Shown here: positions 1-64,000 of the stretch, one piece after another | Position numbering within the stretch: the stretch's first letter is position 1 | Layout of the letters: each line of letters opens with the position of its first letter | Assembly: GCA_021806235.1 (NCBI GenBank) | Contig: JAJZXU010000026.1 | Coordinates: 62,001-126,000, forward strand | DNA: 64,000 nt | Source of the DNA: Thermoplasmata archaeon | Lineage (GTDB): Archaea; Thermoplasmatota; Thermoplasmata; Thermoplasmatales; Thermoplasmataceae | Direction: 5' to 3' | The notes under the pieces: model-generated | The model's input: only the letters and a program-made list of their open reading frames with translations | The model's database searches: none | What the model was told of the DNA's origin: nothing | Translations under genes and position numbers: made by a program

Positions 1-345
1 TATAACTACGTGTGGATAAGAATATGCCCTGGACGGCATTATGTGTATTAATCCACCAACTATCGCCAGAATTATTGCATATACGAAAGTTATAGGATAA
101 AAATGCCTTAATTTTGGGATATTAAATTTATTTTTTATGGTTCTGTATATTAAAAATCCTATCATCACTGAACCTGTAATTAATAAAATGTCCACTATTG
201 ATGTATATATTTCTGCATGGTATAATGTTACATTATAATCTGTTGATGTCGGATAAAAATAAATTCCATATCTGGCATAAAATTCATATGCATTAATTAT
301 AAGTAAAACCCCGGTAAAGAAAATTATAATATCTTTATTCTTCAT
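1..345 (-). CDS. Membrane protein, C-terminus cut off by window edge
   Basis: An open frame reads leftwards from an ATG at 345 and is still open at base 1, giving 115 residues. I recognise no family. The visible part starts with a hydrophobic stretch at residues 6-20, followed by an aromatic-rich loop. Two more likely membrane segments lie near residues 48-67 and 86-101, with a basic loop (RTIKNKFN) between them. A TATA-like run at about 365-381 sits 20-35 bases before the ATG, fitting a leaderless start. The next gene to the right diverges from it. It is probably a small integral membrane protein; how much is missing cannot be judged. Confidence 0.6.
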   Translation of the reverse strand, partial: MKNKDIIIFFTGVLLIINAYEFYARYGIYFYPTSTDYNVTLYHAEIYTSIVDILLITGSVMIGFLIYRTIKNKFNIPKLRHFYPITFVYAIILAIVGGLIHIMPSRAYSYPHVVI

Positions 346-521
346 AATAGTGTATTTTTTTATCAAATAAATATATAAATATAGAATAACATCTATAATA
401 GAGAATTTTTATAAATTTTTATAATTTGACGTGGTTAATTATTTATAGTTAATTACTGACATTTTTGCTGTATTGAATTCCTGTTGAACACCCATTAGAC
501 CATTTTATGTGAACATGTTAA

Positions 522-536
522 GGGTATAAGTTACCC
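522..536. other. Small perfect hairpin in the 346-619 intergenic region
   Basis: GGGTA at 522-526 pairs with TACCC at 532-536 across a five-base loop. The spacer of 274 bases between the divergent genes at 345 and 620 otherwise holds AT-rich promoter sequence, one T-run near 571-577 and no credible reading frame. The hairpin could be a regulator site or part of a small RNA, or it may be chance. Confidence 0.25.
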
Positions 537-590
537 GGCAATCAATCATAAATCGGGGTTTATAAGAATACTTTTTTACCTTACATAATA

Positions 591-598
591 TTTAAATT
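591..598 (+). promoter_or_regulatory. TATA-like element for the CBS/citrate synthase unit
   Basis: TTTAAATT lies 22-29 bases before the ATG at 620, the distance expected if transcription starts at or just before the start codon. No ribosome-binding site precedes this ATG, so leaderless initiation is likely. Confidence 0.5.
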
Positions 599-619
599 TC
601 ATTTAATAATATTATAATT

Positions 620-1042
620 ATGAGTCTTGAAATAAAAAATATTATGCATAAGCCTCCGCTTTATATATCCGAAACTTCGACTATATACGAAGGTGCTAAG
701 AAAATGTTAGATGAAAATAAGGGTTCGTTACTCATAGGAAATGATAATGAATTAAAGGGCATAGTAACGGAACGCGATATAATAAGGGCAATTGCTGTAG
801 GAAAGGACCTAAACACAAAAATTATTGAAATTGCAACAAAGGAAAATCTTATAACAATAACTGAAGATGATAACATTACAAAGGCCGCAGTTTTGATGAG
901 CAAACACAATATAAGGCATTTGATAGTGAAAACTGGAAATAAAGTTTCAGGAATACTATCAACACGTGATTTAATGCGTGAGCGCAACACATTGAAGGAA
1001 TTGTCCAAAGTTAAGAATTCAGAATGGTATGGAAGTGATTAA
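620..1042 (+). CDS. Two-CBS-domain protein
   Basis: The 140-residue protein consists of almost nothing but a tandem pair of CBS domains. The first covers about residues 8-60 and ends in the typical GIVTERDIIRAI strand-helix. The second covers about residues 70-125 and ends in GILSTRDLMRERN. CBS pairs (Bateman modules) bind adenine nucleotides, SAM or similar ligands and regulate partner proteins. No catalytic or DNA-binding domain is fused here. The stop codon is one base before the citrate synthase start, so the two are very probably co-transcribed. A role in sensing energy charge for the citric acid cycle genes is inference from position. The start has no ribosome-binding site but a TATA-like box at 591-598, so the mRNA is probably leaderless. 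Confidence 0.88.
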   Translation: MSLEIKNIMHKPPLYISETSTIYEGAKKMLDENKGSLLIGNDNELKGIVTERDIIRAIAVGKDLNTKIIEIATKENLITITEDDNITKAAVLMSKHNIRHLIVKTGNKVSGILSTRDLMRERNTLKELSKVKNSEWYGSD

Positions 1043-1043
1043 A

Positions 1044-2168
1044 ATGGCAGTAAGTCTTGGATTAGAAGATGTTTTTATAAAATATACAGGATTGACATAT
1101 ATAGATGGCAATGCGGGAATATTAAGGTATCGTGGTTATGACGTGAATGACCTCGTGAAAAATTGTTCCTTTGAGGAAGTGGCATATTTAATGACATATG
1201 GTGAATTACCCAATAAAGAACAGTTATCAAAATTTGAGGATGAATTGAAAAGCAGTTATAAATTGCCCGATCATGTGTTATCATTGATATCTGAACTACC
1301 TGAGGAATCCGACACCTTAACAATGATGGAAACTGCATTTGCATCATTATCGTCAGGGGATTATAAATGGGATAAGGATAATGATAAAAAACAGGTAGCG
1401 AAAATACTGGGTGAAGACCTGGGAATAATATCAAACATATACAGGCATAAAACAGGTAAAAAATTACAGAATCCAGATCCGAAATATGGCTATGCTGAGG
1501 CATTTTTAAGGAATTGCCTTGGTGATAATGTGAATGAAAAAAAGATAGGTGCAATGAATTCAGCATTGATAATATATGTGGACCATGAAGTACCTGCCTC
1601 AACAACAGCCGCTCTGGTTGCATCATCAACATTATCTGATATGTATTCATGCATAACAGCTGCAATAGCCGCATTAAAAGGTCCTCTACACGGTGGAGCC
1701 GCAGAAGCAGCATATAAGCAGTTGTTGCAAATAAAAACTACCGATAACGTTGAACCATGGTTCAATAAAAATATTCTTGAGGACAAAAAGAGATTGATGG
1801 GCTTCGGTCACAGGGTTTACAGGACATATGATCCCAGAATGAAGATATTTAAGGGCATAGCCAAGGATATGATAACGGATAATGAGCAGAAAAAACTGCT
1901 TGACATTGCAGAGAAACTTGAAGATCTTGGTGTTAAAACCTTTGGATCAAAGGGAATATACCCGAATACGGATTATTACTCTGGAATAGTTTTCAATGAA
2001 ATTGGTTTTCCCATAACAATGTTCACAACATTATTCGGTTTTTCCAGGGTTCTGGGATGGTTGGCACACATAACAGAATACGTTGAGGACGAGGAACGCC
2101 TGATAAGGCCAAGAGCAATTTACACCGGGCCGGAAGAAAGAGCTTTTATAAAAATAGATAAGAGATAA
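1044..2168 (+). CDS. gltA: Citrate synthase
   Basis: Condenses oxaloacetate and acetyl-CoA to citrate, the entry step of the citric acid cycle. The catalytic triad is visible: His216 in GPLHGGAAEAAY, His256 in GFGHRVYRTYDPR and Asp310 in PNTDYYSG. The 374-residue length matches archaeal and Gram-positive short-form enzymes rather than the longer NADH-regulated type. I place the start at the ATG at 1044 instead of the upstream in-frame ATG at 1029. The sequence GGAAGTGATT at 1031-1040 is a good ribosome-binding site for 1044, and the upstream ATG lies inside the CBS gene. The enzyme could in principle be a 2-methylcitrate synthase, which sequence alone does not exclude. The neighbouring malate dehydrogenase and succinate dehydrogenase support the citrate assignment. 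Confidence 0.95.
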   Translation: MAVSLGLEDVFIKYTGLTYIDGNAGILRYRGYDVNDLVKNCSFEEVAYLMTYGELPNKEQLSKFEDELKSSYKLPDHVLSLISELPEESDTLTMMETAFASLSSGDYKWDKDNDKKQVAKILGEDLGIISNIYRHKTGKKLQNPDPKYGYAEAFLRNCLGDNVNEKKIGAMNSALIIYVDHEVPASTTAALVASSTLSDMYSCITAAIAALKGPLHGGAAEAAYKQLLQIKTTDNVEPWFNKNILEDKKRLMGFGHRVYRTYDPRMKIFKGIAKDMITDNEQKKLLDIAEKLEDLGVKTFGSKGIYPNTDYYSGIVFNEIGFPITMFTTLFGFSRVLGWLAHITEYVEDEERLIRPRAIYTGPEERAFIKIDKR

Positions 2169-2254
2169 ATTTTTATTTTATTACTGATAAATTTTATAAC
2201 AAATTCTTTTTTAGACAATACAAAAATTTTTAATTTTGATAAACATATCAATGC

Positions 2255-3226
2255 ATGGATAAAAAGGTCTCTATTATAGGAGCAGGCGCCGTAGGTGCAA
2301 GCGTTGCACAGGTTCTTGCAATAAAAGGTATAGCTGATATAAATATCTTTGATATCGTTGAGGGTGTTGCAGAGGGTAAGGCCCTTGATATACAGGAGGG
2401 AGCCCCGCATTTTGGGTTTGACTGCAAATTAAAAGGTTTCTGTACAAAAGATGAAGCAATGTATAAGAATCTTGAGGGGTCAGATGTAATAGTTGTTACT
2501 GCAGGGCTTGCAAGAAGGCCCGGAATGAGCAGGGATGACTTGCTGGTAAAAAACATAAGCATAATGAAGAATATCGGTGAAAATATAAAGAAATACTCAC
2601 CGAGGTCAATAATAGTTACAGTTACAAATCCCGCAGATATTATGGCATATGCAATAGAAAAGTCATCTGGCATTAGCCATGAAAGGATAATGGGCCTTGG
2701 TGGATCACTTGACAGCTCAAGGTTCAGAACATTTCTGGCAGAGGCCCTGGATGTTTCCGTGGAGGATGTAAATGCCTTTGTTATAGGTGGCCACGGTGAT
2801 GACATGGTACCATTTATCAGGTATTCTAACGTCTCTGGAATACCAATATCGGATTTATTAAGTGCGGATAAAATAAATGCAATAATAAAGAGAACAAGGT
2901 TTGGTGGTGGTGAAATACTTGACTACTATAAAAACGGAACGGCATTTTATGCACCATCAATATCAATATCCGTGATGGTTGAATCAATAATAAATGACAA
3001 AAAAAGGGTAATACCATGTGCTGCATATTTAACAGATGAACATGCAAAACATTACGGAATAAATAATATGTTCATTGGGGTTCCAATAAAAATCGGTAAA
3101 AACGGTGTTGAAAAGATATACGATTTAAATTTCAACGATGACGAATTAAAAGAATGGAATAAAGGCGTGGAATCTGTCAAGAGCAACTGTAAAATAGCCG
3201 ATGATTATTTCAGCAAAAACCAGTAA
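2255..3226 (+). CDS. mdh: Malate dehydrogenase (LDH-like)
   Basis: Oxidises malate to oxaloacetate with NAD(P). The 323-residue protein is of the LDH-like MDH family. The Rossmann motif GAGAVGAS is at residues 8-15. The mobile loop reads LARRPGMSRDD, where arginine at the substrate-specificity position favours malate over lactate. The catalytic His180 sits in GGHGDDMVP. An upstream ATG at 2251 stops after three codons, so 2255 is the start. An A/T-rich element at about 2226-2236 fits leaderless transcription. The gene lies 86 bases after citrate synthase and 90 before sdhA, in the same direction. A seven-T run after the stop suggests that it ends its own transcript. Confidence 0.94.
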   Translation: MDKKVSIIGAGAVGASVAQVLAIKGIADINIFDIVEGVAEGKALDIQEGAPHFGFDCKLKGFCTKDEAMYKNLEGSDVIVVTAGLARRPGMSRDDLLVKNISIMKNIGENIKKYSPRSIIVTVTNPADIMAYAIEKSSGISHERIMGLGGSLDSSRFRTFLAEALDVSVEDVNAFVIGGHGDDMVPFIRYSNVSGIPISDLLSADKINAIIKRTRFGGGEILDYYKNGTAFYAPSISISVMVESIINDKKRVIPCAAYLTDEHAKHYGINNMFIGVPIKIGKNGVEKIYDLNFNDDELKEWNKGVESVKSNCKIADDYFSKNQ

Positions 3227-3246
3227 TTTTAAATTTTTTTACTTTT
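3227..3246 (+). terminator. T-rich putative terminator after mdh
   Basis: Directly after the mdh stop codon there are two T-rich tracts, including seven consecutive T at 3234-3240. Archaeal termination commonly uses such U-tracts without a hairpin. Function is inferred from composition and position only. Confidence 0.35.
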
Positions 3247-3316
3247 AGTTTTAAAGCAAAATCTTATATTTTATTTAATTATATCACATAATAAACTATA
3301 TATTGGTGATTATCTG

Positions 3317-5011
3317 ATGGAAAAAAAAGAATATGATGCAGTTATTTTAGGAGGGGGACTCGCAGGTTTAATGGCAGCCAATATTGTTGCCTCTGCAGGT
3401 TTTTCCGTGGCAGTTGTCTCAAAGGTATTTCCCACAAGGTCGCATTCAGCCGCAGCCGAGGGGGGGATAGCGGCATATATAAAGGGTAATTCAGATCCAA
3501 ACGATGACCCAGATTTTATGTCATATGATGAGGTTAAGGGCGGTGATTATTTAGTAGATCAGGATGCTGCAGAATTATTATCTGCCAAATCCGGAGAAAT
3601 TGTCCACATTCTTGACGCGTGGGGTGCCCCTTTTAACAGGCAGCCGGATGGAAGAATAGCATTGAGATATTTTGGTGGGCAGACATATCCAAGAACAAGG
3701 TTTGTTGCTGATAAAACCGGTATGGCATTGCTGCATACATTATTCGAACACGCAACAGGATTTAAAAATATAGATTTTTATAATGAGTATTACGTTTTAG
3801 ATATAGTCAAGGAGGGAAAGGATGTAAATGGCCTTGTTGCAATGGAAATGAAAACAATGGATCCGGTATACCTGAAATCACGGGCATTATTGATAGCTGC
3901 CGGTGGACTGGGCATGTTGTATAAACATACAACAAACAGTTATATAAACACGGGCGATGGTTATGGCATAGCCCTGAGATCCGGTGTTGCGTTAAAAGAC
4001 CCGGAATTTGTCCAGTTTCATCCAACAGGCTTATATCCATCAGATATCTTAATAAGTGAGGCTGCAAGGGCAGAGGGGGGAATACTGAAAAATAATAAGG
4101 GAGAAAGGTTCATGGCAAGATATGCGCCGCATAAATTTGACCTTGCCCCAAGAGATATAGTATCAAGGTCAATGACAATTGAAATACGGGAAGGAAGAGG
4201 CTTTAAAGGTGGTTATTTAGGCCTTGATTTAACACATTTAGGTAAGGAATATATAATGGAAAGGCTGAGTTTAGCATATGACGCTGCTAAAACTTTTTCC
4301 GGTGTTGATGCCACAGAGGAGATGATTCCTGTAAGGCCAGCACAGCATTATTTCATGGGAGGAATAGATGTTGACATAACCGGATCAAACCATGATTTAA
4401 ACGGTATTTTTGCCGCCGGAGAGGCCGCCTGTGTTTCCGTTCATGGAGCTAACAGGTTGGGGTCTAATTCATTGCTTGAAACTTTAGTTTATGGAAGGGA
4501 AACCGGAGATTCAATGGTAAACTTTCTTAAAAGCCATAAAAATGTTGAATCAAACAGCAATGTTGATGATATTGTAAATACTGCGTATTTATATATAAAG
4601 AGGGAGAGTGGAGAGCATTTCGGCACATTACTGAACGAACTCAGGGATATAATGTGGGAAAATGTTGGTATTTTCAGGGATAAAAAGAAATTAGAAGAGG
4701 CAGTAGGGAAAATATCGGATTTAAGAAAAAGATCAGTAAATATGTATGTAACCGATAAAAGCAGTAATTATAACACAGAGGTTTTCAATGCCTTTGAAAC
4801 AAGGAATATGTTAGATGTGGCATTAGCCGTATCCTCAGCGGCACTGAATAGAAAGGAAACCAGGGGTGCACATTACAGGGATGATTATCCAAATAGGGAT
4901 GATGACAACTGGATGAAACATACAGTAGCATATCTTGGTGACAGTGAAATAAAAATATCCTATAAGCCCGTTAATTTCACAAGGTGGAAACCTGAACCGA
5001 GGGTGTATTAA
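3317..5011 (+). CDS. sdhA: Succinate dehydrogenase flavoprotein subunit
   Basis: The catalytic subunit of succinate:quinone reductase, oxidising succinate to fumarate on FAD. The dinucleotide-binding motif GGGLAG is at residues 12-17. His43 in [11 protein letters not shown] is the expected covalent FAD ligand. Substrate and FAD motifs HPTGLYP, ARAEGG and [11 protein letters not shown] follow, and the C-terminal capping domain ends near residue 564, a usual length. The motif [11 protein letters not shown] is intact, so activity is likely. GGTGAT at 3305-3310, six bases before the ATG, is a ribosome-binding site. The gene begins a tight four-gene unit: sdhB starts one base after its stop. Fumarate reductase is the same fold, but the aerobic cycle genes around it favour succinate oxidation. 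Confidence 0.95.
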
Positions 5012-5012
5012 A

Positions 5013-5957
5013 ATGGAAGAGAAGGAAATAACTGTTAATGTAAAAAAATATAATGAAAAAGATGGTGTTTTCTGGAAATCATACAGGGTAAAAGCCGATA
5101 GGTACACACAGATGACGGAAGTTTTAAGAAGAATAAAAACAGAGCAGGACCCCTCATTATCGTACAGGGCATCATGCCATATGGCAGTATGTGGCAGCTG
5201 TTCAATGAAAATAAATGGTATACCATCACTGGCATGTAAAACAATGGCTTTTAAGGTAATGGACGAAAAAGGTGAAATAAATCTGGAAAGCATGGACTAT
5301 TATACAGAGGTCAGGGATTTAATACCGGATGTCGATACCTTTTATGACAGAATGTATAAGGTAATGCCAAGGTTATATGCCGATGAGGAGGTAATAGAAG
5401 GTAAGGAAGAACAGAGAATGCTGCCGGAAGAACAGAAAGAGGTCTGGAAGTTTCAGGGATGCATATACTGTGGCCTGTGTGTTTCCGCATGTCCATCGGT
5501 GAAGGCGGATGAAAAGTTTCTGGGGCCTGCAGCACACGCAAAGGGCTACAGGTACATTGCAGATGACAGGGATACAAAAAAGGAGGAGAGAATAGATATG
5601 TTAATGGACAGTGCGTGGAGATGCACCTCATGTTACATGTGCTATGAGGTATGTCCACAGGATGTCCAGCCTGTGATAGCAATAAAGAAAACAAGGTCAC
5701 ACCTTGATGACTACAGAGGACCTGAAACAGATGTAATAACAATGGCAAGGAAGCACGACAATGCCATATTGGAACTGATAAACGATACCGGTAAAATAAA
5801 AGAATCATCGTTATATCTAAAAACATTCGGTTTTGGTGAGGCCATAAAGGATTCTATAAATATGTTGAAATCCGGGAAAATAAAGTATGCATTTACAAAG
5901 GATAACAATGTTAAGAATATTAATGAAATAAAAAAAATAATGGGTGATAAAAAATGA
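5013..5957 (+). CDS. sdhB: Succinate dehydrogenase iron-sulfur subunit
   Basis: Carries electrons from SdhA to the membrane-facing subunit. A plant-type [2Fe-2S] domain holds Cys55, Cys60, Cys63 and Cys75. Two further clusters follow: Cys150-153-156-160 ([12 protein letters not shown]) and Cys204-207-210-214 ([12 protein letters not shown]). The last site has a full CxxCxxCxxxCP set, so it should hold a second [4Fe-4S] cluster instead of the [3Fe-4S] cluster of classical SdhB. This is known for archaeal E-type enzymes. The C-terminal 100 residues are longer than in bacterial SdhB. It starts one base after sdhA and overlaps sdhE by four bases (ATGA), so the unit is one transcript. Confidence 0.94.
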
Positions 5958-6826
5958 AGGTAGCTTATTATCCGGGATGTGCATCCCATGGAATAGCAAA
6001 AGATGTTGATATAGCCACCCAGCTGGTGGCAAAGGATCTCGATCTGGAATTAATGGAGGTCGATGACTGGAATTGCTGCGGTGGAGGTTTCATGGATGAT
6101 AAAAGCGAGGAAATTCATACAGCATTGAACTTAAGAAATTTAGAAAAGGTAAAAACTATGGGTTTTGAGAAGATGTCAACTCCATGCAGTGTATGCTTAA
6201 ATTCGCATAGAATAGCATCTGATAAATATGAAAAAGATCCAGAATTAAGGGAGAATGTGGACAGGAGATTAAAAAATGCTGATATGGAATACGATGGTAG
6301 CGTTGATTCCGAGCATTTTATATGGACACTGATACGTGATGTTGGTATAGATAAAATAAAAAAGCATGTAAAAAAACCCCTGAAGGGAATAAAAATGGGA
6401 ACATATTACGGCTGCCAGTTATTAAGGCCATACGAGGTAATGGGCTTTGAATCGCCTTACAACCCAAAGAGTGTGATGGATCTGGTGGCTGCAACAGGTG
6501 CAGAACCTGTGGCATTTCCATTAAAAAGTTCATGCTGTGGTTTTCCACTGGTAGGTATAAATCCTCCGGTAGGATTAAAAATGGCCAATAATATTTTAAG
6601 CGATGCAAAGAATAACGGTGCGGAGATGCTGGTACACCCCTGTTCACTGTGCCATTTACAGTTAGACGTAACGCAGTTAAAAATACAGAATCAGTTTAAA
6701 CAGGACTGGACATTACCCGTACTTTATGTAACGCAGTTGCTGGGTTTATCATTCGGTTATACGCCTGAAGAACTGGGTCTTGGTAAAATAGCAAAAGATT
6801 ATCTCAGGGAAAGGGGGTTCGTATGA
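5954..6826 (+). CDS. sdhE: Succinate dehydrogenase CCG-domain subunit (SdhE, HdrB-like)
   Basis: The 290-residue protein contains two cysteine-rich CCG domains as in heterodisulfide reductase HdrB. The first has Cys9, Cys41-Cys42 (CCGGGF) and Cys78/Cys81. The second has Cys154, Cys194-Cys195 (CCGFPL) and Cys230/Cys233. In E-type succinate:quinone reductases this subunit replaces the haem-binding membrane anchors and is thought to bind an iron-sulfur cluster near the quinone. No transmembrane helix is visible, consistent with a monotopic association. GGGTGAT ends five bases before the ATG, a strong ribosome-binding site inside the end of sdhB. The gene is called sdhC in some annotations. Confidence 0.9.
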
Positions 6827-7170
6827 ATTATAAGGATCTACTGACAGGACTGGAAATTACAGATGAGAAGGAGGTATCACCAAGACCGGGTACCGGCTCA
6901 TTAGCTACAGAGGTCTATTATAAAAAAGATGATTTATTTTACGGAAAATTACACATAAGAAAATCAAACAATGCAATGTACCTATCAATAATATCAAAAA
7001 TACCATTTAACTGGAAATTACTGGTGCCTGATATGAAATTCTCAGGAACTTTAATTGATTCTGCCGGCGGTCTGCTCTGGTTAAAGGAAACTGACAAAAC
7101 AATAGATAAGGATATAGCATATATTGAAAAATATTTAACAGATTTAAAAAATAAAAATAATAAAAATTAA
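6823..7170 (+). CDS. Small protein at SdhF position of E-type succinate dehydrogenase
   Basis: This 115-residue protein overlaps the sdhE stop by four bases (ATGA) and is preceded by AGGGGGTT, so it is surely made with the complex. It has no cysteine motif and no transmembrane helix. The central part (about residues 55-90) alternates hydrophobic and polar residues with several Trp, Leu and Phe. The C-terminus is lysine/asparagine-rich. In Sulfolobales a small fourth gene, SdhF, occupies this place and is thought to dock the complex to the membrane through amphipathic helices. I infer the same role from position and size; the sequence alone does not prove homology. Confidence 0.65.
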
Positions 7171-7171
7171 T

Positions 7172-8107
7172 TTATTCTATTTCTTTTTCTATGAATGTTT
7201 TTATTGGGTCAACTATTGTATAGCCATCCTTATCTGAAACATCCTGGTCTGATGGCGGATATTTTATGTAATCAGGCACAATTTTTGATAGCCTTTCAGG
7301 GAAAGACGGTACAGTATTATTTTCATAGAATATTCCTATGGGTATTTTATCTCCCCATTTTAATGATAAATTATATCCCTTGTTGAACTTTTCCTCTTCC
7401 TCTGATTTGTCATTTACAACAGGGTTCCAGGTTTTATCATCTTCCAGCTTATATACCCTCTTTCTGAACCAGTCCAGTGTGTTTACATCATTGTATGTGG
7501 GGCATGGCTGTAATATCTCTATTATGGCAGATCCCTTGTGTTTCATTGCCCTTTCTATTAGCATTGATAACTGTTTTATTTCAGATGAGAAACCTCTGGC
7601 AACAAAGGAATACCCGGAAGTCATGGCTAATGCCACTGGGTTTATTTTATCTAATATATTTGGTCTCGGTATGCTCTTTACCTTCTCATTCAGCGGCATT
7701 GTTGGCGCTGCCTGGCCTTTAGTTAAACCATATACAGCATTATTGTATAACAATACAACTATGCCGGAATTCCTCCTGCCCTCTGCAACTAAATGGCCGG
7801 CACCGATACTTAATAAATCGCCATCTCCACCCATTACCAGTACATTTAAATTCGGGTTTGCCAGTTTAACCCCAACAGCATATGGTATTGACCTGCCATG
7901 CAGTGTATGTGCTCCTGCTATATTTAAATAGTGAGGTGTTTTGCCAGAGCATCCTATTCCGGAAACTGCCACAACATCCTTTGGATCCATTTTCATATCT
8001 GTTAATGCCTGTGTCACAGCTGAAACTATACCAAAATTTCCACAGCCAGGGCACCAGTCTATCGTTATATTACTTCTATAATTATACCTTTCTACACTTT
8101 TTTCCAT
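7172..8107 (-). CDS. 2-oxoacid:ferredoxin oxidoreductase, beta subunit
   Basis: Thiamine-diphosphate subunit of the enzyme that decarboxylates pyruvate or 2-oxoglutarate to the acyl-CoA while reducing ferredoxin. The 311-residue chain has WCPGCG with Cys19 and Cys22, Cys53 in GIGCSGK and Cys202 in LQPCPTYN, the four ligands of a [4Fe-4S] cluster. The TPP/metal motif GDGD at 94-97 is followed by YNNAVYG. GGTGATATAA directly before the ATG is a strong ribosome-binding site that overlaps the stop codon of the alpha gene. There is no fused ferredoxin domain. It converges with the sdh operon across a one-base gap. Substrate choice cannot be read from the sequence; the citric acid cycle context allows a 2-oxoglutarate role. 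Confidence 0.93.
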   Translation of the reverse strand: MEKSVERYNYRSNITIDWCPGCGNFGIVSAVTQALTDMKMDPKDVVAVSGIGCSGKTPHYLNIAGAHTLHGRSIPYAVGVKLANPNLNVLVMGGDGDLLSIGAGHLVAEGRRNSGIVVLLYNNAVYGLTKGQAAPTMPLNEKVKSIPRPNILDKINPVALAMTSGYSFVARGFSSEIKQLSMLIERAMKHKGSAIIEILQPCPTYNDVNTLDWFRKRVYKLEDDKTWNPVVNDKSEEEEKFNKGYNLSLKWGDKIPIGIFYENNTVPSFPERLSKIVPDYIKYPPSDQDVSDKDGYTIVDPIKTFIEKEIE

Positions 8108-8116
8108 TTATATCAC

Positions 8117-10015
8117 CTATGATCCATTCTCCAGTACTACCATTTCAAGCTCCTTGCCCATTATACGCTTTGTTGATTTTATGACCTCATCTATGGTCAT
8201 ATGCCTGCCATTATATTTCAGTATGGAACTCTTTACCTCTATTCCTGTATTCATTCTAATTATCTTTGCAGCCTGTGCGGTCATGTTGCTTTCAACATCT
8301 ATTATTAAGTTAGATTTTTTCAGAACCTCTCCTACATATTCTGAGGGAAATGGTGCAAACATTCTTAAATATAACAGGTTAGCCGATATTCCATCTTTCT
8401 TTAATTCATCTATTGCATCTAATAACAGGCTTTTCTGGCTTCCCCAGGTTATATATGTTATATCCGCATTTTCATTTCCGTATAATATTGCCCTGTCTTC
8501 CATGGGTATTTCCCTATCTGCGGTTATAAGTTTTCTCATTCTCTTTTCCATCATTTTATCCCTCAGCGATGTATCCTCTGTTACATGGCCTAATTCATTA
8601 TGTTCATCTCCAGTCATCCAGAATACATCCTTTCCGAATACACCGTATGGTGAAACACCATCATCCGTGTTTAAATCGTATCTCTTATAGTTTTCATGAT
8701 TATTATTGTCCCTATATTTTTCTATCCTTACCCTCTTAACATCTATTTCAGGTACAAGGTCCATTGTATTTGCCAGGGTTTTATCAATCATATGTATAAC
8801 AGGCATCTGGTATTTCTGTGCATAATTCAGGGACTTCATTGCATCGTATACGCATTCTTCCATATCACCTGATGAAATTACCATTTTTGGGAATTCACCA
8901 TGGCCGGTGTTCAGTGCAAATAATAAATCTGACTGCCCGTTTCTTGTTGGCAAACCTGTTGACGGCCCTCCTCTCTGGTAAAGTGTAACAACAAGTGGTA
9001 TTTCAGTCATTCCTGCAAAGGAAATACCCTCAGCCATTAATGAGAATCCCGGACCTGATGTGGCAGTTGCACTTCTGGCACCGGTCAGTGCCCCTCCATT
9101 TGCCATATTTACTGCTGATAATTCATCCTCACACTGGACAACTACTAAACCTCCTTTTTTTAAATTTTTGGTTTCATTTTCCAGGAATTTTATATCCTCA
9201 TGGTTTTCCAGCAATGTGCTCTCATCACTTGCCGGGGTTATTGGATAATATGTCTGAAATCTCAGTCCACCCATTAATTTACCTATTGCAACAGCATCGT
9301 TACCCGTTAATAATATTCTCGGTATCACGGGATAAAATTTTAGCTGTTCCGGTTTTATTTCTGATTTATCAACGTAATCATAGGCAGCCTTTATTACCCT
9401 TAAATTTGAATCTACAACCGATGGTTTTTTCCTGAATGCATATTTTATTCCCTCATTTGCATGTTCTATATCCAGGCCAAGAATCGCAAGTGTCGTTCCG
9501 GCTCCAAGTGTGTTATAATATCTTGTTGCCGGGCCTTCTGGAACGTAATCATTTATTAATTTATCAAAAGGCATTGCAATTGGTACTGCACCAACACTTC
9601 TGAAATAATCAAGTATGCCATGGACATCCAGTGTTAAATTTCTTGATTTTAACTCATTCCGTATACTTTCCATAGTATCTGATGTTATCATCCTTGCATT
9701 TTTTAACTCAAATTTGTCAAATGATGTATCATATATTATTTTTGCATTACTTGATACGTCAAACATATGTTCAAATAATGTATCCGGGTCAAGAGCTACC
9801 ATTATATCTACAGGGTATTTCAAAGACCGTGGTCTTTTATGCATTATCCTGAAATGTATATAACTGTGCCTCCCCTTTATATTTGAATGGTACTCCCTTA
9901 TACCATATATATTATACCCCGCAAGCGAAAATGCCATACTTACCATATTTGCAGCGCTATCTATTCCTCCGCCCTGTGGACCTCCCACAAGAAGATTGAT
10001 ATCTGTTTCCTGCAT
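8117..10015 (-). CDS. 2-oxoacid:ferredoxin oxidoreductase, fused gamma-alpha subunit
   Basis: The 632-residue protein joins the gamma domain (about residues 1-200, beginning LLVGGPQGGGIDSA) to the alpha domain. The conserved YPITP motif at 257-261 marks the archaeal two-subunit family of broad-specificity 2-oxoacid oxidoreductases known from Sulfolobus. The pyrimidine-binding TPP domain (ATATSGPGFSLMAEG) and the C-terminal CoA-contacting domain follow. The partner beta gene starts nine bases downstream. The upstream sequence has no ribosome-binding site but a TATA-like stretch at 10041-10050. These enzymes supply acetyl-CoA and succinyl-CoA to the cycle without NAD-linked dehydrogenase complexes. 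Confidence 0.93.
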   Translation of the reverse strand: MQETDINLLVGGPQGGGIDSAANMVSMAFSLAGYNIYGIREYHSNIKGRHSYIHFRIMHKRPRSLKYPVDIMVALDPDTLFEHMFDVSSNAKIIYDTSFDKFELKNARMITSDTMESIRNELKSRNLTLDVHGILDYFRSVGAVPIAMPFDKLINDYVPEGPATRYYNTLGAGTTLAILGLDIEHANEGIKYAFRKKPSVVDSNLRVIKAAYDYVDKSEIKPEQLKFYPVIPRILLTGNDAVAIGKLMGGLRFQTYYPITPASDESTLLENHEDIKFLENETKNLKKGGLVVVQCEDELSAVNMANGGALTGARSATATSGPGFSLMAEGISFAGMTEIPLVVTLYQRGGPSTGLPTRNGQSDLLFALNTGHGEFPKMVISSGDMEECVYDAMKSLNYAQKYQMPVIHMIDKTLANTMDLVPEIDVKRVRIEKYRDNNNHENYKRYDLNTDDGVSPYGVFGKDVFWMTGDEHNELGHVTEDTSLRDKMMEKRMRKLITADREIPMEDRAILYGNENADITYITWGSQKSLLLDAIDELKKDGISANLLYLRMFAPFPSEYVGEVLKKSNLIIDVESNMTAQAAKIIRMNTGIEVKSSILKYNGRHMTIDEVIKSTKRIMGKELEMVVLENGS

Positions 10016-10040
10016 TGTTATCGGATACTATAAGCCTTAA

Positions 10041-10050
10041 TTAATTTAAA
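10041..10050 (-). promoter_or_regulatory. TATA-like element for the oxidoreductase operon
   Basis: Read on the minus strand this is TTTAAATTAA, centred about 30 bases before the ATG at 10015. No ribosome-binding site lies between, so the alpha gene is probably translated from a leaderless or very short-leader mRNA. Confidence 0.45.
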
Positions 10051-10138
10051 AACTTTTTTATCGGTTTATAAGTCAAAAATCATTTATATAATTGGAGTGT
10101 GTACATAATCGAATATAAAAAAACGTATTATTTATATT

Positions 10139-10423
10139 TTATATATATTTCATCCACTCCATAATTGGATCATCATCTAATAATTCAGTTTCGGTCTTTC
10201 CAAAATTTGTAATCGTTACAAACTTGGAAAAATATATTTTATCTCCACTTAAATCACCGTACATTACATGTTCTACATCTTCCCCATCTGGAAAATGTTC
10301 TTCTGCCTCTGGTGTGTTTGGAATGAAATGCAATTCAACAATACCATTTTTCTCGTAGATTTTATATGATGGATTTTCAAGCACGTAATTTTCAAGTTTC
10401 TTTTTTTCTATACTGGGTTTCAT
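10139..10423 (-). CDS. Small acidic protein of unknown function
   Basis: A 94-residue protein that I do not recognise. It is acidic in the middle and C-terminal parts (EAEEHFPDGEDVEH, ELLDDDP) with a lysine-rich N-terminus. It has no cysteine, no signal peptide and no membrane segment. The composition suggests a small cytosolic alpha/beta protein. It is alone between the oxidoreductase operon and a rightward gene pair. The coding character is supported by a complete frame, a sensible amino-acid mix and a start followed upstream by an A/T-rich promoter-like region. Confidence 0.6.
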   Translation of the reverse strand: MKPSIEKKKLENYVLENPSYKIYEKNGIVELHFIPNTPEAEEHFPDGEDVEHVMYGDLSGDKIYFSKFVTITNFGKTETELLDDDPIMEWMKYI

Positions 10424-10538
10424 GTTTTAACATAATAATGGAATATATAAATTTATTATACGAGAATAAAATTATTGCATTAATTATGTTGTTTACAGAG
10501 TTGCAGTAAAAATTAATATTATTATAAAATACAAGTTA

Positions 10539-10703
10539 ATGGAAAAAGCATGTGGCATATGCAGTAATAAATTTCGATGTGGCGGCATATTTTGCTGGTG
10601 TAAAAATATAAAATTAAACAGAAAAAGTTTAGAAACCTTAAAATTATTATCTGACGGTTGTGTATGCCCCAGCTGTCTGGAAAATCTAAAAAACAATGAA
10701 TAA
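10539..10703 (+). CDS. Cysteine-rich CWC-type small zinc protein
   Basis: A 54-residue protein with eight cysteines arranged as CGIC, FRC, FCWC and CVCPSCL. This matches the pattern of the small Cysteine-rich CWC family, whose members are probably zinc-binding and have no established function. A leucine-rich helix (residues 27-38) separates the two halves. Its stop codon at 10701-10703 overlaps the first candidate start of the following HIT gene by eight bases, so the two are probably translated from one mRNA. The gene is too short for common length cut-offs and is easily missed. Confidence 0.7.
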   Translation: MEKACGICSNKFRCGGIFCWCKNIKLNRKSLETLKLLSDGCVCPSCLENLKNNE

Positions 10704-11142
10704 AAATATAATTAAAAAATATGGTAATATGAACTGTACATTCTGCAATATAAATGATTTTATATTTAAGGATAAATATTCCGGGGCCTTTCTGGATAAT
10801 AAACCACTGTTTAAAGGGCACATCCTGTTAATGCCATTAACCCATTATAATAATATATTTGATACGCCATATGAAACTATTAAAAAATTATACGGGAATG
10901 CCAAAATATTATCTACCGCATTGAAAAAAGCATTAAACTGTGATGGCATATTAATAATAAACAATAATGTAATAAGCCAGAGTGTAAATCATTATCATAT
11001 CCATATAATACCCAGAAATAAAAATGACCATTTAAGGGGATTTATGTGGCCAAGAGAAAAATATATAGATGATGATGAAAAAAATGGTTATAAAAATAGA
11101 ATAATAAATGCCATAGAAGAATTACATGAAGATCATATATAG
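10696..11142 (+). CDS. HIT-family nucleotide hydrolase/transferase
   Basis: The histidine-triad motif HYHIHIIPR is present near residues 98-106. An N-terminal CTFC pair follows the second methionine, and the family strand GHILLMPLTHYNNIF precedes the triad. HIT proteins hydrolyse or transfer nucleotide monophosphates (AMP-lysine, AppppA and similar). The full frame has 148 codons from 10696. A start at the ATG at 10729, giving MNCTFCN, looks like the normal family N-terminus and is equally possible; neither has a clear ribosome-binding site. The gene overlaps the CWC gene at its start and the opposing phosphodiesterase-like gene by ten bases at its end. Confidence 0.88.
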   Translation: MNKNIIKKYGNMNCTFCNINDFIFKDKYSGAFLDNKPLFKGHILLMPLTHYNNIFDTPYETIKKLYGNAKILSTALKKALNCDGILIINNNVISQSVNHYHIHIIPRNKNDHLRGFMWPREKYIDDDEKNGYKNRIINAIEELHEDHI

Positions 11143-12236
11143 AACAATGGTATTAGCTGCTCATCCATGGTTAACCCCCCATGATGGCTCTTCAATAAAT
11201 GGTAATTATCATCAATTTTTGACTGGTAAATAAAGGCTTTTCCATCATGCGGTACGATCAAATAGTCGCCGATCCTGTTGATGAATCTATCATCTATATT
11301 TCCAAGCATGTTTGATTTTATAATCTTTTCCTTATCAAATATCTCCGTATCATTGAAATTTAATAGATCATCAATACTGTACCTTGTCCTTAAAAACAGT
11401 GCCCTGGAATCACCGTATGGCATTACGTCCAGTTTATTCAGGAGATCCTTTCTATCATTCATCATAACATTTTCAGATACGGGGAAATGGCCATGGTCTG
11501 CCGTTATAATTATATTGTATTTATCCTTAAATTTTTCAACCTCCTGACTGATTTTACTGTAAATTTCCTCTGCAGCATCCATTGCAGGTTTTTCATATGT
11601 GCCGTAACTATGTGCCATGGAGTCAACATATGGTAAATAATAATAAATAAAATCGTAATTTAAATTTACAGCCCTGTTTAATAGATACAGCGAATCCCAG
11701 AAGCTTTTATAATTTAGATATTTCCTTCCATTTATGGCACCTGTAAACGTTGATTTATCCATTCTTCCGGGCAATATGCTTACAACACTTTTGTCTGTCC
11801 TTTTAAGATACGAATCCACATTGAATTCCTCATTAAAATCTTTTAGAGTTGTCAGGGATTCATTAATATCGAGGCCATTGAATGTATATCTCATTGCATT
11901 TATTATGCCCAGATCATTCGAATAATTTGTATAACCTATAACCCCATGTTCTCCTGGTGTTTTAGCTGTAAACAGTGTTGTCATAACAGTTGCAGTTGTG
12001 GATGGAAATACCGTTGTAATTATTTTATAATTTTTTATATTTAATTTTTTAATATAATTTATGCCGAATCCATCAATTAATATTAATATGGTTTTATCCT
12101 TTTCAAGGTTTAAATCTAAAGGTTTGCCATTGGTTTTTATTCCAACAGACTCCGATAATAAGCATGCAAGATTGTATATGCTGTTTCCATCATATTCTGG
12201 ATATTTAAATTCCATACGACATAATTTTACACCCAT
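11133..12236 (-). CDS. Alkaline-phosphatase-superfamily phosphodiesterase/nucleotide pyrophosphatase
   Basis: The protein has the metal and nucleophile layout of the type I phosphodiesterase family. ILIDGFGINYI supplies the first aspartate. FPSTTATVMTTLFT carries the nucleophilic threonine region. LPYVDSMAHSYG supplies Asp and His, and ITADHGHFP supplies the Asp-His pair. The length of 360-367 residues is short for the family, with no signal peptide, so it is likely cytoplasmic. The first ATG is at 12236. An in-frame ATG at 12215 (MEFKYPEYDG) is a plausible alternative. Upstream the sequence is a dense run of TATA-like repeats. Substrate is unknown. Confidence 0.85.
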   Translation of the reverse strand: MGVKLCRMEFKYPEYDGNSIYNLACLLSESVGIKTNGKPLDLNLEKDKTILILIDGFGINYIKKLNIKNYKIITTVFPSTTATVMTTLFTAKTPGEHGVIGYTNYSNDLGIINAMRYTFNGLDINESLTTLKDFNEEFNVDSYLKRTDKSVVSILPGRMDKSTFTGAINGRKYLNYKSFWDSLYLLNRAVNLNYDFIYYYLPYVDSMAHSYGTYEKPAMDAAEEIYSKISQEVEKFKDKYNIIITADHGHFPVSENVMMNDRKDLLNKLDVMPYGDSRALFLRTRYSIDDLLNFNDTEIFDKEKIIKSNMLGNIDDRFINRIGDYLIVPHDGKAFIYQSKIDDNYHLLKSHHGGLTMDEQLIPLFYI

Positions 12237-12321
12237 ATATATAATTATATATATAGTTATATATAGGTTTATATAAAAAAACTATAATTATTAACGAATC
12301 TAACAGCACATAAAATTTTAT

Positions 12322-12543
12322 TTAATCGCTGTTTTTTATCTCGTCCTTTATTTCACCGGTACTGGGGTCAACGGTAAATACAATTATGCTGTCTGCAAAA
12401 TTCTCATAGTTTTTATTTAACTTTATGCCTATTGACCAGTAGTCTATGCTATTCATGGCATATATAACATCAAAACTGGTTGTTTGAAATTCTTTTTCTA
12501 TGTGCTTTTCCAGTTTTCCCCTAATTTCATCAAGCGATAACAT
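12322..12543 (-). CDS. Small hypothetical protein
   Basis: A 73-residue protein of unknown function with a lysine/glutamate-rich amphipathic N-terminal helix. After that come alternating strands (YWSIGIKLNKNYENF, SIIVFTVDPSTGEI) that suggest an alpha plus beta fold. It has no cysteine and no membrane segment. The phrase TVDPSTGEI resembles the end of small PepSY-like or DUF domains, but I would not assign it. It stands alone with a short A/T-rich leader. Confidence 0.5.
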   Translation of the reverse strand: MLSLDEIRGKLEKHIEKEFQTTSFDVIYAMNSIDYWSIGIKLNKNYENFADSIIVFTVDPSTGEIKDEIKNSD

Positions 12544-12773
12544 ATTTTATTATTATGTTTCCGTATATGATATTTACCATTCTTATATACCATGCATATA
12601 CAGGATTTGGTTCCATGGAATTCAAAAAAATTTACTGATACTTTAATTCTTCATTTTGCTGTAACCCTTCGGATAAGGTTATTATTACATTGGTCATATT
12701 CCACATACAGTGCCGGGACAATATAATTATCTGGCAACAATACGCTTTTATAACAAAAACAAATAAAGTTCGA

Positions 12774-13667
12774 ATGAGGGGTAAGAGTTTTTTATTACTG
12801 GTTATTCTAACAATGTTCTGGGGACTTAATTTTCCTCTCCTCAAAATAGGTTTACTTTATGAATCAAGTTTATACATTATGTTTTTCAGAATACTGGTAG
12901 CGGTATTATTCATGTTTATTGCATTCCATAAAAAAATTAAATTTCCAAAATCAATAAGGGCAAATATATTTTTATTTATTTTCGGGTTATTTAATATGAT
13001 ATTATTCTTTGGTTTCTGGTCCATAGGTGAAGGAACAGAAAGTGCTTCATTATCTTCAATAATAATATATACATATCCAATAATAGTAATAATACTTGCA
13101 AGGATCTTCTTAAGTGATAAACTAAATAAGTATAGGGTAGCATCGCTAATTTTAGGTTTTGCAGGCATGGTAATAATATTCTCAAATCAATTGCTGGTAA
13201 AATTTAATATAGGCCTGGTATATCTTTTAATTGCTGCAATAAGTTTTTCAGCAAGTGTAGTGTTCATGAAAAAATACTTAATAAATATAAATCCTGTAAC
13301 AATAAATTTTGTGCAGTCACTGTACTCGTTGCCGATAATGTTTTTATGGGCGTTTTTTACTGAAAAGATAAATTTTTCCGGTTTTAACATATATTTCATA
13401 TCTATTGTATTATATATGGGCATACTTGGAACCGCTGTTGCATACTCAATTTACATAGGTTTATACCAGCATTTAAACGTTTCATCGATTGCGTCCTATT
13501 TTTTCCTTGTACCGGCATTTTCTGTTGTATTTACCCTAATTATTCTACATGAAATTAACTCATATTACACTTATCTGGGTTTTATAATAATTGGTACTGG
13601 TATATTCTTAACATCTAAAACTCCAAAAAATAAGAAAAATGTTAATAATAATCCACTGCCAAAATAA
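12774..13667 (+). CDS. DMT-superfamily (EamA) transporter
   Basis: Integral membrane protein with about ten hydrophobic segments in two halves, each an EamA unit. The first half opens with LTMFWGLNFPLLK, and the second ends with LGFIIIGTGIFLTSK. The frame is open from 12690, but the first 28 codons look untranslated: they are not hydrophobic and overlap AT-rich leader. I therefore start at the ATG at 12774 (MRGKSFLLL), giving 298 residues, the usual family length. EamA proteins export or import small metabolites such as amino acids, sugars or nucleotide sugars; the substrate cannot be predicted. Confidence 0.85.
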   Translation: MRGKSFLLLVILTMFWGLNFPLLKIGLLYESSLYIMFFRILVAVLFMFIAFHKKIKFPKSIRANIFLFIFGLFNMILFFGFWSIGEGTESASLSSIIIYTYPIIVIILARIFLSDKLNKYRVASLILGFAGMVIIFSNQLLVKFNIGLVYLLIAAISFSASVVFMKKYLININPVTINFVQSLYSLPIMFLWAFFTEKINFSGFNIYFISIVLYMGILGTAVAYSIYIGLYQHLNVSSIASYFFLVPAFSVVFTLIILHEINSYYTYLGFIIIGTGIFLTSKTPKNKKNVNNNPLPK

Positions 13668-13687
13668 ACACATTAAAATTTATAAAA

Positions 13688-14071
13688 TTATGATAGTGGT
13701 CCTACAATTGACTCAACCAGTGTTTTTAACCTCATCATATAATCCCTTGATTTATCAATGCCATAATCTTTTATTAGCATTTCTGGATTTCTGTATACAA
13801 TATATGTATTTTCATTTTTTTTATATATAAGCAACTTTGATGGCAGTTCTATTCCAATGTCCCGGTTTTCATTCATCAATGGTGTTCCTACTGCGGGGGA
13901 TCCAAATAATATTAATTTTTCCGGTTCCATTATTATATTAGCATTTTTTGCATTCCTCTGATGGTCTATTGTTGCAAAAACTGCAATATCTTTTGATTTA
14001 AGTGAATCCAGTATATTATTTACGGTTTCATCAAAACTGTATTTACTTTTAATTTTTATTAGTGACTCCAT
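13688..14071 (-). CDS. DUF302 domain protein
   Basis: A 127-residue protein that is essentially one DUF302 domain. It has the N-terminal SKYSFDETVNNILDSL helix, the VFATIDHQRNAKNA strand with its conserved histidine, and the LILFGSPAVGTPLM motif followed by the ELPSKLLIY strand. DUF302 proteins are small cytosolic alpha/beta proteins of unproven function, often stress-linked. There is no signal peptide. The gene is monocistronic and converges with the transporter gene to its left, with a 20-base gap. Confidence 0.85.
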   Translation of the reverse strand: MESLIKIKSKYSFDETVNNILDSLKSKDIAVFATIDHQRNAKNANIIMEPEKLILFGSPAVGTPLMNENRDIGIELPSKLLIYKKNENTYIVYRNPEMLIKDYGIDKSRDYMMRLKTLVESIVGPLS

Positions 14072-14181
14072 AATTATCCATTACTATATTGCTAAAAAGT
14101 TTTTTTACCTATTATCCAGGAATCTATTAATAAAATATAATATATTTATCAATATTACCTATTAAATTAAAGTGTGGTTGT

Positions 14182-14943
14182 ATGATAAAAATCATGAAAT
14201 ATCCCGGTTCAAAATTAACGGTAATACCTGAAATAATAGGTAAATATAATAAATCAAATAAAAAATATTTCATAGATGTTTTCTCCGGTTCAGGATCAGT
14301 AATAGTGAATATAAAATCGGAATATAAGATATATAATGATATAAATCCCGACCTTGTTTTTTTATTCAGTACATTAAAAAATAATTATGACCAGTTTTAT
14401 AAGGATATATCAAGGGCTGTAGCCACAAAAAAAATATTTTTTGATTATTATGATAAGAGAACGAATTTTGCCCGTAATAATATTTATGATGCACTGAAAA
14501 CATTTTATGATTTTAATGTAAATTTTGGTGGCATGGGAAATACTTATTCAAAAATCGACAAATCATTGTATGGAAGCATTAAGAAGAATATAGATAACTT
14601 GAATTTAATAAAAAATGATATTAAAAAATGGGTTATAGAAAATATGGATTTTAAAGAATTAATAACGAAGTACGATTCACCGGACTCATTCTTTTATCTG
14701 GACTCACCATATCCAGGTAAAAACTGGTATGAATACAATTTTAATATTGATGATTTTAAGGATTTAAATAATATTATAAAAAATATAAAGGGAAAGTATT
14801 TAATGAATTTTAATAAAGAGGATGAATTGCCGTTAAAAGTCTTCGGTGAACCCACATATATAAAAAAATATGCAAATCAAAACGGCAGGACAGATAAAAA
14901 CGATTTAAAATTCAGGTATGTATCATTTTATACAAACTTATAA
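14182..14943 (+). CDS. Dam-type adenine-specific DNA methyltransferase (D12 class), orphan
   Basis: N6-adenine DNA methyltransferase of the D12/Dam class by layout. The SAM-binding start MKYPGSKLTVIPEI is followed by motif I DVFSGSGS at residues 32-39, then YNDINPDLV. The catalytic motif IV reads DSPY at 174-177, within FFYLDSPYPGKNWYEY. Classical Dam enzymes have DPPY, so the second proline position is serine; (D/N/S)PP(Y/F) is the usual tolerance. At 253 residues the length is normal. No restriction endonuclease, specificity subunit or helicase is nearby, so it is an orphan. Whether it is active, and at what site, cannot be told. The start has no strong ribosome-binding site. Confidence 0.87.
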   Translation: MIKIMKYPGSKLTVIPEIIGKYNKSNKKYFIDVFSGSGSVIVNIKSEYKIYNDINPDLVFLFSTLKNNYDQFYKDISRAVATKKIFFDYYDKRTNFARNNIYDALKTFYDFNVNFGGMGNTYSKIDKSLYGSIKKNIDNLNLIKNDIKKWVIENMDFKELITKYDSPDSFFYLDSPYPGKNWYEYNFNIDDFKDLNNIIKNIKGKYLMNFNKEDELPLKVFGEPTYIKKYANQNGRTDKNDLKFRYVSFYTNL

Positions 14944-14948
14944 ATAAA

Positions 14949-15722
14949 TCACATTCCCGGTTTAACACCATCATATAATTTTAATGCTACCCCAAAAACT
15001 ATTACTGTTGCTATAGTTAATACTAAAAATTCAGATAAAACACCGCTCAGCGATGAAAAAACAAGGGTATTTCTTGTTATATTAGTTATATATGTTAGTG
15101 GGTTTGCATAGGATATAAGCCTTAAACCATACGGTGTTTTATCTGTAATTGGATAAAATGCAGAGCTTGTGAAATCAACAACAAAAAATAAAACAATAGT
15201 TATTGTATTATATGTCTGCATTTTCTTGGTTTTTATTGATATTATCAGATATATTGAGGTGAATATTATCGTACCGATAAACAGTGTTAATATTGAATAA
15301 ATAAGCCCTACCGTGGTAAATATCAACTTGCCGACAAACAGATAGAATATTACAAGCATTATTGCATTTCCTATTATGGAAAATATTAATGAAACCAGTA
15401 TTAACCCGAACAGGTATGATAGCCTGTTAAATGGGCCTACAAGCAGCTGTTCGAACATAAAAAATCTTCTATCTGACCACAGCATTGATCCGCCAACTGT
15501 TCCGGCGGTCATAACCTCCATAGCCATTATTCCCGGCATTAAAAAATCCGTGTATGATACATTTATATTATTGAAGGTTACGGCAGGGATTAAGGACTGA
15601 TACATAAAACCCAGTACAAGCAAATATAATGTGGGCAATCCTAACATAAACATTATTGTTCCTGGATCGCTATTAACCTTAAAATTCCTTATTGTTAACC
15701 TCAATGAATCCGGCAGCTTCAA
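14949..15722 (-). CDS. ABC-2 type transporter permease
   Basis: A 257-residue membrane protein with about six hydrophobic segments and the ABC-2 pattern, including GIMAMEVMTAGTVGGSMLWSD after the first extracytoplasmic loop and TDKTPYGLRLISYANPLTY near the end. The start codon is TTG at 15722 and overlaps the TGA stop of the ATPase gene. GAGGTGGTGAA directly upstream makes this start convincing. With the ATPase it forms a DrrAB-like exporter, probably for drugs, lipids or toxic organics. Confidence 0.9.
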   Translation of the reverse strand: MKLPDSLRLTIRNFKVNSDPGTIMFMLGLPTLYLLVLGFMYQSLIPAVTFNNINVSYTDFLMPGIMAMEVMTAGTVGGSMLWSDRRFFMFEQLLVGPFNRLSYLFGLILVSLIFSIIGNAIMLVIFYLFVGKLIFTTVGLIYSILTLFIGTIIFTSIYLIISIKTKKMQTYNTITIVLFFVVDFTSSAFYPITDKTPYGLRLISYANPLTYITNITRNTLVFSSLSGVLSEFLVLTIATVIVFGVALKLYDGVKPGM

Positions 15723-16633
15723 TTCACCACCTCAAAAAATACATCTTCCAGTGAGGATTGATCCATATTTAATTTTATAATATTATAACCATGCTTTTCT
15801 ACTGTTTTAATTATTTCAGGTATTATATTATCTATGTTCTTTGCCGTTATCAATAATTTATTATTTTCATTTTTTAAATTAACATTCATTGAAATCAATT
15901 CATTTTTTGTCAGGTCATCTATATCCCCATTTAAATCCAGTTTCAATGTTTTATAACCGCCAAAATTCTCTTTCAGATAACCAGAATTTCCCTCTATAAT
16001 CATCTTACCGGAATTTATTATGCCGATTCTATCACACAAATAATCGGCTTCCTCCATTATATGTGTTGTAAATAAGACTGTCAATCCATTCTTTGCCCTC
16101 ATTTTTATGTAATCCAGCAATTTCCTTCTCACTATTGGATCCATACCCACTGTTGGCTCATCCAGGAACAATAAATCCATGTCATGCAAAAATTCTCTTG
16201 CAACCTGAACCCTCTTTTTCTGTCCTCCAGAGAGATCCATTATATTGTTCTTTCTTACCTTATTTAAATCAAAAATTTCCATTAACTCTTCCATTCTTGA
16301 TTTTAACAATTCTTTTTTAACATTCCACAACAAACCATAAATTTTGAAATTTCTTTCAACCGATGTTAAATCGAATGACAGGTCCTGCTGTACAACACCT
16401 ATCCTTTTTCTTATATCCATTGAATTGTTTATATCAAGACCCAGAATCTTCACATTGCCGGATGTTTTTTTTATGAGCGTTGATAAAATCTTGATTGTTG
16501 TTGATTTTCCAGCACCATTTTTACCCAGTAATCCATAAATCTCTCCACTTTTAACATTAAAGGATATATCATCTACCGCATATTTTTTATTATCGTATGT
16601 TTTTCTTAAATTATTTACAGATATTGCATCCAT
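15719..16633 (-). CDS. ABC exporter ATP-binding protein (DrrA-like)
   Basis: Nucleotide-binding subunit of the exporter. Walker A GKNGAGKST, signature LSGGQKKR, Walker B LLFLDEPTVGMDP and the switch histidine in LFTTHIMEEAD are all intact. After the 220-residue ATPase core comes a C-terminal extension of about 80 residues, as in DrrA/NodI-type exporters. The ATG at 16633 is preceded by a TATA-like element at 16661-16670. Upstream of that is a perfect GC-rich dyad (16682-16699), which may be an operator. Confidence 0.92.
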   Translation of the reverse strand: MDAISVNNLRKTYDNKKYAVDDISFNVKSGEIYGLLGKNGAGKSTTIKILSTLIKKTSGNVKILGLDINNSMDIRKRIGVVQQDLSFDLTSVERNFKIYGLLWNVKKELLKSRMEELMEIFDLNKVRKNNIMDLSGGQKKRVQVAREFLHDMDLLFLDEPTVGMDPIVRRKLLDYIKMRAKNGLTVLFTTHIMEEADYLCDRIGIINSGKMIIEGNSGYLKENFGGYKTLKLDLNGDIDDLTKNELISMNVNLKNENNKLLITAKNIDNIIPEIIKTVEKHGYNIIKLNMDQSSLEDVFFEVVN

Positions 16634-16660
16634 GTGTACATCATAATATTCTGTGTGTAT

Positions 16661-16670
16661 TAATATTTAT
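16661..16670 (-). promoter_or_regulatory. TATA-like element of the ABC exporter operon
   Basis: On the minus strand it reads ATAAATATTA, about 28-37 bases before the ATG at 16633. It lies between the start codon and the GC-rich dyad at 16682-16699. Confidence 0.45.
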
Positions 16671-16681
16671 GTGAAAACCAG

Positions 16682-16699
16682 ATCCCGCCGTACCGGGAT
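16682..16699. promoter_or_regulatory. GC-rich dyad flanked by direct repeats, possible operator
   Basis: ATCCCG at 16682-16687 and CGGGAT at 16694-16699 form a perfect inverted repeat around a six-base centre. The five-base sequence ACCAG flanks it on both sides (16677-16681 and 16700-16704). The GC content is strikingly high against the AT-rich spacer. The position, just upstream of the TATA-like element of the exporter operon, suggests a regulator site. It is also downstream of the enoyl-CoA hydratase gene, so a termination or RNA-structure role is possible. Confidence 0.45.
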
Positions 16700-16719
16700 A
16701 CCAGTCTGCGGGTTGAATA

Positions 16720-17457
16720 TTATTTTTTAAAGAATTTATCTATTCTACCCCTTGTTTCATTATCTGAAAATAATAATCCAAATACTGTAGCCTCATAATC
16801 TATTGATAAATCCAGATTTGTATCAAAGCTTTTATTAACAACTCTCTTTGCGAGTTTTACAGTATTTAATGGTTTTTCCTTTATTATTTTTGCTATTCTC
16901 AATGCCTCATTTTCGGGATTATCTGAAATTATGTCAACTAAACCGAATTCATACGCCTTTTTTGCATCAACTTTTTCACCGGTTAAAATCATGTACAGTG
17001 CCCTATTTCTGCCGATAACCTTTGATAATATCACATTTCCACCGGCACCTGCATTTATTCCTATATTTATTTCGGGTTGTCCCAGTATTGCCTTTGTGTT
17101 GCATATCCTTATATCCGTTGATAATGATAATTCCAATCCACCACCAAGGACATATCCGTTTAAAACAGATATTACCGGCAGATCATAATCCCTAAAATAT
17201 TTTAATAATTCATTCAATTTTAAATGAAAATTATATGCGTTTACCGGGTCAAGGTTTTTAAACTGGTTTATATCTGCACCGGCGGAAAAGTTCTTTTTCC
17301 CCCCAATTATTATTACATTTACCTTATTTTTCAAATCGTCCATGGAACCCATAATTTCATTTACCATCTCTACTGTAACCGTATTCAATTTGTTTTCCCT
17401 GTTAAAATATATAAATCCTATTCCATCATCAATTTTTATATCAATACTTTCCATCAT
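16720..17457 (-). CDS. Enoyl-CoA hydratase/isomerase family protein
   Basis: A 245-residue crotonase-fold protein. The oxyanion-hole motifs FSAGADI and NGYVLGGGLELSL are present, followed by LGQPEINIGINAGAGG, which includes the catalytic glutamate region (QPEINIG) used by hydratases. The likely reaction is hydration of trans-2-enoyl-CoA to 3-hydroxyacyl-CoA, or a related CoA reaction. No other beta-oxidation gene is in the window. Two consecutive ATG codons at the start (MMESI) leave one residue of uncertainty. Confidence 0.85.
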   Translation of the reverse strand: MMESIDIKIDDGIGFIYFNRENKLNTVTVEMVNEIMGSMDDLKNKVNVIIIGGKKNFSAGADINQFKNLDPVNAYNFHLKLNELLKYFRDYDLPVISVLNGYVLGGGLELSLSTDIRICNTKAILGQPEINIGINAGAGGNVILSKVIGRNRALYMILTGEKVDAKKAYEFGLVDIISDNPENEALRIAKIIKEKPLNTVKLAKRVVNKSFDTNLDLSIDYEATVFGLLFSDNETRGRIDKFFKK

Positions 17458-17544
17458 TATATATAATTTATAATATAATATATTTTTTTGTCTGGAAATT
17501 ACCCCATAAAAAATTATATAATGTGGATACTGTTATCTATAAAT

Positions 17545-18732
17545 ATGGATGTAAATAAATATATGGCTGATGTAATGGAATATAATGATAGAATGATAGA
17601 GATAAGAAGAAAAATACATGAAAACCCAGAGTTATCATATAATGAATTTCAGACGACAAAACTGATTGCAGAAACATTAAAATCATTCAATATTGAGGTT
17701 AAAGAAAATGTTGGGGGTACAGGCATTGTTGGTTTATTGAGAGGTACGGAGGGAAAAACAACCATAGGCTTAAGGGCAGATATGGATGCTTTGCCGGTTA
17801 CAGAGGAAACAGGCGTTGCATATGCGTCAAAAAATAAGGGCATTATGCATGCATGTGGCCATGACACCCATGTGGCAATGCTGTTATGTGCAGCGTATGT
17901 CCTGTCAAAACATAGAGAGGAATTAAGAGGGAACATAAAGTTTTTATTCCAGCCTGCAGAGGAAGATGGCGGTAGAGGTGGGGCACTGCCAATGATTGAA
18001 GCCGGTGCACTGGAAAACCCACATGTTGACCATGTTTTTGGATTGCACATATTAAATGACTTTCCCATAGGGACGATAGCACTGAAACCCAGGGCTGAAA
18101 TGGCATGTCCAGATTCATTGAAGATAATATTGCATGGCAGGGGTGGCCATGGGTCTGATCCCGCCAATACAATAGACCCTATATTTATAGGAACACAGAT
18201 AATAAATGCAATATATGGGATCAGATCAAGATATATAGACCAGAGAGACCCGGTAACAATATCTATATGCTCATTACATTCCGGCACAAAGGACAATATA
18301 ATCCCGGATGATTTAATAATGGAAGGAACAATAAGAACATTTAATGAAAATATAAGGTTAAAAATAAAAAAATCAATAAATGATATGGTAAAAAATATCT
18401 CACTTGCATACGGTGCAACCGCAGAAATATCCTTTAAAAATGATGCTTATCCTGTGACATATAATGATCCGGAGATAACCGGGGAAGTAATAAAATTATT
18501 ATCTGGCATAAGGGGAATAAAGGTTGTGGATTCTGGACTTTTACTGGGTGGTGAAGACGTTTCAAGGTTTCTAGATAAAGCTCCTGGAACCTATTATCTC
18601 CTTGGAACAAAAAACGATGCAAAGGGATTAATATATTCAAATCACAGTTCAAAATTCAATGTTGATGAGGACTATCTAAAATTCGGATCACTGGCACATA
18701 TTGATGTTGCAATGTACTTTGCAAATAAATAA
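17545..18732 (+). CDS. M20-family amidohydrolase/carboxypeptidase
   Basis: Zinc-type hydrolase of peptidase family M20D (aminoacylase/carboxypeptidase Ss1/indole-acetyl-amino-acid hydrolase group). Motifs are GLRADMDALPVTEETG, HACGHDTHVAMLL with metal and catalytic residues, and FQPAEEDGGRGG with the catalytic Glu pair. The dimerisation-domain motif HGRGGHGSDP and the C-terminal GGEDVSRF are also present. The reading frame is open from 17488, but the ATG at 17545 gives a normal 395-residue family length. It likely removes N-acyl or C-terminal groups from small amides and peptides; no substrate is implied by the neighbours. Confidence 0.88.
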   Translation: MDVNKYMADVMEYNDRMIEIRRKIHENPELSYNEFQTTKLIAETLKSFNIEVKENVGGTGIVGLLRGTEGKTTIGLRADMDALPVTEETGVAYASKNKGIMHACGHDTHVAMLLCAAYVLSKHREELRGNIKFLFQPAEEDGGRGGALPMIEAGALENPHVDHVFGLHILNDFPIGTIALKPRAEMACPDSLKIILHGRGGHGSDPANTIDPIFIGTQIINAIYGIRSRYIDQRDPVTISICSLHSGTKDNIIPDDLIMEGTIRTFNENIRLKIKKSINDMVKNISLAYGATAEISFKNDAYPVTYNDPEITGEVIKLLSGIRGIKVVDSGLLLGGEDVSRFLDKAPGTYYLLGTKNDAKGLIYSNHSSKFNVDEDYLKFGSLAHIDVAMYFANK

Positions 18733-18805
18733 TTATAATGCTATTTTAAATAATCTTATAATATAAAAATTAAATTAATAAACATTATTAATTCTGGTTT
18801 AAAAC

Positions 18806-20275
18806 CTATATTTGTTCTGTATTTTCCGTTGCTTCAGGCATTTTTTCCGATGCATTTTTAACGCCGTTTAAATTATTATGATCAAACATTTTTGTTATAT
18901 CCTCAACAGACTTTCCCTTTGTTTCAGGCATTATTATAAAGAACGTTACCGCGGCCATTACCGATAATATACCGAAAACTGCCATTGTGTAACCCAGGCC
19001 AATAGTTACATGCATTACAGGGAATATTTCAATTACTGCAAAATTGGATATCCAGTCGACAAAGGCTATTAAAGATGCATATAACCCCCTGTATCTTGTG
19101 GGGAAATATTCTCCCTGGATGATCCAGCCAGTACCCCCAACACCGAAAGCAAAGAATACTATAAACCCGGCAAAACCTATTAATAAACCCACATTTATAT
19201 GCAGCAGGTATAATGCCGTTCCAAGGAAATCAAAAAATGCCATGCCGGAGAAACCCAATAATGCCAGTGGTCTCCTTCCATAGGAATCTATTAACCTAAA
19301 ACCTATTAATGTTGCTACAACATTTATAATTGCCAGTATTGAAGAAGCCGCAATCGCAAATATTGCAGATGGCACAGCCGCCGTTGATGATGGTATTAAA
19401 TGTAAACTTGATATTACTGTGGGCCCATAATAAAATGGCACATTTATTCCGGTAATCTGCTGGAACATCATAAACAGACCAACTATGATAAATGCCCTTT
19501 TAATCCCCGGTGTTTCCCTTATTTTTTTATCCAGTGAAACCAAAAAATCATGGCTTCTTTTTAAATCTTCTTTTCCTGCATTTACACCCAATATTTTTAA
19601 TGCGCCAATAGCCCTATCATATTTTTCATGCAGTATTAACCATCTAGGTGATTCTGGCATATGAAATCTGTAAAACAGTCCAATAAATGACGGTATTGCC
19701 GCTACACCCAGCAATACTCTCCAGTCAACGACATAGGACAGTCCCGGTGCTATATAGAATATCAGCATTCCCATAATATATGCACCCATGATACCCCAGG
19801 TAATCATCCACTGCTGCATCATCGATAATTTCCCTCTTCTTTTAGCAGGGGCATATTCGGCTATGTACGCCGTTGCTATTGCGGAATCAGCACCCACTGC
19901 AATACCTATGAACGTCCTTGATATTAACAGCATTGCAAGGTTTATAGTTATTCCGGATAATACAGCGCCTATTGTATATATAAGTGCATCAGCGATTAAC
20001 AGGTACTTCCTTCCAAACCTATCCGTTAAAGCCGCCGCTATTAATGCACCTACAGCTGCACCTAAAGAGGCGCCTGCCACCAGATACCCTGTAATAAATG
20101 GGTTTAGATTTGATGAATAAAATGGTATAAATTCCAGTGCAGTCCCTATATTTGATGTATCATAACCAAACAAAAAACCACCCAGTGTAGCAAGTATTGT
20201 GATTGACCAGTAAAATTTATTTGTTATTTTTCCGTTCAGCTGGCTCAATATCGGATCATTATTTTCTGTCTCCAT
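18806..20275 (-). CDS. MFS sugar transporter
   Basis: A 489-residue protein with twelve predicted membrane segments. It bears the sugar-porter signatures DRFGRK after the second segment, PESPRWL before the central loop, and DSYGRRP and PETKGKS in the second half. The GYLVAGASLGAAVGAL segment and QQITGINVPFYYGP are typical of the sugar/H+ symporter family. The C-terminal tail is hydrophilic and acidic. Proton-coupled sugar uptake would suit an extreme acidophile with a large inward proton gradient. It is a single gene with a divergent promoter region on its right. Confidence 0.9.
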   Translation of the reverse strand: METENNDPILSQLNGKITNKFYWSITILATLGGFLFGYDTSNIGTALEFIPFYSSNLNPFITGYLVAGASLGAAVGALIAAALTDRFGRKYLLIADALIYTIGAVLSGITINLAMLLISRTFIGIAVGADSAIATAYIAEYAPAKRRGKLSMMQQWMITWGIMGAYIMGMLIFYIAPGLSYVVDWRVLLGVAAIPSFIGLFYRFHMPESPRWLILHEKYDRAIGALKILGVNAGKEDLKRSHDFLVSLDKKIRETPGIKRAFIIVGLFMMFQQITGINVPFYYGPTVISSLHLIPSSTAAVPSAIFAIAASSILAIINVVATLIGFRLIDSYGRRPLALLGFSGMAFFDFLGTALYLLHINVGLLIGFAGFIVFFAFGVGGTGWIIQGEYFPTRYRGLYASLIAFVDWISNFAVIEIFPVMHVTIGLGYTMAVFGILSVMAAVTFFIIMPETKGKSVEDITKMFDHNNLNGVKNASEKMPEATENTEQI

Positions 20276-20511
20276 AATATTTTAAGTTTGTTATAATATA
20301 TAAATTTTTATAATTTTTGGTTATAATGCTCATTTTTTTATATATTTTACGCAATAAAATTCATTTATTAAATATTAATGTGTCATTTTTAAGAAAAATT
20401 TATATATTTTTATTAACTTATCATGTTTCTGCTGGTATTTATACGTTTTTAACTGGAAATTACATTTACATGCGTCAAAATTCATTTATATAAAAGTAAT
20501 ATGCACATATA

Positions 20512-20925
20512 ATGGAATTTAAGAGGGAAATAACAATAAATTGCGATAAAAATAGGCTGTGGGATTTAGTGAAGGACTATAAAAAAAGACCAGAATTCTG
20601 GCATGGAACGAGGTCTATAGAAAAAATAGATAATTTTTATTATATTCAGTTTGCTTTTCCCGGAAGGGGTAAAATGTCAATGGAAATAAACGATAATAAT
20701 TATACGATGAGAGAAGATTATTTAAAGGGCCCATTTACAGGATATATCACAACAAAAATAGAGGATAATGGTAAAATAAGGTTAATTTCTGAATGGAACA
20801 TAAAATTATCACCGTCATTAAAGTTATTTACAAAGAAATTGCAGGGACATTTTGAAACAGGTACAGAGGATGCCCTGAATAGAATAAAGAACTATCTGGA
20901 AGGTACATCAAACGTTAAATCATAA
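20512..20925 (+). CDS. SRPBCC (Bet v 1-like) domain protein
   Basis: A 137-residue protein of the START/Bet v 1-like SRPBCC fold. The N-terminus KREITINCDKNRLWDLVKDY is the typical first strand and helix, and the C-terminus ends in a long amphipathic helix (FETGTEDALNRIKNYL). These proteins bind hydrophobic ligands or act as cyclases or CoxG-like factors. No substrate can be inferred. The TATA-like sequence TTTATATAAAAG lies about 20-30 bases before the ATG. Its 3' end overlaps a small cysteine-rich frame on the opposite strand by 34 bases. Confidence 0.78.
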   Translation: MEFKREITINCDKNRLWDLVKDYKKRPEFWHGTRSIEKIDNFYYIQFAFPGRGKMSMEINDNNYTMREDYLKGPFTGYITTKIEDNGKIRLISEWNIKLSPSLKLFTKKLQGHFETGTEDALNRIKNYLEGTSNVKS

Positions 20926-21053
20926 TTGTGCTTTATAAATCCCTGGCAACAGTCTAAAAATACCGTATGCCCGCATACAGGGCATGCGGAATAATGCCTG
21001 TACAGGTAGCATTTCTCGCATGTACAGCTTTCATTCATACAATCACTACACAT
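20892..21053 (-). CDS. Small cysteine-rich (zinc-ribbon-like) protein
   Basis: A 53-residue frame with nine cysteines, in the order CSDC, CTCEKC, CPVC and CC, plus several histidines. It has no membrane segment. The spacing of CEKC and CPVCGH looks like a rubredoxin or treble-clef-like metal site. The cysteine-rich part is 5' of the overlap; the last twelve or so codons overlap the 3' end of the SRPBCC gene on the other strand. A/T-rich sequence at 21054-21090 could hold the promoter. I support coding by the dense, regular cysteine pattern in an otherwise AT-rich spacer; function is unknown. Confidence 0.55.
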   Translation of the reverse strand: MCSDCMNESCTCEKCYLYRHYSACPVCGHTVFLDCCQGFIKHNYDLTFDVPSR

Positions 21054-21162
21054 ATTTTGATATCTTACAGTATTATTAAATATTTATTATACATTTTGCG
21101 CTAAAAACCTTTTATTAAACGCTGTTAAAAAAGGATATATACAATATTCACATGAAATATAT

Positions 21163-21975
21163 ATGAGAACATTAAAAATGTTTACCGGTGATGAAATAAC
21201 TATAAAGGACAATCTGGATAAAATTGTTTCTTTCAGTCCGGCTGTTACAGAAACCTTATTTCTATTAGGCCTTGGAGATAAAATAATTGCAGATTCGGCA
21301 TTCTGTGCAAGGCCCGATGAAGCTAAAAATAAAAGAAAACTTGCAAGTTATTCAACTACGAGAAACGATATACTGGCAAACCTGGATCCGGATATAATTT
21401 TAACGGTGAGTGGTTACCAGGAAAAACTTTTCAATAATTTAAGAGATTTTAACGCATACGTTTTTGAACTGCCCTCCTCAATGCATGGAATTTTAGATTT
21501 AATTTCCAGAGTAGGAATAGTTGTTAACAAAAAGGAAGAATCGAAGGAGCTTGAATACAGATTGATGGGATATGAAAAGAAGATAAATGTGAATAAATGG
21601 TATAAAACATATTTTGAAATAGATTTAGGTGGTCCTGTAACATTCGGGTCAATGAGTTATATTACCGACTCACTTTTTTTGATGGGTTTTGATACAATAT
21701 ACAGAGATTATGACAGTGAATGGGTTATGCCGGATTTTGATTATGTTAAAAAAATGAATCCTGATGTTATAATATACGAGCATAAGATGTATAGAAATTT
21801 TAATGAAAATGACATGGAAAATCTAATAAATAAAAGGGGCTGGAATAATATCAGTGCCGTTAAAAACAATAAAGTATATATCACACCGGGAAAACTGGAT
21901 TTTTTTGCACATCACGGGCCATCATTTTTCACGGATGTTATACCCTGGACAGTAAATATATATAATTCACTGTAA
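21163..21975 (+). CDS. BtuF-like periplasmic-binding-fold protein without signal peptide
   Basis: The 270-residue protein has the class III substrate-binding fold of cobalamin/iron-siderophore binding proteins. The first lobe carries DKIVSFSPAVTETLFLLGLG and NLDPDIILTVSGYQEKL; the second carries MNPDVIIYEHKMYRN and VYITPGKLDFFAHHGP. Such proteins normally have a lipoprotein or Sec signal and sit beside permease and ATPase genes. Here there is no hydrophobic N-terminus (it starts MRTLKMFTGDEITIKD) and no transporter gene nearby, so it is probably cytoplasmic. Roles in intracellular binding or trafficking of a corrinoid or metal complex are possible. The start codon fits an A/T-rich promoter. 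Confidence 0.82.
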   Translation: MRTLKMFTGDEITIKDNLDKIVSFSPAVTETLFLLGLGDKIIADSAFCARPDEAKNKRKLASYSTTRNDILANLDPDIILTVSGYQEKLFNNLRDFNAYVFELPSSMHGILDLISRVGIVVNKKEESKELEYRLMGYEKKINVNKWYKTYFEIDLGGPVTFGSMSYITDSLFLMGFDTIYRDYDSEWVMPDFDYVKKMNPDVIIYEHKMYRNFNENDMENLINKRGWNNISAVKNNKVYITPGKLDFFAHHGPSFFTDVIPWTVNIYNSL

Positions 21976-22082
21976 GAACCTATTTTTATAATTTTTAATG
22001 TACTATCCTTTTTAACTCCTGTATCATTTCACTTAATATCATATGTTATTAATATCAGAAATTATATTTACAGGCATAACAG

Positions 22083-22895
22083 TTATTTTCTTATTATATC
22101 TCTTATTTTACTGTATTCATTTTCACCAAGGTCAATATTCAGGGATGTTATTATATCGTTTATATGTGATATTTTTGATGCTTTCGGTATTGGTATCGAT
22201 TTTTTCTTCAGATAAGCAAGTGAACACTGTATTTTTGACATGCCAAGTGATTTTGAGACATAATCAATTTTTTTACTTATTCTTCCGTGGTTCAATGGAG
22301 AATAACCGATTACCTTTATATTATTCCTTTCACAGAACGGTATCAGATCATCCTCGATATAATAATTTTCGAGATTGTACTCGACCTCATCTGCAATTAT
22401 TTTTCCGGTTTTAATATTATTCATGGCATCCATAAGCCCGGCAATATCGAAATTGCTCACACCTATATTTTTTATTAAACCCATTTCCAGCAGTTCATCC
22501 ATCGCATTAAGTGTTTCCTTAACCGGAATTTTTGGATTTGGCCAGTGAATAAGGTATAAATCAATATAATCCGTGCTTAACCTCTTTAGGGATGCCTTTG
22601 CTGATCTGATCACATCATCATAATGTAAATGTGTCGACCATACCTTTGATATAATAAAAATCTCATTTCTATTAAAATCCTTTATAGCTTTTCCTACAAG
22701 TTCCTCAGAATGGCCATCTCCATAATATTCTGCAGTATCAATTAAATTTATCCCATTTTTTACTGCATATTTTATGGATTCAATATCATCATGGTCATTT
22801 TTATAATCAGGTGAACTTTTACCACCAGTGCCATAGGTACCCAGGCCTATACCTGAAACCTTCACATCACCTATTTTAACCAATTCCAACACCAT
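22083..22895 (-). CDS. Aldo/keto reductase
   Basis: NADPH-dependent oxidoreductase with a TIM-barrel. The Asp-Tyr pair lies in GINLIDTAEYYGDGHSEELVG, the catalytic Lys in IISKVW and the catalytic His in LIHWPNP. The C-terminal IPIPKASKISHI supplies the cofactor-binding loop. I begin at the ATG at 22895, which gives 270 residues and has TTTATAAT about 25 bases upstream. The frame is open to an ATG at 22943, but that part is not family-like. It is paralogous to the reductase at 40037-40885. Substrate is unknown; sugars or aldehydes are the usual targets. Confidence 0.87.
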   Translation of the reverse strand: MVLELVKIGDVKVSGIGLGTYGTGGKSSPDYKNDHDDIESIKYAVKNGINLIDTAEYYGDGHSEELVGKAIKDFNRNEIFIISKVWSTHLHYDDVIRSAKASLKRLSTDYIDLYLIHWPNPKIPVKETLNAMDELLEMGLIKNIGVSNFDIAGLMDAMNNIKTGKIIADEVEYNLENYYIEDDLIPFCERNNIKVIGYSPLNHGRISKKIDYVSKSLGMSKIQCSLAYLKKKSIPIPKASKISHINDIITSLNIDLGENEYSKIRDIIRK

Positions 22896-22972
22896 ATAAA
22901 TAATTCCATAACAATTATAAACATTTTTATTAGGAAATAGCACGTATAAAAATTAAATATAGTAAAAATAGG

Positions 22973-23380
22973 TTATGAACTATTTTTATTGAAGGATGAA
23001 CCTATTAACAACCCCACTATTGCTATAACAAATATTATCACGAATGTTAAAATAATTATAAGGTAGAACGGTATGCCGGCCATATCAGATGCTATGGTAG
23101 CACCCCTTATCCTTGTGCTGTATGATGGTAGTAAAACCATATAAACGCCTATTACAGAGGATATTCCGGATAATGCTATATATACAGTATGCCTTACCAT
23201 AAAATACCTATTAAAATGGTGGGGTATAATCTGTAAATACCAGTAACCATAATAACTGAGCAAAAATGCAGTTGCCAGGGGCCATATTGAAAATGAAATC
23301 ATTGATAATATAACAGTAGCAACAATTAAACCTGCTATAAGTCTTTTTCTGGATGAAAAAACCCTCATAACTATTAACAT
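22973..23380 (-). CDS. Small integral membrane protein, unknown
   Basis: A 135-residue protein with a basic N-terminus (SSRKRL). About four hydrophobic segments lie near residues 14-30, 33-50, 66-84 and 103-126. A conserved-looking IIPHHFNRYFMVRH loop lies between segments two and three. I recognise no family. It lies between the aldo/keto reductase and polX on the same strand, but with a 77-base gap to the former. Its start at 23380 is separated from polX by 38 bases, so it may be co-transcribed with polX. Confidence 0.65.
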   Translation of the reverse strand: MLIVMRVFSSRKRLIAGLIVATVILSMISFSIWPLATAFLLSYYGYWYLQIIPHHFNRYFMVRHTVYIALSGISSVIGVYMVLLPSYSTRIRGATIASDMAGIPFYLIIILTFVIIFVIAIVGLLIGSSFNKNSS

Positions 23381-23418
23381 TGGGTTTATTTAAAGTTTTT
23401 TTACTGAACAGAACATAA

Positions 23419-25137
23419 TTATTTTTTCAGGAACTTTATTAAATTGTTTAAATCCATGGTATTGATTGCCCTGTTTTTTGTTAACCATCCCCGTCTGGCG
23501 GTACCAACACCGAGTTCCATAAAATCATATCCATGGATATTGTGTGAATCTGTATCTATAGAATAATATATATTATATTTCGATGTTTTTAAAATATTTT
23601 CATCGTTGAGGTCAAGCCTTTTAGGCGATGCATTGATTTCCATGGCAGTTTTATACTTTTCACAGTATTCTGCAATTTTATTGAGGTCAGTATCATATGG
23701 TGGTCTTTCATTGATCAATCTTCCGGTGGGATGCCCGAGAATATTGATTTTATTGGTTTTAATTGCGTTTATAATTCTATCAGTCATATCCTCCTCCGGC
23801 ATATTTATGCCGGTATGTACCGAGGCAACCACGCAATCTATTTTATTCAAAGTTTCATCTTCCAGATCCAGTGAACCATCCTTCAAAATATCAACCTCTG
23901 CACCCTTTAATATTTTTATTTTATATTTTTTACTGATTTCATCGATTTTATCGAAATATTCCATGAACCGGTCATCACTCATGCCATTGGCCACCTTTAA
24001 ACTCTTTGTGTGGTTTGTTACTGCAATATAAATATAATTTTTATTGATTGCCGCTTCCACCATTTCTGCAGTGGTGTTTAATCCATCACTTTCCACGGTA
24101 TGCACATGCAAATCCCCCTTAATGTCATTAAGTTCTATGAGTTTTGGGATTCTGTGTTGCAGGGCAAGTTCTATTTCACCGCGGTTCTCACGCATCTCTG
24201 GGGGAATATAGTCCATATTTAATTTATTATAAATAAATTTTTCATCACAGTCATATGCAATATTTTTATCGTTATAAAATAAACCATATTCACTCAGTTT
24301 ATAATTATTATCTATGCTGATCTTTCTGAGTTTAATATTATGGTCTTTGTTTCCAGTGAAATACTGCATGGCTGCACCGAAACTGTGGTTATCTATTACC
24401 CTGAGGTCGCAGGTTATACCAATATTCAGCAATACTGTTGTTTTCGTATCGCCCTTTACAACTACTGATTTAACATCTGGAAATTCCGTAAATAGATCCA
24501 TAACACTTTTATTATCACCGGATGTTGCCAGTATGTCGATGTCCCCGATTGTTTCCCTCATCCTTCTGGTGGATCCAGCAATCATACACTGTTTTATTAA
24601 ATCACTATTTTTCAGGTATTTAACGATCTTTTTTCCCTCAGTTAGCCCATCGTATAATAAAATCCTGCTACCCAGTGAATCTAACATGGAAATATTTTTC
24701 AGTATGAGGTTTTCACTCTTTTCCCCGAACCCCGGTATACCCCGTATTCTATGGTTCTCTGCAGCCTTTTTTAAGTCATCCAGGTTTTTGATTCCGAGTT
24801 TACTGTATAATATTATTGCCTTTTTTGGTCCAAACCCCTCTATTTTGAATAAATTTTGAAAATCTATGGGATATTTATCCTTAATTTCCTCATATTTTTG
24901 TATTTTTCCAGTTTTTAAATATTCAATGATGTGGCTGGCAATGCCCCTGCCAACACCGGGTATTTTCATGAGGCCGCTGATACCCTCCTTACTGTATATA
25001 TCTGAAACATCCACGGACATCGAACCTATGGCTCTTGCAGCTTTTTCATATGCCAGTCCCTCGAATTTCGATTTCTCATCGGCACTTAAAATGTCATATA
25101 AATTTTCAAATATATCTGCTATTTCCTTGTTGGACAT
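23419..25137 (-). CDS. polX: Family X DNA polymerase with PHP domain (PolX)
   Basis: A 572-residue PolX as in bacteria and some archaea. Helix-hairpin-helix repeats occur at 55-75 (MKIPGVGRGIASHI), near 97-110 (KIEGFGPKKA) and near 132-141 (RGIPGFGEK). The nucleotidyltransferase core has Asp199 and Asp201 in GDIDIL, with a third aspartate in TCDLRVI at 244. The C-terminal PHP phosphoesterase domain starts with GDLHVHTVESDG, His344 and His346. Such enzymes fill short gaps in base-excision repair and can proofread or remove 3' ends with the PHP domain. The order HhH-NT-PHP and full length suggest an intact enzyme. Confidence 0.93.
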   Translation of the reverse strand: MSNKEIADIFENLYDILSADEKSKFEGLAYEKAARAIGSMSVDVSDIYSKEGISGLMKIPGVGRGIASHIIEYLKTGKIQKYEEIKDKYPIDFQNLFKIEGFGPKKAIILYSKLGIKNLDDLKKAAENHRIRGIPGFGEKSENLILKNISMLDSLGSRILLYDGLTEGKKIVKYLKNSDLIKQCMIAGSTRRMRETIGDIDILATSGDNKSVMDLFTEFPDVKSVVVKGDTKTTVLLNIGITCDLRVIDNHSFGAAMQYFTGNKDHNIKLRKISIDNNYKLSEYGLFYNDKNIAYDCDEKFIYNKLNMDYIPPEMRENRGEIELALQHRIPKLIELNDIKGDLHVHTVESDGLNTTAEMVEAAINKNYIYIAVTNHTKSLKVANGMSDDRFMEYFDKIDEISKKYKIKILKGAEVDILKDGSLDLEDETLNKIDCVVASVHTGINMPEEDMTDRIINAIKTNKINILGHPTGRLINERPPYDTDLNKIAEYCEKYKTAMEINASPKRLDLNDENILKTSKYNIYYSIDTDSHNIHGYDFMELGVGTARRGWLTKNRAINTMDLNNLIKFLKK

Positions 25138-25205
25138 AAAAATATATATTAACTATAATAATAAATTTATTGATAATTATAAATAATGTATATCAATATT
25201 AAATA

Positions 25206-26591
25206 ATGAAAAATTACCAGTTAAAGAGAGTTTTAGGCTTAAAGGAATCAATTATTATCAACCTTGGTGCAATTATCGGTGCCGGTATATTTGTGATTAT
25301 CGGCATAGCCGCTGGAAAGGCCGGGCCTGCTATAATTATATCCATACTGTTATCTGCAATTATTGCAATTTTTACCGGTTTAAGTTTTTCTGAAATTGCC
25401 AGCCATATATCAAAGGAAGGTGGTGTATACGAATATGCAAAGGAATCATTCAGGCCATCAGCGGGTTTTATAGGCGGTACTATGTGGACGTTTTCCAATA
25501 TGATTGCAATATCTGCGGTTTCATTGAGTCTTGGAAGTTACATAAATTCATTATTCAAAATACACATAAATCTAATATTCCTGGGCATACCCGTAATAAT
25601 AATATTCTCTATTTTAAACATTCTGGGAATAAAAAATTCCACAAAAACCCTAACAATACTTGTAATGGTAAATATAGTTATTCTGGTCATATTTATTATA
25701 ACCGGCATATTCTATTTCCACGCAAGCCATTTTACTAATTTTTATCCACACGGATTTAATGGAATTATGGAGGGGTCGGCATTAATATTTTTTGCATTTA
25801 CCGGTTTTTCAAGGATAACAACTGTGGGCGATGAGGTAAAAAATCCGGAAAAAACCATACCAAAAGCGATAATCATATCAATAATAATTTCTGCATTGCT
25901 TTATATTACTATAGCCATTGTTGCAATTGGCCTGATACCGTATAAAAATCTGGCACATTCATCTGCACCACTATCAGCTGCAATTGGAGTTCTGCATAAT
26001 TATTACCTAGATATCATCATAGCTATCGGTGGCATAACCGCAACTGCAGGTGTTACTTTAACTGGAATTCTCGGGACAAGCAGGGTTCTATATGCTATGG
26101 GAAGGGATGATGAAATACCAAAAAAATTTGGCCATATAGATAAATATGCAACCCCGGTTTATTCGGTTATGCTATCAGCAACAATAAGTATAATTTTTGT
26201 TTATTTTGTTGGATTCTCTACAATTATTGAAGCGTCAAATGTATCCGTTTTAATTGCCTATTCAATAATAAATATATCCGCAGTAATACTGTGGAGCAAG
26301 TTAAAAAATGAAAATCCAAAGCATTTAAGGGAAAATAAATATTTTTTTATAATACCCATGGCGGGTGTTGTAACAATACTTGTTACCATAAGTTACCTGG
26401 GTTTACCGGCCATAGAAATAAGCCTGGCAGTTTTACTGATAATTTCCATGATTTATTCTATAAAATATTTGTTGATAACTAAGGGATATATAAAGCACAT
26501 AGAGAAAGCCATACCTAAAACAACCATAGTAAGGGTAATTGGAAAAAGTAGAAATATAATAAAAAGCAATAAAAATAAAAAAAATTTATAA
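25206..26591 (+). CDS. APC-family amino-acid permease
   Basis: A 461-residue protein with twelve hydrophobic segments. The first segment contains GAIIGAGIFVIIGIAAGKAGPA, with the unwound GxG motif that binds the amino-acid backbone. FTGFSRITTVGDEVKNPEKTIP is the typical sixth-segment and loop signature. The C-terminus is basic. Likely proton-coupled amino-acid uptake. It diverges from polX across 68 bases and converges with another permease gene with a four-base gap. Confidence 0.9.
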   Translation: MKNYQLKRVLGLKESIIINLGAIIGAGIFVIIGIAAGKAGPAIIISILLSAIIAIFTGLSFSEIASHISKEGGVYEYAKESFRPSAGFIGGTMWTFSNMIAISAVSLSLGSYINSLFKIHINLIFLGIPVIIIFSILNILGIKNSTKTLTILVMVNIVILVIFIITGIFYFHASHFTNFYPHGFNGIMEGSALIFFAFTGFSRITTVGDEVKNPEKTIPKAIIISIIISALLYITIAIVAIGLIPYKNLAHSSAPLSAAIGVLHNYYLDIIIAIGGITATAGVTLTGILGTSRVLYAMGRDDEIPKKFGHIDKYATPVYSVMLSATISIIFVYFVGFSTIIEASNVSVLIAYSIINISAVILWSKLKNENPKHLRENKYFFIIPMAGVVTILVTISYLGLPAIEISLAVLLIISMIYSIKYLLITKGYIKHIEKAIPKTTIVRVIGKSRNIIKSNKNKKNL

Positions 26592-26595
26592 ATTT

Positions 26596-28221
26596 TTAAT
26601 CAACCAGTACATCCGTTTCCATTACCTTTTCTTTCGGGGCAGATTTTAATCCTATAGCCCAGAAAGCTGCAGCATAGAAAACTAATACTAAATAGTCGTA
26701 GGGATAGGCTATTAAATTTGTACCGCCTGTTGGAGTACCACCAAAATATGACAGAACTATTAAACCTATTAAATAGAGTGGTATCCATATAGAATTTTTC
26801 AGGTTTAAATTTTTGAAATCCTTTTTATATGCCTGATATAGAAAGATCAGTGAACCTGCCAGTGTGGCACCCAGAGCATACATTGTTGTTGGGTATGTAG
26901 CCCAGTAAATTAGATATGTTGCTATTATAAATGCAGAAAATGACCACAGCACTGGATATGGTATTTTAAATGGTCTCTCAACATCCGGATATAATTTTCT
27001 CAAAACCGGTAATGATAATGAAGCTATTGCAAAATTAGCTACAGCGGCAACAACAACAAAATCAACCAGTGCATACCATGATGGCAGTGGTACCAGGAAT
27101 ATTATTGCCAGTATAACAGATAAAATTAATGCGACATATGGTGCCCCATGTTTATTTGTTTTTTTGAATATTTTTGGTAGGGCATTCTCCTCCGAATAAC
27201 CAAATATAATCCTGCTTGAACCGGTAAGGTAAATACCTAAAGTACCTCCCGGTGAGAAGATAGCAAATAATACAAATACAACTATCAATGCTGTTAAAAG
27301 TCCACCAACACCAGCAGGTACAAACGGTATATTTGCTCTCATTATATCCGCAAGAGGTGAACCCCTGGCTGCAACATATGCCCAGTCTCCTGCAGGTTTA
27401 TTAAACCCTGCCCAGCTGACAGTGCCCACTATGACAATAGCCATTCCTATATATAACAAACTCTGTATAGCGAGTACCGAACCTATAATTTTTGGCATTG
27501 TTTTGCTGGGATTTTTAACCTCACCTGCCATATCTGCAACCTGCCTGTATCCACCGAATGCAAATAATATGCCGGATGCGGGTATTGCTATGAATATTCC
27601 ACCTATTGATGGTGCAAATGTTGGTGTGGTGAAATCTGATGGATGGAATATAAACAGTGGCAATATAACTATAAACCCTACAACAATACCTATTTTTACC
27701 CATGTTAAAACTTTATTAAACTTACCGAATCTTGCTATACCGACCATATTCAATGCAAAGAACCCAAGCATTAATAATATGGATAATAAAATACCGTAGC
27801 CGGTAAGTATAGCAAGCTTCGAATTATATAAAAATGGGAAATAAAACGAAGCATATGTTGATACTGCAACAGCTTCAATTGCTGGAATTGTGGCAGCCCA
27901 TATTAACAACGCCCATCCTGATAAAAAGCCACCATATGACCCATATGAATAATAGGCTATTCTTGCACTTATACCTGATCTGGGAAACATTGCTGAGTAT
28001 TCTGCGAATGGTAACGTTACCAGAATAATAAATGCCGCCGTTAAAATCCATGAAATTATTACCGCAGGGCCAGCATATGCTGTTCCACCTGCAGCTGCAA
28101 ATAATATACCGGAGCCAACAGCACCACCGACACCGAACATTATGGCATCGTGTGTTGTCATTCCTCTCTTTAATCCAGTTTTTGTTTTACCTGTTTCAAT
28201 GTTTGTTTTATCGATATCCAT
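26596..28221 (-). CDS. Amino-acid/polyamine permease (APC superfamily)
   Basis: A 541-residue permease with about twelve to fourteen segments. It starts with MFGVGGAVGSGILFAAAGGTAYAGPA, an APC first-segment glycine motif. FAFGGYRQVADMAGEVKNPSKTMP matches the same region of the neighbouring permease, so they are distant paralogs. The ending is hydrophilic. It belongs to the larger GABA/amino-acid permease-like subgroup. Substrate cannot be named. TATA-like sequences cluster at 28230-28260. Confidence 0.88.
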   Translation of the reverse strand: MDIDKTNIETGKTKTGLKRGMTTHDAIMFGVGGAVGSGILFAAAGGTAYAGPAVIISWILTAAFIILVTLPFAEYSAMFPRSGISARIAYYSYGSYGGFLSGWALLIWAATIPAIEAVAVSTYASFYFPFLYNSKLAILTGYGILLSILLMLGFFALNMVGIARFGKFNKVLTWVKIGIVVGFIVILPLFIFHPSDFTTPTFAPSIGGIFIAIPASGILFAFGGYRQVADMAGEVKNPSKTMPKIIGSVLAIQSLLYIGMAIVIVGTVSWAGFNKPAGDWAYVAARGSPLADIMRANIPFVPAGVGGLLTALIVVFVLFAIFSPGGTLGIYLTGSSRIIFGYSEENALPKIFKKTNKHGAPYVALILSVILAIIFLVPLPSWYALVDFVVVAAVANFAIASLSLPVLRKLYPDVERPFKIPYPVLWSFSAFIIATYLIYWATYPTTMYALGATLAGSLIFLYQAYKKDFKNLNLKNSIWIPLYLIGLIVLSYFGGTPTGGTNLIAYPYDYLVLVFYAAAFWAIGLKSAPKEKVMETDVLVD

Positions 28222-28457
28222 AAAACATGGATAAGAATATTATATAATAAAGTTACTGTATATTTTTAAATTATATAATAGATATTTATAAATTTTTGAG
28301 TAATTTTTATTATTGTTGATATTAGATAGGTAAAAAAATGTCAATATATAATTTAGGATTTATTATAGTTTGTGTGATAATATTTATCATACATTTAAAG
28401 AAATAAATTTATTTCCGCCGTATTAATTTAAGTACGATGATTATATAATAATTTACA

Positions 28458-28697
28458 ATGACTGCACTGAACGAAAGGGATTATGAAAGATTTACATGGA
28501 AATACAAGAAAATATTGCTTCCGGCAGGTATAATTATAATAATTCTGAGAATAATAATATCATATACTAATATTAATCTACCATTATTTTTAATTGACAT
28601 TCTGACCATACTTGATATTATAGGGTTTTTATTTATTATTCAAATATTTATTTTATACAGGTTCAAAAATGATATAAGAAAGTTAAATAGAAAATAA
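28458..28697 (+). CDS. Small two-segment membrane protein
   Basis: A 79-residue protein with two hydrophobic segments (about 20-35 and 40-67), separated by a short NINLP loop. It begins with a charged NERDYERFTWKYKK and ends with a basic RFKNDIRKLNRK. Both termini are therefore probably cytoplasmic. I know no family. A TATA-like run is at 28435-28447. It is alone, in a spacer between the permease and isocitrate dehydrogenase. Confidence 0.55.
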   Translation: MTALNERDYERFTWKYKKILLPAGIIIIILRIIISYTNINLPLFLIDILTILDIIGFLFIIQIFILYRFKNDIRKLNRK

Positions 28698-28795
28698 TCT
28701 AAATTATGAGATATACCGGTAAAAATATAAGTTATATATTGCCTGTATAATGTTATAAATAATTATGTTAACAGTGTAAAATTAATTATAAAAAA

Positions 28796-29974
28796 TTATA
28801 AATTTTCTATAATATCAACAAGACTTCTCCCAAATTCTTTAGTTCCTAAAGGTTCAACGTTGAAAAATCTTGCAACATCATTTGTTACTTTCTTTTCCTC
28901 TATGGATTTTCCTATTGCCTTTTCTATTACATCATGTGCCTCATGCCAGTTCATGTATTTTAACATTAACTGTGCCCCCCTTATCAGGCCTAAAGGATCT
29001 GCTATATTTTTACCTGCATATTTCGGTGCTGTACCATGGACAGCCTCAAACATTGCACCGTTGTCACCGACATTTGCCCCACCTAAAGTTCCTATGTTTC
29101 CTATTAAAGCACCTGCAGCATCGGATAAATAATCACCATCTATATTTGGTGCCAGTATAACCTCATAATTTTCTGGCCTTGTTATAATCTGCTGGAACAT
29201 GTTATCTGCTATAATATCACTTATTAAAATCTTATTTTCATCATCCCTTGAAACATAATCTCCATATTCATTTTCCAGTGTTTCATATGCCCATTCCCTG
29301 AATGCACCTTCTGTGTATTTCATCACGTTGCCCTTATGCATTATTGTAAGTTTTTTCTTATTGTTCTCTATTGCAAATTTAATTGCTGCCCTTGTAATCC
29401 TCTGGGTTTTATATTTATTTATGGGTTTTATGCCTATACCCGTATCCTTACCAAAATCTATATTAAATTTTGTTTTAAAGAAATCTTTTATTTCCTCATT
29501 CTCTTTACTATCAAATTTCCATTCATATCCAAGGTATAAATCATCTGTATTTTCCCTAAATATTGTTAAATTAACCCTTTCCGGGTGTTTTAACGGGCTT
29601 TCCAGGCCATTCATATATGTTACTGGCCTTATATTTGAATACAGGTCGAGCATCTGTCTTATTCTTACATTAATGGATTTAAACCCCTCACCTATAGGTG
29701 TTCCTAACGGTGCCTTTAACAGTACCCTGTATTTTAATATATCATTCTGTGACTCTTCCGGAAATCTATCATTTTTTTCCTTCAAAGCCTTATCTCCTAT
29801 TAAAACCTCTTTCCACATTATTTTTTTATTTTTATATGCTTTTTTTACTGCCGCATTAACAACTTTCCTTGCGGCATCCATTATTTCCGGACCTATTCCA
29901 TCACCATCGGTATATAATATTACTGGATCATCCGGGACTATCCATTTATCATTTTCAAATTTTATGTCTCCCAT
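28796..29974 (-). CDS. icd: Isocitrate dehydrogenase, NADP-type
   Basis: Oxidatively decarboxylates isocitrate to 2-oxoglutarate. The 392-residue chain has the substrate-binding motif SINVRIRQMLDLYSNIRPV, where the serine is the phosphorylatable position in E. coli. DNMFQQIITRPENYEVILAP contains the metal-binding aspartates. In the cofactor region HGTAPKYAGKNIADP, the Lys-Tyr pair matches NADP-dependent enzymes and not the aspartate of NAD-linked relatives. A TATA-like stretch at 29991-30000 lies close before the ATG. The enzyme is a core part of the citric acid cycle genes in this window. Confidence 0.94.
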   Translation of the reverse strand: MGDIKFENDKWIVPDDPVILYTDGDGIGPEIMDAARKVVNAAVKKAYKNKKIMWKEVLIGDKALKEKNDRFPEESQNDILKYRVLLKAPLGTPIGEGFKSINVRIRQMLDLYSNIRPVTYMNGLESPLKHPERVNLTIFRENTDDLYLGYEWKFDSKENEEIKDFFKTKFNIDFGKDTGIGIKPINKYKTQRITRAAIKFAIENNKKKLTIMHKGNVMKYTEGAFREWAYETLENEYGDYVSRDDENKILISDIIADNMFQQIITRPENYEVILAPNIDGDYLSDAAGALIGNIGTLGGANVGDNGAMFEAVHGTAPKYAGKNIADPLGLIRGAQLMLKYMNWHEAHDVIEKAIGKSIEEKKVTNDVARFFNVEPLGTKEFGRSLVDIIENL

Positions 29975-30431
29975 TATATCATCGAAATGTTATATTATAT
30001 CATATTATTAATATTTCCCTTATAACAAAATTTTTATTTCCAATTTAAACCGTAATCCACAATTTTTTGATCGTGTACAGAATTATGTGTAACAGGCAAT
30101 TGCAATTATAGATACTATGGGCGATAAAGAATTTGAAGATGTTAAAAAATTAATATAATTTTGGTGGTGATAATTATTTATTATTCAATATATTTAGCAA
30201 CAATTGAATAATATTGGGAAATTTAGAAATAAATTTCATGTATACAGAATAAAAAGGCAAATAATATTATAGTGTTGGACATAAGAAATTATCCTTTATA
30301 TCTATTAGGAATGGGCTATCCGCAACGATTTGCTAAACTTAAAGATAGCAAAATGAAGTGTCTGTGACTATAAATAATAAAAATACATCAATATGATAAT
30401 GAAAAAAATCCACAAAATTAAGGGCGGTAGA
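29975..30431. other. Gene-poor, decayed stretch with reading-frame remnants
   Basis: This 457-base stretch is AT-rich with no complete gene. Two short remnants are visible on the plus strand. At 30097-30159 a frame reads about 20 residues ending GDKEFEDVKKLI. At 30258-30367 a frame of about 35 residues contains YLLGMGYPQRFAKLKDSKMK before a stop. The latter vaguely recalls IS4-type transposases, in which a GYP motif is followed by a short helix and FLMR. Both lack starts and conserved neighbours, so I treat the region as degraded DNA. Confidence 0.4.
30258..30367 (+). pseudogene. Possible transposase remnant
   Basis: The frame is open at 30258-30364 and ends at TGA 30365-30367. It includes IIVLDIRNYPLYLLGMGYPQ followed by RFAKLKDSKMKCL. 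This arrangement resembles the DDE-transposase segment with DxGYP and a following basic helix. Only about 35 residues survive and no inverted repeats were found, so the call is weak. A search with this fragment would settle it. Confidence 0.25.
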
Positions 30432-30842
30432 TCAAATAGCCGGAGCCGCCAATAATATCGTTGCCAAAAACATCATGGGAATGGATAAAATCCCAATTTT
30501 TACAGATATTTTATCGTTTTTTATAACAATATAATTAATAGGTATTAATATAAGTCCTATTATGATTGAACTTAATAAGCTATTAATAAGATAATAAGAC
30601 CTGGGGAAAACACTCTCAGGAATTAAATATGGATGAAACTGTAATACAATCAAAATTACAAATGCTATTAATATTGAAAACATAATGGATTTTACTGTAG
30701 ATGGTTTTGGGAGAAATTTTTTGTATACCATAAATACTAAAATTGTTGGAATAGCCCAGACAAACAGTGTAAAAATATTTGGGGTAAACAGTGTAAAAAT
30801 ATTTGGGTTTACTGAATAATATAAACTATTTAAATTTAACAT
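30432..30842 (-). CDS. Small polytopic membrane protein with 24-base internal duplication
   Basis: A 136-residue hydrophobic protein with about four membrane segments and no known family. The N-terminus contains an exact octapeptide-scale repeat, NIFTLFTP followed by NIFTLFVW, from a 24-base tandem duplication at 30762-30807. GGTGAGGTGTAAAA directly before the ATG is an unusually strong ribosome-binding site. It overlaps the stop of the preceding gene (30852-31196), so the two form a translationally coupled pair. Function is unknown. Confidence 0.65.
   Translation of the reverse strand: MLNLNSLYYSVNPNIFTLFTPNIFTLFVWAIPTILVFMVYKKFLPKPSTVKSIMFSILIAFVILIVLQFHPYLIPESVFPRSYYLINSLLSSIIIGLILIPINYIVIKNDKISVKIGILSIPMMFLATILLAAPAI
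30762..30807. repeat. 24-base tandem duplication inside a membrane-protein gene
   Basis: The unit beginning AAACAGTGTAAAAATATTTG at 30762 is repeated from 30786, with the second copy nearly complete. The length is a multiple of three and keeps the reading frame, adding eight residues to the membrane protein encoded on the minus strand. A near-exact copy implies a recent event. Confidence 0.85.
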
Positions 30843-30851
30843 TTTTACACC

Positions 30852-31196
30852 TCACCATATATATTCTCTATAGCAATCGTTAGAATCCGCAGGTATTTTG
30901 CCATTAAGCACTATTTTATTATTTACAATTACATTTATAAGCCATTTTACTTCATAATAACTATTGTTTATATTTACTTTCAATATATTATTACATGATA
31001 ATATGCTATAATTATCTATTTTATAATAGTTAAATTTTGAATTTATAATATTTTTTATTACATTGGCATCATTTACATTATAACCCTTTCCGTTTTTTAA
31101 TGATGGTGTAGATACAGAATTAATACTTGATTGTGATGTTTTACTTACATCTGCAACAGTATTAAAACCCGCCATTAAGAATATACCTATACCCAT
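30852..31196 (-). CDS. Possible secreted or membrane-attached protein, unknown
   Basis: A 114-residue protein starting MGIGIFLMAGFNTVADVS, a short hydrophobic N-terminus that may act as a weak signal or anchor. The rest is rich in Asn, Ser, Tyr and Lys with two cysteines (SILSCNNIL, SNDCYR) that could form a disulfide outside the cell. I do not recognise it. Its stop codon lies in the ribosome-binding region of the following small membrane protein gene, so the pair is probably one operon. It sits in a decayed stretch between icd and acnA. Confidence 0.55.
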   Translation of the reverse strand: MGIGIFLMAGFNTVADVSKTSQSSINSVSTPSLKNGKGYNVNDANVIKNIINSKFNYYKIDNYSILSCNNILKVNINNSYYEVKWLINVIVNNKIVLNGKIPADSNDCYREYIW

Positions 31197-31591
31197 AACG
31201 ATATCAACACATAGATATATAAATAATTTATTAACGAAACAGTATATAAATTTAAAACATACTGTATAGATATTTTCTTAAAAATTCCGGTTTTATATAT
31301 AAAAACAATTATTTTATATTATTCAGCAATAAATTTATCCAATATAAAAAAGATAATATATTATTGCATAGGCCATAAAAAATAGAATAATTGTATTTAC
31401 ATTCTATTGGAGCAATTTATCGGTAAAAATATTATGGCATAGCCATAGACAAACAATAATTATTTAATTAAATGCAGTAAGATAAAGACTTAAGTTGTTA
31501 ATACCACATCATTAAAAGCACTCAAAATTAGAGGGAGTACATAATTTTGTGCAAATAACAAAATTAAAATTTAAAATGATTATAATGGTAT
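31197..31591. other. 395-base spacer with three perfect inverted repeats before acnA
   Basis: No gene is visible. Three short dyads stand out. AATAGAAT/ATTCTATT occurs at 31381-31408 with a 12-base loop. TATGGC/GCCATA occurs at 31433-31447 with a three-base loop. AATTTTGT/ACAAAATT occurs at 31543-31565 with a seven-base loop. The last is about 27 bases before the aconitase start, overlapping its promoter zone. They may be regulator sites, RNA hairpins or relics of a mobile element. Confidence 0.4.
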
Positions 31592-34105
31592 ATGGAAATT
31601 ATAAAAGAAAAATTTAATTTTAATGGAAAAATACTGGATTATTATCCATTGAAACAGCTTGAGGATAAATATAATATTGATAATTTGCCTTATTCATTAA
31701 AAATTTTACTGGAAAATGTTTTGAGGAATTATGATAACAAAGATATAAATGAAAAATCTATAGATAATATTGCATCAATGAAAACAGATTCGGAAATTGC
31801 ATTTAAACCATCCAGAGTTGTTTTTCAGGATTATACTGGAGTACCAATACTTGTGGATTTTGCAGCAATGAGATCATACTTCAGGGAAAATAATATGGAT
31901 CCTGAAAAGGTTAATCCTGTCAATAAATCTGATATGGTAATAGACCACTCAATAATAATTGACTCATTTAAGGGTGAGGAGCCATTAATAGTAAATATGA
32001 AGGATGAATTCGAAAGGAATAAGGAAAGATATGACTTCTTAAAATGGTCACAGAAATCATTTAAAAATGTAACCATTGTACCCCCGGGACATGGCATAAT
32101 ACACCAGATAAATTTAGAATATTTGTCATCAGTTGCAGTGGTAAAGAATAATGAAATATTCCCGGAAAGCCTGATAGGTGCAGACTCACACACAACAATG
32201 ATTGGTGGCATAGGAGTTTTAGGCTGGGGTGTTGGTGGCCTGGAAGCCGAGGCTTCAATGTTAAATGAACCATACTTTATGAATTTGCCAGAGGTTGTTG
32301 GTGTAAACATAAAAGGCAAAATTAATACCGGTGTTACCCCAACAGATATTGTATTATATATAGTTAAAACTCTCAGGAGTAACAACGTTGTTGGTAAATT
32401 TGTTGAATTTTTTGGCAATATTTCTGAATTAACTGCACAGGACAGGGCAACAATATCAAACATGTCACCTGAATATGGTGCAACTATAGGATATTTCCCG
32501 GTTGATGAGGAAACGCTAAAATATATAAAAGGTACAGACAGAAATTCTGAAATTGTGGAAAAATATTTTAAATTACAGGGTTTATATTACAACGGTGGCA
32601 AAAAATATAGTAAGATTATAGATGTTAATTTATCCGAGGTGGAGAGTTCTGTTGCGGGACCAAAAAATCCCGATGAACTGATAAATATAAAAGATTTAAA
32701 AAATAGGGCAAAAGAAATAATTAATGGCGGGAAAGATGGTGAAAAAATAAAAAACGGCTCTATCGTTATTTCAGCAATAACAAGCTGCACAAATACATCA
32801 GATCCTACCGTCATGATCGGTGCCGGTATTTTAGCAAAAAAGGCATATGAAAACAATTTAATCTCTAAAGATTACGTTAAAACGAGCCTTGCACCCGGAT
32901 CAAAAGTTGTTACAGAATATCTTAAAAGAGCAGATTTATTAACATATTTAAACAAAGTTGGATTTGATATAGTAGGGTATGGATGCACAACATGTATTGG
33001 CAATTCCGGGCCACTGATACCCGAAGTTCAGGATGACATAATAAAAAATAATGTAAAAACATACGCTGTTTTAAGTGGAAACAGAAACTTTGAGGGCAGG
33101 ATAAATCAGTACATAGATGGTGCCTTTCTGGCATCGCCTATATTAGTTGTTGCATTTGCAATAGCAGGCAGAATAGACATAGATTTTCTCAATGAGCCTG
33201 TGGGATATAACAATGGCAAACCGATCTATTTAAAGGATATATGGCCGGGTACAGACGAAATTAAAAAATATTTCCATTTAGCAATGGATCCAGAATCATA
33301 TAAGGAACAGTATTCAGATGTATTTACAGGGGACAGAAACTGGGAATCTCTCACATCAACTGGCGGTTCAATATATAATTTCAGCGATTCAACATATATA
33401 AGAGAACCACCATGGATGTATATGGAACCGGTTAAGGATATAATAAATGGAAGGATACTTGCAGTATTCGGCGATAAAATAACAACAGACCACATATCGC
33501 CGGCCGGACCAATATCAAAAGATTCTGTTGCCGGGAAATATCTATTATCTCTTGGGGTAGAAGAACTGAACACATTTGGATCAAGAAGGGGAAATCATGA
33601 GGTAATGTTGAGGGGAGGTTTCTCAAATCCAAAAATCAGAAATCTGATGGTGAAGAATAGTGGTGGCAATACAGTATATTACCCGGATAAGGTGGAAATG
33701 AGCTTTTACGAAGCAGCAATGAAATATAAGGAAAAGAATGTGCCACTGGTAATATTCGCAGGCAAGCAGTATGGATCCGGTAGTTCAAGAGACTGGGCAG
33801 CCAAGGTGACGGCATTAATGGGAGTAAAGGTTGTAATAGCAGAAAGTTTTGAGAGAATACACAGAAGCAATTTAGTTGATATGGGAGTAATTCCAGTACA
33901 GGTTGAGAAATTGCCTGAACTCACTGGTGATGAAATAATAAACATAAATGGAATAAACGATATATCACTGAACAAAAAACTTGAAATAAAAATAAATGAT
34001 AAAAAAATAAATGGAACTGCTTTAATTAACACAAACGCCGAACTTGATTATATAAAAACCGGAAATATATTGAAATACATATCCAGCAACATGAGAAATA
34101 ATTAA
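31592..34105 (+). CDS. acnA: Aconitate hydratase (AcnA type)
   Basis: Interconverts citrate and isocitrate with a [4Fe-4S] cluster. The 837-residue length and domain order match the AcnA/IRP type with the swivel domain at the C-terminus. The substrate motif GADSHTTMIGG is at 196-206. The cluster ligands are Cys399 (ITSCTNTSD), Cys465 and Cys468 (GCTTCIGNSG). The fourth-domain motifs GDKITTDHISPAG and YGSGSSRDWAAK supply the remaining active-site residues. There is no ribosome-binding site; ATTTAAAA about 20-25 bases upstream fits leaderless transcription. It is a single gene, with a GNAT gene converging one base after its stop. Confidence 0.95.
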   Translation: MEIIKEKFNFNGKILDYYPLKQLEDKYNIDNLPYSLKILLENVLRNYDNKDINEKSIDNIASMKTDSEIAFKPSRVVFQDYTGVPILVDFAAMRSYFRENNMDPEKVNPVNKSDMVIDHSIIIDSFKGEEPLIVNMKDEFERNKERYDFLKWSQKSFKNVTIVPPGHGIIHQINLEYLSSVAVVKNNEIFPESLIGADSHTTMIGGIGVLGWGVGGLEAEASMLNEPYFMNLPEVVGVNIKGKINTGVTPTDIVLYIVKTLRSNNVVGKFVEFFGNISELTAQDRATISNMSPEYGATIGYFPVDEETLKYIKGTDRNSEIVEKYFKLQGLYYNGGKKYSKIIDVNLSEVESSVAGPKNPDELINIKDLKNRAKEIINGGKDGEKIKNGSIVISAITSCTNTSDPTVMIGAGILAKKAYENNLISKDYVKTSLAPGSKVVTEYLKRADLLTYLNKVGFDIVGYGCTTCIGNSGPLIPEVQDDIIKNNVKTYAVLSGNRNFEGRINQYIDGAFLASPILVVAFAIAGRIDIDFLNEPVGYNNGKPIYLKDIWPGTDEIKKYFHLAMDPESYKEQYSDVFTGDRNWESLTSTGGSIYNFSDSTYIREPPWMYMEPVKDIINGRILAVFGDKITTDHISPAGPISKDSVAGKYLLSLGVEELNTFGSRRGNHEVMLRGGFSNPKIRNLMVKNSGGNTVYYPDKVEMSFYEAAMKYKEKNVPLVIFAGKQYGSGSSRDWAAKVTALMGVKVVIAESFERIHRSNLVDMGVIPVQVEKLPELTGDEIININGINDISLNKKLEIKINDKKINGTALINTNAELDYIKTGNILKYISSNMRNN

Positions 34106-34106
34106 C

Positions 34107-34574
34107 TTATTCTATTTTTGAATAAATTTTAATTAATTCCTTAAATCCCATATTTTTATAGAAGTTTATTGCTATTAAGTTCAGTGATGGGAATTCTGCT
34201 GTTATCATCTTCATATCCTTTTTCTGTGCAATCCCCCTCAGTTTCTCCATAAGGGCTTTGCCTATATCCTTTCCCCTGTACTCCGGCATAACATAAAACT
34301 CCCTTATTCTTACCTCATATTTCGGGTCGTAATAAATTCTGAATATTACATCGGATATTAATATACCCACAATTTTCTTGCCGTCCTCGGCCACCAGTAT
34401 AATATGGTCTTCCCTGTTATCTATCATTTTATTTAACTTATTTGCTATTTCAGTTTCATTGCCGGACGATACCTTTAATGCAAAATCAAATTCAGAATTC
34501 AATCTTTTCAACCTTAATAACTCATCCATAACATCATTAATATCTTTTTTTTCCATTAACCTTATATCTGTCAT
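34107..34574 (-). CDS. GNAT-family N-acetyltransferase
   Basis: A 155-residue protein with the GNAT acetyl-CoA pattern. VRIREFYVMPEYRGKDIGKALMEKL holds the pyrophosphate-binding Q/RxxGxG/A-type loop (YRGKDIGKAL), and LIAINFYKNMGFKELI is the typical final strand-helix. The acceptor substrate is unknown; protein N-terminal or small-amine acetylation are possibilities. It starts 12 bases after the malic enzyme stop on the same strand and is probably in its transcript. Confidence 0.87.
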   Translation of the reverse strand: MTDIRLMEKKDINDVMDELLRLKRLNSEFDFALKVSSGNETEIANKLNKMIDNREDHIILVAEDGKKIVGILISDVIFRIYYDPKYEVRIREFYVMPEYRGKDIGKALMEKLRGIAQKKDMKMITAEFPSLNLIAINFYKNMGFKELIKIYSKIE

Positions 34575-34585
34575 TACAACACCCT

Positions 34586-35887
34586 TTATTTATCAAAAAG
34601 CTTATTATATACATTTCTATTTGAACTTATTATTTCTGTAGCAGTTCTATAAAACCCGGCTTTTGTATCAATTTTTCTTGCCAGATTTGATTCAACCGTT
34701 TTCCTTGCAACTATGGATGCAACCTCTGGAAACAGGTCAAGATCTGACATTGATGGGACTATATGGTCATATGACATATCCTTTACATAATCGGCTATGC
34801 CATATGATGCCGCAACCATTATACCAAAGTTTACGCCTTTAGATCTTGCATCCAGGACACCACGAAAAACTCCGGGAAAAACCATACTGTTATTTATCTG
34901 ATTCGGGAAATCGCTCCTACCGGTTGCAACAATTTTCGCTCCCGATTCTTTTGCATCATCCGGCCAGATTTCTGGCAGTGGATTAGCTAAAGCAAAAACT
35001 ATAGAATCATTATTCATTGATCTAACCCAGTCTTTTTTTATTGTGCCCGGTTCTGATTTTGATGCAGATATTATTATATCAGCACCCTTAAATGCATTCC
35101 CAATATCCCCTTTTATTCTCTCTTCATTGGTATCAAGGGCTATTTTATATTTCCATGGATTGTTCAGCATTAATGCATCTATATCCGGCCTTTCAGGTTC
35201 TATTATTCCCTTTGAGTCTATTACAATCATGTTTTTTTTATTGAAACCGGCAGCCTCAAATAAATATATTGCTGCCATATTCGCTGCACCTGCACCGTTA
35301 AAAACGATTTTAACATCCTCCTTTTTCTTATTTACGAGCCTTAATGAATTTATTATACCTGCCAGTGTTATTGAGGCAGTTCCCAACTGGTCATCATGCC
35401 ATACTGGTATATCCATAGACTTCTGTAATTTTTCCAGTAAGAAGAAGCATCTTGGTGATTCTATATCCTCTAAATTATAACCACCAAAGAACGGTGATAT
35501 AGCTTTTGCCGCTGTTATAAATTCATCATTATTTTTTACATTTAACGGTATAGGTATTGCATTTACACCACCTAAATAGTTGAATAATAATGCCTTTCCT
35601 TCCATTACGGGTATTGCGGCCTCAGGACCAACATTGCCTATTCCCAGAACCCTGGTACCATCTGTTAGTATTGCAACAGAGTTCCATTTCCCGGTTAACT
35701 CAAAAACCAGATCCTTATCTGCATATATCTTTTTTGAAACCGCTGCAATGCCGGGTGTATAAAGCATTGAAAAATCATCTAAACTATGTATAGGAACCTC
35801 TGGCACCGTTCTTATTTTACCCTTGTACTTTTTTGATATTTCTATAGCTTTTTCATTGAAATATTCTGTTCTTTCAGAATCTTTCAT
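34586..35887 (-). CDS. Malic enzyme (malate dehydrogenase, decarboxylating)
   Basis: Converts malate to pyruvate and CO2 with NAD(P)H production. The N-terminal motif MLYTPGIAAVSK and the following GLGNVG-type sequence (VLGIGNVGPEAAIPVMEGK) carry the active-site tyrosine and glutamates. PVWHDDQLGTASITLAG binds metal and substrate. The Rossmann motif is GAGAANMAA. The phosphotransacetylase domain seen in large bacterial forms is absent, and 433 residues is normal. I start at the ATG at 35887 (MKDSERTEYF); ATGs at 35893 and 35956 are also in frame, but the extra residues do not look conserved. It supplies pyruvate to the 2-oxoacid oxidoreductase. Confidence 0.92.
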   Translation of the reverse strand: MKDSERTEYFNEKAIEISKKYKGKIRTVPEVPIHSLDDFSMLYTPGIAAVSKKIYADKDLVFELTGKWNSVAILTDGTRVLGIGNVGPEAAIPVMEGKALLFNYLGGVNAIPIPLNVKNNDEFITAAKAISPFFGGYNLEDIESPRCFFLLEKLQKSMDIPVWHDDQLGTASITLAGIINSLRLVNKKKEDVKIVFNGAGAANMAAIYLFEAAGFNKKNMIVIDSKGIIEPERPDIDALMLNNPWKYKIALDTNEERIKGDIGNAFKGADIIISASKSEPGTIKKDWVRSMNNDSIVFALANPLPEIWPDDAKESGAKIVATGRSDFPNQINNSMVFPGVFRGVLDARSKGVNFGIMVAASYGIADYVKDMSYDHIVPSMSDLDLFPEVASIVARKTVESNLARKIDTKAGFYRTATEIISSNRNVYNKLFDK

Positions 35888-36116
35888 TATCATGCAAATT
35901 ATATTTAATATTATTATTAAAACTTTACGTATATTATTGTATTTTAATTTTAGCAATTGCCGATTTAGTTATATTTTTAAAATGATGAAATATAGCATTT
36001 TTATTTATTTTTGTAATGAATATAATAAATATCAACATTTTTTTATTATTACCGTTATAGATTATCATATATCGACTATATAGAAAAATATTTCACACAT
36101 TATTTTATTATGTCAT

Positions 36117-37007
36117 ATGAAGATATCTTTACAGATGGAAGGCAGGATAAAAAATATTGATAACAATATTCTGGAAAAATTAAAAAACATTGTAAATGTT
36201 GATATAGTTGAGGGATTTGATAAAAATGCTGAAATTGTGGTATTTGCAGGCATTCCGGTACCCGGTAAAAAAACTGTATTTATGCAGAGTTTATCCGCTG
36301 GCGTGGACCATATTGATTTTAGCAAAATAGATGGTAAAATTATAATATGCAGCAATGCTGATGCATACTCAGTACCTGTTGCGGAGCACGTTTTTGCACT
36401 TATATTATCGCATCTTAAAAAAATATGCAAATTCGATAGTGAAATAAAAAATAATATTTATAAAAGGGAATTTACTGGTTCATTATATGGCATGTCCGTA
36501 GGAATTCTGGGTTATGGTGGCATAGGTTCAGAGGTGGTAAGATTAGCAAAGGCATTTAATATGAAAACATACGGTTTCGGCAGAACCAGTAAAAAGGACA
36601 GAAATCTGGATTATTTTACAGAAGATCCGGATTATATCTATGAAAATTCAGATATAATTGTAATAACATTACCGCTAAATAAATACACGGTAAATTTTAT
36701 CAATAAAAATAGTTTAAATAAAATTAAGGGAAATACAATAGTAAACGTTGGCAGGTCAGAAATAGTAAACCATGATGACATGCTAAATTATTTAAATCAA
36801 AATAAAAATAAATTCTTTCTTACGGATGTATGGTGGAATGAACCGGAAATAAGGGACAAAATACCTGACAATGTTACTATAACACCCCATATAGCAGGCA
36901 TGGCAAATAATTATATGGAAATACCATTAATAATGGCATTTAATAATGTTAAAAATTATTTAAACGGCAAACCTGAAAATATCGCAAACAGAAACGATTA
37001 TCTATAA
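36117..37007 (+). CDS. D-isomer-specific 2-hydroxyacid dehydrogenase
   Basis: A 296-residue NAD(P)-binding oxidoreductase. The Rossmann motif is GILGYGGIGSEV, followed by the family NVGRSEIV segment, an acidic residue in NEPEIRD and the catalytic His in ITPHIAGM. The catalytic domain is shorter than in phosphoglycerate dehydrogenase and has no ACT domain, so it is not a serine-pathway enzyme of the long form. Substrate could be glyoxylate, hydroxypyruvate or another 2-oxoacid. It is a single gene after malic enzyme on the opposite strand. Confidence 0.87.
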   Translation: MKISLQMEGRIKNIDNNILEKLKNIVNVDIVEGFDKNAEIVVFAGIPVPGKKTVFMQSLSAGVDHIDFSKIDGKIIICSNADAYSVPVAEHVFALILSHLKKICKFDSEIKNNIYKREFTGSLYGMSVGILGYGGIGSEVVRLAKAFNMKTYGFGRTSKKDRNLDYFTEDPDYIYENSDIIVITLPLNKYTVNFINKNSLNKIKGNTIVNVGRSEIVNHDDMLNYLNQNKNKFFLTDVWWNEPEIRDKIPDNVTITPHIAGMANNYMEIPLIMAFNNVKNYLNGKPENIANRNDYL

Positions 37008-37010
37008 ATT

Positions 37011-37147
37011 TTAATACGTTTCAAAATCACTGCATTCCTTCAGGGGGGCATATTCATAATTTTTATCTGAATTTATAATTATATCAACCTCATTTATTGA
37101 TAGTTTAAAAATTCAAAAAGGGCATCAGCAACAGTATTTATATGCAT
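37011..37147 (-). pseudogene. Short frameshifted gene remnant
   Basis: On the minus strand an ATG at 37147 opens a frame of 17 residues (MHINTVADALFEFLNYQ) that stops at TAA. The adjacent frame continues with IFKLSINEVDIIINSDKN, then YEYAPLKECSDFETY to a stop at 37011. Joined through a single frameshift the two give about 40 to 45 ordinary-looking residues. This looks like a small gene, or the end of one, broken by a one-base indel. I recognise no family. A sequencing error is the alternative. Confidence 0.35.
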
Positions 37148-37255
37148 ATGTTCAATAAATTTTATACTTGCACTGGATTTGAAATAAAAATCAATGTATA
37201 GTATGGATAGTCTGGAATAACATAAGTATATATTTTAATATAATATACAGTAGCA

Positions 37256-38602
37256 GTGTTAAATTTGTCAACTTTCGAAAATATGAACATATCAGAAAAT
37301 ATGAAAAAATCTTTAAATTTAATGAATTTTAAAGAAACAACGGAAATACAGGAAAAAGCAATTCCTGTAATTATGGAATCAAAGGATGTTATTATAAAAT
37401 CAAAAACCGGTTCAGGTAAAACTGGTGCATATATGATACCTTTAATGAATTCCATAGAGAATGTTAAAGGGAAATATGTAAAGGCATTAATTGTGTTACC
37501 AACAAGAGAACTTGCATTACAGACCCACAGGGTTGCAGTAAGAATGGGTAAATTATCAAAATTAAAATCCATTACAGTATATGGTGGTGCTTCAATATCA
37601 AACCAGATAAGGGAAATACCCTCATCTGATATTGTTATAGGAACTCCAGGAAGATTGCTGGATTTAATTAATCAGGGATATTTAGATATTACAAATGTCA
37701 AATTTTTGGTTCTCGATGAAGCCGATCTGATGTTTGATATGGGATTTATCGATGATATTAAAAAAATTATAAAAATTCCGGTAAAAAAGCAGTCAGTAAT
37801 ACTGTCGGCAACAATACCAAGGGAAATAATGAACATAGCAAAAAAGTTTATGGAAAATCCGGAGTTTATAAGTGCCGGTGAAGAAGAGTCCATACCGTCA
37901 ACAATAAGGCATTTATATACTTATACTGAAAAATTTAATAAATTTTCAACATTATTATCATATATAAATACGTACAAATCAAAAAAAGCTATAATATTTG
38001 TAAAAACCCAGAGGTCAGGAGACCTGTTAAATAACATACTTTACAAATCAGGATTTAACAGCATCTTAATCCATGGTGGCATGAAACAGAATTCACGTGA
38101 AAGATCAATAGGCAATTTTAGAAATATTGATTCCGGGCTACTTGTGGCAACGAATGTTGCTGCCAGGGGGCTGGATATACCTGGAATAACGGACATAATA
38201 AACTTTGATGCACCGGAAACCATTGAAACATATACCCACAGGGTAGGTAGATCAGGCAGAATGGGAAGGGATGGAAGAGCAATGACCATTTTTGCTGAGG
38301 ATCAGGGAAATATAATATCATCATTACAGAGGAGAAAGGTCAAACTGGAAAAAATCGATGTAAATCTTGAGGAAAAATATACAGATATAAATTATGGCGA
38401 ATTAATAACCCGGTTTAATAGAGAGGAAAATAATAAAAGTAAAAACGGTAATGATAGAAGAAGAGATTTTAATGGTAGAGATAACAGGGGCCACAGAAGC
38501 GAAAGCTATAGAAATGGCAATCATGGGAACTATAGAAGAAATACCGGGAAAAACTCAGGTCCAGACAATCACAGAAGAAATAGAAGATCATACTCAGATT
38601 AA
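37256..38602 (+). CDS. DEAD-box RNA helicase
   Basis: ATP-dependent RNA helicase. Motifs in order are the Q-motif (TTEIQEKAIPVI), Walker A SKTGSGKTG, PTRELALQ, GTPGRLLD, DEAD, SAT, ARGLD and HRVGRSGRMGRDG. The 60-residue C-terminal tail is rich in Arg, Asn, Gly and Ser, a flexible RNA-binding extension. The frame starts with GTG at 37256; a TTG at 37265 (giving MSTFENM) lies 27 bases after the centre of the TATA-like stretch at 37230-37248 and may be the true leaderless start. A nine-T run follows the gene. It may help mRNA turnover or ribosome assembly. Confidence 0.93.
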   Translation: MLNLSTFENMNISENMKKSLNLMNFKETTEIQEKAIPVIMESKDVIIKSKTGSGKTGAYMIPLMNSIENVKGKYVKALIVLPTRELALQTHRVAVRMGKLSKLKSITVYGGASISNQIREIPSSDIVIGTPGRLLDLINQGYLDITNVKFLVLDEADLMFDMGFIDDIKKIIKIPVKKQSVILSATIPREIMNIAKKFMENPEFISAGEEESIPSTIRHLYTYTEKFNKFSTLLSYINTYKSKKAIIFVKTQRSGDLLNNILYKSGFNSILIHGGMKQNSRERSIGNFRNIDSGLLVATNVAARGLDIPGITDIINFDAPETIETYTHRVGRSGRMGRDGRAMTIFAEDQGNIISSLQRRKVKLEKIDVNLEEKYTDINYGELITRFNREENNKSKNGNDRRRDFNGRDNRGHRSESYRNGNHGNYRRNTGKNSGPDNHRRNRRSYSD

Positions 38603-38610
38603 TAATGATA

Positions 38611-38619
38611 TTTTTTTTT
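38611..38619 (+). terminator. Poly-T terminator after the DEAD-box helicase
   Basis: Nine consecutive T residues occur about ten bases after the helicase stop codon. A long U-tract is enough for termination in many archaea. No hairpin precedes it. Confidence 0.45.
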
Positions 38620-38794
38620 GATAATTTCCTGTAGATATATTTATATATTATAAATTTTCATTAAAATATTTTTGTTAGAATAATACTTTTAATTTATATT
38701 ATTTCTCTTGCCATAACTTATTTTATACAGATATATACTTATTATAAAATTAAAAAGTATATATCCATTAAATTATTTCCGGATTCACTTTAAT

Positions 38795-39676
38795 ATGATA
38801 TATGATATTATATTTATACCGGCGATTACGTTAATTATATGGACGATTTCAAATTCAATGATAAAGAATCTGGCATCAAAAATAAATACAAACGATGTAT
38901 CCATGATAGTGGTTGGTGCAGGAATAATCCCCATGATGATAGGCATTATGATTAATCCAGTACATGGCGTATCACCATCTATACTGCTTTTATCATCAAT
39001 TTCTGGTATTCTATTAGGCCTGGGCTACATACTTTTCTATAAATCATTAAAATCAGAAAACCTTGGAAATGCAGGTGTAACAATAAATATACAGCAGATA
39101 GTTGTAATCGTATTCGGTTTATTTGTTTTAAAGGAAAATGTAACATCATTTGCATTGCCTGGAATATTGCTAATAATTTTTGGGTCAATACTGGCAACGG
39201 TTAGAAAGGGGTTTAGGGTAAATAAAATTTTAATAATAGCTGCAGCAGCAAATATAATCTGGGGCGTATATTATATTCCATTAACATTTGCAATATTATC
39301 ACTGCATGCATCACCTGTACCATTATTATTAGCAAGAATAATGGGCTTTTTCTCTGTACTTTTATTATTTAATTTCCCATCAATATTAAGGAGAATAAGG
39401 TCGAGGATAAAAATAGAAAATGTTAGGGGTGCAAAAATAGCATCAGCATTAATATTTTCATCCATAATAGCGGGATTGCTCGATGGAGCAGGAAATGTAT
39501 TATATGCCCTGTCAATACAGGATGGCATAATAATAATTGCAGGTTCAATGATAGCATTACTGCCGGTAACACTGGCATTAACAGGTAAATTTATTTTCCA
39601 TGAAAAATTGACATCAATGCAGTATTCTGGAATATTATTATCCGTAACAGGTGCAGTGCTAATAGCAATTTTATAA
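38795..39676 (+). CDS. DMT-superfamily (EamA) transporter
   Basis: A 293-residue protein with about ten hydrophobic segments in two EamA-like halves. The first half ends with ENVTSFALPGILLIIFGSIL and the second with EKLTSMQYSGILLSVTGAVL, the typical repeat ending of the DMT family. It is distant from the transporter at 12774, so it need not share a substrate. It is monocistronic with a TATA-like box before the start. Confidence 0.85.
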   Translation: MIYDIIFIPAITLIIWTISNSMIKNLASKINTNDVSMIVVGAGIIPMMIGIMINPVHGVSPSILLLSSISGILLGLGYILFYKSLKSENLGNAGVTINIQQIVVIVFGLFVLKENVTSFALPGILLIIFGSILATVRKGFRVNKILIIAAAANIIWGVYYIPLTFAILSLHASPVPLLLARIMGFFSVLLLFNFPSILRRIRSRIKIENVRGAKIASALIFSSIIAGLLDGAGNVLYALSIQDGIIIIAGSMIALLPVTLALTGKFIFHEKLTSMQYSGILLSVTGAVLIAIL

Positions 39677-39679
39677 AAT

Positions 39680-40003
39680 TTAGTAAATGGATTTTTCAGG
39701 CTCCCTTTCGATGTTTACATCAATGTAGTGTATCTCTCTCCATGAAAAACTTTTCTTTATGATATTATCATTATCGCTGTAAATTCCAGAAAAGAATAGA
39801 TTGCCCTTCTCATTATATTTTATGGATAATAGTTTTACATTATCGAATTTTTTATTATCGGAATAAACGTTCACGGTATAATTATATAAAAAAGCATATG
39901 CCAGTGACATTTTAATATCCTCTTTTTCCATCACATCCGATGGCACTGATTCCACAAGCCTGCCATCCTTGAATGATATTAATGTTATTATCATTTCAGT
40001 CAA
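39680..40003 (-). CDS. Hypothetical small protein
   Basis: A 107-residue protein with alternating strands and a mid-length helix (EDIKMSLAYAFLYNYTVNVY). It has no signal peptide, no membrane segment and no cysteine. It ends with a charged EREPEKSIY. I do not recognise it. The start could be the first ATG at 40003 or the fourth codon. It converges with the DMT transporter gene across three bases and lies downstream of an aldo/keto reductase gene on the same strand. Confidence 0.55.
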   Translation of the reverse strand: MTEMIITLISFKDGRLVESVPSDVMEKEDIKMSLAYAFLYNYTVNVYSDNKKFDNVKLLSIKYNEKGNLFFSGIYSDNDNIIKKSFSWREIHYIDVNIEREPEKSIY

Positions 40004-40036
40004 TTATAGTATCAAATACATTTATATATACTTATT

Positions 40037-40885
40037 TTAAGATTTAATGCTATCAATAATTTTTAATTGACGGTCATTCAAAATAATATCAGAATACTTT
40101 ATATTCTGTAAAACATGCTCTTTATTTGAAGCCCTGGGTATAGCAAAGACATTATCATTTTTACTGATTAAATATGACAGTGCAATATTGGCATTGGGTA
40201 TATCCTTAATATCTTTACGTATCTCATCGAAATATTTATTATAATCATCCTTTGTAACCTCCCCATGGCTCAATGGAAAATATGGCAGTACAGCTATATT
40301 ATTTTCCCTGCAATATTTCATTATGCCATTATTTTCTATATTCCTGTGAAATATGTTATAATTCAACTGAACAGATGTTAATCTATGTTTTGATAGAATA
40401 TTATTTGAATCTTTTATCATTTTTAAGGAAAAATTACTGACACCTATATTATTTATTTTTCCCTCATCCATAAGCTTTTCCATTGTTTTAAATGTTTTTT
40501 TAAGATCAACAAACGGGCTCGGAAAATGGATCTGATATAAATCAACATACCCCGTATTTAATTTTTTTAAACTTCTGTTAAGTGCTTTTTCCAGTGAATG
40601 TGGTGATAAATGTGTTGGAAATACCTTTGTTGCTATAAACAGATTATCCCTTTTAAAATCCTTTATTGCTTCTCCAATGATCTTTTCAGTATTATATAAT
40701 TCTGCAGTATCAATTAAATTTATGCCATTTTCTATCCCGGTTTTTATTGCCTCTATTTTTGTATCCTTTTTCGAATAAATTCCAAAATACGTTTTGAATA
40801 TCCAGTTCATATCATAATATGTGCCCATACCTATTGCAGAGCATTTAAATCCTGAATTGCCTAAGTATCTATAAATCATATTCAA
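40037..40885 (-). CDS. Aldo/keto reductase
   Basis: The 282-residue TIM-barrel oxidoreductase resembles the reductase at 22083-22895. The catalytic Asp and Tyr are in LIDTAELYNTEKI, Lys in ATKVFPTHL and His in QIHFPSP. The cofactor loop AIPRASNKEHV is near the C-terminus. The loop after the first strand differs (YDMNWIFKTYFGIY), so the substrate may differ. It starts 33 bases from the end of the small hypothetical gene and may share its transcript. Confidence 0.87.
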   Translation of the reverse strand: MNMIYRYLGNSGFKCSAIGMGTYYDMNWIFKTYFGIYSKKDTKIEAIKTGIENGINLIDTAELYNTEKIIGEAIKDFKRDNLFIATKVFPTHLSPHSLEKALNRSLKKLNTGYVDLYQIHFPSPFVDLKKTFKTMEKLMDEGKINNIGVSNFSLKMIKDSNNILSKHRLTSVQLNYNIFHRNIENNGIMKYCRENNIAVLPYFPLSHGEVTKDDYNKYFDEIRKDIKDIPNANIALSYLISKNDNVFAIPRASNKEHVLQNIKYSDIILNDRQLKIIDSIKS

Positions 40886-40923
40886 TAATACCTATTTTAT
40901 ATTTAAATTATCATATACAATAA

Positions 40924-41073
40924 TTATTCAATATTTTTATTTTTGCTGTATAAAAACCGTGGATAATAACAAATATTTAATTTTATGAAAGAATAAATTA
41001 TAATTAACTGGAAAAGGTTTATTGATTCATATTTTCCTTCTATTTCGTCAACATCGATTTTATAACTTTTCAC
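40924..41073 (-). pseudogene. Short possible gene or remnant beside sucC
   Basis: A 49-residue frame starts with GTG at 41073 (VKSYKIDVDEIEGKYESINL) and continues as a hydrophobic, less plausible stretch to a stop at 40924. The first 20 residues look like real coding sequence; the rest looks like AT-rich read-through. It may be the head of a decayed gene diverging from sucC, or chance. No ribosome-binding site is convincing. Confidence 0.25.
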
Positions 41074-41120
41074 CTGAAAAATAATATTAAATATATTAGA
41101 ATAATAATATAACGGTAACT

Positions 41121-42221
41121 ATGAATTTATACGAATATATGGGTAAGGAAATCTTTAAGAAATATGGTATACCGGTACCCGGTGGCTATGTAATTGATAA
41201 TGTAAATGAACTGAAGAAATATGAGGAGCCAGTTGCAATAAAATCACAGATTTTATCAGGCAAAAGGGGAAAAGCCGGTGGCATTAAGTTCGCTAAAAGC
41301 AATGATGAATTAGTTAATTATTCGAAGGAATTATTAAGTTCAAAAATAAATAATTTAACTGTAAATAAATTATTGATAGAAAGGATGATAAACATTAAAA
41401 AGGAAATATATCTAAGCATAACCCTGGACAGATCCTCAAAGGAACCAATAATAATAATGTCCAGCGAAGGTGGCATGGATATTGAAAGTGTTCCTGAAGA
41501 TAAAATATATAAGATATACATAGACCCGTTAATAGGCTATTCAGATTATATTGCGAGGGAGGCACTGGCTTATCTATCAGTAGAGAATAAAAAACAGTTC
41601 TCCAGCCTTTTAAGGTCATTGTATAACGCATTTGTAAATGAGGATGCCATGTTAATGGAAATAAACCCCCTGATTATAGATAATGATAATAATATAATAG
41701 CCGGTGATTCAAAGGTAATTATCGATGATAATTCACTGTTCAGGCATGATGAGTATAAGATAAAGGATACAGATAAAACTGAATTAGAAAATGAGGCGGC
41801 AAATAAAAGTTTTACATTTATAGAGATGGGTGGCAACATTGGCGTAATAGCGAATGGTGCCGGATTAACAATGGCTACACTGGATGCCCTAACATTACAC
41901 AAATTGAAGCCAAGAAATTTCCTTGATTTAGGCGGTACTGACGATATAGAGATTGTTGAGGATGCATTTTCCTTTGTTTTGAAGGCCAAACCAGAAATAA
42001 TATTTGTAAATATATTCGGTGGTGTTACAAAGGCAGATACAGTGGCAAACGGAATAGTGTCATCAAAAAATAAATTCAACATTAAACAGAATATAATAGT
42101 AAGGTTAAGTGGCATCCACGAGGAAGAGGGTCGAAAAATACTATTAAATAATGGAATAAAGGCCTTTCCGGACATGAATGATGCAATAAAGGCAATATCA
42201 AAAATTTATGAGGTGAATTAA
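41121..42221 (+). CDS. sucC: Succinyl-CoA synthetase, beta subunit
   Basis: ATP-grasp subunit of the enzyme that makes ATP or GTP from succinyl-CoA. The N-terminus MNLYEYMGKEIFKKYGIPVP is the family signature, and the ATP-grasp core includes KSQILSGKRGKAGG and LMEINPLII. The carboxyligase domain has NGAGLTMATLDAL and FLDLGG. At 366 residues it is slightly shorter than bacterial SucC. The alpha gene starts one base after its stop codon with a perfect ribosome-binding site (GAGGTGAAT at 42210-42218). It is a citric acid cycle gene. Confidence 0.94.
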   Translation: MNLYEYMGKEIFKKYGIPVPGGYVIDNVNELKKYEEPVAIKSQILSGKRGKAGGIKFAKSNDELVNYSKELLSSKINNLTVNKLLIERMINIKKEIYLSITLDRSSKEPIIIMSSEGGMDIESVPEDKIYKIYIDPLIGYSDYIAREALAYLSVENKKQFSSLLRSLYNAFVNEDAMLMEINPLIIDNDNNIIAGDSKVIIDDNSLFRHDEYKIKDTDKTELENEAANKSFTFIEMGGNIGVIANGAGLTMATLDALTLHKLKPRNFLDLGGTDDIEIVEDAFSFVLKAKPEIIFVNIFGGVTKADTVANGIVSSKNKFNIKQNIIVRLSGIHEEEGRKILLNNGIKAFPDMNDAIKAISKIYEVN

Positions 42222-43079
42222 ATGGTTATAATAAATAAAAATACAAATGTAATAGTCCAGGGAATAACAGGCCATCAAGGTGCCTTCCATTCCGGTGAAA
42301 TGATCAAATTTGGTACTAAGGTTGTTGCTGGAGTTTCTCCAGGAAAGGGAAACACGGAAATAAATCATGTTAAGGTGTTTAATACAGTCAGTGAAACTTT
42401 GGGTTATGAACCATATGCATCAATGATTTCCGTACCTGCACCGTATGTAAAGGATGCAGCCTTAGAGGCAATAGACAACGGCATAAAATTAATATACATA
42501 TTAACAGAACATGTACCTGTGCATGATACAATGGAAATAGCACACCAGGCAAGGAGAAAAAATGTTATGTTAATTGGCCCAAACAGTCCGGGAATTACAG
42601 TTGTGAACGAATCAAAAATAGGGATAATGCCCAATCATATATTTAAAAAGGGGAATGTTGCTATAGCCTCAAGAAGCGGTACATTAACATATGAAATAGT
42701 TAAAGCCGTTACAGATTCCGGTTTCGGTGAAACCACTGTGGTGGGCCTTGGTGGAGATCCAATAATAGGGACAACCTTTTCGGATATAATAAAAATATAT
42801 AATGAGGATGAGCAGACAAAACAGATAGTCCTTGTTGGAGAAATCGGTGGGGGCGAGGAAGAAAAGGCTGCGGCATATATTAAAAAATATGTGAAAAAGC
42901 CTGTTGTAGGCTATATAACTGGAAGAAGTGCGCCACCTGGAAAAAGAATGGGACATGCGGGCGCGATAATAGAAAAAGGTGTCGGAACTGCAGAATCAAA
43001 AATAAACGCATTTAAAGATGCAGGAATAAAGGTTGCGGACTATCCAGATGACATACCAGGACTTTTGCAGAAATTATAA
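42222..43079 (+). CDS. sucD: Succinyl-CoA synthetase, alpha subunit
   Basis: CoA-binding and phosphohistidine-bearing subunit. VQGITGHQGAFHSGEMIKFG is the CoA-binding Rossmann start, and GPNSPG is the family loop. His245 in KRMGHAGAIIEKG is the phosphorylated histidine. The C-terminal ligase domain ends near residue 285, a normal length. Translation coupling with sucC is clear from the one-base gap. The nucleotide used (ATP or GTP) cannot be read. Confidence 0.94.
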   Translation: MVIINKNTNVIVQGITGHQGAFHSGEMIKFGTKVVAGVSPGKGNTEINHVKVFNTVSETLGYEPYASMISVPAPYVKDAALEAIDNGIKLIYILTEHVPVHDTMEIAHQARRKNVMLIGPNSPGITVVNESKIGIMPNHIFKKGNVAIASRSGTLTYEIVKAVTDSGFGETTVVGLGGDPIIGTTFSDIIKIYNEDEQTKQIVLVGEIGGGEEEKAAAYIKKYVKKPVVGYITGRSAPPGKRMGHAGAIIEKGVGTAESKINAFKDAGIKVADYPDDIPGLLQKL

Positions 43080-43118
43080 AAATATAAAATTTTAATAATA
43101 TTTTTGTATTATTAAATT

Positions 43119-44876
43119 ATGAAAGATCATACAGTTGATGATTTGTTAAAATTTAAAAATATAGAAAATGTAATTATAAATAATTCAGGTGCGGAAATAG
43201 CAGCCTTGGTTTCTGATTCATATAAAGAATATAAAAATAAAAATTATAAAAAATATATTTATATTTATGATCTGAATTTAAATCTAAAAAACAGAATAGA
43301 GGGCCATGGATTAGGATCAGTAAATTACTCTCATGATGGCAGATTATTATATGTTGAGGATAATTTAATAAATATAATAGATGGCAGTAATAAATTTACA
43401 GTAAAATTTGATGGCAAAATCGATGAAGCAAAATGGTTAAAGGATAATATATTATTTTCAGCAGCATTAAATAATAATGAAAAAGAGGATGATGCGTATT
43501 TCTTTGAGGAAAGTGATTTGCTTAATGAATTATATTTATTAGATTTTAAAAATGGAATTAAAAAAATAACTAAAGGTATCAGCATTTTTGAATTCGACAA
43601 CTATGATGATAATATATATGCATTAACATCGAATTGTCCGCAGGAGAGCTGCTGGTATAAATCAAAATTATCAAAAATAGCCCTAGATGGAAGTATAAAA
43701 GAGATCTATGACCCCAAATTCAGGCAGATTGGAAAATTAAGGGCATATAAAAACAAAATAGCTTTTTTAGAGTCTATTATGAGCGATCGCGGTGTTATTT
43801 CAGGAGATGTAATACTAATTGATAACAATAATATAAAAAATTTAACCGAAAATTCCGGTAGTACATATTCACACATAGAATTTTACAGTGATGATATCTA
43901 CGTTCTGGAAAACCAAATGGCAGAATTTAGAATAAAGAATTTAGGCAGTAACAAAATAATATGGGGGGGCTCAGGAATAGTATACCCTGTAGTTTCACCA
44001 CAGTTTTCAATGCACGGAAATAAATTTGTATTTTCATATTCCAATGAAAATGAAATAGCTGAAGTAATTTTATTGAACAGTGGCATTAAAAAATCAAATA
44101 TAAATGGCAAATTAAAGGATCTAAAACCATATAAAAATGAATTAATTCAGTGGAAATCTGTAGATAATAAGGAAATTTATGGCTTTTTCAGATCACAGAA
44201 TCCTGAGGATCCACTGGTTGTTTACATTCATGGAGGGCCAACATCATTTTCATATCCTGCTTTTATTGATAGAACAACAATGTATCTCGGATCAGGTTTC
44301 TCGGTATTTTTGCCAAATTACCGTGGAAGTATTGGCAGGGGAAGACAATATGCAGAATCAAATCTGGGGGATTTAGGTGGAAAAGATTTTGATGATATAA
44401 TTATGGGCATAAAATACCTGTATGAGAATAAAATAATAAAGACTGATAGGATTTATATAACCGGGGGGTCTTACGGTGGTTATATTTCCGCCCTGGCAAT
44501 AATGAAAATAGACATTTTTAAGGCAAGTGTTTCATTATACGGCATATCTGATTGGGTAAGCTTCCACGGTGTATCAAATTTATCTAACTGGGATAGAATA
44601 CATATGGATGAAAACCCGTATAATTTTAATAAATATGATAAATTCTCTGCAATAAGGATGAAACATGATGTTAAAACGCCAGTATTACTGATGCATGGAA
44701 TAGAAGACCCATATGTTCCTGTAGGACAGTACTATGAATTCTACAGGTTTTTAAAGGAAAATAATAAAAATGTTAGATTATTATTATATCCCCGGGAAGG
44801 CCATGGATTTACCGAAAAGGAACATATGATACAGCAATATAAGGAAACTATAGATTTCTTCAATAAATATAAATAA
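43119..44876 (+). CDS. S9-family (acylaminoacyl-peptidase-like) serine peptidase
   Basis: A 585-residue cytosolic peptidase. The first 330 residues form the beta-propeller; the last 250 form an alpha/beta hydrolase domain. Ser near 450 lies in GGSYGGY, Asp near 531 in HGIEDPYVP and His near 562 in REGHGF. YIHGGP supplies the oxyanion region. There is no signal peptide. It likely trims short or N-acylated peptides. TATA-like TTTTAATA lies 22-29 bases before the ATG. Confidence 0.9.
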   Translation: MKDHTVDDLLKFKNIENVIINNSGAEIAALVSDSYKEYKNKNYKKYIYIYDLNLNLKNRIEGHGLGSVNYSHDGRLLYVEDNLINIIDGSNKFTVKFDGKIDEAKWLKDNILFSAALNNNEKEDDAYFFEESDLLNELYLLDFKNGIKKITKGISIFEFDNYDDNIYALTSNCPQESCWYKSKLSKIALDGSIKEIYDPKFRQIGKLRAYKNKIAFLESIMSDRGVISGDVILIDNNNIKNLTENSGSTYSHIEFYSDDIYVLENQMAEFRIKNLGSNKIIWGGSGIVYPVVSPQFSMHGNKFVFSYSNENEIAEVILLNSGIKKSNINGKLKDLKPYKNELIQWKSVDNKEIYGFFRSQNPEDPLVVYIHGGPTSFSYPAFIDRTTMYLGSGFSVFLPNYRGSIGRGRQYAESNLGDLGGKDFDDIIMGIKYLYENKIIKTDRIYITGGSYGGYISALAIMKIDIFKASVSLYGISDWVSFHGVSNLSNWDRIHMDENPYNFNKYDKFSAIRMKHDVKTPVLLMHGIEDPYVPVGQYYEFYRFLKENNKNVRLLLYPREGHGFTEKEHMIQQYKETIDFFNKYK

Positions 44877-44996
44877 TCATATTTCAATAATTATTTTTAA
44901 GATGCCTCTACACAATCCTGAATTATGAATGTAGGGGAAACCCAGAAGAAAAACTAATAAAATAATTACAACATGATGTTATTATTTTCATGATTT

Positions 44997-45016
44997 AATT
45001 ACATCATAATGTAATT
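44997..45016. promoter_or_regulatory. Inverted repeat before the AAA ATPase gene
   Basis: AATTACAT at 44997-45004 is a perfect inverted copy of ATGTAATT at 45009-45016, separated by CATA. It sits directly upstream of the TATA-like sequence at 45017-45040 and 30 bases before the ATPase start. A second, shorter palindrome AACATGATGTT precedes it at about 44970-44980. Such a dyad before a promoter suggests a dimeric regulator binding site. Confidence 0.45.
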
Positions 45017-45040
45017 GTTTATATATTATATATAAATACA
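45017..45040 (+). promoter_or_regulatory. TATA-rich promoter of the AAA ATPase gene
   Basis: GTTTATATATTATATATAAA covers most of this stretch, directly before the ATG at 45046. With no ribosome-binding site the transcript is probably leaderless. Confidence 0.45.
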
Positions 45041-45045
45041 TAGAT

Positions 45046-46302
45046 ATGGATTTATCGAACCTTGAGAAATTTAATGGCTGGTGGATCAGCGGTGATGTAC
45101 GGCCTATACTGTTAAAGGATTATAAAAGGAAGGTCTACGATGAAATTGATAAATATATTAATAACAGGTTGATAATTTTATTATATGGGTTAAGAAGAAT
45201 GGGCAAAACTACATTAATGTACCAGTTAATTAATAGACTATTAAAGGATGTAAACAGCAAATATATATTATATTTTTCATTTGATGAAACAGATTATGAA
45301 TTAAATGACGTGCTTGAAACATATCAGAATAACGTTTTAAATAAAACGTTTAACAGCATTGATGATAGGATATATATATTTCTGGATGAGGTTCAAAAAA
45401 TTAAAAATTTTGAAAATAAAATAAAGGTCTATTATGATTTATATCCAAATATAAAATTTATACTATCAGGGTCTGCATCAATATCATTAAGAAAAAGATC
45501 TAATGAAAGCCTTGCCGGAAGAGTAATTGACTTTTATATTGAACCATTAAGTTTTATCGAATTCCTTGAATTAAATAATTTTAGCGTTAAGAAAATAAAT
45601 GAGAACCCGGATCTGTATAAAAATGAGATAATGCCTATGCTGGATATTTATATCAAATATGGATCATTTCCGGAGCTTGCATCAAACCGGGATGATAGTT
45701 ATGCAAGGAAATATATAAAGGAAACTGTAGTTGAAAGAATAATTTATAAGGATATTACAGAAGAATTTAATGTAAATGATTTAAGTTTATTAAGGTCATT
45801 GATAAATCTAATAGCGAATAAACCGGGAATGATGCTAAATTTTAAGGCAATTTCGGAAAATTTTGGCAGGGACCAGAGGACAGTATCAAATTACTTTGAG
45901 TACCTTGAGTATAGTTTTTTAATTAAAATTATTTATAATTACAGGGAAAATATTTCAATATCAATGAGGAAATTGAAGAAATGTTATGCTATTACCCCAA
46001 ATATTATATTTGCATTATCAGACAAATTTAATGAATTACTGCCATATATAATGGAAAATCTGGTTTTAATGAAAACAAAAACCGATTATTTTTACCGGAA
46101 TAACTATGAAATTGATTTTATATTAATAAACGGAAATATGATAAAACCAGTTGAGGTTAAAAAATCTGGCAGGGAATTAAAGCAATTAAAATTATTTATT
46201 AAAAAATATAAAAATATTGATAGACCTTTAATGATAACATACGATACTGAGAATCGTGGTGATATTGACATATTACCGCTATGGAAATTTCTTTTAAAAT
46301 AA
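45046..46302 (+). CDS. AAA-type ATPase with DUF4143 C-terminal domain
   Basis: A 418-residue archaeal ATPase family member. Walker A is GLRRMGKTT at 48-56 and Walker B is IFLDEVQ at 111-117. A sensor region follows as FILSGSASISLRKRSNESLAGR. After a winged-helix-like middle (SENFGRDQRTVSNYFEYLE), the C-terminal DUF4143 domain has a nuclease-like strand order (YEIDFILINGNMIKPVEVKK). This domain resembles PD-(D/E)XK folds. Members are common in archaea, in many copies, with no settled role. It is one gene with a distinctive promoter dyad. Confidence 0.9.
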   Translation: MDLSNLEKFNGWWISGDVRPILLKDYKRKVYDEIDKYINNRLIILLYGLRRMGKTTLMYQLINRLLKDVNSKYILYFSFDETDYELNDVLETYQNNVLNKTFNSIDDRIYIFLDEVQKIKNFENKIKVYYDLYPNIKFILSGSASISLRKRSNESLAGRVIDFYIEPLSFIEFLELNNFSVKKINENPDLYKNEIMPMLDIYIKYGSFPELASNRDDSYARKYIKETVVERIIYKDITEEFNVNDLSLLRSLINLIANKPGMMLNFKAISENFGRDQRTVSNYFEYLEYSFLIKIIYNYRENISISMRKLKKCYAITPNIIFALSDKFNELLPYIMENLVLMKTKTDYFYRNNYEIDFILINGNMIKPVEVKKSGRELKQLKLFIKKYKNIDRPLMITYDTENRGDIDILPLWKFLLK

Positions 46303-46305
46303 AAT

Positions 46306-46830
46306 TTATTTTTTTATAATTTTTAAATTATTTTTATACCTTGTGCAGAATGTATTATAATTATTTTTATAATCAGTCCATAATTTTTTATAATTATCAT
46401 TTATTTTGCCTATAACTTTTGCAGGTATGCCAACCGCTATTGATTCGTCCGGTATTTCATCATTATTTTTTACAACGGCACCTTCTCCTATTGCAGACCA
46501 TGTACCCACCACAGCAAAATCGGAAACCGTTGAGTTCATTCCTATTACAGCATAATCATTAATTCTTCCTGTATGGATTACTGATAAATGGCCAACAGTT
46601 ACATGTTTTCCGATGTAAGTTGTTTCTCCAGGCCTTGCATGAATTACACAGTTATCCTCTATTGCGGAGTATTCATCAACTATGATTTCACCGTAATCCC
46701 CACGTAAAACTGCACCTGCCCCTATCCAGGTGTTGTCCTTTATGGTTACCTTTCCTATTACCGTTGCATTATCAAAAACATAGGCTTTTTCACTAATTTC
46801 CGGTATCCTGTTCTCAAATTCATATATCAT
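46306..46830 (-). CDS. Gamma-class carbonic anhydrase-like left-handed beta-helix protein
   Basis: A 174-residue protein of repeating hexapeptides (VIGKVTI, VIGMNST and similar) forming a left-handed beta-helix. The metal ligands of gamma carbonic anhydrase are all present: His64 in CVIHARPG and His81/His86 in VGHLSVIHTG. Some family members lack activity or act as acetyltransferase-like scaffolds, so activity is only likely. No signal peptide. It converges on the ATPase gene with a three-base gap. Confidence 0.87.
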   Translation of the reverse strand: MIYEFENRIPEISEKAYVFDNATVIGKVTIKDNTWIGAGAVLRGDYGEIIVDEYSAIEDNCVIHARPGETTYIGKHVTVGHLSVIHTGRINDYAVIGMNSTVSDFAVVGTWSAIGEGAVVKNNDEIPDESIAVGIPAKVIGKINDNYKKLWTDYKNNYNTFCTRYKNNLKIIKK

Positions 46831-46962
46831 AAAAAGTTAATAATAATATTAATTTAAATTTATTTATATGTGCGTTTATATTTATGGGTGTAGTTTTAAT
46901 AACAGTACAGGGAAATAATTAAGGCATATAATAATTTATATAGTTACCCATATTTAACTCCC

Positions 46963-47403
46963 ATGGAAAATTATGCATATAAAATCCTCATATCAATATT
47001 ATCCATTGCATGGTTTATATTCTTTTTTATTATAGAAATACTCATGTTAGCTAATGGTGGTCTTCCATATTTTTCAATATCCCGTTTTTTGATGTTTGTT
47101 TCCACACTGTGGATTATTTTAATATATTATTTATTTAATGAAAAATTTATAAAACGCCCTTTAAACTATGAAAATTATTCGTTTGAAAAAAATTATACAT
47201 TAACATTAAGTTTTTTATTTCTCATATTTGCATTATTATCAATTGTTATAGGTTTTTTTTCGGATTTTTATATAGAGGCAATGTCTACTTACGGATATTA
47301 TATAGGTGAAAAGCTTGCTGTATATGGGTTTACACTTTTTACATTCTTTCTTATTTCGTCCATGGTTTTTTATGTAAAATACATAAAAATAAATAATCAT
47401 TAA
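46963..47403 (+). CDS. Small four-segment membrane protein, unknown
   Basis: A 146-residue protein with four hydrophobic segments, at about 7-28, 38-59, 82-102 and 117-140. A basic loop KFIKRPLNYENYSFEKNYT separates the second and third. The N-terminus is short. I recognise no family. The Gfo/Idh gene follows after 14 bases on the same strand, so a shared transcript is possible. Confidence 0.6.
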   Translation: MENYAYKILISILSIAWFIFFFIIEILMLANGGLPYFSISRFLMFVSTLWIILIYYLFNEKFIKRPLNYENYSFEKNYTLTLSFLFLIFALLSIVIGFFSDFYIEAMSTYGYYIGEKLAVYGFTLFTFFLISSMVFYVKYIKINNH

Positions 47404-47417
47404 ACAATATATTAATC

Positions 47418-48380
47418 ATGAAAATTCTTGTGGTTGGTGTAAAAGGTTTCGGTAAAATGCATTTATCTGCAATAAAGGACATGGAAATAAGCATAGTTGA
47501 AAGGAATAAGGATGTTATAAATGATGTAATGGCAAAATTTGATATAAAAAAGGTTTATGATGATTATAATACTGCCTTAAAGGATCATTTTGATATTGTT
47601 GATTTAACCGTTCCACATTATCTGCACAGGGAAATGGCAATAAAGGCCATGGAAAACAAGAACAATGTAATAATAGAGAAACCAATAGCAACAACGGTAG
47701 AAGATGCCGAAGAGATGATAAAGGCATCAGAGAAATACGGTGTAAAGTTTATGGTATCTGATCAGTATTTCTTTGATCCTTCTGTAAGAAAAGCAATGGA
47801 ATTAATAAAAAATAATGAAATAGGCAATGTAAAGACAGTACTGGTAAGGGACCAGAGATTTTTTACACATGAAGGGTGGAGGCAGAATCAAAAATATATG
47901 GGCGGAGGATCATTGATAGATGGCGGTATACATTTTATAGATACATTACTGAATTTTGGCGGAGAATATTCAGATATATACAGCTCCAGCAATCATTCAG
48001 GCTCTATAATAGAAGGTGAGGACAATACATCTGCATTATTTAAGTTTAAAAATGGGATTATTGGCTTATTTTTCTATTCATGGTCCTATGCAAATCCACC
48101 GGAAGTACCGGCATTTGAAATTATAGGAAATAAAGGATCAATATACGAGGATTGCAAATCAAGGACATCATGGAATGTCGACGATAAAATAAGAACTGTT
48201 TATGGAGATTTAATAATGAATGGAAAGAAAATGAATATTGAAAAATATGATGTTTACAGTAAAGAAATAGAAGAATTCAAAAACAGTGTGGAAAATAATA
48301 CAGATGTTCCATTTAATCCTAAACTGGCATTGAGGGACCTAAAAGCTGTATTAACAGTTTATAAAAATAGCTTAAATTAA
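47418..48380 (+). CDS. Gfo/Idh/MocA family oxidoreductase
   Basis: A 320-residue sugar- or polyol-type dehydrogenase. It has the Rossmann start ILVVGVKGFGKMHLSAI and the EKP motif in VIIEKPIA, then the C-terminal alpha/beta domain with GGSLIDGGIHFIDTLL, where the conserved Asp and His of the active site lie. The first Rossmann glycines read GVKGFG instead of GxGxxG, a modest deviation. It converges on glucose dehydrogenase with a four-base overlap. Substrate is unknown, probably a sugar derivative. Confidence 0.87.
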   Translation: MKILVVGVKGFGKMHLSAIKDMEISIVERNKDVINDVMAKFDIKKVYDDYNTALKDHFDIVDLTVPHYLHREMAIKAMENKNNVIIEKPIATTVEDAEEMIKASEKYGVKFMVSDQYFFDPSVRKAMELIKNNEIGNVKTVLVRDQRFFTHEGWRQNQKYMGGGSLIDGGIHFIDTLLNFGGEYSDIYSSSNHSGSIIEGEDNTSALFKFKNGIIGLFFYSWSYANPPEVPAFEIIGNKGSIYEDCKSRTSWNVDDKIRTVYGDLIMNGKKMNIEKYDVYSKEIEEFKNSVENNTDVPFNPKLALRDLKAVLTVYKNSLN

Positions 48381-49453
48381 TCCCATACTATCTTTGTTTT
48401 AATTTCACCACTGGATTTTCGTGTTAATGCATCCTTTATTCTATTTTCATCATCAATTTTTATTGAGTCTGTTATTAATAATTTTTCTATTCCAGGAAAT
48501 AAATGTTTCCACTGTATTAAATGGTTCATTGCCATTTCAAAATGTGGTTTCTGGCCGTTAATTAAACCGGCTATTACAATTGATTTATAAACAATATTTT
48601 GAAGTATATAGCTGCTTAATGTAAGGTCTCCCTTTTTAATAAAGCCGAATAAACCGAATATCCCGTTGTTTTTTATAAAGCCTATTGTTTCGGATATTAC
48701 ATTTGCATTGGATCCAGATGCCTCTATAATTAAATCAAATGTATTTTCATCAAAGCTGTAACCGTTCATGGAATTATAATACCTTATATTTGCAAGATTA
48801 AATATTTTCAGTTCATTTTCACTGGCATATCTCCTATTTGCTATTGTAACATCGAAACCGTGGTTTTTTAATAATAATGAAAATAGTATTCCTATTGTAC
48901 CTGTTCCTATCACAAGTGCCCTGCGGCAGTGAAAAGTATTGTCATTGCATGTCCATATCATCCTTTTCTGTATATTTATTATTTCCTCCAGGGATTTTTC
49001 CAGATCCGATAATGGCTGTGCCAGTATAGCCATGTCCTTTATATCACCGGGTACCTTAATCAGATACTTTTCATCGTCATAGATATATTCGCTCATAAAG
49101 CCCTGCATCCCTTTTATTCCCGCCTCAATAAAATTTCCCGTTTCACAGTAATCTGGCCTGCCATTTAAACAGTTTAGGCATTTTCCACATCCTCTTCTGT
49201 TTACCGGCATTACTATGTCTCCCTTTTTAAATATAACATGGTCTTCCATTACTGTTCCTATAGCTTCGTGTCCTAAAATAAGATAATTATATTTATACGG
49301 TAGGGCTGCAGAATTTAATTCACCATTTACAATCTCCCTGTCTGTTCCACATATTCCATTTTCTAAAATATTTATCTTAACTCCATTTTTCCTGTAATTT
49401 ACGCGCTTGAAAGTTATTCCAACATCCGGGGGTTTAACAGTTATTGCTTCCAT
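48377..49453 (-). CDS. gdh: Glucose 1-dehydrogenase (zinc, MDR family)
   Basis: Oxidises glucose (and often galactose) to the lactone, the first step of the non-phosphorylative Entner-Doudoroff pathway. The 358-residue protein has catalytic zinc ligands in NGICGTDREIV and LGHEAIG. The structural zinc cysteines are in CGKCLNCLNGRPDYC. The cofactor-binding motif GTGTIGILFSL is followed by basic NRRY, which suits NADP. The archaeal glucose dehydrogenase pattern is clear from the start region. The gene lies next to a truncated sugar-acid dehydratase on the same strand, whose product would normally be the next enzyme. Confidence 0.92.
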   Translation of the reverse strand: MEAITVKPPDVGITFKRVNYRKNGVKINILENGICGTDREIVNGELNSAALPYKYNYLILGHEAIGTVMEDHVIFKKGDIVMPVNRRGCGKCLNCLNGRPDYCETGNFIEAGIKGMQGFMSEYIYDDEKYLIKVPGDIKDMAILAQPLSDLEKSLEEIINIQKRMIWTCNDNTFHCRRALVIGTGTIGILFSLLLKNHGFDVTIANRRYASENELKIFNLANIRYYNSMNGYSFDENTFDLIIEASGSNANVISETIGFIKNNGIFGLFGFIKKGDLTLSSYILQNIVYKSIVIAGLINGQKPHFEMAMNHLIQWKHLFPGIEKLLITDSIKIDDENRIKDALTRKSSGEIKTKIVWD

Positions 49454-49510
49454 AAAGCAATCATGATAACATAATAGATATATAACTTTCTACGTGCCAT
49501 AAATTATAAT

Positions 49511-50542
49511 CTATTTAAATCCCCTTTTTTCCCAACCACTGGAGAATAAATTAAAATCATTATCATTTTCACTGGCGGTATAATCATCTATTTTATTTTT
49601 CAGGTTTATGCCTATACCCGGCTTATCCGGTAATTTTACATAACCATTGTGCACTTCGGGTTTTTTATCAACAATATCATTTACCCATTCGGGGAATGCA
49701 AATTCATCAAACATTTCCTGTATTTTTAAATTATTTAATAGGGCATCGACATTTAATGTTGTGAATGTGTTCAAAGGTCCCTCAGCCTGGTGCGGTGCCA
49801 TTGCTATATTATTTGCCCCAGCCATAGCACCTATTTTTAACATTTCAATTATACCGCCGGTATTTATTAAATCTGGCTGCGCTATACTGATAGAACCTTT
49901 TTTAAACGGTTCTGTAAAATCATAGAATGTTATTAATCTTTCACCTGCGGCTACTGGAGTTTTTAAATTGTGTGATAGTATTGACAATCCTTCGATATCT
50001 TCCGGGATAACCGGTTCCTCAAACCATCCGATATTATCATATTTATCAAGTTCATTACCTATTTTCATTGCCATAGACCTGTTGAATCTGCCATGCCCCT
50101 CTATTAGCATTTCCGTTTTATCTCCCACAGTATCATGCACTGTTCTTATTATTTCCATTGACTTTTTATATTCATCATAGTCTAAAAATCCGGACCCGGC
50201 ACCAAAAGGATCAAATTTTAATGCCTTATAACCTTTATTCACAACCTTTTTTGCCTCTTTAGCCCAATCCTCTATATCGTTTATATTTGTATACCAGCCA
50301 TTGGCATATACCATGATTTTATTCCACACGGGCCCACCTAATAGATTGTAAATTGTGGAACCATAATGTTTACCCATTAAATCAAAACATGCAGATTCAA
50401 CACCACTTATCATGGAAATGTTTATTATATCCCTATTTCTGTTAAACGTTGATATAAACCAGTCATTTATTAATTCCCTTATCTTAAATGGGTCTCTGTT
50501 TATCACAAATTTTTTTATGTCTTTTACGTGGGGCCGGTTACC
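49511..50542 (-). pseudogene. Gluconate-dehydratase-like enolase-superfamily gene, 5' truncated
   Basis: The frame encodes an enolase-superfamily enzyme of the gluconate/galactonate dehydratase type. Motifs include KALKFDPFG, LIEGHGRFN, WFEEPVIPED, AAGERL and APHQAEGP, which are the metal and acid/base positions. The normal family begins with a 60- to 65-residue capping domain. Here homology-like sequence starts only at about codon GGT (50542), as GNRPHVKDIKKF, behind a TGA at 50543-50545. The only upstream in-frame initiation codon is a GTG at 50506, giving a 331-residue remainder. The N-terminal part is lost, so the product is probably inactive. A truncated MFS gene begins at the same place on the other strand. 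Confidence 0.7.
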
Positions 50543-51025
50543 TCACTTCTATACGAGGCGGTACTGTTTGCACCATATATACCTTTAACTGTTTTGGCTG
50601 CGTTTATTACGGACAAAATCGGGAGGATAAATACAATTTTATTAGGCCTTATTCCTACCATAATAGGTTATATTCTTATAATCTTCTTCCATTCTGTGGG
50701 AGATTTATTATTAATTATATTGCTATTAAGCTCATGGATATCACTTTCAGAGGTCCCACTGGTTAGTATTGCGTCTGAACTTTTCCCAACATTTTTAAGA
50801 AGCTTAACTTCTGGACTTCAAACCTCTGCATGGAGATTGGGTTTTATTTTGACGTCAATTATACTTCCAGTTTTACTTATTTCTGTTGGTGTAGGTGGTA
50901 TGTACCTTGTCGAATCTATAATGCTTATTGCAGTTGCATGCGTGTTGCTTTTTATGCTTAAACCACAGGCAAGGGTAGAAAAAAAATCCCTGGAAGAAAT
51001 ATCGGAAAAAGAGCAAGAGGCATAA
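50528..51025 (+). pseudogene. MFS sugar transporter, 5' truncated (C-terminal half only)
   Basis: The first family-like residues are YVGPVTSLLYEAVLFAP and the sequence runs on through DKIGR (the loop after a membrane segment) to the end of the sixth segment of the second half. It ends with a hydrophilic tail rich in Lys and Glu. About 165 residues remain of a protein that should have about 440-480. GTG at 50528 is only a formal start. The dehydratase remnant diverges from this point, so both ends are lost at one junction. The composition looks a little less AT-rich than nearby genes, which may hint at transfer. Confidence 0.7.
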
Positions 51026-51108
51026 CAGGTTTTTCATGGTAGAAAAAAGTTATATAAATAAAAAGTAATTAAAATTACTGAAATTTATCGATAAATTACA
51101 AAAACAAA

Positions 51109-54100
51109 CTAATTTTTTAAGTTCATTTTTAAAAACAGTGTTTTTATTTCAAATGGGTTAAACTGAATTTTATTATCAGTTATGGCTTTTTGTTTATCTT
51201 CTAATATATCTGTCTCATAAATTTTTGTATTATTATTCTTTATCTCAGAATATGCTATTTTATCTGAAGAATTATAGAGCCTTGCTATAATTCCATTTTC
51301 ATTTTCTGATTTTTTTAGGCTTTCAAGTATTATTCTGTTATTTTCAAGTTCCATTAAATCCATAAATTTTCCTGTAATGTTTTTTCCATTTGAATTTTCG
51401 TTATGATACATCTCTATTCTATTAAATATAAAATTAGCATTTTTATATATATTAAACTCACCGGCATTATGCAAACAAACATAAAATTTTTCCTTAAATT
51501 CATATCTATCAGAAAATGGATTTGGGTATACTGGAAGCTTGGCAATACTGATACCCAGCCTTTTATTTATAAAACTATAACCGTGTGATTCTCTTGATAT
51601 TATTGAAAAACCACGCTCATTATTGTTATAATCCACCCATCTCAACGCAGGGAACTCAAAATGTGTTTTTTCATTTTGCCTATCTAACTTTGTGGATATA
51701 TTGCCAAACGGTATTTCCCTTTTAATAAATTCCGCATTAAAATCTGGCCAAAACAGTACCTTAACAAGTTTTTCCCTATTATTTAATTTAATCTTATTTT
51801 CAAATTCTATTATATCAGAATCTGGTTTTATTATAATGTTCTGCAAAATAATAGAATTGTCATCAAATATTTTTTTAATCTCTATTATCCCAATTATGTT
51901 TTTAGATATTATTTTAATTTCAGTCCTTTTACATTCCATATAGTTATCTTTAGCTATGTTTGCTTTGTTTATGTTCCACGCATCAAAATTTGCAGGTAGG
52001 TCATTATATATTCTAATTAAATTGCCTTTTTTAATAATTTTTTTATTAGAATAGAAGAATGACATGCTGCCATCTAAACTTATATTTAATTTTATTAGTC
52101 CATTATTTATCTCATACTGTTTATTTATATAATTTATTTCTACTTTGTTTTCATCGTTAATTCCATTTTTAGCATCTTCCTTAATATTTAAGAATCCAAA
52201 GCCAGGTATAGAACACTTTATAAATTTTCTATTTCCTGCATTAACTGATAGGCCTTTAAGCAAATTCCCATATATTTCTGGAATCTCAATATATCCATTG
52301 AAATCATACTGGCTAGTGTTTATGCCAATTACACCGTATTTTATATTTTTATTATTTGTAAGGCATTTTACTGACAAATCTATAATATTATCCAATTTTT
52401 TATTTAAATCCTCTAATTCTTTGTACATTTCAGCATAGGCATAAAGATATGCAGAACCGGGTAATATATCATGAAACTCGGCTTTTAAAAGTGTGTACCA
52501 TAAATCCTGCATATTTTTTTTCTTATAGGTAGACGGTGCGGAAATGTAGTTAATTGAATCTATAAAGTCCAGCATGTTGATTTTATCTTCTAACATGGCC
52601 ACATATTTTTTTATTTCAAAATTAGTAGTATAAACTCCACGATGATTTTCGAGATAAATTTCACCGTTGTATACTGGCATTTTATTTTTTAATTTTAATA
52701 AATTGTTTATATACATTTCTTCAGTAAATGTACTGATAATTTTAGGTAAAAATTTAACCTTTTTAATAGCATCAAGTTTGATCATCATCTCTATGTTTGG
52801 TCCACCACCGCCATCACCATAGCCATAAAGATATGTCATTGGAAGATCCTTATTTTTAAATATTTTCCATGAATTTATTATAGAATTAAAATTTAAGTCG
52901 CCATTATATGTAGAATTGACTATATTTGTAATAATTGATGTACCGTCTATTCCAGTCCATTGGAAGCAATGAAATGGAAATTCTGTTGTATCGTTCCACA
53001 TAGGTTTATGCGTTACAAATGATTCAATACCGGATTTAATAAATAACTGTGGCAGTTGACCAGAGAATCCAAAAGAATCTGGTAGCCATCCAATTTTAAC
53101 ATATTTTCCAAAATTTTCCATGAAATATTTCTGACCATATAGCAACTGGCGTGCTAATGATTCTCCTCTAACAAGATTGGTATCAGATTCTACCCACATA
53201 CCACCTACGGGTATCCATTTATTTTCCTTAATTAATTCCTTTATCTTATTAAAAATTTTAATATTGTTTTTTCCTATTTCATGATAGTATAATGCAGTAC
53301 TTTGTGCAAATGTAAAATTAAAACCCATATTATAAAGTTTTAGAACGTTTAAAAATGATCTTTCAATTTTTCTAGTGGTCTCTGAATAGGGCCATAGCCA
53401 TGCCACATCAATATGACAATGGCCGAAAATAAATATTTTATTGTCTGTACTGTCTATTTTAGATGCCACATTAAGGTTTATGATATTATTAATGTAATTA
53501 AAAATTTTATTATATTTGTTAGAATCTATATTTTTCATCTTAAAGTCGTCAATGTCGTTATTTAAAATTGGATACCCGTATACGTCAGATAAAAAATCGA
53601 CAGATTCAGGTTTGTCCTTTTCATTGCCCATTATACAATTTAGCCCAATGAACTGTTTCATATTTGGAGATTCAAAAACTCCGGATAGGACGCTAAACAT
53701 ATAATTTAAAATTTTATTTTTTGATTTCATTTCCAATGTAGTTACAAAATTATATAACTGCAATAATTCCATGCCAACCTTAAATAGATTATAATTTATT
53801 GTAAGTATGCATATAGAATTAATTTCCAGTGACCATGCATGTCTTCCGAATAATTCCCTTGTTCCTATATTTAGTATAAACTTGTTTGCAGGGTTATCAA
53901 ACATAGTATAATTATGGCCAGCGTCTATAGCTTGATCTGGTATGCCATCAATTATGATTTCTGCGTTTCCAGATATATCTGCAGACAATAGATATTTAAA
54001 ATTGTGATCCAGTTTATCCAAATTAACTCCAAAGGAGAATGTTTTGATTTTATCCGGTGCCTGGATAGTTTTGTATGGTATACTTATAAGGCCATTTTCA

Positions 54101-54195
54101 GATTGAATTTCATTTATATTTTTTATATCTATAATGCTTAACGATATTATTTCATATATTTTTCTAAATATTACCGGCTCTAAATCGCTTTTCAT
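51109..54195 (-). CDS. Alpha-mannosidase, GH38
   Basis: A 1028-residue glycoside hydrolase of family 38. The N-terminal catalytic domain has GHCHIDVAWLWP at 258-269 (zinc-binding His and Asp), the nucleophile Asp338 in GGMWVESDTN, and WLPDSFGFSGQLPQLF. The large C-terminal beta-sandwich region follows. There is no signal peptide, so it is intracellular and probably trims oligomannosides or glycoprotein sugars. The start at 54195 is preceded by TTTAAATT-type promoter sequence. It is a single gene, downstream of the sugar-transport remnants and facing them. Confidence 0.93.
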   Translation of the reverse strand: MKSDLEPVIFRKIYEIISLSIIDIKNINEIQSENGLISIPYKTIQAPDKIKTFSFGVNLDKLDHNFKYLLSADISGNAEIIIDGIPDQAIDAGHNYTMFDNPANKFILNIGTRELFGRHAWSLEINSICILTINYNLFKVGMELLQLYNFVTTLEMKSKNKILNYMFSVLSGVFESPNMKQFIGLNCIMGNEKDKPESVDFLSDVYGYPILNNDIDDFKMKNIDSNKYNKIFNYINNIINLNVASKIDSTDNKIFIFGHCHIDVAWLWPYSETTRKIERSFLNVLKLYNMGFNFTFAQSTALYYHEIGKNNIKIFNKIKELIKENKWIPVGGMWVESDTNLVRGESLARQLLYGQKYFMENFGKYVKIGWLPDSFGFSGQLPQLFIKSGIESFVTHKPMWNDTTEFPFHCFQWTGIDGTSIITNIVNSTYNGDLNFNSIINSWKIFKNKDLPMTYLYGYGDGGGGPNIEMMIKLDAIKKVKFLPKIISTFTEEMYINNLLKLKNKMPVYNGEIYLENHRGVYTTNFEIKKYVAMLEDKINMLDFIDSINYISAPSTYKKKNMQDLWYTLLKAEFHDILPGSAYLYAYAEMYKELEDLNKKLDNIIDLSVKCLTNNKNIKYGVIGINTSQYDFNGYIEIPEIYGNLLKGLSVNAGNRKFIKCSIPGFGFLNIKEDAKNGINDENKVEINYINKQYEINNGLIKLNISLDGSMSFFYSNKKIIKKGNLIRIYNDLPANFDAWNINKANIAKDNYMECKRTEIKIISKNIIGIIEIKKIFDDNSIILQNIIIKPDSDIIEFENKIKLNNREKLVKVLFWPDFNAEFIKREIPFGNISTKLDRQNEKTHFEFPALRWVDYNNNERGFSIISRESHGYSFINKRLGISIAKLPVYPNPFSDRYEFKEKFYVCLHNAGEFNIYKNANFIFNRIEMYHNENSNGKNITGKFMDLMELENNRIILESLKKSENENGIIARLYNSSDKIAYSEIKNNNTKIYETDILEDKQKAITDNKIQFNPFEIKTLFLKMNLKN

Positions 54196-54668
54196 AAATA
54201 TATAATTTTTTAAATTACTTAAAACTATTCATTATATCCCGTGTTGCCTATGTTAACCCCCAATCTATGAAATACGTAACTCACCTATGAAACAGGCACT
54301 TAAAATAACATAAAACGATATAGCTTATCATCTTTATAGCATTTTAAAATATGCCATAAAACATTGTGTTGCAAGCATAATATGTTAACCTATTTACCCC
54401 TCTGATAAACAATTTCACCACCTATTATAGTCATTTCCACCTCAAGGTTTTTTATTGAATTACAGGGGATGGTAATTGGATCATTTGATAAAACAACTAA
54501 GTCTGCATATTTACCTGGATTTATTGTACCTTTAACATCATCGTCCATTGCAACACATGCTGCATTTGGCGTCCTAAATAGTATCCCTTAATATAACTTA
54601 AACCCGGAGGAATTATAGGTGCTGCTATTGAACGTTATAATGCAATAGGAATATACATACTAAAATAT
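54196..54668. other. Spacer with amidohydrolase remnant and short fragments
   Basis: The 473 bases hold one recognisable gene remnant (54390-54587, listed separately). The rest has no credible gene. At 54600-54668 the plus strand reads as a short hydrophobic frame (PGGIIGAAIERYNAIGIYIL) overlapping the end of the next gene; this could be another transport-protein relic but is not reliable. The promoter of the mannosidase gene lies within the first 40 bases. Confidence 0.45.
54390..54587 (-). pseudogene. C-terminal remnant of an amidohydrolase
   Basis: The minus strand encodes 65 residues up to a TAG at 54390-54392. They include TPNAACVAMDDDVKG, TINPGKYADLVVLSNDP and MTIIGGEIVY. These are the last conserved blocks of the amidohydrolase family 3 (YtcJ-type) metal-dependent hydrolases, which normally have over 500 residues. 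A TAA at 54588-54590 closes the frame on the 5' side and no start fits. The gene has lost its catalytic domain. Confidence 0.72.
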
Positions 54669-55709
54669 TTAGGAAATACTGTGCTTAATTCTATCATATG
54701 GTGAATCCCAATTAATCCTGAATTCTGATGCGATCACCTCAATCTCGTGGATATCGTTCTCGTTCATCTTTATATCCAGTGCCGCTATATTATCTTCAAG
54801 GTGCTCAATCTTTGTTGCACCTATTACAGGTATAATTGAAACTTTTTCTATTTCCGCTTTTTTAATCATCCATGCCAGAGACATTTGAGAAAGCGTAACT
54901 CCCTTGTTTTTTGCATATTCATTCAGTGCATTTAAAATTGGTATGTTGCCCTCGGTAAGATATCTCTCTTTTATCTCAGAAACAAAGGATGCCCGTGAAA
55001 GTTCTGGTGCCCCATTTAAATATTTATCCGTTAAAACTCCCTGGGCTATAGGTATATATGCCATTATGCTCATTCCATAATTCCGTGATATGGCAAATTT
55101 TTCCGGTTCTATTTCCCTTTCTAATAAGTTATATGGTTCCTGCATGGATAGCATTTTTATCCCCATAGATTTTGAAAGCATAACGATATCCTTTACATCA
55201 TCTGGATGAAAATAGCTTTCACCGAAGTACAGTGCCTTTCCCTGGTCATTTATTATCTTAAATGCATTTAACGATTCCTCAATAGGAGTTTCAGGATCAG
55301 GGCGGTGCATATGAAGTATGTCCACATAATCTAAATTCATCCTCTTAAGGGATTCGTTAATTTGCCACATCAAATACTTCTTTGATAGCCCTGATGCATT
55401 CGGAAATTTTTCCATCCTGCCCATAAACTTTGTTGATATGACAATTGATTCTCTGTTATAACCGTTTATGGCCTCTCCAAGTATGCGTTCTGAAAGGCCA
55501 GCATTTTCCGGGTATATGGAGCCATTGTATACGTTTGCAGTATCAAAGAAATTTATACCCAGGTCATATGCCTTCCTTATGATCTTTATGGAAAGTTCCT
55601 TATCTACCCAGTATGGAATTTTTCCGTGCTGTAAAACCGGAAAATGCCATGTGCCAAAACAGAGAGATGATACGGATAAACCACTATCCCCAAATTTTTT
55701 ATAATTCAT
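54669..55709 (-). CDS. Aldo/keto reductase (YghZ/AKR-type)
   Basis: A 346-residue barrel of the larger aldo/keto reductase type. FFDTANVYNGSIYPENAGLSERI carries the catalytic Asp-Tyr, STKFMG the Lys and HMHRPDPETP the His. An ESY active-site loop and the SIIPVIGATKIEHLEDN cofactor loop are present. It is unlike the two shorter reductases in the window. It lies upstream of the ABC importer operon, in the opposite direction, suggesting sugar or aldehyde metabolism but not a proven partner. Confidence 0.88.
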   Translation of the reverse strand: MNYKKFGDSGLSVSSLCFGTWHFPVLQHGKIPYWVDKELSIKIIRKAYDLGINFFDTANVYNGSIYPENAGLSERILGEAINGYNRESIVISTKFMGRMEKFPNASGLSKKYLMWQINESLKRMNLDYVDILHMHRPDPETPIEESLNAFKIINDQGKALYFGESYFHPDDVKDIVMLSKSMGIKMLSMQEPYNLLEREIEPEKFAISRNYGMSIMAYIPIAQGVLTDKYLNGAPELSRASFVSEIKERYLTEGNIPILNALNEYAKNKGVTLSQMSLAWMIKKAEIEKVSIIPVIGATKIEHLEDNIAALDIKMNENDIHEIEVIASEFRINWDSPYDRIKHSIS

Positions 55710-56172
55710 AAGTCGTTTTATTGCATATTAATATAAAAATATTTTTAGAATCTATAACTAATATACCATTTCGTAAATATTTTTCATGCATAATATAATA
55801 ATGCAATAAGTATACAGTATAATAGTCTATTTTTTCCAGTTTAAATCCAGTTTGCTGGCAATGGTAAACCCCCATCAGTCCTATTAGGAGTATTATAATT
55901 ATTATTTTCTATAATAAACTTTTTATTGAATTTTAATGCTAAAAATTATAATTCACTCATTAATATTAAGACTATTTTTAAGAAATCATAAATATTAAGC
56001 TTTAAATATTCTAAAATGGTATAATGCATAATGAAAATATCAACAATATAGTATAATATAGTATATTTTTTGCAGTACATTTCAATAATAGTATAAATAA
56101 TTACGAAATTATGAATAATAAAGTGTGTCTAGCTACAAACATTTTAAATAATACAATCTAATACAATGGAAC
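55710..56172. other. 463-base AT-rich spacer before the ABC importer operon
   Basis: No gene is visible. A seven-base direct repeat, CCAGTTT, occurs at 55836-55842 and 55847-55853. A ten-base tandem unit (AATATAGTAT) occurs twice at 56045-56064. The TATA-like element of the importer operon is at 56141-56150. The region probably holds the promoters of the divergent reductase and importer genes. Confidence 0.4.
56141..56150 (+). promoter_or_regulatory. TATA-like element of the sugar ABC importer operon
   Basis: ATTTTAAATA lies 23-32 bases before the ATG at 56173, which has no ribosome-binding site. This is the spacing expected for a leaderless transcript starting at the substrate-binding protein gene. 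Confidence 0.5.
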
Positions 56173-57732
56173 ATGGAAAACAATCCTGATATAAAACCAA
56201 AAAGTAAGTTATTGACTTATATAGTTATTGTTATTATGATAGCCGCAATTGTTGGAGGAGGTGTAGTATATTACTATTCTACTATACACAAATCATCAAC
56301 AGAAACAATCTCAATTGCTGCTCCTACATATTATAGTTCATCATCTACATGGGAAAATTTCGTTAATAATGCCACAAAAAGTTGGCAAGCGGCCCACCCA
56401 AACGTAAAAATTAAATTTATCGGTCCGTTTGGAGCAAGTAGCGAAGGAAATTATTATACCAAATTGGACCTTTTAACATCTTCAAAATCTACTGCCCCAT
56501 CGGTCATGTTAGAAGATATGTTCTACACGGCGACATATCAGCATGAGGGTATATTAGCCCCATTAAACTCATATGTTAATTCCAGTTTCTTTTCTAATAC
56601 ATACTCTTCTGCTCTAGGTCAAATGACAGTAAATGGAACACATTATGGCCTGCCAGCTACGGTTACTGATACTTTAATCTATTATAACATAAGTTTACTT
56701 CAGAAGGCTGGTGTTCTATCTTCCGGTAATACAACATGGCAGCCAACAAATTGGACACAGATTATGAATGCCGCACAGAAAGTAAATTCAACATCAACAC
56801 TTGCTGGTGTTACTCCACTGAATATTTATGAGGGTGTAAGAGCAGATGAAGCCTCTTCATTCACCGGATTTGAGGGGCTTTTATATGGAACAGGGCACGG
56901 TCTTTATAACTTCACAAATCATAAATGGTATGGAAATAATCCCGGATTAAATGAAACATTACATTTCTACAAAACAGCATTTTCAAAGAAATATGCCACT
57001 TCAGCCTTAAGTAGCACACCCTATGTAACCGTTGGACAATATATGCAAAAAGGAAAATTGGCAATAGGCATAGACGGAAGCTGGATGTATGGCTATCAAT
57101 GGGCACCAGGTGCCCAAAACCCCATAAACAATTTCAGCAAATATATAGGCGTAGCAAAAATACCCACCATAAACGGTGGCGGAAATGGATTTAACACAAT
57201 GGTAGGTGGCTGGGGATGGGCTATGTATAATAACATACCCACGTCGGAAAAACCTCTGGTTGCGTCCTTTATGATGGCATTAGATAACACATCAAATCAG
57301 ATTTTAGTAAATGAACCACACAATGGATTAGCAGGTGGTCTGCCAACCGCAAAAAGCGCAGTCAATAATCCCGGCTTCTCAAAGCTTGTGCCCGGGGCTT
57401 CATATTTGGACACATTTTATGCTAAGCTATTAAAATATGGTAGCTACAGGCCTCCAGTTTCAGGATACCCAACCGTATCATCTGCATTACAAACAGCAAT
57501 GAGTGATGTGGTTTCTGGACATGAAAGCGTATCAAGTGCATTAAGTGCATACGATTCTACCCTTGTAAGCAGTTTTGGTGCAAGTCATGTGCAAAAGATG
57601 TCCGGTAGCTCGCCCAGTATACAGCCATCACCAGCATACTCCAATTATCAGAGCAACAAAAATATACAAACTTTCTTCTACGGATATTTTACTGACACGT
57701 CTATTTTTACTTATAATTACATATTTTGGTGA
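56173..57732 (+). CDS. Sugar ABC transporter, substrate-binding protein
   Basis: A 519-residue extracytoplasmic binding protein anchored by an N-terminal segment at about 14-37 (LTYIVIVIMIAAIVGGGVVYYY). The mature part is rich in Ser, Thr, Asn and Tyr and has the family 1 binding-protein plan: an early WENFVNNATKSWQAAHPNVK, then GLPATVTDTLIYYNISLL and a later VGGWGWAMYNNIPTSEKP. The last 40 residues after the linker (SGSSPSIQPSPAYS) are unusual, ending in an aromatic run FFYGYFTDTSIFTYNYIFW. Another frame there reads as a more normal membrane anchor, so a small frame error at the end is possible. It is the first gene of a four-gene importer operon. Confidence 0.88.
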   Translation: MENNPDIKPKSKLLTYIVIVIMIAAIVGGGVVYYYSTIHKSSTETISIAAPTYYSSSSTWENFVNNATKSWQAAHPNVKIKFIGPFGASSEGNYYTKLDLLTSSKSTAPSVMLEDMFYTATYQHEGILAPLNSYVNSSFFSNTYSSALGQMTVNGTHYGLPATVTDTLIYYNISLLQKAGVLSSGNTTWQPTNWTQIMNAAQKVNSTSTLAGVTPLNIYEGVRADEASSFTGFEGLLYGTGHGLYNFTNHKWYGNNPGLNETLHFYKTAFSKKYATSALSSTPYVTVGQYMQKGKLAIGIDGSWMYGYQWAPGAQNPINNFSKYIGVAKIPTINGGGNGFNTMVGGWGWAMYNNIPTSEKPLVASFMMALDNTSNQILVNEPHNGLAGGLPTAKSAVNNPGFSKLVPGASYLDTFYAKLLKYGSYRPPVSGYPTVSSALQTAMSDVVSGHESVSSALSAYDSTLVSSFGASHVQKMSGSSPSIQPSPAYSNYQSNKNIQTFFYGYFTDTSIFTYNYIFW

Positions 57733-57738
57733 AATGTT

Positions 57739-58629
57739 ATGCAAACTGCGATAAATAGAAAGCTTAATTTCAAAAAAAATGCCATATTTTTAATTTTAAT
57801 ACCAACATTTATTTATTTGATTATATTTTTTATTTATCCAATATATCTATCATTTAAATATTCATTTACCAACATATCATTATATGATATTAGCCATTAC
57901 ACTTATATAGGATTTAGCAACTATGTAGATTTATTTAAAAGCCATGGTTTTCAAAACTCGCTGTACATTACACTATTATTTCTTTTAGTGTCTGCTATAT
58001 TTGGCCAGATGTTCTTGGGCTCAATTATTGCATATTTACTAACAATTACACAAAAATATTTCAAATTAATTGTTACAACAATAATATTGATTGCGTGGGC
58101 AACACCCCAGGTTACTGCCGGTATAATGTGGTACAGTACATTAAGTTATATCCCTACGGGCACAATAAATTTTTTCTTAAGTTCATTTGGTTTTAAATCA
58201 ATTAATTTTTTATCTACAAAAACAGCAATATATTCAATAATGCTTGCAAATATATGGATTGGCCTTGGTTTTTCTATTCTAATATTCCTGGGTGGCATTC
58301 AAAATATTAATCCCAGTATTATTAAGGCATCATATATGGATGGCACTAAACCCTTTACAAGATTTTTTGCTATAATATTTCCACTTTTAAAGAAGAGTAT
58401 TATAACTGATCTTTTATTGATTACGCTATTTACTTTAGGCACATTTACATTAATATACGTTTTAACTGCCGGTGGTCCGGCAGGTTCTACAAATTTATTG
58501 ACAATATATCAATATCATACCGCTTTTTCTTTGTTTTCATTGGGTTTTGCAAATGCCATTGGTGTGATAATAATATTAATAGCTATAGTATTATCTACTA
58601 TCTATTTAAGATTTATAAAGGTGGAATAA
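57739..58629 (+). CDS. Sugar ABC transporter permease (MalF-like)
   Basis: A 296-residue permease with six membrane segments. The EAA-type loop is IKASYMDGTKPFTRFFAIIFPLL, in which the usual EAA is replaced by KAS while the following DG is kept. It follows the binding-protein gene after six bases; GGTGA at 57729-57733 is its ribosome-binding site, which overlaps the upstream stop codon. It is the first of two permease genes in the operon. Confidence 0.92.
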   Translation: MQTAINRKLNFKKNAIFLILIPTFIYLIIFFIYPIYLSFKYSFTNISLYDISHYTYIGFSNYVDLFKSHGFQNSLYITLLFLLVSAIFGQMFLGSIIAYLLTITQKYFKLIVTTIILIAWATPQVTAGIMWYSTLSYIPTGTINFFLSSFGFKSINFLSTKTAIYSIMLANIWIGLGFSILIFLGGIQNINPSIIKASYMDGTKPFTRFFAIIFPLLKKSIITDLLLITLFTLGTFTLIYVLTAGGPAGSTNLLTIYQYHTAFSLFSLGFANAIGVIIILIAIVLSTIYLRFIKVE

Positions 58630-59436
58630 ATGAAAATAACTAAAATATTAACATATACAGTTTTAACGTTACTGGCTGCAATATTTATCGTGCCATTTAT
58701 ATGGTTGATAGTTGAAAGTTTTAGTCCGGTTAGTGATCTTGGCTTTGTTATACCATCACATTTTACACTGGCACCCTTTTACAAGGTTTTAACCAACCAT
58801 GAATTTATTAATTCAATTTATGAGGGTTTAATACAATCATTCGGTGGTACTCTCATATCAGTAATGTTTTCTATAGGTCCAGCATATATTTTTTCAAGAA
58901 AAAAATTTAAATTAAGACTTTATTTGCTATTAAGTATTTTATTTCTAACGGGTTTCCCCGTATTTTCATTATTAATACCAGAATATATATTCTATATAAA
59001 AATTTCATTATATAATACTCTTATTGGTGACATATTATTTTTAGGTGTATTAAACGTACCAATAGATATATGGATCCTTAAGAATTCATTTGATCAAATA
59101 CCACAGAGTATAGAAAGAGCAGCGTTTATGGATGGTGCTTCAAGTATAAAATCATTGTTTTATGTTTTTTTGCCTCTTGCATTACCTATTGTATCAGTAT
59201 TAATCATATTAAATTTCGTCGTTAACTGGGGCAATTTCTATGTACCATTCATTCTCTTATCTTCAAACCATCTACTGCCAATAGCTGTAGAAATTTACAG
59301 TTTTTTTGGTACGTTTAATGTAAGATACAATGAACTTGCAGCATTCTCTATAATATATACAATACCCGCAATAATACTTTACATGTTTTCTCAGAAATAT
59401 ATGATAAAAGCATTATCAGGCGGTATAAAAGGGTGA
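58630..59436 (+). CDS. Sugar ABC transporter permease (MalG-like)
   Basis: A 268-residue permease with six segments. The EAA loop IERAAFMDGASSIKSLFYVFLPLALP is well conserved. The ATG lies directly after the upstream stop, behind AGGTGGA, so translation is coupled. It pairs with the preceding permease to form the membrane channel of the importer. Substrate is unknown; glucosides or maltodextrins would fit the neighbouring glycosidases. Confidence 0.93.
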   Translation: MKITKILTYTVLTLLAAIFIVPFIWLIVESFSPVSDLGFVIPSHFTLAPFYKVLTNHEFINSIYEGLIQSFGGTLISVMFSIGPAYIFSRKKFKLRLYLLLSILFLTGFPVFSLLIPEYIFYIKISLYNTLIGDILFLGVLNVPIDIWILKNSFDQIPQSIERAAFMDGASSIKSLFYVFLPLALPIVSVLIILNFVVNWGNFYVPFILLSSNHLLPIAVEIYSFFGTFNVRYNELAAFSIIYTIPAIILYMFSQKYMIKALSGGIKG

Positions 59437-59442
59437 AAAAAA

Positions 59443-60507
59443 ATGGCCAGTGTTGAATTAAAAAAAGTTGTCAAAAATTTCGGTAAAGTTAATGTGTTAA
59501 AGGATTTAAGTCTTCATGTAAATGATGAGGAGTTTTTTGTTTTGCTTGGAGCTAGTGGAGCAGGTAAATCAACGACGCTGGATATTATATCCGGTCTTGA
59601 TACTATAGATGGGGGTGAAATTTTATTTGATGGTTCTGTTGTGAATAACCAGGGTCCAATAGAAAGAGGCGTTTCAATGGTATTCCAGAATTATGCATTA
59701 TATCCTCATATGACAGTTTACAAAAATATAGCCTTTCCACTTAAGATGTTAAACTATAGAAAGGAAAGAATTCCGGAGATAGTTAAGGAGGTGGCACAAA
59801 AATTAGATATTATCCCATTGCTGGACAGATACCCAAAAGAACTATCTGGTGGTCAGGCCCAAAGGGTAGCACTTGCCAGGTCTCTTGTGAGAAACCCTAA
59901 AATATTTTTGCTTGATGAGCCCTTAAGTAACCTTGATGCAAACATACGGTCTAAAATAAGGAATGAATTAAAATTAATGCATAAAAATTTAGGAAAAACG
60001 TTTATATATGTTACCCATGACCAGTTAGAAGCAATGTCGTTGGCAGATCATATGGGCATTTTGCATAATGGTGTTATAGAACAGGTAGGGAGACCAATAG
60101 ATATATACAGGCACCCACATAATGATTATATAGCGAGTTTCCTGGGGGATCCTGAAATAAACATGTTTTCATATACGGGCAATAACGGGACATATAAATC
60201 TGACGATTCACCCTTTATCTTTAAAATGGAGAATGAGCATAAAAAAATAACGGTGGGTATAAGACCAGAAGATATTTACATAAAAAAAGAAAACCAGGAT
60301 GATATAGAGGGTACAGTAATCCCAAAAACTATAGAATTGTTAGGTTCACACTCTCTTATAATTGGAGAGACCCAGTCTAAGAAGGAAATAAAAATTATAA
60401 CATATATTAATGGCACTGACATTGATATCGGAAAACCCCTAAAAGTTTTTACTAATATGGAAAATTGGAACATTTTCGATGAAAACGGTACAAACATTAA
60501 TAAATAA
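59443..60507 (+). CDS. Sugar ABC transporter ATP-binding protein (MalK/MsmX-like)
   Basis: A 354-residue ATPase with Walker A GASGAGKST, signature LSGGQAQR, Walker B IFLLDEPLSNLDA and the switch in THDQLEA. The C-terminal TOBE-type regulatory domain includes VGIRPEDIYI, as in carbohydrate importers. GGGTGA before the ATG is the ribosome-binding site and overlaps the upstream stop. It closes the importer operon and overlaps an opposing gene by 11 bases at its end. Confidence 0.93.
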   Translation: MASVELKKVVKNFGKVNVLKDLSLHVNDEEFFVLLGASGAGKSTTLDIISGLDTIDGGEILFDGSVVNNQGPIERGVSMVFQNYALYPHMTVYKNIAFPLKMLNYRKERIPEIVKEVAQKLDIIPLLDRYPKELSGGQAQRVALARSLVRNPKIFLLDEPLSNLDANIRSKIRNELKLMHKNLGKTFIYVTHDQLEAMSLADHMGILHNGVIEQVGRPIDIYRHPHNDYIASFLGDPEINMFSYTGNNGTYKSDDSPFIFKMENEHKKITVGIRPEDIYIKKENQDDIEGTVIPKTIELLGSHSLIIGETQSKKEIKIITYINGTDIDIGKPLKVFTNMENWNIFDENGTNINK

Positions 60508-61012
60508 CATTTGATGGTACATTTCCAACTAAATGTATAGCCACAATTCCATTATATTTATAATCTGGTGATTTTATAGAAACATTTAACGCACTTTCAT
60601 TTTTATTTGCTGTATTAAAAAAATTACTGATTGCATAGGGTTTATAGGTACCTGAAAAATTTTTTTGGGGACCACCTGATGCACTATAGTTTTTATAGCT
60701 ATATCCCCAGTGTAAAACTGAAAATCCTGTTGTTGTAACATATATATATTTTACAGTAATGTTTGATCTGAAATATAATGTTACATTGAATTCTGAATTA
60801 CTTATTATACTGTGTGGCATAATTATTTTAGTATAATTTGTATAATTGTTAACGCCTACTTCTCCAAGTTCTAAGTTTGTTATTGTAATGCTTTTATTTT
60901 CAGCATCCAGTTTTCTCTGATATATGTGAAAAATTGAAAAAATTAAAATGAATAGTATTATTATAGTTAATATGAACATGAATGTTCTTCTTTTATTAAA
61001 ATTCATAGACAA
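60497..61012 (-). CDS. N-terminally anchored extracytoplasmic protein, unknown
   Basis: A 171-residue protein with a basic start (NFNKRR), one hydrophobic segment at about 10-28 and a long exposed part with many Asn-X-Ser/Thr sequons. The rest is rich in strand-forming sequence (EFNVTLYFRSNITVKYIYV). It is probably a glycosylated surface protein. No family is recognised. The start could be ATG 61012 or the third codon at 61006. Its 3' end overlaps the importer ATPase gene by 11 bases. Confidence 0.65.
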   Translation of the reverse strand: MSMNFNKRRTFMFILTIIILFILIFSIFHIYQRKLDAENKSITITNLELGEVGVNNYTNYTKIIMPHSIISNSEFNVTLYFRSNITVKYIYVTTTGFSVLHWGYSYKNYSASGGPQKNFSGTYKPYAISNFFNTANKNESALNVSIKSPDYKYNGIVAIHLVGNVPSNVIY

Positions 61013-61171
61013 GCATCTTAATATTTTATAAAAATTTAACTATAACATTTTTATGCCATATTATAGAGACCAGCTAAAAATACAATAAGTGGATATCAAC
61101 CCGTAATGACGTTAAATGATAAAAAACGTTAAAATAGAAATAGTTAAGGATATCACAAATTAATAATGGTT

Positions 61172-63037
61172 TTAAAAGAAAATAATTTCATAATCCAATG
61201 GATAGTTGCTGTTTATATTTTTTCCATCAAATTCTATTTTTATTTCCTTATTATCCCTGTACATTATTAACTCTGATTTGCCAAAAACAATTAATTTGTT
61301 GTTTATAATTAGCATCGAATTATTTTTAAGATATAGTGGATACTTTTCATCGGTTGTAATATATTTACTGCCAGAAATCACAGAGAAATCATTTATATTT
61401 AGCCATTTCCCGGAGGGAATATATAGTTTCCTATCTTTTCCATAGATCTGGGGGGCATACAGTAAACTACCCAAAATATATTCATCATTTATATAATATG
61501 CATCCATATCCGTATGATCATAGTAAAATAATGGTTTAACAACGGGGAAGCCATACAAATGCGATTCGTATATTACTGAGTAAATATAATCAATTAAACC
61601 ATATCTTTTGTTTATAGAATCAATTATTTCATTTCTGTATAATTCAGGTAATTTATATAATTCCTGGTCATTTGAATACATATCCTTATGATTTCTATAA
61701 AAGGGAAATAATAATGCCATTTTATAATATTTTGATATTAATTCCGGTGACGATTGCCCTACAAATCCACCTAAATCACATCCACACACGCTTATTCCGG
61801 ATAAGTTTAAGGATATTACCATGGAAATCTGTAATTTTAGATCATCCTCACCTGATGTATTATCTCCTGTCCATATTGCGGCATATTTCTGAATTCCAGC
61901 ATAACCGGATCTTGATACTATGAATGTATCGTTTTTTTCTTCACTGATTGCCTCATATGTAGCTTTTACCTCAAAATATGCATATGCATTGTGCAGATAC
62001 TTATGTTTTACTTTACTGCCATTTATATTATGCAATGCTTCAGGGTCAATAGTTTTAAATTCGTTGAATAATGCTGGCTCATTCATATCAAGCCATATGC
62101 CATCTGTGTTATTTATAAAATTTTTGATTTCTACTTTCCACCAGTTATACGCTTCTTCATTGAAAAAATCTGGCATTGCAGAATTTCCCGGCCACAATTT
62201 TGATGTGTATATTTCATCATTATTATTTTCCACATAATGGCCTATACCATTTTTAAACACACTATAATTCTGATCCAGTTTAACTCCCGGGTCAATTATT
62301 GTTACCAGTTTTACATCTCTTTTATGTAAATTATCCAGTAACCTTTTATTATCAGGAAATTTGTTCCTGTCAAATGTAAATATTTTAAATTTATCCATGT
62401 AATCTATATCCAGATATATAGCAGAAATATCTGTATATTTTTTATAATTATCTATTACATTATAAACTTCATCCTCCGGATAATAACTATACCTTGATAT
62501 CTGGTGTCCAAGTGCCCATAAAGGGGGCATAAAGGTTTTCCCGGTTAAGCCGGTATAATATCTGTATAAGTCATCAAAATTATCAGGTTCAAAAATATAC
62601 ACGGTTGATGATTTATTATATATTTTTACTGTTAATTTATCATATTCCTCTATCCCTATATCGATATCTATCCTTGATGTTGAATTTATAAATATGCCCT
62701 TTATATTTTCGGAAACAGAAATTAAAAATGGTATCGATAAATATAACGGGTCATCATGTCTTTTATAACCCACGGGATCTGAATTATACATTGTGAAACT
62801 ATGCCTGTTTTTCAATATATCAGAGGCTTTTTCTCCCAGTCCGATAATCTTTTCGTCCTGTTTCAATTTTTTCTTTATTATTATATACTGATTTTCCTCA
62901 TTATAATTAATATCCAAATCCGTATTCTGATTATTTTCCTCTAAATTAGCATCATCAAAATTTATCAGTGGCCTATCATTATTTATTGTAACCTTTTTAT
63001 AATCATGCCCTGACATGATTTTTATCTCTGGCTTCAT
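61172..63037 (-). CDS. Alpha-glucosidase, GH31
   Basis: A 621-residue retaining glycosidase. The nucleophile is Asp317 in GIWLDMNEPALF and the acid/base is Asp392 in WTGDNTSGEDD. FLISVSENIKGIFINSTSR and GLGEKASDILKN mark the N-terminal domain, with the C-terminal domain shorter than in some relatives. There is no signal peptide, so it is intracellular and probably cleaves maltose-type or isomaltose-type oligosaccharides brought in by the importer next door. A TATA-like run at 63051-63070 lies before the start. Confidence 0.93.
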   Translation of the reverse strand: MKPEIKIMSGHDYKKVTINNDRPLINFDDANLEENNQNTDLDINYNEENQYIIIKKKLKQDEKIIGLGEKASDILKNRHSFTMYNSDPVGYKRHDDPLYLSIPFLISVSENIKGIFINSTSRIDIDIGIEEYDKLTVKIYNKSSTVYIFEPDNFDDLYRYYTGLTGKTFMPPLWALGHQISRYSYYPEDEVYNVIDNYKKYTDISAIYLDIDYMDKFKIFTFDRNKFPDNKRLLDNLHKRDVKLVTIIDPGVKLDQNYSVFKNGIGHYVENNNDEIYTSKLWPGNSAMPDFFNEEAYNWWKVEIKNFINNTDGIWLDMNEPALFNEFKTIDPEALHNINGSKVKHKYLHNAYAYFEVKATYEAISEEKNDTFIVSRSGYAGIQKYAAIWTGDNTSGEDDLKLQISMVISLNLSGISVCGCDLGGFVGQSSPELISKYYKMALLFPFYRNHKDMYSNDQELYKLPELYRNEIIDSINKRYGLIDYIYSVIYESHLYGFPVVKPLFYYDHTDMDAYYINDEYILGSLLYAPQIYGKDRKLYIPSGKWLNINDFSVISGSKYITTDEKYPLYLKNNSMLIINNKLIVFGKSELIMYRDNKEIKIEFDGKNINSNYPLDYEIIFF

Positions 63038-63244
63038 TCTGTCAAATACTTTAATATTATAAAAATTTATGCGGATAACTTAAATAATTTTCTACTGCAA
63101 TTAATATTTGTAGTGTAATTTCAATTATGTATCTGTAACCCAGTTACTATCTTTATAAAGTTTAGCAATGATTAATAACCTGCATTTCACTATTATATTT
63201 CTATGCAACAAAAAGATATTAATACAGCTTTTAATTAACGTATA

Positions 63245-64000
63245 ATGGTTGCCGTCAGTAACGTCATAAGATTTCCAGAAGTTGTAAAGGATAATTACAT
63301 TAAGATAGAGAATCACGGGATAATTTTCAATAACAGGACATCTGCTCTAATAGGGAGTGATGGCACTATTGACTGGGCATGTCTCCCGGACTTTAATTCA
63401 GATCCCATGTTTGACTCCATCCTGGATTACAGGAAGGGTGGTTATTTTATTTTAAAGCCTGTATGTGATACAGAAGTTAATCAATATTATGAGGAGTTTA
63501 CAAATATATTAATTACAGAATTTATAAAGGGCGGCAATATAATTTTAAGATTAACGGATTTTCTTCCAACATCAAAGTTTAGCACAATAAATTTCCCGGA
63601 AATACATAGATTTGTCGAGGCAGTAGATGATGTGAAATTAAAATTGTATTTTAAACCATCATTCAACTATGGCAAAGAAACTCCGGAAATAGAAAAAAGC
63701 AAAAATGGATATTTATTCCACGGATCAGAAACAAGCATAGGAATATCAACACATTTTAAATTATATAAAAATAAAGTTATGGTTTACAATAATGATATAG
63801 AATTAAAGAAGGGATCATATCAATGGGTGGTTATATCAACAGGTATAAATCATCTGAACCGTGTTGATGAATATAAATCATATGAAAGATTGGAGGAGGC
63901 AAGGGATTACTGGAAAAACTGGTCAAATAGCATAGATTACCATGGATTATACCACAAATATATACTTAGGTCCGCATTGACATTAAAGGGATTATTCTAT
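63245..64000 (+). CDS. GH15 enzyme (glucoamylase or trehalase-type), 3' end cut by window
   Basis: 252 codons are visible from ATG 63245 to the window edge. The first part, NHGIIFNNRTSALIGSDGTIDWACLPDFNSDP, is the conserved start of archaeal GH15 enzymes. The beta-sandwich domain follows, and the last visible stretch YHKYILRSALTLKGLFY begins the catalytic barrel. The catalytic glutamates lie beyond the edge. The family includes glucoamylases and trehalases, and the visible part cannot choose between them. The upstream region is A/T-rich and divergent from the GH31 gene. Confidence 0.88.
   Translation, partial: MVAVSNVIRFPEVVKDNYIKIENHGIIFNNRTSALIGSDGTIDWACLPDFNSDPMFDSILDYRKGGYFILKPVCDTEVNQYYEEFTNILITEFIKGGNIILRLTDFLPTSKFSTINFPEIHRFVEAVDDVKLKLYFKPSFNYGKETPEIEKSKNGYLFHGSETSIGISTHFKLYKNKVMVYNNDIELKKGSYQWVVISTGINHLNRVDEYKSYERLEEARDYWKNWSNSIDYHGLYHKYILRSALTLKGLFY

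Follow-up and report, generated by a model that had tools for sequence, protein, structure and literature searches.

Among the closest described relatives of the protein considered here are the class III binding proteins (PF01497) of FecCD/BtuCD importers, which are extracytoplasmic, carry a signal peptide or a lipoprotein or membrane anchor, and are accompanied by a cognate FecCD permease in the genome. The binding-protein fold has a cytoplasmic precedent in the PBP domain of the regulator Btr, and chelatases also resemble that fold. For BtuF, the portion of PMC5269720 drawn upon here describes six residues that contact corrinoids (Y50, W66, W196, W85, F162 and F168), while the corresponding portion of PMC3741162 describes docking on BtuC via two glutamates, numbered below as E72 and E202 according to the E. 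coli BtuF sequence (that text prints 74/202). A group of proteins without signal peptides, from marine-type Thermoplasmatota and bacteria, is described by the NCBIfam model NF038402 as 'helical backbone metal receptor' (TroA_like). No study of a signal-less BtuF-like archaeal protein was recognised in those parts of the literature that were searched.

The gene and its family

A gene for a protein of this superfamily, here termed the ‘orphan’ together with its orthologues, lies within a 64,000-nucleotide stretch of an archaeal contig (the window). The gene and the sequence directly preceding it are:

21163-21975, + strand: signal-less Peripla_BP_2 protein of 270 amino acids (open reading frame, profile match and predicted model)
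21058-21162, + strand: TGA stop in the same frame (21058-21060), after which 34 codons stay open with no possible start among them

The encoded protein (P0001) belongs to the PF01497 (Peripla_BP_2) superfamily, with a match (2.6e-30, 106 bits) that exceeds the curated cut-off of 27.5. Its AlphaFold2 model (pLDDT 94.5, pTM 0.91) resembles BtuF of both V. cholerae (5ysc; E 2.3e-16 in the Foldseek / VIA-align comparison) and E. coli (1n4a; Z 23.1, rmsd 2.3, 237 aligned), so that the corrinoid/iron-complex binding fold named in the original prediction is borne out by the profile match and a confidently predicted fold. The best sequence matches in the PDB are proteins that bind iron, heme or B12, and the nearest NCBIfam models (IsdE, PGF-CTERM binding protein and BtuF) all score far below their cut-offs.

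Orthologues, defined within a set of 61 genomes as proteins scoring >200 bits, are found in 37 of those genomes, and dN/dS, at 0.11 and 0.09 in comparisons with two close orthologues, indicates purifying selection; this distribution and constraint place the reading frame far from chance. In a midpoint-rooted tree of 66 of 76 rows (from which eight near-duplicate orphans, L003 and Halomonas L143 were left out), the 33 orphans form a single clade with support of 100/100. A phylum-wide sample of 389 genomes contains an orphan-type match in 31 (347-431 bits, the next score being 112 bits), of which 30 come from two families (f1 and f3) of the order to which the window belongs. The remaining genome (G341) belongs to another order, where it is alone among 106 genomes in carrying the orphan, and its copy adjoins a reading frame that by eye looks TnpB-like; transfer, or else contamination, may account for this case. 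A scan of viral sequences found no relative.

The alignment of 29 orphan sequences contains 39 invariant columns, among them columns within the following segments:

21223-21252, + strand: strand-loop IVSFSPAVTE, with I21, S23, P26, T29 and E30 invariant in the alignment
21301-21315, + strand: N-lobe cleft motif F47-C48-x-R50-P51, F47 aligning with BtuF Y50
21346-21351, + strand: S62-Y63, Y63 aligning with BtuF W66
21616-21666, + strand: C-lobe cleft motif E152-x-D154-L-G-G-P-V-x-F161-G-x-x-S-Y-I
21718-21723, + strand: E186-W187, W187 aligning with BtuF W196
21778-21789, + strand: E206-x-K208-M209
21883-21924, + strand: cleft motif TPG-x-x-D246-F-F-A-H250-H251-G-P-S

Each of the invariant motifs (SPxxTE, FCxRP, SY, LP, ExDL..FGxxSYI, EW, ExKM and TPGxxDFFAHHGP) follows a predicted strand, and their residues, many of them charged, would occupy the loops that follow the strands bordering the inter-lobe cleft, a placement read from predicted strand order rather than from coordinates. 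Such conservation suggests that every member uses this cleft to bind the same specific ligand.

Absence of an export signal

The original prediction had read the beginning of the protein as hydrophilic and devoid of a signal peptide, and had recognised that a different start further upstream might supply one. Neither ATG, GTG nor TTG was found in the 34 codons between the TGA at 21058-21060 and the ATG at 21163, and close orthologues carry in-frame stops before their own ATG, either just 5' of it (the 97%-identical protein of genome G002, locus L074) or two codons 5' of it (the 84%-identical protein of genome G005, locus L039). No upstream start can therefore add a signal peptide, and a missed start was rejected as an explanation. 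A TATA-like AT-rich stretch is located approximately 25 nt 5' of the ATG, and the sequence suggests that the transcript is leaderless or nearly so.

The N-termini of the orthologues were compared using the maximal 15-residue Kyte-Doolittle mean within the first 50 residues, a heuristic rather than a trained predictor, with the longest possible start taken for every orthologue. All 37 (the window's included) gave values of at most 1.93 and hence display no hydrophobic N-terminus, as compared with 2.75-3.47 for 12 secreted paralogues drawn from the weaker matches in the 61 genomes, every one of which begins with such a segment. The lack of a hydrophobic N-terminus thus holds across the family: signal-less relatives are present in other archaea, and the opposing outcome, in which all homologues are secreted, did not occur. 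P0001 itself has neither the signal peptide nor the lipoprotein or membrane anchor of an importer's class III binding protein.

Separation from transporters

The original prediction further stated that no permease or ATPase gene was nearby. The window does contain several transporter genes:

14949-16633: ABC-2 exporter pair
18806-20275: sugar-type MFS carrier
56173-60507: sugar-type ABC importer

None of these is a FecCD-type importer of the kind that pairs with the BtuF fold, so the statement calls for a qualification. A search of the whole genome (G000; 1.93 Mb, 99% complete) found no FecCD permease, and the orphan is its only PF01497 protein. Positive controls for the PF01497 and FecCD searches were found in 13 of 14 named genomes in each search. 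The sugar-type importer lies, together with a GH38 mannosidase and a GH31 glycosidase (51109-54195 and 61172-63037), in a region of the window that appears devoted to sugar use.

FecCD is likewise absent from four further orphan genomes (G002, G005 and G026, which like G000 are 97-99% complete, and G033, at 81%). The remaining 32 carry a FecCD permease elsewhere in the genome, and a hand comparison never found it on the orphan's contig at a distance of 100 kb or less. Within the window's genus (10 genomes), three carry the orphan without FecCD, four carry FecCD without the orphan, and three carry neither.

A similar separation is visible at the positions corresponding to the docking glutamates of BtuF. 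Glutamate occupies both in 2 of 41 orphans, as opposed to 12 of the 15 homologues that are secreted (rows not being independent, Fisher p 6.5e-8). Glutamate is found at the E72 position in 27 of 41 orphans versus 14 of 15 secreted homologues, and at the E202 position in 4 of 41 versus 12 of 15; because the E72 position is still acidic in 36 of 41 orphans, the loss lies mainly at E202 and is only partial at E72. The window protein has aspartate at both.

These observations bear on the reading in which the orphan is an ordinary extracytoplasmic binding protein of an ABC importer, its signal having been missed or replaced by another export route and its permease being shared at a distance. The occurrence of a FecCD permease somewhere in 32 of 37 orphan genomes would fit such an arrangement; nevertheless, none of the 37 orthologues has a start codon from which a signal could be translated, four orphan genomes of at least 97% completeness are without any FecCD, and the docking glutamates are not retained as a pair, all of which renders it highly improbable. 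Taken together, the missing signal, the missing link to FecCD and the loss of the docking pair point instead to a conserved, transporter-independent and presumably cytoplasmic subfamily of the BtuF fold.

Candidate ligands

A corrinoid had been suggested as one possible ligand, and the evidence for that suggestion is divided. Each of 41 orphans has an aromatic residue at the positions of BtuF Y50, W66 and W196 (F47, Y63 and W187 in the orphan), and none has one at those of W85, F162 and F168, the last of which is aromatic in 13 of the 15 secreted homologues. Many of the invariant residues in the orphan's cleft are charged, which also weighs against a corrinoid. The NCBIfam equivalog for BtuF (NF002894) gives P0001 30.6 bits against a cut-off of 234. 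The cobalamin adenosyltransferase PduO is encoded in 31 of 31 orphan genomes of the phylum-wide sample, versus 167 of the 358 others, and in 35 of 37 orphan genomes of the nearer set, versus 9 of 24 that lack the orphan (the two orphan genomes without a PduO match being 79% and 84% complete); this co-occurrence follows phylogeny, and is thus confounded and not strong. The B12 enzymes methylmalonyl-CoA mutase (57 of 61 genomes) and NrdJ (58 of 61) do not track the orphan. No B12-metabolism gene was seen beside the orphan among the neighbours examined, some of which were Pfam-scanned. The suggestion thus finds indirect support in PduO and three retained contact aromatics, and is weakened by the three that are lost and by enzymes that do not follow the gene. 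As a separate observation, f4 and f5 genomes of the window's order encode methylmalonyl-CoA mutase and NrdJ in the absence of a PduO-type adenosyltransferase.

One gene for corrin synthesis was located outside the window on the same contig:

G000:C14:52227-52784: CbiC gene, approximately 31 kb from the orphan and approximately 10 kb before the window start

Its presence indicates that the window's archaeon probably makes corrins de novo. CbiC is found in 15 of the 61 genomes, and most orphan genomes are without it, which argues that de novo corrin synthesis does not take place in them. That distribution speaks against one further reading, in which the orphan is an enzyme (for example chelatase-like or hydrolytic) built on the binding-protein fold. 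The resemblance between chelatases and this fold would suit an enzyme, as would the 39 invariant residues, which include many of the kinds used in catalysis (Cys, His, Glu, Asp and Lys), but all 50 of the structural matches listed for P0001 are binding proteins, and catalysis appears improbable.

A second reading retains a cytoplasmic carrier, sensor or store, and assigns to it another metal complex, such as heme, siroheme, a ferric chelate or a bare metal ion. Structural matches to the heme binder 2r7a (Z 23.9) and the siderophore binders HtsA (3li2; Z 23.5) and CeuE (Z 22.8) are tied with those to BtuF; the invariant C48, E152, D154, E186, E206, D246, H250 and H251 could ligate a metal; and NF049932, the model for the Btr PBP domain, is among those listed for a distant relative that lacks a signal. 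Set against these points, the orphan has no fused DNA-binding domain, and the neighbours examined included no gene connected with heme, siderophores or metals. Such a ligand is possible, though it is regarded as rather doubtful.

We tentatively prefer the interpretation that a class III binding fold has become a cytoplasmic, transporter-independent ligand binder in Thermoplasmata-type archaea, with a corrinoid as a candidate ligand. In this scheme an extracytoplasmic solute-binding fold would have been converted to a ligand-binding protein that functions inside the cell without a transporter; its ligand would most likely be a metal complex built around a large planar ring, for which a corrinoid offers a provisional first guess; and the protein may buffer that corrinoid intracellularly or pass it on, for instance to PduO once it has been made or taken up. 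A more specific form, which is conceivable though less than likely, holds that the orphans are a distinct family in which a former extracellular catcher now serves as an intracellular carrier of corrinoids or metal tetrapyrroles, handing them to PduO or exchanging them with an MFS carrier. Little is known about how corrinoids and other reactive metal cofactors move within archaeal cells, and a conserved binder without export signal or transporter provides a testable candidate for their handling; it also illustrates that the label 'ABC substrate-binding protein' can mislead as to location and role.

Gene neighbourhood

The gene that precedes the orphan in the window probably lies outside its system:

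20512-20925, + strand: gene for 137 amino acids, with a weak polyketide-cyclase-like match below the Pfam cut-off

It is separated from the orphan by 237 nt and adjoins it in 3 of 37 loci, all in the window's genus. In 12 loci the orphan is preceded on its own strand by an MFS gene, which adjoins it in 10 of them (gaps of -17 to 79 nt), and in six the gene immediately before it is DsrE-like, so that one or both are found in 16 of 37. This arrangement would suit a partnership in which the cytoplasmic protein receives a ligand from, or presents it to, a secondary transporter; yet 21 loci, including that of the window, have neither gene, and the other neighbours vary with lineage, which leaves this partnership unlikely. 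Those lineage-specific neighbours comprise Ssb-like (15 of 37) and DNA-ligase (13 of 37) genes downstream, as well as eRF1-like and ScpA-like genes (the latter named by eye).

Comparison with known systems

Several signal-less members of the superfamily are found outside the orphan clade. A ‘cobalamin-binding protein’ group (L113-L115, Methylobacterium WP_244533785.1 and Ideonella L138) forms a separate branch of the tree, and does not have the C48, D154, E206, K208, H250 and H251 of the orphan. The distant relative L120 (3234-4073), directly upstream of PduO (about 4083-4616), and L138 (3983-4804), clustered with the B12 enzyme IcmF, both belong to another branch; their placement beside B12 genes speaks for a corrinoid. 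Bacterial signal-less binding proteins at L131:5010-5810 and L138:3983-4804 are encoded near acyl-CoA genes. Binding proteins of Deinococcus and Vitreoscilla encoded beside cobalamin genes were rejected as support, since both start with a signal-like stretch, and a Marinobacter protein was not counted as signal-less because a permease adjoins its gene.

The NF038402 proteins are nearer, and the orphan represents a further variant of such already known signal-less forms. They are the sister of the orphan clade in the midpoint-rooted tree with moderate support (93/78), and share with it the absence of a signal and a cysteine at the C48 position (7 of 7 rows). They differ in having no E-x-DL, E-x-KM or AHHGP motif; P0001 scores 21.4 bits with their model, below its cut-off of 30, while the divergent orphan-clade member L122 passes at 35.4. 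In other Thermoplasmatota, NF038402-type proteins are encoded beside an isoleucyl-tRNA-synthetase-like gene identified by eye (L123:3116-3880, L118:3371-4135 and L119:3177-3974).

The secreted, FecCD-linked binding proteins of the same archaea belong to the same superfamily, at approximately 20-30% identity to the orphan, and are distinguished from it by a hydrophobic N-terminus, a FecCD gene nearby and retained docking glutamates. BtuF itself differs from the orphan in possessing a signal peptide, the BtuCD transporter, the docking pair and three further contact aromatics, and the orphan has a charged C-lobe cleft; the two proteins nonetheless share their fold over the whole length, together with three of the six aromatic positions through which BtuF contacts corrinoids.

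What the first reader, a model, noticed from the sequence alone, without database searches (positions are those of the whole stretch)
49511..51025. Head-to-head truncation of a sugar-acid dehydratase and a sugar transporter at one junction
The dehydratase frame loses its family-like N-terminus at about 50542, and the MFS frame of the other strand begins mid-protein at about 50507-50528. Both genes lack their 5' parts at the same spot, within 40 bases. A deletion or inversion between two divergent sugar genes is the simplest explanation. It removes the expected second enzyme of the glucose dehydrogenase pathway here, so an intact copy should exist elsewhere, or the cells have lost it.
Basis: partly seen in the sequence, partly recalled or inferred. 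Interest (0 to 1): 0.66.

Follow-up and report, generated by a model that had tools for sequence, protein, structure and literature searches.

The report
Deletion scar between two sugar genes
In an acid-loving archaeon (a Ferroplasma), one DNA junction has cut the front ends off a spare sugar-acid dehydratase and a sugar transporter, and a glucose-uptake operon is gone from the same place, but the cell's main gluconate dehydratase is intact elsewhere, so this is ordinary gene loss.

Summary
The dehydratase frame (- strand) is collinear with full-length 385-404-aa orthologues in four congeners up to window base 50531, where it loses its first 48 residues. From 50532 the + strand carries only the C-terminal half of an MFS transporter (165 aa). 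The genome is a Ferroplasma-genus draft. The nearest relative (G002) has an intact dehydratase here, next to a GlcS-type glucose ABC operon. In the window genome 8.06 kb (glucoamylase-like gene plus GlcS operon) is replaced by 3.85 kb (MFS remnant plus intact GH38 alpha-mannosidase). The missing 5' dehydratase DNA and the GlcS operon are found nowhere in the genome, so deletion fits and inversion does not. No transposon or repeat marks the joint. The gene lost is not the cell's only candidate gluconate dehydratase: an intact 393-aa gene on contig C17 matches the D-gluconate/D-galactonate dehydratase model far better (632 v 354 bits) and is conserved across the family. The damaged gene is a 36%-identical paralogue beside a glucose dehydrogenase. 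Branch substitutions (13 N: 29 S) show the cut is recent relative to the G000/G002 split, or the fragment is still constrained. Misassembly cannot be excluded without reads. Ordinary; low interest.

The parts
49511..50531 (-). 5'-truncated paralogue of gluconate/galactonate-type dehydratase (enolase superfamily, MR subgroup); first 46-48 residues missing; longest start-codon ORF 49511-50506 (GTG, 331 aa)
50531..50532 (.). novel junction where homology to all congeners stops; no repeat, transposon end or scorable microhomology
50532..51025 (+). C-terminal half of an MFS sugar-porter-like transporter (165 aa from GTG 50528), 5' half missing; no close relative found
51109..54195 (-). intact GH38 alpha-mannosidase, 1028 aa, convergent with the MFS remnant; absent from G002 and G005, 60% identical in G004
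54377..54580 (-). C-terminal remnant that reads like an amidohydrolase (assigned by eye), shared with G002 (L058 from 17794), marking where collinearity resumes
48377..49453 (-). intact glucose 1-dehydrogenase homologue (358 aa), partner gene of the dehydratase in all four congeners
54669..55709 (-). aldo/keto reductase, conserved flank (93-97% DNA identity to G002)

Best explanation
This is the scar of an illegitimate (non-homologous) deletion in a variable sugar-catabolism island of a Ferroplasma genome. The ancestor had glucose dehydrogenase + full-length accessory dehydratase + GlcS-type glucose ABC operon here (shown by relatives). The lineage of this genome carried an MFS transporter and a GH38 alpha-mannosidase beyond that operon (inferred). 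One deletion then ran from about codon 48 of the dehydratase, through the glucose ABC operon, into the middle of the MFS gene, fusing the two 3' remnants head to head (inferred, simplest). The damaged dehydratase, without most of its N-terminal capping part, is most likely inactive; the main gluconate dehydratase on another contig keeps the Entner-Doudoroff route open (inferred from intact sequence and family score).
For: Collinearity with G002 breaks exactly at 50531 and resumes at 54377 (= L058 17794). G002 and G005 carry an intact dehydratase next to a GlcS-type operon that is orthologous between them (solute-binding protein 79%, permease 91%, ATPase 82% identity). F. acidarmanus (G009) has GlcS beside the same dehydrogenase-dehydratase pair. 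So the GlcS neighbourhood is ancestral. The deleted 8.07 kb has no close copy elsewhere in the genome and GlcS is absent genome-wide. The intact C17 dehydratase scores 632 bits on NF040790 against 354 for the intact orthologue of the damaged gene, and C17 orthologues are 48-78% identical across family and order. No IS element or repeat at the junction.
Against: The intact ancestor of the MFS gene is unknown, so neither the size of the deletion nor microhomology on that side can be measured. The region right of the junction (GH38) is not in G002 or G005, so two events (gain, then deletion) or a replacement are needed, or a separate loss of GH38 in G002. The remaining dehydratase codons show no relaxed constraint (13 N: 29 S against 10 N: 24 S on the sister branch, P = 1), which an old pseudogene would not show.
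Confidence: 0.7

Rival explanations
1. Insertion or recombination replacement: a segment (already truncated MFS + GH38) was brought in and replaced the glucoamylase/GlcS segment, cutting the dehydratase at its edge.
For: 8.06 kb in G002 corresponds to 3.85 kb of unrelated sequence here; GH38 is patchy, in 10 of 77 family genomes; the MFS remnant has no orthologue in the genus or family; on the other side of the conserved aldo/keto reductase another segment is also exchanged (ABC2 operon here against a GlcS paralogue in G002).
Against: GH38 and the second ABC operon also occur together in G004 and G081, so they look like resident family genes rather than new imports; no integrase, IS or repeats at the edges.
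Confidence: 0.2
2. Assembly artefact: two strains of a mixed population were joined at 50531.
For: The genome is a draft of 37 contigs; no read data are available; no second assembly holds the junction.
Against: The junction is inside a 176-kb contig with collinear conserved genes on both sides (to G002 up to 50531 and again from 54377); no repeat at the joint that would mislead an assembler; GH38 and the flanking genes are intact.
Confidence: 0.06
3. The shortened dehydratase is a working protein translated from GTG 50506.
For: 331 codons open, no indel against G002, metal-ligand/base motifs IEGHGR, FEEP, AGER, APHQ kept; no excess of amino-acid changes (dN/dS 0.088).
Against: The inherited start codon and first strands are gone; Pfam MR_MLE_N no longer detected; the nearest homologues are all 385 aa or longer; the substitution pattern is equally explained by a recent cut (at most about a third of the branch could be neutral).
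Confidence: 0.06

Closest known systems
Archaeal bifunctional D-gluconate/D-galactonate dehydratase (NF040790; SSO3198 of Sulfolobus solfataricus and PTO0485 of Picrophilus torridus are listed as GAD in PMC2063504)
   Same: Same enolase-superfamily fold and catalytic motifs; paired with a glucose dehydrogenase
   Different: The window gene is a separate paralogue (intact orthologue 354 bits, cut-off 750; 36% identical to the C17 gene) and lacks 46-48 N-terminal residues
Sulfolobus glucose dehydrogenase (PDB 2cd9) for the partner gene 48377-49453
   Same: Full-length match, E = 1.3e-121
   Different: Substrate range not tested
Archaeal glucose ABC transporter with binding protein GlcS (NF040930)
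   Same: Neighbour of the dehydratase in G002 and G005, and of its partner dehydrogenase in G009, above curated cut-off
   Different: Absent from the window genome
Pseudogenes made by deletion between neighbouring genes in prokaryotes
   Same: Two gene remnants fused at one joint with loss of the sequence between
   Different: Nothing that sets it apart; the exact length deleted is unknown

Membership tests
D-gluconate/D-galactonate dehydratase (NF040790) | Score over the curated cut-off (750 bits) | tested here: not met
   Window fragment 312, intact G002 orthologue 354, C17 gene 632 bits; even the C17 gene is below the cut-off, so its assignment is by best family, full-length coverage and conservation
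D-gluconate/D-galactonate dehydratase (NF040790) | Dehydration of gluconate/galactonate | not testable with these tools
   No assay
Enolase superfamily, MR subgroup | C-terminal barrel with metal ligands and His base | tested here: met
   PF13378 E = 1.4e-54; motifs kept
Enolase superfamily, MR subgroup | N-terminal capping domain (PF02746) | tested here: not met
   Found at 17-111 in the intact orthologue, not detected in the window frame
MFS sugar transporter | Full-length (about 12-helix) protein | tested here: not met
   165 aa, C-terminal part only
Deletion-made pseudogene pair | Full-length orthologue at the same locus in relatives, and lost sequence absent elsewhere in the genome | tested here: met
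   Dehydratase. MFS: no orthologue known, so only the partial length is shown
Deletion-made pseudogene pair | Relaxed selection on the remnant | tested here: not met
   13 N: 29 S on this branch against 10 N: 24 S on the sister branch; fits a recent cut
IS-mediated disruption | IS element, inverted repeats or target duplication at the joint | tested here: not met

The most novel reading that the evidence does not exclude
The shortened dehydratase is still made and has a new role, for example as a barrel-only enzyme or a subunit partner of another dehydratase, which would explain its lack of relaxed selection.
Probability: 0.05. Interest if true: 0.5.

Novelty: new member of a known kind. Interest (0 to 1): 0.17.

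Why it matters
It shows one Ferroplasma lineage losing a glucose ABC transporter and an accessory sugar-acid dehydratase while keeping the likely core Entner-Doudoroff dehydratase. It also warns against inferring a missing pathway step from one damaged local gene. The broader interest is limited to how fast sugar-use islands turn over among acidophilic archaea.

Tried and rejected
Inversion: rejected, because the lost dehydratase 5' DNA and the neighbouring operon have no copy elsewhere in the genome. Transposon insertion: no IS element or repeats at the joint; an IS-type transposase does lie upstream of the intact gene in G005. Short family members starting at the same place: the nearest homologues are 385 aa or longer. 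Decay as an old pseudogene: not seen in the branch test. Source of the MFS piece: none found among 84,980 species genomes by pattern scan (weak test), 77 family genomes, 390 phylum genomes or plasmids. RNA families near the locus: none. Literature on Ferroplasma genomes gave nothing on this locus.

Full report
Setting. The window is bases 62001-126000 of contig C14 in a 1.93-Mb, 37-contig draft (99.0% complete, 0.55% contamination). The genus is Ferroplasma: relative G009 has one contig of 1,935,211 bases, the length of NC_021592.1, Ferroplasma acidarmanus Fer1.

Observation. The dehydratase frame on the - strand (49511-50506 from a GTG; open back to 50542) is an enolase-superfamily protein (PF13378, E = 1.4e-54) without a detectable N-terminal domain. 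Orthologues in four congeners are full length: G002 385 aa (92% identical over the shared part), G005 385 aa, G009 and G004 404 aa. The DNA alignment to G002 runs without a break to window 50531 and stops there. The intact gene goes on for 46-48 more residues. From 50532 the + strand encodes the C-terminal half of an MFS transporter, ending at a normal stop at 51025. Both 5' parts are therefore missing at a single junction.

What was there before. G002 has, next to the intact dehydratase, a 520-aa frame with no Pfam match and a 370-aa frame that reads like a glucoamylase (the two may be one gene broken by a masked stretch), then a GlcS-type glucose ABC operon (solute-binding protein 571 bits on NF040930, cut-off 500), then a remnant that reads like an amidohydrolase and an aldo/keto reductase. 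G005 has the same GlcS operon beside the dehydratase, with a DDE transposase between; the proteins compared are 79-91% identical to those of G002. In F. acidarmanus a GlcS operon lies on the other side, next to the dehydrogenase. G002 is the closest relative by sequence (95% over 44000-46906) and G005 is more distant, so the GlcS neighbourhood predates the split and the window genome lost it. GlcS is absent from the whole window genome, and the 8.07 kb from G002, including the lost dehydratase 5' end, has only short 67-80% matches there.

What is there now. Window 50532-54376 holds the MFS remnant and an intact GH38 alpha-mannosidase; similarity to G002 resumes at 54377. GH38 is patchy (10 of 77 family genomes). 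In G004 and G081 it sits next to the same second ABC operon that the window carries at 56173-60507. The MFS remnant's best relatives are about 27-35% identical, so its intact ancestor is unknown. No tandem repeat, notable direct or inverted repeat, or element end marks the joint.

Mechanism. The simplest account is one non-homologous deletion from about codon 48 of the dehydratase, through the GlcS operon, into the middle of an MFS gene that lay beyond it. Shown: the loss of the 5' dehydratase part and the GlcS operon, and the single junction. Inferred: that MFS-GH38 lay beyond the operon in the ancestor, and that one event did all of it. A replacement by recombination is the main rival. An assembly misjoin is unlikely inside a 176-kb contig with conserved flanks, but cannot be tested without reads.

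Age and function. Against G002, the 330 shared codons show 29 nonsynonymous and 67 synonymous differences (dN/dS 0.088), with no indels. Polarised with G005, the window branch has 13 N: 29 S and the G002 branch 10 N: 24 S (Fisher P = 1). If the gene had been free of selection since the split, about 79% of changes would be nonsynonymous (P about 2e-11); no more than roughly a third of the branch can be neutral. The cut is therefore recent, or the remainder is still used. Loss of much of the N-terminal capping part makes inactivity more likely.

Metabolic consequence. An intact 393-aa dehydratase on contig C17 (L092 5905-7086) matches the D-gluconate/D-galactonate dehydratase family over its full length with 632 bits, against 354 for the intact orthologue of the damaged gene. 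It has orthologues (48-78% identical) across the family and order, and a second intact homologue lies on C32. Neither tested protein reaches the curated cut-off of 750, so the gluconate assignment of C17 rests on relative score, coverage and conservation. PMC2063504 lists one GAD each for Ferroplasma, Picrophilus and Thermoplasma, but its gene numbers could not be mapped here. The damaged paralogue itself has no intact copy above 38% identity in this genome, although G005 and possibly G002 keep a second copy. The lost function is thus probably an accessory one tied to the lost glucose importer.

Verdict. Observation confirmed; deletion supported, inversion not; the claimed loss of the pathway's dehydratase not supported. 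An ordinary case of gene loss, of low interest.

Noticed in passing
window 54377-54580 (-): C-terminal remnant that reads like an amidohydrolase (GKYADLVVLSNDPITIPCNSIKNLEVEMTIIGGEIVYQRGK), shared with G002, so it decayed before the split.
   Followed up: partly
window 55761-61120 and L095 674-3143: A second exchanged segment right of the aldo/keto reductase: ABC operon here, a lone GlcS-like binding protein in G002, between the same conserved genes.
   Followed up: partly
L059 9688-10686: A DDE transposase (PF01609) sits between the dehydratase and the GlcS operon in G005, at nearly the same spot as the window junction.
   Followed up: no
L064 (G005:C6) and L065 (G002:C6): Second copies of this dehydratase: one at 74% identity in G005 and one cut by a contig end in G002; the paralogue seems to be duplicated in the genus.
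   Followed up: partly
G000:C32:5263-7712: Another dehydratase homologue lies convergent to an MFS transporter that is the best own-genome match (35%) to the MFS remnant; the same pair occurs in G002:C47.
   Followed up: no
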